Shown one piece after another: positions 1 to 32,049 of a DNA stretch of 32,049 nt (its first letter is position 1; every line of letters begins with the position of its first letter). The translations under genes were made by a program, and so were the position numbers. The notes beneath the pieces were generated by a model. It was not told the origin of the DNA. It saw only the letters and a list, made by a program, of their open reading frames with translations, and did no database searches. Source of the DNA: Planctomycetota bacterium (GTDB lineage Bacteria; Planctomycetota; UBA1135; GCA-002686595); assembly GCA_029212845.1 (NCBI GenBank), contig JARGPD010000005.1, positions 31,852-63,900 of the forward strand. The letters are read 5' to 3'.

Positions 1-120
1 CCTTTGCTTGTGGCCCCCCACCCCCCGCCCTCCGCCCCCCCCCCCCCCCGCCCGCCGCGGGGGGGGGGGGGGCCCCGCCCCGCCCCCCCCCCCCCCGGCC
101 CCGCTTCTGGGGCCCCTGGG
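1..120. repeat. Extreme C/G homopolymer low-complexity tract
   Basis: The first 120 bases are almost only C and G. There is a run of 15 C at 35-49, 14 G at 59-72 and 14 C at 83-96. The C and G runs could pair as a hairpin, and the G run could form a quadruplex. An open frame crosses the tract, but its translation is only proline, glycine and alanine, so I do not treat it as coding. A similar patch occurs near 24410-24475. It may be real low-complexity DNA or a consensus error at a hard-to-sequence site. Confidence 0.7.
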
Positions 121-228
121 GCAGCGGTCCGCATGAGGGACCCCCCGGCATCCAGCTTGACTCCTATGCTGGAGTTCGCCGGACCCCGGTCCGCCCCCCG
201 CTCGGCTCCACCCCAACCCAAGGTCCCC

Positions 229-1476
229 ATGCAGCTCTCGACCCTCGCCCTTGCCTGCCTCGCCCTCTGCCCCGTCGCTTCGGCCGGGACCTGGCAGGTC
301 GCGACCACCGCTGGTCCAGGGGTCGACTTCACCTCGATCCAGGCCGCCATCGACGCCGCCGCGGACGGGGACCTGATCTTCATCGCCAGCGGCAGCTACC
401 TCGAGCAGCTGCACGTCGACGGCAAGGGCCTCACCCTCCAGGGCGCGGGCAACAGCGCCGTGTTCGGCCTAGCCACCTTCCTCACGGGCGAGCCCACGGT
501 GCACGTCGAGAACCTCGCTGTCGGCCAGGAGTTCCACCTGCGCGACCTCTCGGTCAACCGCATCACCGGGGTCTGGGGCGAGGCCCTGCGCCTCGAGCAC
601 AACCTGGGCCGCGTCTGGATCGAGCAGGTCTTCGTCGACACCTACGACGGCCACGCCCTGCACGTGATCGACAGCGCCGACGTGGTGCTCTCCGAGGTCT
701 TCCTGCAGTGCAACTCGGCCTTCCAGGATGCGCTCGGCAACAACCTGCCGGCCCACGGCCTCGTGGTCGAGTCCGGCAGCTCCGTGCACGCCTTCCAGGT
801 CGACTCCACCGGCTCCCACGGACCGCCGCTCTTCACGACCCTGACCAGCCCGGTCCCCGGCGGGGACGGCGTGCACGTCGTCGACTCCCACGTGCGGCTG
901 ATCGCGCCCGGGATCCAAGGCGGCGGCGGAGGCTCGATCTTCCAGGCCGGCTGCAGCACCGGCGCCGTCGGCGGCTCGGCCATCAAGGTCCTCGCGAAGG
1001 GCGGCCCCGCGCCGAGCGTCGAGCTGCGCGGCGGGACCCTGCAGGCGGGTGTGACCGGCATGTTCACCCCCGGCTGCGCGCCCGACCCCGGCAGCTCCCT
1101 CGCCATCGAGGCGCCCGCCGGCACCTTCACCCAGCTCGCCGGCAAGCCGCGCCTGCTCAGCATGCCCAGCACCCCCTACCCCAACGGCAACTTCGAGTTC
1201 CAGGTCCAGGGCGACGACCGCGACCTGTTCTTCCTGTTCGCGTCCCAAGCGACCGCGAGCCCGACGCCGATCACCGCCATCGACGGCGACGTCTTCCTCG
1301 GTCTCGGCGCGAGCTTCCTGGTCACCTCCGGCCAGCTCAACCCCTTTGGCTGGGGCGGCCAGACCCTGGGGCTGGTCCACCTCGGCCCGCCCTTGACCTT
1401 CCGCACCCAGGCGCTGTTCGTCGATCTGAGCGGCGGCCTCTGGCTGTCGGGCCCGGGCACGATCCACTTCCGCTAG
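229..1476 (+). CDS. Secreted right-handed beta-helix repeat protein
   Basis: The product is 415 aa. It opens with a signal peptide: MQLSTLALACLALCPVASA, then mature GTWQV. The next segment, FTSIQAAIDAAADGDLIFI at about residues 25-45, is the typical first turn of pectate-lyase-like parallel beta-helix proteins. Short beta-rich rungs then continue to about residue 320 (HVENLAVG, LRDLSVNR, LRLEHNLG and similar). The last 90 residues look like a separate beta-domain ending in a FVDLSGGLWLSGPG segment. No catalytic residues of a known lyase or hydrolase are evident, so a surface or periplasmic structural or carbohydrate-binding role is only inferred. The ATG at 229 is chosen because it gives a clean signal peptide. 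The open frame extends upstream only through homopolymer sequence. The 3' end converges with the glycosyltransferase gene 21 bp away. Confidence 0.75.
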   Translation: MQLSTLALACLALCPVASAGTWQVATTAGPGVDFTSIQAAIDAAADGDLIFIASGSYLEQLHVDGKGLTLQGAGNSAVFGLATFLTGEPTVHVENLAVGQEFHLRDLSVNRITGVWGEALRLEHNLGRVWIEQVFVDTYDGHALHVIDSADVVLSEVFLQCNSAFQDALGNNLPAHGLVVESGSSVHAFQVDSTGSHGPPLFTTLTSPVPGGDGVHVVDSHVRLIAPGIQGGGGGSIFQAGCSTGAVGGSAIKVLAKGGPAPSVELRGGTLQAGVTGMFTPGCAPDPGSSLAIEAPAGTFTQLAGKPRLLSMPSTPYPNGNFEFQVQGDDRDLFFLFASQATASPTPITAIDGDVFLGLGASFLVTSGQLNPFGWGGQTLGLVHLGPPLTFRTQALFVDLSGGLWLSGPGTIHFR

Positions 1477-1497
1477 GTCCGGTGCGAGCCGCGGGGC

Positions 1498-2943
1498 TCA
1501 GCGCTGCTCGGCGACCTGGGGTGCGGCACCGACGGGCGCCGGGCCGAGCCGGCGGCGTAGCCCCTCGGCCGTGACCCAAGCGAAGCCCGCCAGGAACAGG
1601 ACCTGCAGGGGCAGCGACCACCACAGCCCCTGGGCCGCGGCGCAGTGGATGCCCCAGGCCATCCAGAGCGTCAACGCGGCCTCGCCGAAGGGCAGCGCCG
1701 GCAGCTCCGGGTAGGGGCTGCCGGCGTCGCCGCGCTTGGGCGTGCGCACGAAGACCCCGCGGCGGGTGAAGAGCCCGCGTCCGACGGCGCGGGTCTGGGC
1801 GAAGGAGATGCCGATGCCCAGGGCGAGGGCCAGGACGACGTCGACCAACGAGCGCAGCAGCGGTCGCCCCGCCAGGCGCTGGCCGACCAGGTAGAAGGCC
1901 GCCACCGGCAGGGTCCCCGCGAGCAGCACCAAGAGCTGCAAGCCCTCGGGCAGCGGACGGCCCATGGTCAGGGAGGCGGGCAAGAGGAGCGCTAGCACGA
2001 GCACCAGCGGGTAGCCGACGTTCGCGGTCAGGTGCGCCAGGGCTTCGAGGCGCACGTGGGTGCCGAGGCGGGCCCGCACCAGGCTGCCGAAGAGCCGGCG
2101 CAGCACCTGCACGCCGCCCTGGGCCCAGCGCCGCTGCTGGCTGCCGAAGGCGGACAGGTCGACGGGCAGCTCGGCGGGCACGACGACCTCGGGCGCGAAG
2201 GCGAAGCGCCAGCCGGCGAGCTGGGCGCGGTAGGACAGGTCGAGGTCTTCGGTCAGGGTCGCGTCGCTCCAGCCTCCGGCGGCGTCGATCGCCGCGCGGC
2301 GCCAGATGCCGGCGGTGCCGTTGAAGTTGAAGAACAGCCCGGCCCGGTGGCGCACGCGGTGTTCGATCAGGAAGTGGCCGTCGAGCAGGGTCGCCTGGGC
2401 GCGGGTCAGCGCGCTCGCGTCCCGGTTCAGGTGTCCCCAGGCGGCCTGCACCATGCCCACCCCGGGATCGGCGAGGTAGGGCACGAGGGCCCGCGCGAAG
2501 TCCGGGTCCGGGACGAAGTCGGCGTCGAAGATCGCGACCAGCTCGGCCTCGCTGCGGGCCAGGCCTGCCGCGAGGGCGCCCGCCTTGAAGCCGCTGCGGT
2601 CCCCTCGGCGCAGGACCTCGGCGTCGAGCCCGGCCGCGCGCAGGCTGGCCACCTCGTGGTCGACGATGGCGCGCGTCTCGTCGTCCGAGTCGTCGAGCAC
2701 CTGCAGACGCAGCCGCTCCCTGGGCCAGTCGAGCTCCCCCGCCGCCCGGACCAGGCGCGCCGCCACGTTGCGCTCGTTGTAGATCGGTAGCTGAACGAGC
2801 AGGGTCGGCAGCTCGGCGTCCGGCGGCGTGGCCGAGGGCGTCGGCCGTGACCGCGTGCGAGCCAGCAGCGCGAGGTGGGTCAGCCGGTGCAGGCCATAGA
2901 GGGCCAGCGGGCCGAAGGGGATCAGGAGGAGCAGGGGCCACAT
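1498..2943 (-). CDS. Membrane-bound family 2 glycosyltransferase (cellulose synthase-like)
   Basis: The product is 481 aa. An N-terminal membrane segment (about 2-28) precedes a GT-A domain with the processive GT2 signatures in order: PIYNER (53-58), DDSDDE (84-89), DAD (140-142), TED (231-233) and QQRRW (269-273). The C-terminal part has several hydrophobic segments, including stretches near residues 295-330 and 335-375 and close to the end. This D,D,D,QxxRW arrangement with a multi-pass C-terminus fits beta-glycan synthases of the CslA or glucan/mannan synthase type. It uses a nucleotide-sugar on the cytoplasmic face and may pass the polymer across the membrane. The actual sugar cannot be told from sequence. 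The gene stands alone and is divergent from the gene at 3148, with about 200 bp between them. Confidence 0.88.
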   Translation of the reverse strand: MWPLLLLIPFGPLALYGLHRLTHLALLARTRSRPTPSATPPDAELPTLLVQLPIYNERNVAARLVRAAGELDWPRERLRLQVLDDSDDETRAIVDHEVASLRAAGLDAEVLRRGDRSGFKAGALAAGLARSEAELVAIFDADFVPDPDFARALVPYLADPGVGMVQAAWGHLNRDASALTRAQATLLDGHFLIEHRVRHRAGLFFNFNGTAGIWRRAAIDAAGGWSDATLTEDLDLSYRAQLAGWRFAFAPEVVVPAELPVDLSAFGSQQRRWAQGGVQVLRRLFGSLVRARLGTHVRLEALAHLTANVGYPLVLVLALLLPASLTMGRPLPEGLQLLVLLAGTLPVAAFYLVGQRLAGRPLLRSLVDVVLALALGIGISFAQTRAVGRGLFTRRGVFVRTPKRGDAGSPYPELPALPFGEAALTLWMAWGIHCAAAQGLWWSLPLQVLFLAGFAWVTAEGLRRRLGPAPVGAAPQVAEQR

Positions 2944-3147
2944 GGTTCGAGGCGGGGCAGCGACCCCGGTACAGGATAGCTTGTGGTACGGACCGCTCGG
3001 CCAGGCGATGGCGCGAAGGCCGCGACCTGCCCTCGCCGGACGCTTCCTTGCGGACAGCTAACCTCCCGGGGCCGCCGCCAGGGGCCGATCGGGCGAGGTG
3101 ACGGACCTGTCCCGAGCCCGCACTGGACGGGGTGCTAGGATGTCGCC

Positions 3148-5172
3148 ATGTCCCAAGCGAACGCACCCGCCGTGGCTCCCGCCACGCACCCGAAGGTTAC
3201 CGTCCTACGCCTCTTCCTCGGCTGCCTCATCGGCTGCCTCATCGGCTTCGCTCCCGGGCCGGGGGTCGCGCCTGGACTGTACGTCACCCTGCTCGGGATG
3301 CTGCTGCTGCTGCGCGCGCCGCTCTTGCCCGTGCTCGGCCTCGGGATCGTCACCAAGCTGCTGTCCCTGGTCACCGTCTCGGTCACCTACCAGCTCGGCG
3401 TGGCCTTGCTCGACGGTCCCACCCAGGGCCTCTTCCAGACCGCGATCAACGCGCCCTTCCTCGCGCTGTTCGGCCTCGAGTACTACACGGTCACCGGCGG
3501 CTACGCCCTCGGGCTGCTGCTCGCGATCGCGGCCACGCTGATCCTCGTACGTGGAGGCCGAGCCCAGAGCGAAGCGAAGCCCAAGGGCGTGCTGCGCCCG
3601 GTCGGGGTCGCCTTCCTGGCGGTGCTCGTCGGCGGCGTCTGGATGCTGCAGTCGACCGCGGCCGAGGGCATCCTCAGCACCCAGGCCTCGAAGGGACTCA
3701 GCGCGATCAACGGCGCGACCGTCGACATCGCCGGCCTCGACCTCGACATCGCCGAGGGCAAGCTCGAGGTCACCGACCTCGCCTTCGCCAACCCGCGCTC
3801 GCTCAACACCGACCTGTTCCGCGGGATCGAGCTGAGCGCCGACGTGGCCAGCAGCGACCTGATGCGCAAGCGCCTGCACGTCGAGCGCCTCGTGGTGCGC
3901 AGCGCCAAGAGCGGCGTCGAGCGCGCCGTTCCGGGCGTGCGCGTGGGCGCCCCGCCCGAGCCCGAGGTGCCAGAGCCCAAGGAGGGTGAAGGCACGATCG
4001 ACGACTACCTGAAGGACTGGAAGGTCTGGAAGGAGCGCCTCGCCCAGGCCCGCGAGTGGCTCGAGAAGATGGACAGCGAGGCCGAGGAAGAGACGCCCAC
4101 AGCCGAGCTGCCCCTGGGCCAGCGCACCGCCAGCCATCTGCTCCAAGGCGCGCCGTCCCTGCTCGTCTCCGAGCTGGCCGTCGAAGGCCTCGAGCTCCCC
4201 TGGCTGGGGGGCGAGGTCTTCCAGATCTCGGCCCACAACCTCTCCAGCCAGCCCAGCCTGGTCGACGGCGCGATGGAGATGGTCTTCGAGTCCACGAGCG
4301 ACCTCTTCCGCACCTCGGTGACCCTGCCGAGCGGACTGGCCCCCGGCTCGATCGAGCTCAACGTGCGCAACATCCAGGTCGACTCGATCACCTCGATGCT
4401 CAAGCTCGGCGAGGGCTCGGTGCTGCGTGGCGGCACGATCGAGCTGAGCCTCGACGGACCCTGGCAGGGCGGCCGCGCCGGCTACCTGGACATGCCCCTC
4501 GACATCACCCTGCGCGACATCGAGCTGGGCCTGTCGGGCTCGAAGACCTTCCCGATCGCCGAGCTGCGCCTGCCGATCCACGTGCGCGGTCCGCTCGAGG
4601 GCCTCAACCTCAGGCTCGACGCCAAGGCGCTCAGCAAGGCGCTGGTCGATGCCGGCGCGAAGGAGCTCGCCAGCTTCGTCGAGGCCGAGAAGAAGAAGCT
4701 GATCGACGACGGCAAGAAGCTCCTGCAGGACGAGTTCGACAAGCAGATCGGCGGCAAGCTCGAGGAGCTGATCGGTGCCGAGCTCGACATCGACGTGACC
4801 GACCCGGGCGCGGCCCTCGAGGACCTCGAAGCGGCGGCCTCGGCCAAGCTCGAAGCCGAGCTCGCGGCCGCCAAGCTCGAGGCCCGCGCAGCCATCGAGG
4901 CCAAGGTCTCGGCCGCCCTCGCGAGCGCACCGAAGCTCGATGAGTACCTCAGCGCCGAGGAGCTGGCAGCCTTCCGCGTCGAGCTGACCACGAGCCTCGA
5001 GGCCGACCCCGCAGCCGATCCTTTCAAGCTGGTCCAAGACCTGGTCAAGGCCAAGGGCGAGGAGAAGCTCAAGGAGGCGGCCAAGGACGCCGCCAAGAAG
5101 GAGCTTGAGAAGAAGGGCCTCGGCGGCCTTGGTGGCATCGGCGAGAAGCTCTTCGGCGGCGGCGGCAAGTAG
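3148..5172 (+). CDS. Multi-pass membrane / AsmA-like fusion protein (TIGR03546 plus TIGR03545-like)
   Basis: The product is 674 aa in two parts. Residues 18-168 contain about five hydrophobic segments (for example RLFLGCLIGCLIGF and LGLLLAIAATLILV) and resemble the small membrane family TIGR03546. From about 175 there is a beta-rich AsmA/TIGR03545-like region (ASKGLSAINGATVDIAGLDLD, then ELSADVAS...LHVERLVV) made of short 'inner product plus strand' repeats. Residues 500-660 are charged, alanine-rich and helical, probably coiled coil, ending in GGGGK. From memory, the two families are usually separate neighbouring genes, so this looks like a fusion. AsmA-like proteins act in envelope lipid transport or homeostasis, and that role is inferred here. 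The start ATG has AGGA seven bases upstream. Confidence 0.65.
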   Translation: MSQANAPAVAPATHPKVTVLRLFLGCLIGCLIGFAPGPGVAPGLYVTLLGMLLLLRAPLLPVLGLGIVTKLLSLVTVSVTYQLGVALLDGPTQGLFQTAINAPFLALFGLEYYTVTGGYALGLLLAIAATLILVRGGRAQSEAKPKGVLRPVGVAFLAVLVGGVWMLQSTAAEGILSTQASKGLSAINGATVDIAGLDLDIAEGKLEVTDLAFANPRSLNTDLFRGIELSADVASSDLMRKRLHVERLVVRSAKSGVERAVPGVRVGAPPEPEVPEPKEGEGTIDDYLKDWKVWKERLAQAREWLEKMDSEAEEETPTAELPLGQRTASHLLQGAPSLLVSELAVEGLELPWLGGEVFQISAHNLSSQPSLVDGAMEMVFESTSDLFRTSVTLPSGLAPGSIELNVRNIQVDSITSMLKLGEGSVLRGGTIELSLDGPWQGGRAGYLDMPLDITLRDIELGLSGSKTFPIAELRLPIHVRGPLEGLNLRLDAKALSKALVDAGAKELASFVEAEKKKLIDDGKKLLQDEFDKQIGGKLEELIGAELDIDVTDPGAALEDLEAAASAKLEAELAAAKLEARAAIEAKVSAALASAPKLDEYLSAEELAAFRVELTTSLEADPAADPFKLVQDLVKAKGEEKLKEAAKDAAKKELEKKGLGGLGGIGEKLFGGGGK

Positions 5173-5189
5173 GCCCGGGGCTGCCGGGC
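5173..5189. terminator. Small hairpin between convergent genes
   Basis: A 6-bp stem GCCCGG / CCGGGC with a 5-base loop lies immediately after the stop of the 3148 gene and 12 bp before the end of the convergent DUF72 gene. There is no T tract. It could serve as a weak bidirectional terminator, but in such G+C-rich sequence a 6-bp stem is not strong evidence. Confidence 0.25.
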
Positions 5190-5201
5190 GGCACCGCTCG
5201 G

Positions 5202-6086
5202 CTAGAACAGCGTGCCTTGGCCCTCGGGCCGCACGACGTCGGCGAGGTCGGGATAGGTCGCGACGATCTCCGGCGGACCGGGGACCGGTGCGCCGCGCAG
5301 CGCAGCCAAGAGCTCGAGCCCGTTGGCCACGGCCTTGCCGCCGAAGTGGTTGTTGGTGACCACGTAGGTGTCGCCGCCGGCAGCCGCGAGCTTGCGCGCG
5401 TACTCGGCAAAGGTCTCGACCTCCTCGCGACCGTACATCCAGTTGTAGCTGTCGTCGCGTCCCTTGGCCGGGTCGTACCAGTCCGCCGCGTTGCGGCCGT
5501 GCAGGCGCAGGTAGCCCAGGGGCCCGAGGAAGTAGGGCAGCCCGTCACCGCTGCCGATCGGCGGCACCACCGACGGCGACACCGGCATGTCGATGTGCGC
5601 GAGGTTCAAGCCCTCGGCCTCGAGCATCGCGAGGGTGCCGTGCTGGAACCACGAGCGGTGGCGCAGCTCGAGCACCAGCGGCAGGTGGCCGAACAGCCGA
5701 CCGAGCTCGAAGAGGCGCTCGCGGTTGTGCGGCTGGTCCGCGAAGTCCTGGTGGAACTGGGCGAGCACGGCGCCGAGGCGGTTCGACTCGAGCATCGGCT
5801 CGAGGGCCCGGTTGTAGACCGGTGCCGCGGCGGCCTCGTAGCGACCATGGGTGAAGTCGCGGTGCAGCTTCATCGCGAAGCGGAAGTCCGGCCGCTCGGC
5901 GACCCGCTCGACCCAGCCCTGGACGTGGGTGCGCTGGGGCAGGGCGTAGAAGCTGCTGTTGATCTCGATGCAGTCGAAGAAGCGCGCGAGGTACTCGAGC
6001 GGGTGGAAGTCCTTCGAGCTCGTGCGCGGGTAGGCGCGGCCCTTCCAGTCCGCGTAGGACCAGCCGGCGACGCCGACGCGGATCAC
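5202..6086 (-). CDS. DUF72 (YecE-like) family protein
   Basis: The product is 294 aa. It begins (V)IRVGVAGWSYADWKG, the diagnostic N-terminus of DUF72, a TIM-barrel family of unknown reaction. Further family landmarks are EINSSFYALP, FAMKLHRDFTH, LELRHRSWF, YLRLHGRNA and YVVTNNHFGG. The frame is open upstream to 6758, but that part is only a shadow of the acyltransferase gene. The GTG at 6086 is taken as start because the family begins exactly here and because GTGA overlaps the upstream gene's stop by four bases, which suggests translational coupling. The biochemical function is unknown; metal or nucleic-acid-related roles have been suggested for the family. Confidence 0.88.
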   Translation of the reverse strand: MIRVGVAGWSYADWKGRAYPRTSSKDFHPLEYLARFFDCIEINSSFYALPQRTHVQGWVERVAERPDFRFAMKLHRDFTHGRYEAAAAPVYNRALEPMLESNRLGAVLAQFHQDFADQPHNRERLFELGRLFGHLPLVLELRHRSWFQHGTLAMLEAEGLNLAHIDMPVSPSVVPPIGSGDGLPYFLGPLGYLRLHGRNAADWYDPAKGRDDSYNWMYGREEVETFAEYARKLAAAGGDTYVVTNNHFGGKAVANGLELLAALRGAPVPGPPEIVATYPDLADVVRPEGQGTLF

Positions 6087-6811
6087 CGCGTCCTCCAGTG
6101 CCGGTCGATGTCCTCGGCCGGCCAGTCCGGCTCGACACCGAGCAGCTCGAAGCCGCGCGCCTCCGCCGCCATCATGCGCCGCTGCATCTCGTCGCAGGCG
6201 GTCTTGAGCTCGTCCTCGCTGGCGCGGCGATCGACGAACAGGGGCTCGCCGTAGACCAGCGCCACGCGCGCGCGCCACTTCGGGATCGTGAAGGCGTCCC
6301 AGCTGTTCACGTGCCAGGCGCGGTCGGCGACGAAGCCGCAGGTCAGGATCGGATAGCCCGTCGCGCGTGCCAACCAAGCCACGCCGGCGGCGCCCGAGTG
6401 GCGCGGTCCGCGCGGCCCGTCGGGCGTCACGACCACCGTGCCCCCCACCCGCAGGCTGCGCAGCATCTCGCGCAGGGAGCGCGCGCCCGTGGTCGAGGAC
6501 GAGCCACGGATGACCCCCATGCCAAAGCGCGGCAGCAGCGTGTCCATCAGGTCGCCGTCCTTGCTGGGCGAGACCAGGATCGTGTAGTCGCCGCCCTCGT
6601 GGTGGGCGAGGCCGAGCATCATACGCCCGTGCCACAGGGTCATCAGGCAGCCCTTCTCCGCGCGCGCTAGGTCGAAGTGCTCGACGCCCTCGACGCTCGT
6701 GCGCCAAGAGCGCGCCAGGCGTCGCACGACGAAGGGAGCGACCTGGGGCATGAGCCACGCGCCGACCTTGCGGCGGGTGCGTTTGATCCAGCTATGGCGG
6801 CGCGCAGACAC
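6083..6811 (-). CDS. DUF374 lysophospholipid-acyltransferase-like protein
   Basis: The product is 242 aa. It carries LWHGRMM near residue 60, the DUF374 version of the acyltransferase H-x4-D block. It also has ILVSPSKDGDLM, IRGSSS and VVTPDGPRGP, all typical of the DUF374/LPLAT family. These membrane-associated enzymes transfer an acyl chain to a lipid or lipid A-like acceptor; the acceptor here cannot be predicted. The start is a GTG, and the basic N-terminus (SARRHSWIKRTRRK) fits a membrane-surface protein. It overlaps the downstream DUF72 gene by four bases. It is the third gene in the minus-strand run that begins at 10865. Confidence 0.85.
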   Translation of the reverse strand: MSARRHSWIKRTRRKVGAWLMPQVAPFVVRRLARSWRTSVEGVEHFDLARAEKGCLMTLWHGRMMLGLAHHEGGDYTILVSPSKDGDLMDTLLPRFGMGVIRGSSSTTGARSLREMLRSLRVGGTVVVTPDGPRGPRHSGAAGVAWLARATGYPILTCGFVADRAWHVNSWDAFTIPKWRARVALVYGEPLFVDRRASEDELKTACDEMQRRMMAAEARGFELLGVEPDWPAEDIDRHWRTR

Positions 6812-6909
6812 GGGATAACGGTAGCAGGTGCGGTGGCCTGGCGCGCGCCGACAGGCAGCTCAACCTGGACGCGCCCTTCGGTCCACACCCGGACCCGTTG
6901 CACGGCTCG

Positions 6910-9336
6910 TCAGGGAGTGAGGTCGTCGCCCGCGCCGCCGTCGTCGGTCCCGTTGGGACCGAAGGAGCGGATGTGGTACTCCGACGCGGACACGCGCTCG
7001 TAGTAGAAGCTGCGCCCCCACCCGTCGACCGGCACCTCGGACATGTTGAGGTAGCCCTCGGGGTAGGACGAGGTCGAGGACACCAGGTCCTCGAGCTTGG
7101 CCGGGTAGTCCCCGTTCTCGAGGTTGTAGATCAGGAGGCCGAGGTCCACCAGGGACAGGTTGACCTCGGTCATCGAGGCCTCGGTCGAGAGGGGCGCACC
7201 GCGCGCTCCACCCAAGCCGATCTGGCCGGCGTACTCGGGCTCGGTCCAGACGACCTCGGGGGACATCGACTCCGTCGTGCCCAGGAAGACCGTCGGGATG
7301 AGCGCGGCCGCCGCGCCGCCGACGATCAGCGGGACCTCGGGACCGAAGGAGCTCACCTTGCGCGTGAAGAGGTGGTCGCCGCGGAAGCGCGTGACCGAGG
7401 TCTCGGGCAGGAAGTGCCGCGAGAACAGCTCGGGATCGGGCAGGGCCGCGGCGAAGCCTTCCGGGAGACCGAGCTCGGCTGGGACCATGGCGGCGAAGGC
7501 GCGACCGGTCCCGTAGTACGCCGACAGCATGGCGCCGATGTCGAAGTAGTAGGCGTCGTGGATGTCCGCGGGTAGCTTGCCGTCCTCGCCGACGAGGCTC
7601 GCGAAGAAGGGGTGCGCACCGCGCTCGTACTCCTCGCCCTTCGAGCGCTGGCGGATCATGCGCTTGATCAGGGTCGACGAGTTGGAGAACCACAGGTTGC
7701 CGTCGATGATCGTGTAGCTCGGCGAGAAGCCGATCGGGACGCCGAGGTCGAGCACCGTGTAGTCGTTGCCGCGGTACGGGCGGTGGGACACGCCGAAGTC
7801 CGGCTCCATCTCCGCCGCGAAGTCACACAGGCCGTCGAGGGTGGCCATGACCGCCTCACCGTTCCGGACGGGCATCACGCCGTAGACCTGGGGCGGCGCG
7901 AGGCTCAGCACCGGCTGCATCCAGAAGGCTATCTCGCCCCCGAAGTTTGCGATCAGGTCGCCCTCGAGGTCGATGCCGCGCTCGAGCAGCAGCTCGATCA
8001 ACTCCTCCTCGCCGGTGGTCACCTCGGTCACGTAGCCCCAGAAGGCGACGGGGTCGAGGGACGTGATCTGCGCGAACAGCGCGTCGTTCGGGATCCATGC
8101 GGCGGAGCCATCGAGCGGGTACGGCGTGGCGCCGTTCGCGGGGCGCGTGCTGTCGCTCTGGTAGGTGCCGTCGACGAGCCGCGTCTGCCAGGCGCTGCCG
8201 GTCCCGTAGAAGCCGAAGAACTCGAACAGCGAGGACACGTTGGCGAGCGACTCGGCCAGCATGCCTTCGGTCGGCACACCCCGGAAGCCGAGCACGGCAC
8301 CCTGCCAAAGGACCGCGCCGGCGTCGTCGTGGACCGCGCCGAGCAGCTGGTCCAGGCGACCCGCGCCGCCCAGGGATTCGGGGGATGCCTGGCCGGACAG
8401 GGCCGCCTGGCCGACCCGGTGCACCGCCTCACCCGACACGGTGCCGAGGGTGATCAAGAGGGTCCGTCCGTGCTGCTGGAGGCTGGCCTCGAGCAGACCT
8501 CCGCCCGACGGCATGCCCAGGTTCACCGGGTCGATGTGATACAGGTTGGCGAGCTCGGGAGCGTCGCCGTTCATGTCGATCACGTCGGTGAAGGGCACCT
8601 CGTCACGCAGGCGCCCATCGATCATGCCCAGCATCCCGGCCATGCCACCGGCGAGCTCGTCGTCCACGAAGCGCACGGCCAGCTCGACGCCGACCACCTC
8701 GAACACGCGCGCCAGCACGTACTGCTCGAAGCCGGAGTCCGTGCTCCAGTCGGCATCCAGGCCCGAGCCACCCGGGACGCCGTCGGCGCCAAGGCTGCTC
8801 AGCTCGTAGACGCCGTCGCTCACCGTATACAGGTAGGGGTGACCGAAGGGGTCGAGCAGCTCGGACGGCTCGCGATCGAGCTCGGCCAGCTCCTCGGGGG
8901 GGCCGCCCTCGTCGAGCTCGTACATGAAGATGTCCCAGTCGAGCGCGTCGAGCCCGAGCAGCACGTCGTAGACGACCGCGCCCTCGGCGACCAGCTCACC
9001 GACCTTCGACATGTCGAGCTGCAGCGACAGGGAGATGCCCTCGATCCCCTCGAGGATCGGCAGGGTGTCGCGGACGATTTCCGCGGGCAGCAGCTCCATC
9101 AGGTCGCTGACGTGCTCGATGCCGAACAGCCCAAGCATGGGGCCGAGGTCCTCGTCCTCGAGCAGCTGCATGATCGCGCCCGAGCGCCAAGCCTCGGAGA
9201 AGGCCGGCAGGTTCGGGACGTCGAGGTACAGGCCGGCTTCGGCGAGGTGCAAGTCCGCCGCGTCTTGGGGAGCGACGGCGGGAGCGAGGCACAGGGCAAG
9301 GCTCGTCAGCATGGCAAGGAGATACGCTCGGGACAC
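6910..9336 (-). CDS. Large exported protein with two GspG-like pseudopilin modules
   Basis: The product is 808 aa. Residues 1-23 form a signal peptide (MSRAYLLAMLTSLALCLAPA). About residues 158-200 read DPFGHPYLYTVSDGVYELSS followed by LGADGVPGGSGLDADW. This closely follows the C-terminal calcium-loop region of type II secretion major pseudopilin GspG. A large middle region (about 200-660) has no motif I recognise with confidence; it faintly resembles DUF3352-type proteins. A hydrophobic segment lies at about 668-686. Residues 722-808 again look like a GspG domain: a helix with NLENGDYPAKLEDL, then VDGWGRSFYYE and a Gly/Asp-rich end. No N-terminal prepilin cleavage motif (GFTLIE) is present. 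The protein is probably envelope-located, and any link to type II secretion is inference. Confidence 0.7.
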   Translation of the reverse strand: MSRAYLLAMLTSLALCLAPAVAPQDAADLHLAEAGLYLDVPNLPAFSEAWRSGAIMQLLEDEDLGPMLGLFGIEHVSDLMELLPAEIVRDTLPILEGIEGISLSLQLDMSKVGELVAEGAVVYDVLLGLDALDWDIFMYELDEGGPPEELAELDREPSELLDPFGHPYLYTVSDGVYELSSLGADGVPGGSGLDADWSTDSGFEQYVLARVFEVVGVELAVRFVDDELAGGMAGMLGMIDGRLRDEVPFTDVIDMNGDAPELANLYHIDPVNLGMPSGGGLLEASLQQHGRTLLITLGTVSGEAVHRVGQAALSGQASPESLGGAGRLDQLLGAVHDDAGAVLWQGAVLGFRGVPTEGMLAESLANVSSLFEFFGFYGTGSAWQTRLVDGTYQSDSTRPANGATPYPLDGSAAWIPNDALFAQITSLDPVAFWGYVTEVTTGEEELIELLLERGIDLEGDLIANFGGEIAFWMQPVLSLAPPQVYGVMPVRNGEAVMATLDGLCDFAAEMEPDFGVSHRPYRGNDYTVLDLGVPIGFSPSYTIIDGNLWFSNSSTLIKRMIRQRSKGEEYERGAHPFFASLVGEDGKLPADIHDAYYFDIGAMLSAYYGTGRAFAAMVPAELGLPEGFAAALPDPELFSRHFLPETSVTRFRGDHLFTRKVSSFGPEVPLIVGGAAAALIPTVFLGTTESMSPEVVWTEPEYAGQIGLGGARGAPLSTEASMTEVNLSLVDLGLLIYNLENGDYPAKLEDLVSSTSSYPEGYLNMSEVPVDGWGRSFYYERVSASEYHIRSFGPNGTDDGGAGDDLTP

Positions 9337-9395
9337 ACCTCGGGAGTGTGCCCTGGAAGTTCGGTGGGGGGAGAGGCCTCGCCGGCGGCGAGGGT

Positions 9396-10865
9396 CTAGG
9401 CGTCGGCGAAGGCCTTCAGGTCGTCGCCTGCGGCCTCGAGCGCTCTCTCGAGCTCGGCCAGCTGGTCGGTGAAGTCTTCGCCAGAGGCGAATGCGGCCTT
9501 GAAGGCCGCATGTTTCGTCTTCACTTCCGTGTTCTCACCATCGAGCAGGAAAGCCACCAGGAGGCCGGACTCGTTCAGGAGCTTGCTGGAGCCATCCAGG
9601 TCGTCCACGGTCAGCTTCATGGTGAGCATGCGCTTGACCGGGTCGAGGCTGCCGGTGCGCAGGATGTTGGACACGGACCACTTGCGCAGTGCCTTGGGGT
9701 CGGCGCCGGGGGTCTTGTCCAGGCGGTAGCGCTCCACGTAGGTCGCCGCTCCGTAGCGCAGCCAGTCGGGCAGCTTCTTCTCCGTGAGGAAGTCGTCGAC
9801 GTCGAGCTCCTTCTTCTTGTGGAAGGCGGCCACGGCCTTGGGGCTCGGGTCGAGGGCTTCGACGAAGGAGAGGGCGGCCGCATGGCGGGTGAAGAAGGGG
9901 CCGAAGCGGTTCGCGTTCTTGTCCTCCTTGTCCCAGTAGGCGACGCCCCCACCAACGAGGTTGATGCCGCCGTGGAACCAGACCTCGCCGAAGTAAGCGC
10001 CGTGGATCGACGACCAACCGCGCACCTCGGTGGGCGGCACGCCGAAGGCCTGGTCGCCCGCTGCGAAGGTCCCGTACTGGCCCGAGCTCTTCATGACAGC
10101 GAAGGGCATCGGCACGTCCGGCGTCTTGCCGAAGATGCGCACGAGGTCGCGCACGGTGCTCTCGGCCTCGCCGATGGCCTGCATCGCGAGGTCGCGGTCC
10201 ACGGTCGTGTAGATGTGGAAGCGGCCCGACTCCGAGGGGATCACCCAGGGCCGACTCGGCAGGGAGTGGTAGCGATTCGCGTCCTCGAGGCTCTTCCAGG
10301 TGTCGCCACACTTGAACTTGCCAGCCTCGGCCTCGGCGACCTCTTCGGGCGGGATCCAGGTCAGGTCATGGCGCACCCAGCCGTCCTGCATGCGCTGGTA
10401 GTCCTCGGCGCTGACCCACTGGCCAGCCTCGTCGCGCACCATGCCCGCCTCGAGCTTGGCGATGTCGTCGGGGTGCGCCCAGGTGTCCTTGTAGCGCACC
10501 CAGCCCTTGGCCTTGGCCTCCTCGGCCAGCTGCTTCTTCTTGTGGGCCTCGAGCTTCTTCTCGGACTTGAACCACTCGCCTTCGTAGTAGATGTGCCCCG
10601 AGGCCGCCCGGGCCTCCTTGTGGTCGGGGTCGACCTTGATGATCTCGCGCAGGACCTTCTTGCCTTCACGCTCCAGGCCGTAGGAGTCGCAGTAGTTGTA
10701 GACCTTCCACAGCTCGTCGACGTCGTCGCCCGCAGCCTCGAAGCGACGCTCGAACTCGTCCGCGGGGTCCTGGATGGAGGTCTCGATCCCGGCGGGCTCG
10801 AGGACCTGGGGGGCGGGCGCCTCGGGCGACAGCCCGAACAGAAGGGTGCAGATCAGCAGGCTCAT
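9396..10865 (-). CDS. Secreted protein with a degenerate peptidase_MA/DUF1570-like domain
   Basis: The product is 489 aa from the ATG at 10865, which follows a GGAG about eight bases upstream and gives a short signal peptide (MSLLICTLLFGLSPEAPA). Residues 40-95 look TPR-like. Residues 95-200 contain repeated short modules around GEWF, GWVRYKDTWAHPDD, GQWVSAEDY and GWVRHDLTWIPPEE, common in large planctomycete proteins. Residues 210-445 resemble gluzincin-type domains: LPDWLRYGAATYVERY (365-380) matches the usual 'P-WL-EG-A-Y' segment and LNESGLLVAFLL a later helix. However, the expected HExxH appears as FFTRH (324-328), so activity is unlikely. The function is unknown. It lies 59 bp upstream of the 808-aa gene and is probably co-transcribed with it. 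Confidence 0.65.
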   Translation of the reverse strand: MSLLICTLLFGLSPEAPAPQVLEPAGIETSIQDPADEFERRFEAAGDDVDELWKVYNYCDSYGLEREGKKVLREIIKVDPDHKEARAASGHIYYEGEWFKSEKKLEAHKKKQLAEEAKAKGWVRYKDTWAHPDDIAKLEAGMVRDEAGQWVSAEDYQRMQDGWVRHDLTWIPPEEVAEAEAGKFKCGDTWKSLEDANRYHSLPSRPWVIPSESGRFHIYTTVDRDLAMQAIGEAESTVRDLVRIFGKTPDVPMPFAVMKSSGQYGTFAAGDQAFGVPPTEVRGWSSIHGAYFGEVWFHGGINLVGGGVAYWDKEDKNANRFGPFFTRHAAALSFVEALDPSPKAVAAFHKKKELDVDDFLTEKKLPDWLRYGAATYVERYRLDKTPGADPKALRKWSVSNILRTGSLDPVKRMLTMKLTVDDLDGSSKLLNESGLLVAFLLDGENTEVKTKHAAFKAAFASGEDFTDQLAELERALEAAGDDLKAFADA

Positions 10866-10966
10866 GGTGGTCTCCGTGGCTCTCCTAGACGAGCCACCCA
10901 CAGGATATCGAAGCACGGGGCCAAGGGAGTGTCCTAGGCCAGCGAAGGGCTTTTCCAGCCCCAATT

Positions 10967-10974
10967 AAAGGAGG
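10967..10974 (+). promoter_or_regulatory. Strong Shine-Dalgarno AAAGGAGG for the cyclophilin gene
   Basis: AAAGGAGG is a near-perfect anti-SSU match ending 11 bases before the ATG at 10986. Few genes in this window show a comparable site. It supports 10986 rather than the in-frame ATG at 11025 (MADHK) as the start. Confidence 0.6.
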
Positions 10975-10985
10975 CGGACGCTAAG

Positions 10986-12053
10986 ATGCGCGGCCTTCAC
11001 CCCACCCCCAAGAACCCCCGAGACATGGCTGATCACAAGGCCCCCCCCCAGGTAACGATCGCACCCTACGAAGAAGCCTCCCAGCTTCAACAGATGGTGG
11101 ATACGTACTGGAAGCCCTTCCTCGGCGTCGCCGTCGTCCTCGCTGCCCTGATCGTCTGGCAGCAGAGCAGCCAGCACGCCGCAGAGAAGGAGCTCGACGC
11201 CAGCTGGGATTCCCTCTCCGCGCGGGTCGAGCTCGCCGGCATCGGCAGCACGACCCAGCTGCCCTCCGCCGCCGTCCTGGACCAAGCACTCGCCTCCGAT
11301 GGCGTCAAGGGGACCGTCGCGGCCCCCTGGGCCATGGCCCTCAAGGTCCAGACCCTGCTCGAGGGCAAGGACTGGGATGGTGCCGAGGCCGCCCTGGCGG
11401 CCCTCGAGAGCGCCTACCCGGACCACTTCCTGGTGAAGGCCAAGCTTCCGGTGGGTTCCGACGGTGCCCTGGCGACGATCCCCGAGCAGCAGCGAGCCCT
11501 GATCAGCAGCCGTCGCCAGTTCGAGAGCACCCACGTCAACCTCTTCGAGCTGCCCCCGGTCCCCGAAGGGGCCACGCGGGTCAAGCTGGAGACCAGCTCC
11601 GGCGACTTGGTCGTCGCCCTGTACGCCGACCGTGCCCCGCTGCATGTGGGGAACTTCCTTAAATTGGTCTCAAGTGGGTTCTATGATGGCACCAAGTTCC
11701 ACCGTGTGGTGCCTGGCTTCATGGTTCAGGGTGGCGACCCGAACACCAAGATCGGGGACGCGAGCACCTGGGGCCAGGGCGGCCCGGACTACAAGGTGCA
11801 GCCCGAGATCAGCGACCTGTTCCACTTCAAGGGCGTGCTCGCAGCAGCCAAGATGCCCGGCGAGACCGACAGCAGTGGCAGCCAGTTCTACGTGACCACG
11901 GGCAACGCCCACCACCTCGACGGCCAGCACACGGTGTTCGGCGTCCTGGAAGAGGGTGCCGACGTCCTGCGCATCATCGAGAACTCTCCGGTCGTCCCCG
12001 GCACCGAGCGCCCCGAAGAGCCGACCACCTTGGTCAAGGCGACCGTGCTCTAG
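10986..12053 (+). CDS. Membrane-anchored cyclophilin-type peptidyl-prolyl isomerase
   Basis: The product is 355 aa. A cytoplasmic stretch of about 40 residues is followed by one membrane helix (44-59, PFLGVAVVLAALIVW). A helical region of about 120 residues then resembles the TPR_21/YfgM type of periplasmic chaperone partner. From 197 a complete cyclophilin domain follows, with FHRVVPGFMVQGGD (238-251), GSQFYVTTG (298-306) and LDGQHTVFG (311-319). It should catalyse cis-trans isomerisation of prolyl bonds on the outer side of the cytoplasmic membrane, helping fold exported proteins. It is divergent from the secreted-protein gene at 10865 and ends 28 bp before a clear terminator, so it is likely monocistronic. 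The codons for residues about 219-250 are notably less G+C-rich than the rest. Confidence 0.9.
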   Translation: MRGLHPTPKNPRDMADHKAPPQVTIAPYEEASQLQQMVDTYWKPFLGVAVVLAALIVWQQSSQHAAEKELDASWDSLSARVELAGIGSTTQLPSAAVLDQALASDGVKGTVAAPWAMALKVQTLLEGKDWDGAEAALAALESAYPDHFLVKAKLPVGSDGALATIPEQQRALISSRRQFESTHVNLFELPPVPEGATRVKLETSSGDLVVALYADRAPLHVGNFLKLVSSGFYDGTKFHRVVPGFMVQGGDPNTKIGDASTWGQGGPDYKVQPEISDLFHFKGVLAAAKMPGETDSSGSQFYVTTGNAHHLDGQHTVFGVLEEGADVLRIIENSPVVPGTERPEEPTTLVKATVL

Positions 12054-12080
12054 GGCACAGCCTCGAGCTAACCCTAGGCA

Positions 12081-12120
12081 GAGAGGGGGCGTCCCCGCTG
12101 GGTCGCCCCCTCTCTTGTGC
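12081..12120. terminator. Intrinsic terminator hairpin between convergent cyclophilin and parB genes
   Basis: There is a perfect 11-bp stem: GAGAGGGGGCG at 12081-12091 and CGCCCCCTCTC at 12104-12114, with a 12-base loop. A short TT follows. It sits between two convergent genes (stops at 12053 and 12166) and can work in both directions. Confidence 0.8.
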
Positions 12121-12165
12121 ATTCAGGATGCGCCCCCAACCGGGCGAATCCTCAAATGCGCACTC

Positions 12166-13047
12166 CTAGATCTCTTCCCGCGGGGCGATCACGTCGTAGA
12201 CGCGTTCGAGGTCCTCGCGGTTGTAGTAGTGGATGACGACACTTCCGCGGTACTTGGGCCCGTTCCGCAGCTGGACGCGGGTCCCGAGGGATTCGCGCAT
12301 GCGGTCTTCCATCGCCTTGGCCCAGGGAACGAGGTCGGGCTCGACCACCTCCGGCTTGGGCTTCTCCTCGGCGGCCGGTGCCGCCGCATTGGCCTCCCGA
12401 ACGATCCGCTCGACCTCGCGGACCGAGAGCCCCTTCGCAACGATCTCCGTGGCCAGCGACTCCATGTCCGCTGGGTTGGTGAGTCCCAGCAGGGCGCGGC
12501 CATGGCCCATCCCCAGGCGCTCGTCGGCAAGCATGCCCTGGACCGCCTCAGGCAGCTCGAGCAGGCGGAGCAGGTTGGCCACCGAAGAGCGCTTCAGTCC
12601 AACCTTGTCGGCGACGACCTGCTGGGTCACGTCCAGGGCGCCCATGAGCTCCCGGAAGGCGCGACCCCGTTCGATCGGGTTGAGGTCCCTGCGCTGGACG
12701 TTCTCGACCAGCGCCAGCTCTAGCATGTCCTTGTCGTCGACCTCGTTGCGCTGCACGGCTGGAATCGCCGTCAGCCCAGCCAGGCGGGAGGCACGCCAAC
12801 GGCGCTCCCCCGAGATCAGCTGGTAGCCGTCGTCCACCTTGCGAACCACGACCGGCTGCAGGATCCCGTGGTTTCTGATGCTGTCCCGCAGCTCTTCCAG
12901 TCCAGCCGGGTCGAAGACCCGGCGCGGCTGGAAGGGGTTGGGGCGGATTTCACCAACGGGGATCTCGTTGGTCGCCTGCAGCTGTTCCGGCTCGGGCTCT
13001 TGAATCAAGGAGCCGAGACCACGTCCAAGTCGTTTCATGTTGCTCAT
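12166..13047 (-). CDS. parB: Chromosome-partition protein ParB (Spo0J family)
   Basis: The product is 293 aa, normal for chromosomal ParB. It starts (MSN)MKRLGRGLGSLI, the conserved N-terminus that contacts ParA. It continues with NPFQPRR (37-43), the CTP-binding GERRWRA motif (80-86) and ENVQRRDLNPIERGRAF (115-131). A helix-turn-helix lies around 140-162 (TQQVVADKVGLKRSSVANLL), followed by a C-terminal dimerisation domain. ParB binds parS near the origin, clamps and slides on DNA with CTP, and organises origin segregation with ParA. A perfect parS lies eight bases upstream of the start codon, so autoregulation is plausible. Its usual partner gene parA is not adjacent; the only parA in the window is at 22759. 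An alternative start is the ATG three codons in. Confidence 0.96.
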   Translation of the reverse strand: MSNMKRLGRGLGSLIQEPEPEQLQATNEIPVGEIRPNPFQPRRVFDPAGLEELRDSIRNHGILQPVVVRKVDDGYQLISGERRWRASRLAGLTAIPAVQRNEVDDKDMLELALVENVQRRDLNPIERGRAFRELMGALDVTQQVVADKVGLKRSSVANLLRLLELPEAVQGMLADERLGMGHGRALLGLTNPADMESLATEIVAKGLSVREVERIVREANAAAPAAEEKPKPEVVEPDLVPWAKAMEDRMRESLGTRVQLRNGPKYRGSVVIHYYNREDLERVYDVIAPREEI

Positions 13048-13055
13048 GGGGGTGG

Positions 13056-13071
13056 TGTTCCACGTGGAACA
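13056..13071. promoter_or_regulatory. parS centromere site
   Basis: TGTTCCACGTGGAACA is a perfect 16-bp palindrome. It differs from the common bacterial parS, TGTTTCACGTGAAACA, only at the symmetric pair flanking the CACGTG core. It lies eight bases upstream of the parB ATG, in the position expected for its ribosome-binding site or promoter. I found no second full copy in the window. Confidence 0.93.
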
Positions 13072-13081
13072 AGGCCAACTC

Positions 13082-13152
13082 TAGGGGTCCGCCCCCTACA
13101 TGTCGAGGAACAAGAACATGGAAACACGACACAGGGTGGTCGAAGGACCACC
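13082..13152. promoter_or_regulatory. Divergent parB / membrane-protein promoter region with two small hairpins
   Basis: The 130-bp divergent region contains two inverted repeats. One is TAGGGG / CCCCTA at 13082-13087 and 13093-13098. The other is GGTGGTC / GACCACC with a GAAG tetraloop at 13135-13141 and 13146-13152. They could be operator-like or 5' leader structures. No convincing promoter hexamers were identified, and the repeats are short enough to be chance. Confidence 0.3.
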
Positions 13153-13201
13153 AGGCAACAATTGACTGGCCTGGGAGGACCCGAGTCCCTACAACGAGGC
13201 C

Positions 13202-13801
13202 ATGCGCGTTCCCCTGGTCGTCCGCCTGGCCCTCTTGAGGGTAGCCAAGTCCCTTCCCGGCTGGCTATCCCTGGGCTTCTGCATGCTTCTAGGTCCCCTC
13301 TTGGCCCTGTTCCTCGACCTCGGGCCCATCTGGGGGCATGATCCAGAGCTCGCCCGCCCCTGGCTAGGCCTTGTGGCCCTGACCGCAGCAAGCCTGGCCA
13401 CTTGGGGCCTCCAGGGCCTCGCCTTCGCGCGCCGCACCCAGCCGAACCCGGTCCTGGACAGCCTGTTGGTCGGCTCGATCCTGACCCTGGTCGCCTTGGC
13501 CCTGGCCGGGGCATCCCTCGAGTTCACGGGGGGGGATGCACCCTGGCACCTGATGGCCCAAGAGTCCCTGCGGATGGGGGGCCTGGTGGCCTTGACCTGT
13601 GCGGTCCTACCGGACGGCTCCCGCATGGCCCCTGCCCTGGTCTGGATCCCTGGCTGGTTCCTTCCGGCCCTGGTCCCTACGGCCTGGGCAGCCCTCCTGG
13701 CGCCCCTCGCCACGCCCCTGCTACCTACGCTGCTCGTCACCGCCGCACTCCTGGTCCTGGCCCAATCCACACAGCCCCATGCGCTACGCAGTCCTAGGTG
13801 A
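13202..13801 (+). CDS. Small multi-pass membrane protein of unknown function
   Basis: The product is 199 aa and mostly hydrophobic. Probable membrane segments lie near residues 20-40 (WLSLGFCMLLGPLLALFLDL), 53-75, 85-107, 125-140 and 145-190. No family motif is recognised. The N-terminus is basic (MRVPLVVRLALLRVAK). It overlaps the start of the phosphoesterase gene by 23 bases, suggesting co-transcription and possibly coupled translation. It starts divergently from parB, about 150 bp away. The open frame, hydrophobic pattern and position make a real gene likely, but the role is unknown. Confidence 0.6.
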   Translation: MRVPLVVRLALLRVAKSLPGWLSLGFCMLLGPLLALFLDLGPIWGHDPELARPWLGLVALTAASLATWGLQGLAFARRTQPNPVLDSLLVGSILTLVALALAGASLEFTGGDAPWHLMAQESLRMGGLVALTCAVLPDGSRMAPALVWIPGWFLPALVPTAWAALLAPLATPLLPTLLVTAALLVLAQSTQPHALRSPR

Positions 13802-14513
13802 CATCCACTCCAACCTGGATGCCCTCCAGACGGTCCTAGGGGCCATCGAGCAGGCCGGGGTCGACCGAATCCTCAGCGTCGGGGACGTGGTGGGCTACGG
13901 GGCCGCCCCCGCAGCCTGCATCGAGCTGCTCCGCCAGCGGGAGGCGATCGTCGTCAAGGGCAACCACGACGCCGCGGTCACCGGAGAGCTGGACGACCAG
14001 ACCTTCAACCGCTACGCCCGGGATGCGGTCGCGTGGACCCAGGACCAGTTGGAGGGCCGGGACCTCGCCTGGCTGCGGGGTCTGCCCCTGATGGTCACCC
14101 TAGAGCACTGCCAGCTGGCCCATGGGAACATCGACGACCCGAGCCGCTTCGAGTACATCCGCACCACCGGCGACGCCAACCCCTCGCTGGATCACCTGAC
14201 CCGGACCGTGGGCTTCGTTGGCCACACCCACGTCCCGATCGCCCTGCTGCGACCCAAGGATGCCGGCGGAAGGACCGCCTACGCCCCCGAGGTCGATCTG
14301 GACCTGGCCGAAGCCGAGCGCTGCCTGGTCAACGTGGGCTCGGTGGGCCAGCCCAGGGACGAGGACCACCGCACGGGTTGGGTGCTCTTCGACTCGGACA
14401 CGGGTCGCGTCTCCATCGAGCGGCTCGAGTACGACATCGAGCGCGAGGCTGCCCGAATCCGCGAGGCGGGACTACCGCGCGTGCTCGGAGATCGCCTCTA
14501 CCTGGGCGTTTAG
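13779..14513 (+). CDS. Calcineurin-like metallophosphoesterase (YfcE/PrpE type)
   Basis: The product is 244 aa from the ATG at 13779. All metal-binding blocks are present in order: GDIHSN (7-12), GDVVGYG (35-41), GNHD (61-64), AHG (114-116) and GHTH (148-151). Proteins of this group are cytoplasmic phosphodiesterases or protein phosphatases that use a two-metal centre; the substrate is unknown. The frame is open further upstream to 13599, but that part is a shadow of the membrane-protein gene. The true start places the motif GDIH near the N-terminus, as is normal. It converges with the HPr-fusion gene, with 39 bp between the stops. Confidence 0.92.
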   Translation: MRYAVLGDIHSNLDALQTVLGAIEQAGVDRILSVGDVVGYGAAPAACIELLRQREAIVVKGNHDAAVTGELDDQTFNRYARDAVAWTQDQLEGRDLAWLRGLPLMVTLEHCQLAHGNIDDPSRFEYIRTTGDANPSLDHLTRTVGFVGHTHVPIALLRPKDAGGRTAYAPEVDLDLAEAERCLVNVGSVGQPRDEDHRTGWVLFDSDTGRVSIERLEYDIEREAARIREAGLPRVLGDRLYLGV

Positions 14514-14552
14514 GCCCCGAATGCCCTCCAGGGCCCCCTTGCCAGGGTCTGG

Positions 14553-15872
14553 CTACTGGACCAGGTAGCCGAGCTCGTTCGGCAGCCCTTCCAGTCCCTC
14601 TTCCCCGAGCCCGTACTGGAACAGCAGGGCGATGTCCCGGAGCGGGTTCTCGTCGCCCCGGAAGGTGAAGCTCTTCTCGTCAGGATGGGAGCCGACCGTC
14701 ACCAGCAGCTCGAGGATCGAACCCGCGTTGCAGGTCTGGCCCTGCACCAGGAGCTCCACCGGAGTTCCGTAGCGCGAGACGATGCCCACGATCAAGGCAG
14801 CCGGCCGCGCATGCAGCACGAGATCCCCAGAGAGGGTCACGACCAGCTCCTGGGCGTTCGTGTAGCGCTTCAAGAGGCCCTGGGCCAGGTCCCGGCCGCC
14901 TTCCATGACAGCAACCGCGGTCACGAGCAGCCGATTCAACGTACGCTCCTGGACCCAGGAGCGATCGACCAGACCCTGCAGGCGGGCCTGGGCGGCCTCG
15001 CTGCGAACATCGGACTCGTGGCGCTCGTAGAAATGCGTCAGGGCGGTGACGGCCTCGAGCATGTGCAGCACGGCCGATGCCATGCCCCGCAGTTGACCGA
15101 GGTGGGGGTCCCGGCTCTCGAGGGAGGTGTTCTTGATGTACGTGTCGTAGGCCGATTGCAGGTTGTGCACCGTGGCCTCGTACACGCGGGCCTGCTCTTC
15201 GGTGCAGACGCTGCCCAGGAAGCGGTGACGCTCCTCGGCATCTTGGATCGGCCGGAAGCGACGCTCCGCCAGCATGTCAGCGGCAAGGAGGAACTTGGAG
15301 GCGACCTCGGCGACCTTCTGGCGCTCGTCGCCCGGCTCCTCCTCGTCCACGTTGTGGGGCAGGCGCTGGCGTACGGCAGGGTGCTCGAAGTCCTGCTCCG
15401 CATAATGCGTCTTCGTAACCTCGAGGCCCAGATCGACCATTTCCTCGGTGAGGTCCTCGAGCATCGCGACCACGCGGCCCTGGATGAAGGTCCGCACGTT
15501 GGAGAGGTTGCCCTCGAAGCCCGAGTAGGTGGACAGCTCGAGGCTCTCGAGCAGCCCGTAGTTGTCCAGGCGCGAGGCCAGGTGGCTCAAGCTGTAGCCC
15601 GCGCTGGCGAAGGAGCGCACGGATGCCGTCAGCTCCCGGAGGTAGCTGTAGGTGCGGTTGAAGCGCGCGCCGTAGTCGTCCAGCAGGCTCTCGAGGGACT
15701 CGAAGCGCACCAGCAGCTGGAAGAAGTGCTTCTTGTGCCAGATCGAGTCCGACCGCGCAGACAGCGCCTCGACCAAGGCGCAGAATGCGGTGCACTCGAC
15801 CTGCAGGACCGAGAGGAACTCCTGTTCCTCGATCACGAGCTCGAGTGCTTGGGCTGTGGGGGTATCAGGCAT
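14553..15872 (-). CDS. Helical protein with a C-terminal HPr-like phosphocarrier domain
   Basis: The product is 439 aa from the ATG at 15872 (MPDTPTAQALELVIEEQ). Residues 1-335 are almost wholly helical with charged/heptad character and match no family I recognise. Residues 341-425 align with HPr. VLHARPAALIV carries the HPr phospho-histidine position (His354) and Arg356, and CNAGSILELL holds a serine (Ser385) at the HPr regulatory-serine region. The end has the usual beta-alpha fold pattern (SFTFRGDENPLRDIALL). Stand-alone HPr is about 85 residues, so this is a large fusion. It could be a PTS-linked signalling or regulatory protein. No PTS enzyme gene lies nearby. No clear ribosome-binding site precedes the start; an upstream in-frame start at 15950 is less likely. 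Confidence 0.75.
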   Translation of the reverse strand: MPDTPTAQALELVIEEQEFLSVLQVECTAFCALVEALSARSDSIWHKKHFFQLLVRFESLESLLDDYGARFNRTYSYLRELTASVRSFASAGYSLSHLASRLDNYGLLESLELSTYSGFEGNLSNVRTFIQGRVVAMLEDLTEEMVDLGLEVTKTHYAEQDFEHPAVRQRLPHNVDEEEPGDERQKVAEVASKFLLAADMLAERRFRPIQDAEERHRFLGSVCTEEQARVYEATVHNLQSAYDTYIKNTSLESRDPHLGQLRGMASAVLHMLEAVTALTHFYERHESDVRSEAAQARLQGLVDRSWVQERTLNRLLVTAVAVMEGGRDLAQGLLKRYTNAQELVVTLSGDLVLHARPAALIVGIVSRYGTPVELLVQGQTCNAGSILELLVTVGSHPDEKSFTFRGDENPLRDIALLFQYGLGEEGLEGLPNELGYLVQ

Positions 15873-16024
15873 GTTAATCGAGGACCGGGGGGGTCCTGGC
15901 GAGGGGGTCCTGGTCGCCGCTCGACCGACCGCCTCACCCAAAGGTACCAAAGGATCTAGTGGGGAGCCTCTCTTCGTCCAAAACAGACTGTCCCCTCAAG
16001 AAGGGAGCACCAGCAAGTCGAAGC

Positions 16025-16897
16025 ATGGGGTCCTGCGGCACTCCATGTGCCGACTGTTCCCCTTGGTGCCTTGAGAACCCCCGGAGGCCCATCATCTCTT
16101 CCGAGAACTGCCTGGAGACCTATCTCCAAGAGATCAACGAAGTCCCCCTGCTGAACGCAGCAGAGGAGATTCAGCTCGCCCGCTCGATCCAAGCAGGCGA
16201 CCTGGGTGCCCGTGAGCACATGATCCGCGCCAACCTGCGGCTCGTCGTTTCGATCGCCAAGAAGTACACCGACCGCGGCATGACCCTCCCGGACCTCATC
16301 GCCGAGGGCAACATCGGGCTCATGAAGGCGGCCGAGAAGTTTGACCCCGACGCTGGCTGCCGCTTCTCGACCTACGGCACCTGGTGGATCAAGCAGGCCA
16401 TCCGCCGCTCCTTGACCAACACGGTCCCGGCCGTCCGGGTCCCGGGCTACATGGCCGAAATGGTGTCCAAATGGAGGTCGGTTTCCTCTGAACTGACCTT
16501 CAAACTGGGAAGACAGCCCACGATCGAGGAGGTCGCGGGTGAGATCGGCGTGCCGCCGGAGACCTGGCCCCTGCTCAAGCAGACGATCCTGACTTCGGGG
16601 ACCACCTCCTTGAGCAACCTGGAGGGCAGTGCCGGCATCGAGTCGGGCAAGAAGGACGACTCCCCCGAGGAGGTCTCGGCCACGATCGACCTGGTCGAAC
16701 GCCTGGACGAGTTCCTGCACCGCCTGGAGGACCGCGACGCCAAGATCCTGCGCATGCGCTACGGCATCGAGCCCGGCATCGAGGGCCCGATGACCCTGAA
16801 GGCGATCGGCAAGGAGGTCGGCCTCACCCGGGAGCGGGTCCGGCAGATCGAACGCCAGGCACTCAGCCGCCTCTCGAAGATGATGGGCGGCGAGTAG
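16025..16897 (+). CDS. RNA polymerase sigma-70 family factor (RpoD/RpoS-like)
   Basis: The product is 290 aa from the ATG at 16025. Region 1.2 starts at [14 protein letters not shown], region 2 has [20 protein letters not shown] and [15 protein letters not shown], region 3 has the [13 protein letters not shown] segment, and region 4 ends with [14 protein letters not shown] (helix-turn-helix for the -35 element). There is no long region 1.1, so this is a short group 1/2 sigma factor. It may be the housekeeping factor or an alternative one, and the window cannot decide. A GTG at 15959 with AAAGGA four bases upstream is an alternative start, but codons 15959-16024 have poor G+C third positions. 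The N-terminus carries a C-x3-C-x2-C-x3-C cluster (residues 4-15). It is divergent from the HPr-fusion gene. Confidence 0.92.
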
Positions 16898-16919
16898 CCC
16901 AGGGCATCAGCTCGCACCT

Positions 16920-16958
16920 CACGGGGCCGCCCGCCGAACTTCGGCGGGCGGCCCCGTG
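16920..16958. terminator. Very strong 19-bp hairpin after the sigma-factor gene
   Basis: The arms at 16920-16938 and 16940-16958 are perfectly complementary over 19 bases, starting CACGGGGCCGCC and ending GGCGGCCCCGTG, with one central base. As RNA this gives about 17 pairs with a 5-base loop. It starts 22 bases after the sigma stop codon. No T tract follows, so it may be a U-less terminator or an mRNA 3'-end stabiliser. Confidence 0.6.
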
Positions 16959-17065
16959 CCATTGGGCCAAGGACTTCCCGCCCGCAGCGGCGGGCAAGGC
17001 GGCGAACCGCTTCGCGAGGCAGCTCGCGGCGCCCCGGTGGGGGCCCGGTAGAATCCCCCCGCCCC

Positions 17066-18217
17066 ATGGACCACCACCAGCCCGCCCCCGAGGGGACGCC
17101 CCTCTACGTGCACCTGCCCTTCTGCGTGCACCTGTGCCCCTACTGCGACTTCTTCTCGGTCGACGGCAAGGGCCAGGACGTCGATGGCTTCCTCGACACC
17201 CTGCTCCTCGAGGCCGAGGCCCGCGCGCCCAAGGCCCCGCGCACGGTCTTCTTCGGCGGCGGCACCCCGACCTACCTGAGCGAGCCCCAGCTCCAGCGGC
17301 TGCTGCTCGGGCTGGACGAGCTCACTGGCTTCCGCGCCTCGGCCGAGGAGGTCACCGTCGAGTGCAACCCCGAGTCCTTGACCCTACCGAAGGCCCAGCT
17401 GATGCGCTCCCTCGGGGTCGACCGCCTCTCGATCGGCGTCCAGAGCCTGGACCCGGAGACCCTGGCCTTCTTCGAGCGGCCCCACGGCCCCGAGCAGGCC
17501 CTAGCCGCCGTCGAAGCCACCCGAAGCGCCGGCTTCGAGCGCTTCTCGATCGACCTGATCCACGGCTCGCCCACGGAAGAGCTCGCGACAACCGAACGTA
17601 ACCTACTCCAATTGCTTGAGTTGCGACCCCAGCACGTGAGCGCCTACGGACTCACCTACGAGCCGGGGACGCCGCTCCACGCGCGCCTCGAGCGGGAGGA
17701 GTTCGTGCCCCAGGACGAGGACCAGGAGCTGGCCAACCTCGACAGCGTCCACAGGCTGCTGGAGGACGCAGGCCTGAGGGGTTACGAGGTTTCTAACTAC
17801 TCTTCAATTGGTCAGGAATGCCTCCACAACGTCAACTATTGGCACAACGGACCCTACGTCGGCATCGGGCCCTCGGCCGCCAGCCACGCCCAGGGGACTC
17901 GCTCGGGCAACCCACGCTCGATCCCTCGCTGGCGCGCCGCGAAGCAGGCGGACCCCATGGCCGCGGCCTTCGAGGAGCACCTCGACCCCAGAGCCCGGCT
18001 CGGGGAGACCTGGTGGCTGGGCCTGCGCCTCGCGGAGGGGGTCGACCCCGAGGTCGCCAGGACCACCGCCGGGTGGGTAGCGGCTGAGGATCCCGCCGTC
18101 GGGGAGGCCGAGGCCCTCGTCGCCGAGGGCCTGCTCGAGCTCTTGGCCGGGCGCTACCGCCTGACACCGCGGGCGCGGCCCCTCGCCGACCACGTGGGCC
18201 GGCAGTTCCTGGTCTAG
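17066..18217 (+). CDS. hemW: Radical SAM heme chaperone HemW (coproporphyrinogen dehydrogenase-like)
   Basis: The product is 383 aa, the usual length. YVHLPFCVHLCPYCDFF holds the radical-SAM cluster cysteines C20, C24 and C27 (C-x3-C-x2-C). FFGGGTPTYLS follows, then ECNPES, RLSIGVQSLD and the HemW C-terminal NYWHNGPYVGIGPSAASH. Family members bind heme and a 4Fe-4S cluster and are thought to deliver heme to membrane respiratory proteins. The last residue of the C-x2-C motif region (CDF rather than CxF variants) fits HemW rather than HemN. It follows the sigma gene after 168 bp containing the strong hairpin, so it probably has its own promoter. Two short stretches (17584-17630 and 17781-17842) are richer in A+T than their surroundings. 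Confidence 0.93.
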   Translation: MDHHQPAPEGTPLYVHLPFCVHLCPYCDFFSVDGKGQDVDGFLDTLLLEAEARAPKAPRTVFFGGGTPTYLSEPQLQRLLLGLDELTGFRASAEEVTVECNPESLTLPKAQLMRSLGVDRLSIGVQSLDPETLAFFERPHGPEQALAAVEATRSAGFERFSIDLIHGSPTEELATTERNLLQLLELRPQHVSAYGLTYEPGTPLHARLEREEFVPQDEDQELANLDSVHRLLEDAGLRGYEVSNYSSIGQECLHNVNYWHNGPYVGIGPSAASHAQGTRSGNPRSIPRWRAAKQADPMAAAFEEHLDPRARLGETWWLGLRLAEGVDPEVARTTAGWVAAEDPAVGEAEALVAEGLLELLAGRYRLTPRARPLADHVGRQFLV

Positions 18218-18362
18218 GCGACCGCGAGGGTCCAGGGCGCGCCCCAATCGACGACCCCGACGGCGAGAGGCACCAGATTCCCCCTAGAACCCCCCCGCCA
18301 AACCGCCCCGATCCGATCCGACCCTCACGCCCCGGGGGCGCCAGCGAGCAGAGAAGCGTCCG

Positions 18363-19418
18363 ATGGCCCAAACTAAGAAGAAGAAGAAGAAGCAGCAGAA
18401 GAAGAGCATGACGCTCTTCTTCCTGAAGGGCCTCGGCGCCCTGCTCCCGATCGTCTTGACGATCTTCATCTTCGTGACCCTGGTCGGCTTCGCCCGCACC
18501 TACGTCACCAAGCCGATCAACAACACGATCTATTGGTCCCTAGAGGGCAACACCTGGGGCTGGAACGCCCTGGCCAAGCTGGGCATCGACCCCTACGGGA
18601 CGAAGTACCTCGACCCGAGCCTGCTCCCGACCGAGCCGACCAACCTCAAGCTGCGCTACGAGCAGGTCGGCTCCAAGGACGAGAGCTTCCAGAAGGTCCT
18701 CGCCGACGAGCGGCGCGTCAACGAGACCTTCTTCCGCGACCTCGAAGACCTGTACATCGACGCCGAGGCCCTGCGCGACTCGGTCTCGTCGGTGGTGCAC
18801 CCCGCCATCGGTGTGCTGACCTCGGTCCTGCTCGTGATCTGGATCGGCTGGATCATGACCGGCTTCGTCGGCCGCCGCATCTTCGCCAAGTTCGACGTGC
18901 TGCTCTCGGCGGTCCCCGGCGTCCGCTCGATCTACCCGCTGACCAAGCAGCTGGTCGACTTCTTCGTTAGCGACACCGAACTCGAGTTCGACACGGTCGT
19001 CGCCGTGCCCTACCCGAACAAGTACATCCGCTCGCTCGGCTTCGTCACCAGCCAGAGCCTCAAGACCATCCGCGAAGCCACCGGGGAGGACCTCGTCTCG
19101 ATCTTCATCCCCTCCTCGCCGATGCCGATGACCGGCTACACGATCCACGTGCCCAAGCACCTCCTGGTCGAGATCCCGATCAGCATCGACGAGGCCCTGG
19201 CCATCACCGTCAGCGGTGGCGTGCTGGTGCCCGAGCACGAGTACGTCGGGCCCGGACCCACCGGCAGCGACGAGCCCATCGGCGACGCCATGAAGGCGTT
19301 CAACGACGACGACGACGATGATGATGATGATGATCGCAAGCGCGATCGCTATGCCGACGACCGCGCGCGCCACGAGGCCGCGAAGCGCGAAGCGAACGAG
19401 GACGACACCCTGTCATGA
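18363..19418 (+). CDS. DUF502 family membrane protein
   Basis: The product is 351 aa. A lysine-rich start (MAQTKKKKKKQQKK) precedes a first membrane helix (about 17-42), and a second lies around 148-172 (IGVLTSVLLVIWIGWIMTG). After it come the DUF502 signatures IPLTKQ-like YPLTKQLVDFF and VAVPYPNKYIRSLGFVT, then FIPSSPMPMTGYTIHVP. This is a conserved family of unknown role. The segment between the two helices is longer than in typical members. The C-terminus has ten consecutive aspartates followed by a highly charged tail. The stop overlaps the pyrF start as ATGA. It is the first gene of the plus-strand run that reaches 26954. Confidence 0.88.
   Translation: MAQTKKKKKKQQKKSMTLFFLKGLGALLPIVLTIFIFVTLVGFARTYVTKPINNTIYWSLEGNTWGWNALAKLGIDPYGTKYLDPSLLPTEPTNLKLRYEQVGSKDESFQKVLADERRVNETFFRDLEDLYIDAEALRDSVSSVVHPAIGVLTSVLLVIWIGWIMTGFVGRRIFAKFDVLLSAVPGVRSIYPLTKQLVDFFVSDTELEFDTVVAVPYPNKYIRSLGFVTSQSLKTIREATGEDLVSIFIPSSPMPMTGYTIHVPKHLLVEIPISIDEALAITVSGGVLVPEHEYVGPGPTGSDEPIGDAMKAFNDDDDDDDDDDRKRDRYADDRARHEAAKREANEDDTLS
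19305..19334 (+). repeat. GAC/GAT trinucleotide repeat encoding poly-aspartate
   Basis: Ten aspartate codons in a row: four GAC followed by six GAT. The split into two uniform blocks suggests repeat slippage. Copy number may vary between strains without changing the reading frame. Confidence 0.85.
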
Positions 19419-20329
19419 ATTACGCCGACCGTCTCCACGCCGCCGTCGAGCGCTGCGGCAACGCAGCCCTGGTCGGCATCGACCCACACCTCGCCATGCT
19501 GCCCGAGGAGTTCGCCCTGGCCCGCGACGCCTCGGCACCTCGCGCGGAGCGCGCGCGGGCGATGGGGGACTTCTGCGTCGAGCTGCTCGATCTCGTCGCG
19601 GGCCGCGTGCCGGTCGTCAAGCCGCAGTCGGCCTTCTTCGAGATCTTCGGCGCCGACGGCGCCCAGCAGTGGGAGCGCGTGGTCGCCCACGCCCACGCCA
19701 ACGGCCTGCTCGTGATCGGTGACGTCAAGCGCGGCGACATCGCCAGCACGGCCGGCGCCTACGCGCGCGCGCTGCTCGAGGACAACGGCGACGACCCCGC
19801 GACCCTCTGCGATGCCGTCACCGTCAACGCCTTCCTCGGCGAGGAGTCCATCACGCCCTTCCTCGAGGTCAACCGCCGCACCGACACCGGCCTCTACGTC
19901 CTCGTGCGCACGTCGAACCCGGGCTCGGCCGAGTTCCAGCTGTGCGGCGAGCCGACCCTCTCCGAGCGCATCGCCGACGCCGTGACGCGCTGGGGCGAAG
20001 ACCTCATCGGCGACTGCGGGCTGTCGTCCGTCGGCGCGGTGGTCGGCGCGACCCACCCCGACCACCTCGCCGCCCTGCGCGCGCGCATGCCCAAGGCCAA
20101 CCTGCTGCTGCCGGGCTACGGCGCCCAGGGTGCCGGCGTCGAGGACATCGCCGCGGGCTTCCTTCCCGGTGGACACGGCGCGGTCGTGAACTCCTCGCGC
20201 GGCATCGCCTTCGCCTACCAGGGCGCCGGCGTCCCCGACACCCAGTGGCGCAACGCGACGGACGCTGCCATCGGCGCGATGATCGCCGACATGCGCAGCG
20301 CTGCGGGGCTGACCAGCAGCTCGGCTTGA
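19415..20329 (+). CDS. pyrF: Orotidine 5'-phosphate decarboxylase (type 2)
   Basis: The product is 304 aa. It makes UMP from OMP, the last step of de novo pyrimidine synthesis. GIDPHL (21-26), KPQSAFFE (69-76) and GDVKRGDIAST (102-112, catalytic lysine and aspartates) identify it. The longer type-2 subfamily is indicated by the length and by TSNPGSAEFQ and LLPGYGAQGAG. The start overlaps the DUF502 stop as ATGA, and its own stop overlaps the bshC start as TTGA. It is therefore embedded in the bacillithiol cluster, although the two pathways have no obvious chemical link. Confidence 0.95.
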   Translation: MNYADRLHAAVERCGNAALVGIDPHLAMLPEEFALARDASAPRAERARAMGDFCVELLDLVAGRVPVVKPQSAFFEIFGADGAQQWERVVAHAHANGLLVIGDVKRGDIASTAGAYARALLEDNGDDPATLCDAVTVNAFLGEESITPFLEVNRRTDTGLYVLVRTSNPGSAEFQLCGEPTLSERIADAVTRWGEDLIGDCGLSSVGAVVGATHPDHLAALRARMPKANLLLPGYGAQGAGVEDIAAGFLPGGHGAVVNSSRGIAFAYQGAGVPDTQWRNATDAAIGAMIADMRSAAGLTSSSA

Positions 20330-22005
20330 GCCTCGAACTCGAGTTCCAAGCCGCCGACGTCCACGGCCTCTCCGACCTGGCCCTGCGCGTCCTGGCCGAG
20401 CGCCCGCGACCCGGGGTGCTCGACCACAAGCTGCTGGTGCCCGCCCGGCTCGAGCAGCTCGAGCGACCCGAGGATCGCTTCGCGCCGGACGAGCGCGCCG
20501 AGCTGGCCGCCCGCCTCGAGTCCGCCCTCGCTCCGCTCGAGCCCCACGTGCGCGTGCTCGACTCGGTGCGCAAGCTGCGCGAGCCTGGCGCGACGATGGT
20601 GCTCGCCGGCCAGCAGCCCGGGCTCTTCGGCGGCCCGCTGTTCAACCTCTACAAGGCGATCCATGTGGTGCGCCTGGCCGCCGACCTCGAGGCGCGGTGG
20701 GGGACCCCGGTCGTGCCCGTCCTGTGGAACCACGCCGACGACCACGACGTCGCCGAGGTGCACCACGTTCACCTGGTCACGCCCCAGCTCGACATCGCCA
20801 AGGTCAACCTGCCCGGCCTGTCTTCGGGACGCACACCGATCTCGCGCATCGTGCTGGAGGAGGAGCGCCACCAGCTCGCCGCCCTTGCTGAGCGCGTCAC
20901 CGACCTGCTCGGCGGCGAGCCCTTCCGCGACACCGCCCTGGCCGCTTGCTTCCCACGCGCCGGCGAGTCCCTCGCCCGCGCATGGACGCGGCAGTTCCTC
21001 GAGCTGTTCGGCCACCACGGCCTGGTCGTGCTCGAGCCCGACTGGATCCGGCCGAACCTCTCCCGCGCCCTCGCGGACCTGTTCGCCAGCGACCCCTTTC
21101 CACACCTGGCCTCGGCCGCCGAGCGACTCGCTGCGACCCACGTCGACGTGCCGATCCCGCCGGCCAGCGCGGCGCTCGCCTTCCGGGTGGTCGACGACCG
21201 CCGCCTCGCCCTGCGCCACGGCGGCGACGGCCTCTGCTACGACGACGAGCCAGGCTCGCGCCGACCGAGCGAGCTCGCCGCCGAGATCGTCAACGACCTC
21301 GCGGGCTTCCACGCCGGCGCCCTGCTGCGGCCCATCGTCCAGGACATGGCCCTGCCCGTGGCGGCCTACGTCGGCGGCTGGGGCGAGCTCGCGTACCACG
21401 CGCAGCTGACCGACCTGCGCTGCGCGCGCGACCTGCCGACGCCCGCCTTCGTGCCGCGCCTGGCCTGCACCCTGACCGACGCCAAGCTGCGCGCCTCCAT
21501 GCGCCGCCTCGAGCTCGGCTTCGTCGACCACGTGAAGCTCGCACGTCAAGCGACGGACTCCGGGCCGACCGAGTCGACCGGGCCGAACGAGTCGAGTGAG
21601 CCAAGCGAACCGAGCGACCTCGCGGCTCGCCTGCGCAGCGAGGCCGCCGCCTTCAGCGCCCAGCTGCTCGCGCACCGCGCCGAGCTGAGCGCCCTCGACC
21701 ACACCCTGATCGCTCCGCTCAAGCGCACCCGGGACCAGGTGAAGAAGCACGTCGAGCGCCTCGCCGACAAGGTCGAGCGCGTCGCGACCAACCAGCGCGG
21801 TGGCGCCCACCGCCACCGGCGCCGGCTCGCCGCGTACCTCACGCCCAACGGCGAGCCCCAGGAGCGGCAGCTCTCGTCCCTGCAGTTCCTCGCCCGCTTC
21901 GGCACGGACTGGCTCGACGAGCTGATCGCCGCCATCGACCCGCTGCCCGCCGAGCACCTCGTCGTCCACCTCGAGACCCCCCACGAACGGGAGCCGCGCC
22001 CATGA
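20326..22005 (+). CDS. bshC: Bacillithiol biosynthesis cysteine-adding enzyme BshC
   Basis: The product is 559 aa. GQQPGLFGGPLFNLYKA (95-111), PVLWNHADDHDVAEVHH (131-147) and a C-terminal coiled-coil stretch (about 440-500, LIAPLKRTRDQVKKHVERLA) are the landmarks of BshC. BshC is thought to join cysteine to glucosaminyl-malate in the last step of bacillithiol synthesis. The frame has no ATG or GTG in a suitable place. The TTG at 20326 is chosen because TTGA overlaps the pyrF stop by four bases and the product starts at the expected distance from the GQQPG motif. A serine/proline/glutamate-rich insert (about 408-428, TDSGPTESTGPNESSEPS) looks like a flexible linker before the coiled coil. Confidence 0.88.
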   Translation: MSLELEFQAADVHGLSDLALRVLAERPRPGVLDHKLLVPARLEQLERPEDRFAPDERAELAARLESALAPLEPHVRVLDSVRKLREPGATMVLAGQQPGLFGGPLFNLYKAIHVVRLAADLEARWGTPVVPVLWNHADDHDVAEVHHVHLVTPQLDIAKVNLPGLSSGRTPISRIVLEEERHQLAALAERVTDLLGGEPFRDTALAACFPRAGESLARAWTRQFLELFGHHGLVVLEPDWIRPNLSRALADLFASDPFPHLASAAERLAATHVDVPIPPASAALAFRVVDDRRLALRHGGDGLCYDDEPGSRRPSELAAEIVNDLAGFHAGALLRPIVQDMALPVAAYVGGWGELAYHAQLTDLRCARDLPTPAFVPRLACTLTDAKLRASMRRLELGFVDHVKLARQATDSGPTESTGPNESSEPSEPSDLAARLRSEAAAFSAQLLAHRAELSALDHTLIAPLKRTRDQVKKHVERLADKVERVATNQRGGAHRHRRRLAAYLTPNGEPQERQLSSLQFLARFGTDWLDELIAAIDPLPAEHLVVHLETPHEREPRP

Positions 22006-22736
22006 AGGACCCCCTCGACCTGCTCGTCGTCGCCGCGCACCCCGACGACGCCGAGATCTCCGTCGGCGGCACGATCCTGGTCGCCCGGGCCCTCGGCCTG
22101 CGCGTGGGCGTGCTCGACCTCACCTCCGGCGAGGCTGGCACACGCGGGAGCCGCCAAGAGCGCAACGCCGAGACCGAGTTCGCCAGCCGCCGGCTGGACC
22201 TCACCTGGCGGGGTAACCTCGACCTAGGTGACGCCCACCTGACTAACGACGTCCCTAGTCGCAAGGCCCTCGCCATGGCCCTCGCCCAGCTGCGACCGAC
22301 CACGGTCCTGGGCCACACGGCCGAAGACCTGCACCCCGACCACGCGGCGGCCGGCGCCCTCTGCCGGGACGCCTGCTTCCTCGCTGGCCTCACCAAGTTC
22401 GTCGACGGCCCGGCCCACCGGCCCCGCCGGCTGCTGCAGTTCCTGTCCCACGAGGTCCGCGACCCGGACTTCGTGGTGGACGTCTCGGCGGTCTGGCCGC
22501 GCAAGCTGGAGGCCATCCGCAGCTACGCCAGCCAGCTCACGCCGAAGGATGGCAGCGACCCAGGCGAGCATCTTCCAACCGGAAGCGATATCGTAGGCAG
22601 TGCGGAGGCCAAGGCGCGCTTCTGGGGTGCGCGCATCGGCGTGGCCTACGGCGAAGCGCTCCTCTCCCCGCGGCCCCTCGAGGCCGACGTCGGGACCCTG
22701 TTCCCCACCTCCGCAATCCGCCTCGGCGGAGTCTGA
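22002..22736 (+). CDS. bshB: Bacillithiol biosynthesis deacetylase BshB (PIG-L/LmbE family)
   Basis: The product is 244 aa. VVAAHPDDAEISVGGT (9-24) holds the zinc-binding AHPDD motif, and EDLHPDHAAAG supplies the third zinc ligand region. LTSGEAGTRGS and KFVDG match BshB1-type LmbE proteins. It should remove acetyl from N-acetylglucosaminyl-malate, the second step of the pathway. The C-terminus reaches ARIGVAYGEAL, as in the family. The start overlaps the bshC stop as ATGA, which supports a bshC-bshB unit. A second family copy elsewhere in the genome cannot be excluded. Confidence 0.92.
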   Translation: MKDPLDLLVVAAHPDDAEISVGGTILVARALGLRVGVLDLTSGEAGTRGSRQERNAETEFASRRLDLTWRGNLDLGDAHLTNDVPSRKALAMALAQLRPTTVLGHTAEDLHPDHAAAGALCRDACFLAGLTKFVDGPAHRPRRLLQFLSHEVRDPDFVVDVSAVWPRKLEAIRSYASQLTPKDGSDPGEHLPTGSDIVGSAEAKARFWGARIGVAYGEALLSPRPLEADVGTLFPTSAIRLGGV

Positions 22737-22758
22737 GAGCCACAGAGCCAGGATCACC

Positions 22759-24567
22759 ATGCGACGCATCGCCATCGTCAACCAGAAGGGCGGGGTCGGC
22801 AAGACGACGACCGCCGCCAACCTCGGTGCCGCCCTCGCGCGCCGCGGCCGCAAGGTCGTGCTCGTGGACCTCGACCCCCAGGGCAACCTCTCCACGCACC
22901 TCGACGTCGAGGTCGAAGACGGCGGAGCTTCGTCCTACGGCGTGCTGTGCGACGGCGAGCCCTTCGGCGAGGCCCTGCGCCCGACGTCGACGGCCGGCCT
23001 GTTCGTGGTGCCCGCCGACATCGACCTGTCCGGCGCCGAGATGGAGCTCGCCGCGGCGATCGGTCGCGAGAGCATCCTGCGCGACTCGATCGATGCCTGG
23101 GAAGAGGCCGCGCCCGAGCCCTTCGACTACATCATCTTCGACTGCCCGCCGAGCCTCGGGCTCCTGTCGGTCAACGGCCTGGTCGCTGCGCGCGAGGTGT
23201 TCATCACCCTGCAGACCGAGTTCTTCGCCCTGAAGGGCATGAGCAAGCTGGTCGAGATCGTGCAGCTGCTCAAGCGTCGCCTGAACCCCGAGCTCGAGAT
23301 CAGCGGCATCATCCCGTGCCTCTACGACAGCCGCCTGCGCCTCGCGCGTGAGGTCCTGGCCGAGATCCGCCGCTACTTCCCGGGCCCCGTCTTCCGCCGC
23401 TCGATCCGCACCAACGTCAAGCTCGCCGAAGCGCCGAGCTTCGGCATGTCGATCTTCGACTACGCGCCCGAGTCCGCCGGCGCGAGCGACTACCTCGAGC
23501 TCGCCGACGAGGTGCTGGCCCAGGAGCTCGGCGCGCCGGTGGAGGCAACCGAGACCACCGAGCCGCCCGCCTCCACCGAGGTCGCCGCCGAGCAGACCCA
23601 CGAGAGCCCCGCGCCGTCAACCGCTGAAGGAAGCGCCGCCGAGGGCACCGTCCAGCCCGCGGCCAGCACGGCACCGCTCGCGCCCAGCGCGGACCAGGTG
23701 GCGAAGTCCCACGAGCCTGCGCCCGAAGTCCACGTCACCGAAGCGGAGGCGGCGGAGTCGACCCAGCAGGTCGACCAGCCCAGCGCGCCGAGCGAGCCCC
23801 AGGCCCCCGCGTCGGTCGCGCCGAGCGCGGAGGAGCCGAGCGCGTCCGAGGCCGCCACGTCCGAGCCGCTCGAGCCCGCCGCAGCCGCCAGTGCCGCGCC
23901 GGTCCTGGTCGAGCCCGTCGCGGAACAACCCGCTGCCGCCGAAGTTGTCGCCACGGAGTCCGCGTCGGTCGAGCCGCTCACGGTCGCGCCCGACGAGTCC
24001 GCGCCCCGCGACCAGCCCGGTCTCACGGAACCCACCGCAAAGGAAGAGGACAGCCCGCTGCCGACGGCCGAGCTCCCCGTCCAAGCCCCGGACGAGGCTG
24101 CGGGCGAAGCGAAGGTTGCGCGCGAAGCCGAAGCCTTCGAGCAGGTCGACGACCCCCTGCCTGTGGTCGAGCTGCAGGTGCAAGCTCCGGTCCAGCCGGA
24201 GCCCTCGCCGCGCACCGACCACGAGGCCCAAGAGCACCCCGCGCCCGCGACTCACTCGGACCAGCCGGACCAACCGGACCTGTCGAGGCGCGAAGGCAGC
24301 CACGCGGATGCCGCCCCGGGCTCTACCGGCACGGGCGAGCTCGAGGCCCCCGCACCCGACGCGCTCGAGCAGCCTAGGCCGACCACGGGCGAGGCCGAGC
24401 CCCCCCGGGCCGCCGGGGAGGCCCCCCCCCCCGGGGCCCCCCGCGGGGGGCCGGGGCCGCCCCGGCGGCCCCCCCACGCGCGCCGCGCCCCCAACCTCGA
24501 ACGACTGCCGCGCGCCGAGGACCTCCCGCCGCTTCCCGAGGAAGCCTTCCGCACCTTCGAGTCCTAG
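22759..24567 (+). CDS. parA: ParA-family partition ATPase with a long acidic C-terminal tail
   Basis: The product is 602 aa. Residues 1-260 are a complete Soj/ParA ATPase: KGGVGKTTT (10-18), DLDPQGN (37-43), FDCPPSLG (127-134) and VKLAEAPSFG (220-229). That is the full length of a normal Soj. About 340 further residues follow, rich in Ala, Pro, Glu and Ser with almost no aromatic residues, so probably disordered. The tail ends in a basic-proline part and a short conserved-looking end (LPRAEDLPPLPEEAFRTFES). ParA uses ATP-dependent DNA binding to move ParB-parS complexes. It lies 22 bp after bshB and just before bshA, and is not next to parB. The upstream open frame (from 22600) is a shadow of bshB. 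The homopolymer tract at 24400-24475 in the tail makes frame errors possible. Confidence 0.9.
   Translation: MRRIAIVNQKGGVGKTTTAANLGAALARRGRKVVLVDLDPQGNLSTHLDVEVEDGGASSYGVLCDGEPFGEALRPTSTAGLFVVPADIDLSGAEMELAAAIGRESILRDSIDAWEEAAPEPFDYIIFDCPPSLGLLSVNGLVAAREVFITLQTEFFALKGMSKLVEIVQLLKRRLNPELEISGIIPCLYDSRLRLAREVLAEIRRYFPGPVFRRSIRTNVKLAEAPSFGMSIFDYAPESAGASDYLELADEVLAQELGAPVEATETTEPPASTEVAAEQTHESPAPSTAEGSAAEGTVQPAASTAPLAPSADQVAKSHEPAPEVHVTEAEAAESTQQVDQPSAPSEPQAPASVAPSAEEPSASEAATSEPLEPAAAASAAPVLVEPVAEQPAAAEVVATESASVEPLTVAPDESAPRDQPGLTEPTAKEEDSPLPTAELPVQAPDEAAGEAKVAREAEAFEQVDDPLPVVELQVQAPVQPEPSPRTDHEAQEHPAPATHSDQPDQPDLSRREGSHADAAPGSTGTGELEAPAPDALEQPRPTTGEAEPPRAAGEAPPPGAPRGGPGPPRRPPHARRAPNLERLPRAEDLPPLPEEAFRTFES
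24400..24475. repeat. C/G homopolymer-rich tract inside the parA tail
   Basis: Runs of 7 C (24400-24406), 11 C (24422-24432) and 6 G occur within about 75 bases. They read as proline/glycine/arginine codons. The frame stays open across the tract, but sequence errors would be easy here. The composition resembles the tract at 1-120. Confidence 0.65.
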
Positions 24568-24582
24568 CAGCCGCGGTCCGTC

Positions 24583-25734
24583 ATCGAGCACCCCCTCCGG
24601 ATCGGACTGCTCTGCCACCCGACCATCGGCGGCTCGGGCGTGATCGCCTCGGAGCTGGCCCTCTCCCTAGCCGCCCGCGGCCACAGCGTGCACGTGTTCG
24701 CCCACGCCGTCCCGCCACGCCTCACCAAGGGCGACCAGCACGCCGTCCGGGTGCACGTCTCCGGCGGCACGCCCTACCCGCTGTTCCCCGCGCCGCCCCA
24801 CGACCTGGCCGCGATCTCCCGCGTGCTCGACGTCGAGCGCAGCCTCGGGCTCGACGTCCTGCACGCGCACTACGCCCTGCCCCACGCCGTGTCCGCGATC
24901 GTCGCGTCCGAAGCGACCGCCGACGAGGGCCGCCGCCTGCCCGTGGTCACGACCTTGCACGGCACCGACATCACGATCGTCGGCAGCGACCCGGCCTACC
25001 TCCCGACGACGCGCTTCGCCCTCGCGCGCAGCGCCGCTGTGACCTGCGTATCGCGCTCCCTCGCCGAGCGCACCGAGGCACTGCTGCTCGGCGGCCAGCC
25101 GCTGCCTTCCGGCGAGCTGCACGTGATCCCGAACTTCGTCGACACCGACGCCTTCCGTCCGCCACCCGGAGGCGCGCCGACCGGTCCGCCGGTCGCGATC
25201 CACGTCAGCAACCTGCGCCCGGTCAAGCGCGTGCCCGAGCTCGTGCGCGCCGTCGCGGCGGCGACCGAACCCGGGAGCGGCGCCGAGCACGCGCGCCTGC
25301 ACCTCCTCGGTGACGGGCCCGACCTGCCCGCGGTGCGCGCCCTCGTCGAGGCGCTGGGCCTCGCGGCGCGCGTGCGCTTGCTGCCCGCCCAGGCCGAGGT
25401 CGCACCCCACCTCGCAGCCGCCAGTCTCTACGTGCAGGCCAGCCGTGAAGAGGCCTTCGGGCTCTCGGCCCTCGAGGCCATGTCCTGTGGCCTTCCCGTG
25501 CTCTCGACCCGGGTGGGCGGCGTGCCCGAGGTGGTCGAGCAGGACTCCACCGGCCTGCTCGTCGACCTCGGCGACGAGGCGGGGTTCGCATCAAGTCTGA
25601 GGCGCCTGCTCGTCGATCACGACACCCGTAGGCGCATGGGGGCCGAGGGGCGGCGCCAGGTCGAACACAAGTTCGCCCGCGAGGCTATCGTGGACCGCTA
25701 CGAGGCCCTCTATCGGAGGGTCCAACCAGCATGA
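24583..25734 (+). CDS. bshA: Bacillithiol biosynthesis glycosyltransferase BshA
   Basis: The product is about 383 aa, the usual BshA length. The N-terminal glycine-rich sugar-nucleotide motif reads RIGLLCHPTIGGSGVIASEL, and VTTLHGTDITIVGSD is characteristic of BshA. VIPNFVDTDAF and SREEAFGLSALEAMSCGLPV (the E-x7-E motif) mark the GT4 C-domain. BshA joins UDP-GlcNAc and malate, the first step of the pathway. The start is uncertain. The first canonical start in frame is GTG at 24640, but that would remove the IGGSG loop. Upstream to the in-frame parA stop at 24565-24567 there is only CTG (24607) and ATC (24583). I place the start at ATC 24583 because it gives the standard N-terminus; an error in the assembled sequence is an alternative. 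It overlaps the next gene as ATGA. Confidence 0.87.
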   Translation: MEHPLRIGLLCHPTIGGSGVIASELALSLAARGHSVHVFAHAVPPRLTKGDQHAVRVHVSGGTPYPLFPAPPHDLAAISRVLDVERSLGLDVLHAHYALPHAVSAIVASEATADEGRRLPVVTTLHGTDITIVGSDPAYLPTTRFALARSAAVTCVSRSLAERTEALLLGGQPLPSGELHVIPNFVDTDAFRPPPGGAPTGPPVAIHVSNLRPVKRVPELVRAVAAATEPGSGAEHARLHLLGDGPDLPAVRALVEALGLAARVRLLPAQAEVAPHLAAASLYVQASREEAFGLSALEAMSCGLPVLSTRVGGVPEVVEQDSTGLLVDLGDEAGFASSLRRLLVDHDTRRRMGAEGRRQVEHKFAREAIVDRYEALYRRVQPA

Positions 25735-26954
25735 ATGCTATGCAGACGAGGGAGGAGGGGGCGCCGAGCGTCTACCTGGATCACAACGCTACGGCGCCGC
25801 TGCGGCCCGAGGTGGGCCAGCTGTGGCACGCGCTGACGGCCGAGGGGCTCGGCAACCCGTCCAGCCTGCACGCCTCCGGGCGGCGCGCCAGGGACGTCAT
25901 CGACCAGGCCCGGGAGCGAGTCGCGGTGGCCCTTGGGGTGCTGGAAGACGAGGTCGTGTTCACCGCAAGCGGCACCGAAGCCAACAACGTGGCGCTCTTC
26001 GGCCGCGCCGGCGCCCTGCCCAAGGAGCGCACGATCCTGGTCGGCCCGACCGAGCACCCTTCGGTCCTGGCGGTCATGGCACGCCTCGAGACCGCCGGGC
26101 GCAAGGTCCGCCGCCTGGCCGTGGACCAGCGCGGCCTGATCAACCCCGAGCAGCTCGCCTTCCTGACCGAGCAGGCCAAGGTCGGGCTGATCTCGATCCA
26201 GCTGGCCAACAACGAGGTCGGCACCGTGCAGCCCCTGGCCGAGCTCGCGACCTACTTCACCGGCGACGCGGACGGCCCTCGGCCGACCCTGCACGTGGAC
26301 GCGGTCCAGGCCCTCGGTCGCTTGCCGTTGGACCTCGCCGGCGAGCTGCGCCACGTGGACCTGTGCAGCCTGTCGATGCACAAGGTCGGCGGACCCCTCG
26401 GCGTCGGGGTGCTGGTCCGACGTCGCGGCCTGGCCATGGCGCCGCACCTGTTCGGCGGCGGCCAAGAAGAGGGACTGCGTCCCGGAACCGAGAACCCCGC
26501 GGCGATCGGTGCCGCGGCCCTGGCGGTGCAGCTCGCCGTTCGCGAGCAGGAGGCCCACGCCGCGCGGGTGCGCGAGCTCACCGAGGAGCTCTACGCCGAC
26601 CTCGCGCGCGAGCTGCCCAGCTTGACGCTCGTTGGACCGCCGATCGAAGCGCGCGCCGCACGCCTTCCCAACACCCTGTGCTTGTCCGTCGATGGCATGG
26701 ACGCGCGCATGCTCGTCACACGTCTCGACCTGCACGGCATCGAGGTCAGCGCAGGCTCCGCGTGCTCCTCTGGGGCAGTAGAGGCCTCCCACGTGCTTCT
26801 TGCCATGGGTTACGACGACGCGACCTCGCGCACCGGTCTGCGCTTCTCGCTCGGACTGAGCACAACGCGATCCGATTGCAAGCGCGCGGTGGACGTCCTG
26901 GTGAAAGTAATTTCCCCGTCGCTCGCAACCCGCGACAACCAAGCGGACTTGTGA
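25731..26954 (+). CDS. Cysteine desulfurase (NifS/IscS family, class V aminotransferase fold)
   Basis: The product is 407 aa. YLDHNATAPLRPEV (15-28) and GNPSSLHASGR (41-51) open the family fold. TEHPSVL (107-113) has the PLP-stacking histidine H109 and HVDAVQALG (188-196) the PLP-nitrogen aspartate D190. SMHKVGGPLG (215-224) has the Schiff-base lysine K218, and SAGSACSSGAVEASHVLLAMG (340-360) carries catalytic C345. It removes sulfur from cysteine as persulfide for Fe-S clusters or tRNA thiolation. The ATG overlaps the bshA stop as ATGA. No scaffold (iscU), iscR or mnmA gene lies in the window, so its sulfur acceptor is unknown. It is the last gene of the bacillithiol/ParA run. Confidence 0.93.
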   Translation: MNAMQTREEGAPSVYLDHNATAPLRPEVGQLWHALTAEGLGNPSSLHASGRRARDVIDQARERVAVALGVLEDEVVFTASGTEANNVALFGRAGALPKERTILVGPTEHPSVLAVMARLETAGRKVRRLAVDQRGLINPEQLAFLTEQAKVGLISIQLANNEVGTVQPLAELATYFTGDADGPRPTLHVDAVQALGRLPLDLAGELRHVDLCSLSMHKVGGPLGVGVLVRRRGLAMAPHLFGGGQEEGLRPGTENPAAIGAAALAVQLAVREQEAHAARVRELTEELYADLARELPSLTLVGPPIEARAARLPNTLCLSVDGMDARMLVTRLDLHGIEVSAGSACSSGAVEASHVLLAMGYDDATSRTGLRFSLGLSTTRSDCKRAVDVLVKVISPSLATRDNQADL

Positions 26955-26985
26955 ACAACCTGTGCAGGCCGGTGGACGGTGCCCG

Positions 26986-27013
26986 TTGAAGCCTGTCGGC
27001 TTGGCTCCATAAT
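26986..27013 (+). promoter_or_regulatory. Candidate sigma-70 promoter upstream of dnaA
   Basis: TTGAAG at 26986-26991 and CATAAT at 27008-27013 are 16 bases apart, in the 295-bp gap (26955-27249) between the desulfurase gene and dnaA. The leader would be about 230 bases. Nothing else recognisable was found in this gap: no DnaA box, RNA gene or second parS. Confidence 0.35.
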
Positions 27014-27249
27014 GAGCAGCCGTCGAGGTCAACTCGCGGCCACCGCTTCCACCAAGCTTCTCAATCCGGCTACCTCGATGCTGGCGTCCGTCCGACGCCG
27101 CTGCCCGTCCCTCCCTCATCTCCGGGAGCGGTCCCTAGGCAGCGCTGGACGCCGCCGCTTCGACGCCCCCCGAGTTGCCCCTGGTCGAGCGCCTGGCACG
27201 AGCACCCTCGACACGCTTTCTGGATCCCCCCCTCTAGATTCGCGAGTCG

Positions 27250-28728
27250 ATGCCCAACAGCCTGCCCCAACCGAACCCACTGCCCTCCTCCCCTGAGCCC
27301 TCCGGTGCCCAGCCCCAAGACGGAGCTGCAGCGAAACGGAGCGGCGAAGGCATGGACCTGAAGCAGCTCTGGGAGGCGATCCGGGCCGCGCTGAAGGAGT
27401 CGATCCCCCAGACGCCCTTCTACACCTGGTTCCAGCAGGCGACCCTGCGCGCGCTCGAGCCGAACGAGGCCACCGTCGCGGTCCAGAACGACTTCACGCG
27501 CAACTGGCTGCTCGACAACTACCACGCGGACATCCGCCGGGCCGTGCGCACGGTCCTCGGCCGCGACCTGGCCGTGGCCATCGTCGTCGACCCCGAGCTC
27601 GCGGTGAAGCGCCCCGAGCGCAAGCCCGAGCCCGCCCAGGCCCCCGCCGCCGAGGTCCCGCCGCCGGCCCCGGGCGTGCGCCCCGGCCTGCTCGCCACCA
27701 GCGACGTCACGCTCAACCCGGGCTACACCTTCGACAACTACGTCGTCGGCCCCTGCAACCGCTTCGCCCACGCCGCCGCGGTCGGCGTCTCCGAGGCCCC
27801 CGGTCGCAACTACAACCCCTTCTTCATCCACGGCAACGTCGGCCTGGGCAAGACGCACCTCCTGCAGTCGCTCTGCCACACGATCCTGGACCAGAATCCG
27901 AAGAGCAACATCCTCTTCCTGTCCTGCGAGACCTTCACCAACCACTTCATCGAGTCGCTCCGGGACGGCGACCTGACCGAGTTCCGCCACAAGTACCGCG
28001 ATGTCGACGTCCTGGTGGTGGACGACATCCACATGCTGAAGAACAAGGAGCGCACCCAGGAGGAGTTCTTCCACACCTTCAACGCGCTCTACAACGCCGG
28101 CAAGCAGATCGTCCTGTCCTCGGACAGCCCTCCGATGGACATCCCGACGCTCCAGGAGCGCCTGGTTTCGCGCTTCAAGTGGGGCCTCGTGACCGAGATC
28201 GAGCCGCCCTGCTACGAGACCCGCATGGCGATCCTCAAGCGCAAGTGCCGCGAGCGTGGGGGCGAGCTGCCCGACGACGTCGCCCAGACCCTCGCCGAGC
28301 GCCTCGACTCGAACATCCGTGAGCTCGAGGGCTCGGTCAACAAGCTCCTGGGCTTCTCCAAGCTGATGGGGGAGCCGATCACCCTCGAGCTGGCCCGCCG
28401 CTGTCTCCAGGACGTCTTCACGGTCCGCACGGGCCCGATCTCGATGGATGATGTGGCCAACGCGGTCACCAGCCACTTCGACGTCCGCCTGTCGGACCTG
28501 CAGTCGAAGAAGCGGACCAACGCCATCGCCTGGCCCCGGCAGATCGCCATGTTCCTCTCCCGGCGCATCACCAAGCGCAGCCTGAAGGACATCGGCGGCT
28601 TCTACGGCGGCCGCGACCACTCCACGGTGCTGCACGCCGTCAAGAAGGTCGACACGGTCCTCACCACCGATGCGACCGTCCAGGACCTCGTTGCGGACCT
28701 CGAGACGCGCCTCAAGCGCAGCTTCTAG
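27250..28728 (+). CDS. dnaA: Chromosomal replication initiator DnaA
   Basis: The product is 492 aa. Domain I starts around LKQLWEAIRAALKESIPQ (37-54) and contains FYTWFQQ (57-63). A Pro/Ala/Glu-rich linker (about 120-148) is domain II. The AAA+ domain has PGYTFDNYVVG, Walker A GNVGLGKT (195-202) and Walker B VVDDIH (256-261). Domain IV ends in the DNA-binding signature GGFYGGRDHSTVLHAVKKV. It binds DnaA boxes and melts oriC. The ATG at 27250 gives a 34-residue proline-rich extension without a ribosome-binding site. The in-frame ATG at 27352 (MDLKQLW) has GGAG upstream and gives a more typical N-terminus, so it may be the true start. Downstream lies oriC and then dnaN. Confidence 0.97.
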   Translation: MPNSLPQPNPLPSSPEPSGAQPQDGAAAKRSGEGMDLKQLWEAIRAALKESIPQTPFYTWFQQATLRALEPNEATVAVQNDFTRNWLLDNYHADIRRAVRTVLGRDLAVAIVVDPELAVKRPERKPEPAQAPAAEVPPPAPGVRPGLLATSDVTLNPGYTFDNYVVGPCNRFAHAAAVGVSEAPGRNYNPFFIHGNVGLGKTHLLQSLCHTILDQNPKSNILFLSCETFTNHFIESLRDGDLTEFRHKYRDVDVLVVDDIHMLKNKERTQEEFFHTFNALYNAGKQIVLSSDSPPMDIPTLQERLVSRFKWGLVTEIEPPCYETRMAILKRKCRERGGELPDDVAQTLAERLDSNIRELEGSVNKLLGFSKLMGEPITLELARRCLQDVFTVRTGPISMDDVANAVTSHFDVRLSDLQSKKRTNAIAWPRQIAMFLSRRITKRSLKDIGGFYGGRDHSTVLHAVKKVDTVLTTDATVQDLVADLETRLKRSF

Positions 28729-28824
28729 GGGCCCTTGGGTCCCCCCAGCCTCCCTAGGGGCAACCCGCCGCGCTTCATGGTCCAGGAACGCCCCAACGCC
28801 TGGATCCGCACGCCTCGCCTTCCT

Positions 28825-28830
28825 TATAAT
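28825..28830 (+). promoter_or_regulatory. Perfect TATAAT -10 element, candidate dnaN promoter
   Basis: TATAAT stands out in a very G+C-rich context about 100 bp after dnaA. A -35 box at the right spacing is poor (GGATCC area). Transcription would cross the DnaA-box cluster into dnaN, about 395 bp downstream. Confidence 0.35.
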
Positions 28831-28859
28831 GCGCGGCGACTCGGCCCGATCCTGCCGCG

Positions 28860-29215
28860 GCCCTTCCATGCCCACCTCCACCCTGTGGACAAGTCCGTGG
28901 AAGAGCCTGGGAGCCAGCTTGGATTCCCCTGTGGATCCAGCCGCCCCGGTGTGGACTCGGTCGGGGACAACACCCCAGCTATCCACAGCGCGAGCGCCGC
29001 GACCCGACCCATCCTGACCCACCTTGGACAAGTGTGGATCAATCGCCGGCGATCCACCGTGACTCCACACGATCCACACCTGGATCCACACCTACAAGAT
29101 CGGCGCAAGTCGCTGACCTAAAACAACTTACATCGTCGCTGCGGCGAACGCTCCCCGCCCAGCAAGGGCCCCTACTGTTAAGACTAATTCTTAATTTAGG
29201 GTTCTCTCCACTACC
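28860..29215. other. Chromosomal replication origin oriC with DnaA-box cluster
   Basis: The 502-bp gap between dnaA and dnaN (28729-29230) has no gene. It holds at least eight nonamers ending TCCACA on either strand. These are 28884-28892 (-, TTGTCCACA), 28930-28938 (-), 28950-28958 (-), 28979-28987 (+, CTATCCACA), 29033-29041 (-), 29061-29069 (+), 29070-29078 (+) and 29082-29090 (+). The classic box TTATCCACA is approached but not exactly present. GATCCACA is the most frequent core, occurring four times. The location next to dnaA, the cluster and the A+T-rich patch that follows identify oriC. Confidence 0.9.
29174..29200. other. A+T-rich putative DNA unwinding element
   Basis: Between the DnaA boxes and dnaN there is an A+T-rich patch centred on TTAAGACTAATTCTTAATTT. 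It is the most A+T-rich stretch I noticed in the window. It is the likely site where DnaA opens the duplex, but it could also contain the dnaN promoter. Confidence 0.6.
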
Positions 29216-29230
29216 TAGCTCCAAGCCTCC

Positions 29231-30331
29231 ATGAAGGTCCTCTGCAACCGCGAACAGCTGCGTGAGGGATTGGCCATCGTCAATGGCGTGATCCCCACCA
29301 AGAGCACCCGGCCAGCGATCGAGAACGTCTGCCTCGTCGCGACCGAGAACGCTCTCGAGCTGGTCGGCACCGATCTCGAGATCGCCATCCGCTACCGCCT
29401 CGACGACGTCAAGGTCGCCGACACGGGCACGGTGTTGATCCCTGCTCGCGTTGCCAACGAGTTCGTTCGCGATCTCTCCGAGGAGACGGTCAGCATCGAT
29501 TCGGGTGGAGACAACTGCGTGATCTCCAGCGGGGGCGACCGGGTCGAGCTCGTGACCATCGAGTCGGACGAGTTCCCGGTGGTGGCGCGCTTCCAGGAGA
29601 CCCACTCCTACCCGCTCCTGGCCGAGACGTTCAACAAGCAGATCCACCGCACCAGCTTCGCCGCAGCACGCGAGCCCGGTCGCTACGCGATGCACGGCAT
29701 CCTGATCGAGATCGAGGAAGGCCGCCTGCGCATGGTCGCCACCGACGGGCGTCGCCTGGCGGTCACCTCGACGGTCATCGACTGTCCCGAGGACGCGGCT
29801 CACCGCGCGATCGTGCCGACCAAGGGTCTGCAGATGTTCAGCCGCATCCTCAGCGATCCGATGGCGCGCGTGCGGATCAGCTTCGAGGAGACGCAGTTCT
29901 GCTTGAAGACCGACAACGCCGAGATCTACGCCCGCCTGATCGACGGCGAGTTCCCGAAGTACTCCCAGGTCGTGCCGGCCGAGGGTGCGTGCAAGGTCGA
30001 GGCCGACGCGAGCCTGCTCGTCAACAAGCTGCGCCTGGCCAGCACGGTGACCTCCGCCGACGCCCGCGCCGTGCGCCTGGTCTTCACCGAGGACCACATC
30101 GAGCTGCTCGCGCGTGCCACCGGCCGCGGTCGTGCGACGGGCCAGATGGACGCCAGCTACCAAGGCAGCGAGGTGGACATCGCGTTCAACCCCGACTTCC
30201 TGATCGACGGGCTCAAGCAGTGCGAGAGCGATCGCGTGCACCTCGAGTTCAACGACCGGACCAGCCCGGGCAAGTTCCAGCTGGGCCAGGACTACACCTA
30301 TGTCGTGATGCCGATCACGATCGATACCTGA
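29231..30331 (+). CDS. dnaN: DNA polymerase III sliding clamp (beta subunit)
   Basis: The product is 366 aa, the normal clamp length. It starts MKVLCNREQLREGLAIVNGV with the usual TKSTRPAIENV segment (IPTKSTRPAIENVCLVA) of domain I. GRYAMHGILIEIEEGRLRMVATDGRRLAV is the well-conserved middle segment (quoted in parts: YAMHGILIEI, then LRMVATDGRRLA). The C-terminus YTYVVMPITI forms the partner-binding pocket edge (VMPI-like). The ring-shaped dimer tethers polymerase III to DNA. There is no evident ribosome-binding site in front of the ATG. The stop is followed directly by the next gene's TTG start without any gap, so dnaN and dciA are probably co-translated. Confidence 0.97.
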   Translation: MKVLCNREQLREGLAIVNGVIPTKSTRPAIENVCLVATENALELVGTDLEIAIRYRLDDVKVADTGTVLIPARVANEFVRDLSEETVSIDSGGDNCVISSGGDRVELVTIESDEFPVVARFQETHSYPLLAETFNKQIHRTSFAAAREPGRYAMHGILIEIEEGRLRMVATDGRRLAVTSTVIDCPEDAAHRAIVPTKGLQMFSRILSDPMARVRISFEETQFCLKTDNAEIYARLIDGEFPKYSQVVPAEGACKVEADASLLVNKLRLASTVTSADARAVRLVFTEDHIELLARATGRGRATGQMDASYQGSEVDIAFNPDFLIDGLKQCESDRVHLEFNDRTSPGKFQLGQDYTYVVMPITIDT

Positions 30332-30640
30332 TTGAAGGATCCCAAGCGCGGCCGGATGCTCTCCATCGCCGACGCCCTGCAAGAGGTCATGAAGACCCAC
30401 GGGGTGCGGCGGAGGGATCCTCGGAACGAGGTCTTCGACGCCTGGAACCGAGCGGCTGGGCCCCTCGCGAAGCGCGCGGTCCCGGCGCGCTTCACCGGCG
30501 GTGAGCTCTTGATCCTCGTCGAATCCTCTGCTCACTATCACGAGCTGCTCAACTTCACCGGAAGCCTGCTCCACGAGAAGACCAACGCCCTGCTCAGCAC
30601 CACCAAGGTGCAGCGGGTCGTCTTCAAACTAAGGCGCTGA
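30332..30640 (+). CDS. dciA: DUF721 protein, DciA-type helicase loader/operator
   Basis: The product is 102 aa if the TTG directly after the dnaN stop is used. An ATG at 30356 (MLSIADALQEVM) would shorten it by eight residues. The DUF721 pattern is clear: SIADALQEVMKTHGV, then VFDAWNRAAGPLAKRAVPAR, GGELLILVESSAHYHELLN and the end VQRVVFKLRR. DciA is the ancestral bacterial protein that recruits or loads replicative helicase DnaB. The position between dnaN and gyrB is typical where recF is absent. It is only seven bases from gyrB, so one transcript is likely. Confidence 0.85.
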   Translation: MKDPKRGRMLSIADALQEVMKTHGVRRRDPRNEVFDAWNRAAGPLAKRAVPARFTGGELLILVESSAHYHELLNFTGSLLHEKTNALLSTTKVQRVVFKLRR

Positions 30641-30647
30641 TTCAACC

Positions 30648-32049
30648 ATGTCCGAAGACAAGCCAAAACCCGCCAGCTACGGCGCCGACTCGATCACCGT
30701 CCTCGAGGGCCTCGAGGCCGTCCGTGTGCGTCCCGCGATGTACATCGGCGACACCGACATCCGCGGACTGCACCACCTGATCTGGGAGGTCGTCGACAAC
30801 TCGATCGACGAGGCCCTCGCCGGTCGCGCGACGCGCTGCGACGTGAAGCTGAACCTCGATGGTTCGATCACGGTCATCGACGACGGTCACGGCATCCCGG
30901 TCAAGATCCACGCCGAGGAAGGCGTGCCGGCGGTCGAGCTGGTGCTGACCAAGCTGCACGCCGGCGGCAAGTTCGACAACGACGCGTACAAGGTCTCCGG
31001 TGGCCTGCACGGCGTCGGCGTGTCCTGCGTGAACGCCCTCTCGGAGTGGCTCGAGGTGACCGTCCACCAGGACGGCAAGATCCACAACATGCGCTTCGAG
31101 CGCGGCGCCAAGGCCCGCGAGCTCGAGGTCATCGGCGACACCGATCGCCACGGGACCGAGATCACCTTCAAGCCCGACGGCCAGATCTTCACCACGCTCG
31201 AGGTCGACCACGAGATCGTGGCCAAGCGCCTGCGCGAGACGGCCTACCTGATGGGCTCCCAGGGCGTGGCGCTGTTCCTCGAGGACGAACGCACGGGCAA
31301 GCGCGACGAGTTCGTGTACCCGGACGGCCTGCTGACCTTCGTCGACCACCTGTGCAAGAACAAGGAGCGCGTGCTGCCCGAGACCGTGCACTGGATGCGC
31401 TCGATGAGCAGCGAGGAGCTGCCCGGTGCTGAGTACCGCGTCGAGCTGAGCTTCCAGTACACCGATGCGTACTCCGAGCAGATCTTCACCTTCGTCAACA
31501 ACATCAACACCCACGGTGGCGGCACCCACCTGTCGGGTCTGAAGGCTGGTCTGACTCGCACGTTCAACAACTACATCAAGTCCGAGAAGCTCTCCAAGTC
31601 GGACAAGCTGCCCTCGGGCGATGACTTCCGCGAGGGCATCTGCGCGGTGCTGTCGGTCTACGTGCCCGATCCCCAGTTCGAGGGCCAGACCAAGGACAAG
31701 CTCGGCAACCGCGAGGTCGCCGGCATCGTCGAGTCCTTCATCGGCGACTGCTTCAACACCTACCTCGAGGAGCACCCCGGCCCGGCGAAGAACCTGGCTC
31801 AGCGCGCGATGCGTGCGATGGAGGCCCGCGACGCGGCGCGCAAGGCGCGCGACCTCGTCCGGCGCAAGACGGTGCTCGCTAGCGGCAACATGCCCGGCAA
31901 GCTGGCCGACTGCCAGAGCAAGAGCAAGGAAGACACCGAGATCTACCTGGTCGAGGGTGACTCGGCCGGTGGTTCCGCGAAGGAGGGCCGCGACCGTCGC
32001 TACCAAGCCATCCTGCCGCTCAAGGGTAAGATCCTGAACGTCGAGAAGG
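30648..32049 (+). CDS. gyrB: DNA gyrase subunit B (5' part, cut by window end)
   Basis: The first 467 codons are present. SITVLEGLEAVRVRPAMYIG opens the GHKL ATPase, and EVVDNSIDEA carries the catalytic glutamate and the Mg-binding asparagine. DDGHGIPV and GGLHGVGVSCVNALS complete the ATP site. THGGGTHLSG belongs to the transducer domain. The TOPRIM domain begins with YLVEGDSAGGSAKEGRDRR and the frame is still open at the window end. GyrB supplies ATP hydrolysis for negative supercoiling. The ATG follows the dciA stop by seven bases without a strong ribosome-binding site. ParE is a close homologue, but the position in the dnaA-dnaN block favours GyrB. Confidence 0.96.
   Translation, partial: MSEDKPKPASYGADSITVLEGLEAVRVRPAMYIGDTDIRGLHHLIWEVVDNSIDEALAGRATRCDVKLNLDGSITVIDDGHGIPVKIHAEEGVPAVELVLTKLHAGGKFDNDAYKVSGGLHGVGVSCVNALSEWLEVTVHQDGKIHNMRFERGAKARELEVIGDTDRHGTEITFKPDGQIFTTLEVDHEIVAKRLRETAYLMGSQGVALFLEDERTGKRDEFVYPDGLLTFVDHLCKNKERVLPETVHWMRSMSSEELPGAEYRVELSFQYTDAYSEQIFTFVNNINTHGGGTHLSGLKAGLTRTFNNYIKSEKLSKSDKLPSGDDFREGICAVLSVYVPDPQFEGQTKDKLGNREVAGIVESFIGDCFNTYLEEHPGPAKNLAQRAMRAMEARDAARKARDLVRRKTVLASGNMPGKLADCQSKSKEDTEIYLVEGDSAGGSAKEGRDRRYQAILPLKGKILNVEK

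Follow-up and report, generated by a model that had tools for sequence, protein, structure and literature searches.

A leaderless DUF3352-like protein of a Planctomycetota bacterium carries two predicted GspG-type pseudopilin domains

RESULTS

Gene, parts, and neighborhood

The window, a 32,049-nucleotide stretch of contig C145 (positions 31852-63900) in a Planctomycetota draft genome (4.68 Mb, 87.7% complete), contains an 808-codon frame, here P0001, that runs from a GTG at 9336 to a stop codon at 6910-6912. Its coordinates and its length of 808 residues are as given in the first-pass annotation; we add the strand, which is minus. Since the homologues in an 11-row alignment align to P0001 from about M9, the ATG at 9312 is as plausible a start as the GTG. 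The gene, its parts, and its neighbors are as follows.

5202 to 6080, minus strand: DUF72 gene, next neighbor, kept in 11 of 11 loci
6083 to 6811, minus strand: DUF374 gene, downstream neighbor, kept in 11 of 11 loci
6910 to 9336, minus strand: P0001 gene, 808 aa; GTG start, alternative ATG start (M9) at 9312
9265 to 9336, minus strand: signal-like hydrophobic N terminus, residues 1-24 (hydropathy; pLDDT <50)
9013 to 9249, minus strand: core domain 1, first part, residues 30-108, PsbP/DcrB/TiME-like in the structure model
8737 to 9012, minus strand: module 1, residues 109-200, a complete GspG-like soluble domain set between two strands of core domain 1
8746 to 8793, minus strand: calcium-type loop of module 1, residues 182-197 (D185 and D196 invariant in 11 of 11)
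8389 to 8736, minus strand: core domain 1, second part, residues 201-316 (structure model)
7345 to 8109, minus strand: core domain 2, residues 410-664, DUF3352-like, TP0453-like fold in the model
7279 to 7353, minus strand: conserved SSFGPE motif and weak hydrophobic segment, residues 662-686 (alignment, hydropathy)
7186 to 7278, minus strand: variable linker, residues 687-717, acidic in most homologues
6913 to 7185, minus strand: module 2, C-terminal GspG-like domain, residues 718-808 (Pfam, profiles, model)
6919 to 6966, minus strand: calcium-type loop of module 2, residues 791-806 (residue conservation in 29 rows)
9396 to 10964, minus strand: upstream neighbor, 522 aa, without a Pfam family; relatives adjoin the homologue in 10 of 11 loci
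10986 to 12053, plus strand: divergent gene for a cyclophilin-type peptidyl-prolyl isomerase, kept in 11 of 11 loci

The neighborhood counts come from BLAST of the loci against the genes of the window only; a ParB gene also lies near the homologue in 10 of the 11. Six of these loci are likely from the same genomes as those in the 30-row alignment described below, and thus the two sets are not independent. P0001 is not in a type II secretion cluster: it lies on contig C145, the GspG gene of this genome lies on contig C73, and the members of the block that were tested are not type II secretion genes. DUF374, which we take to be an acyltransferase-like family, offers a hint, and only that, of envelope lipid work next door. 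Elsewhere in the window, a 674-aa frame (3148-5169, plus strand) has a subthreshold match to DUF748 (16.7 bits against a cutoff of 50).

The host protein and its homologues

An initial scan for related loci with P0001 as the query recovered no relative. Within a set of 61 genomes, P0001 found matches in 48 at E 0.001, many of them to T2SSG domains of other genes; 29 loci from this search (L009-L037), together with P0001, make up the 30-row alignment, and all 30 rows match T2SSG. A query with the core only found matches in 191 of 294 Planctomycetota genomes. Among 30 loci kept from that core search, which include the window's own and several from the 30-row alignment, the C-terminal module is present in 19 and missing in 11, and module 1 is present in 4.

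The host of the two modules is a non-pilin, DUF3352-like protein. Pfam searches of P0001 itself gave no match to DUF3352 (PF11832), but the family matches 3 of the 30 rows at E up to 0.1 (best, 3.3e-6), and two distant proteins that share the P0001 core profile, L063 and L065, pass its cutoff. The full-length model of P0001, built from 11 sequences, has a mean pLDDT of 70.5 and suggests a core of two alpha/beta domains of related fold. Residues 23 to 316 align with TiME (7cu8; Z 9.5, 132 aligned) and residues 410 to 674 with TP0453 (Z 10.2, rmsd 5.9, 195 aligned; Foldseek E 5.7e-3), with DcrB and PsbP ranking lower; Foldseek gave this model no match below E 0.001.

Two GspG-type domains

The first-pass annotation had noticed two GspG-like segments, and sequence models and predicted folds bear this out. 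The Pfam T2SSG model (PF08334) already detects both domains, scoring 64.2 bits (E 1.3e-17) over two stretches of P0001; in the search of its own genome, these stretches reach 42.2 and 29.8 bits, the cutoff being 21. The NCBIfam GspG model, TIGR01710, also matches in two stretches, at 54.9 bits, which is below its equivalog cutoff of 88.85. By itself, P0001 gave only weak GspG matches and one row for an unrelated dehydrogenase when run with phmmer against the PDB. GspG ranked first in the PDB with a profile built from 11 module 1 sequences (1.4e-13) and with one built from 29 module 2 sequences (5.3e-10), and hhalign joined the two profiles at 99%. Given the Pfam scores, the PDB profile matches, and the hhalign result, neither module is a chance resemblance.

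The structure predictions gave a pseudopilin fold for both segments. The outcome that would have refuted the first reading, a lack of this fold in both, thus did not arise. In the full model, ten-residue blocks reach pLDDT values of 81 to 93 over residues 121-200 and 82 to 90 over residues 721-790, falling below 50 at 666-716 and to 65 and 54 in the last blocks (791-808), which hold the loop of module 2. Module 2 in this model (713-808) aligns with EpsG (3fu1) at Z 10.9, with 93 of 112 residues aligned. The VIA table for the full model gives one row per entry, so a second GspG row for module 1 was impossible, and module 1 was therefore folded alone. This model (101 residues, 7 sequences) has a pLDDT of 90.0; Foldseek ranks 1-12 are all GspG or pseudopilus chains, and the VIA alignment with pseudopilins has a Z of 12.2, an rmsd of 1.7, and 89 of 112 residues aligned. 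In the models, then, both modules have the fold of the GspG soluble domain. For module 1, the initially marked residues 158-200 are indeed GspG-like but too short an interval; the whole soluble domain, its long helix included, spans about 109-200.

Calcium-type loops

Candidate acidic ligand positions, which the first reading had suggested checking, are kept across homologues in both loops. Besides D185 and D196, G183 and G190 of module 1 are invariant in all 11 sequences. In module 2, D798 is kept in 28 of 29 rows and D804 and D805 in all 29; at position 795, 17 rows have D and 12, P0001 among them, have N. The loop residues were paired with known GspG ligands by sequence only; in PDB 3G20, D117, T122, D125, and two backbone oxygens bind the ion (PMC3396595). 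On this comparison, both modules are putative calcium-binding domains. Against calcium binding are the asparagine of P0001 at the first ligand position of module 2 and the low model confidence of that loop. The strict PERCAL pattern G-x-D-G-x-x-[GN]-[TN]-x-D-D, compared by eye, fits neither loop; both are longer than the pattern.

Leader, signal segment, and internal hydrophobic segment

The absence of a prepilin leader, claimed from the start, held up. P0001 has no Pfam match to the N_methyl family; a loose class III leader pattern occurs in none of the 11 rows of the 11-row alignment and in 3 of the 30 rows of the larger one, in no case directly before a hydrophobic helix. By comparison, the pattern is present in 27 of 34 T2SSG frames from the same genome and its relatives. 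A hidden internal leader at SSFGPE, where a glutamate precedes the hydrophobic stretch, was considered and rejected; both the leader pattern and N_methyl fail there. Since there is no class III leader and no pilin N-terminal helix running into either domain, neither module can join a pseudopilus in the known way.

The seven T2SSG frames in which no leader was found are L085 (cut by a contig end), L105, three frames at L087, L005, and L003. In the genome of P0001, five T2SSG places score above the cutoff: a leader-bearing GspG on C73, the two in P0001, and one each on C243 and C173. The frame on C243 (L003:1-2265, minus strand) is a second non-pilin frame, with T2SSG near the N terminus, at 172-255 of the 755 aa read, a long unassigned remainder after it, and a loop near the PERCAL pattern. 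The frame on C173 (L005:1423-2217, minus strand; 265 aa) has a hydrophobic helix and the T2SSG loop region. In another genome (G024, contig C346), L087 comprises three adjacent overlapping frames, each with a terminal GspG-like domain. The end of L105 (1486-3297, minus strand; 604 aa, start position not fixed) resembles a whole GspG with its hydrophobic helix, preceded by about 470 unassigned residues.

P0001 had been credited with a normal signal peptide. Its N terminus is hydrophobic, but it is short, and most homologues have no basic residues there, so only part of that description stands. Export of P0001 is something we infer, and so are its description as a large envelope protein and the suggested scaffold role. 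The signal-like starts of this family, seen in homologues L038-L047, mostly lack basic residues, a trait that may mislead signal-peptide predictors in this clade.

Similarly, the proposed internal membrane helix corresponds to a real hydrophobic segment after SSFGPE, but a weakly hydrophobic one: its Kyte-Doolittle value is 1.99 in P0001, and the best values average 1.26 over 29 rows (P0001 and 28 homologues). In these rows, the 20 residues before the segment contain 60 K/R and 69 D/E, and the 20 after it 40 K/R and 132 D/E. Four core relatives (L048, L062, L063, and L068) end right behind an SSFGPE-type motif and hydrophobic segment, and the segment may therefore be an ancestral C-terminal tail.

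History of the two modules

A survey of orthologues found that the architecture recurs. Module 2 is the C-terminal end in 28 of 29 homologues; the remaining one, L033, stops before it. This protein and the 11 of 30 core-search loci that have no module 2 indicate that module 2 is not essential to the core. Module 1 is present in 10 of the 29 homologues (11 of 30 rows with P0001), 9 of which also have module 2. It interrupts a core hairpin whose first strand ends at 107 and whose second starts at 215 in the P0001 model; in the 19 homologues that do not have it, the flanking columns are separated by 5 to 57 residues, either short or unrelated.

The carriers of module 1 in the 30-row alignment all come from the window's own family, f1. 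The core tree rejects a single clade of carriers (four changes; AU p 1.5e-16) and is compatible with either repeated gain or one gain followed by losses. The first-pass annotation had spoken of duplicated modules. In a tree of 74 rows, however, a branch with support of 98/87 parts the 29 module 2 rows from the 11 module 1 rows and true GspG, a result to be read with the 95 columns, long branches, and unsettled bootstrap of this tree in mind. Because module 1 groups with true GspG, a second acquisition fits better than internal copying of module 2. With modest confidence, module 1 is probably a separate acquisition from a GspG-like source. A few rows are placed oddly: L003 groups with module 2, L005 falls within module 1, and module 1 from L014 falls within GspG.

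DISCUSSION

The computed architecture, model folds, residue conservation, leader searches, and gene block lead us to favor, as rather probable, a reading of P0001 as an exported, periplasm-facing, DUF3352-like envelope protein with two GspG-fold modules, stabilized by calcium, that act in interaction or as spacers. Non-pilus re-use of the pseudopilin fold, suggested when the gene was first read, is supported by the folds of both modules, the lack of a leader, and the non-pilin, DUF3352-like host. We imagine that module 2 was an old C-terminal addition behind the short hydrophobic segment and a flexible linker, and that some members later took up module 1 in the core domain 1 hairpin, with perhaps several losses or gains. 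Rather than assembling into a pseudopilus, the modules would more likely serve to bind partners or to brace the core. The core domains, for their part, could recognize a protein partner or a ligand that is small or lipid-like, and the GspG domains could serve as rigid contact mediators.

Other readings deserve consideration. The GspG modules might dock on the cell's own pseudopilus or on the assembly platform, making P0001 an accessory that links the core to type II secretion. The fold that packs into a pseudopilus is indeed retained by both modules, and module 1 groups with true GspG in the tree. All 41 genomes searched, that of P0001 included, hold T2SSG matches, among them the leader-bearing GspG on C73, but with T2SSG in every genome, its co-occurrence with P0001 tells nothing. 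The separate contigs of the two genes, the tested block genes outside type II secretion, and the missing class III leader and continuous N-terminal helix make such a role unlikely. The modules might instead be mainly export or sorting handles, with module 2 steering P0001 toward the type II machine or a site in the envelope in the manner of C-terminal sorting domains. The place of module 2 at the extreme C terminus of 28 of 29 homologues would suit this, as would T2SSG on other non-pilin frames. That module 1 is internal, that the domain of L003 lies far from the C terminus, at 172-255 of 755 aa read, and that core proteins persist without module 2 all speak against a handle, and we give this idea little credence.

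If the segment after SSFGPE spans the inner membrane, module 2 would be cytoplasmic, where free calcium is low, and P0001 would be tail anchored, with module 2 a calcium-free protein-binding domain; module 1, embedded as it is in the core, would still lie outside. Some core relatives that end at or near the segment, L062, L063, L071, and L076 among them, agree with a C-in tail anchor, some having basic last residues. In the members with module 2, however, the segment is weakly hydrophobic (mean 1.26), the flank after it is acidic, the opposite of the positive-inside rule and thus an argument against a C-in anchor in these members, and module 2 keeps its acidic loop. We consider a tail anchor quite unlikely. 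Finally, the protein could be a product of chance resemblance, misassembly, or gene fusion in a metagenome-assembled genome (MAG), given that it comes from one draft genome that is 87.7% complete. Homologues in other genomes, and named MAG loci, share this architecture, and the E values and folds are strong; given the homologues, we regard this reading as refuted and its probability as negligible.

One can also envision the GspG domain as a general calcium-dependent plug in Planctomycetota. The modules might then pack with each other or with the cell's own pseudopilus, so that a lipid-binding-like core would be switched or tethered by envelope calcium with no need for prepilin peptidase. This is a speculation that we think has only an outside chance of being right.

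Pilin-type domains are regarded as filament subunits that must pass through prepilin peptidase. Here, a complete GspG domain, calcium loop included, has been inserted into an unrelated, conserved, and probably envelope-located protein and attached to its C terminus as well. It looks like a component put to new use, which one lineage probably acquired a second time. This cautions against calling T2SSG-positive proteins "type II secretion protein" and offers a natural setting in which to ask whether the GspG fold, with its calcium site, functions away from the pilus.

Comparison with known systems

P0001 has in common with GspG/EpsG/PulG/XcpT (PF08334, TIGR01710) the soluble-domain fold and the D/G-rich, calcium-like loop, found in both modules. 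It differs in having no class III leader or continuous pilin helix, in holding two such domains within 808 aa, and in its separate gene context. The core of its relatives matches DUF3352 (PF11832), from which P0001 differs by the appended and inserted GspG domains. TP0453, which has a membrane role, as well as TiME, DcrB, and PsbP, resemble the two core domains in predicted fold only, with sequence identity of at most 12%.

Our literature search, which had little reach into subscription papers, found neither whole GspG domains inserted in a DUF3352-like protein nor a paper on DUF3352. What it returned on PF08334 concerned the type II secretion system of Cytophaga, and the results on Planctomycetes pseudopilin domains included nothing evidently on an architecture of the P0001 type.

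Two related ideas are already published: a pseudopilin-type calcium loop outside pilins (PERCAL; PMC3396595) and pilins joined to other modules (PMC8179133). PERCAL is a pseudopilin-type calcium motif inserted in bacterial animal-type peroxidases, and so, like P0001, places such a loop within a non-pilin protein; the motif there is 11 residues long, whereas in P0001 an entire domain is inserted (PMC3396595). Modular type IV pilins, such as PilB of Streptococcus sanguinis, combine a pilin module with an unrelated, larger module (PMC8179133). In PilB, the pilin module is N terminal and bears the leader, whereas the pilin-like domains of P0001 are leaderless and are inserted into, or appended to, their host (PMC8179133).
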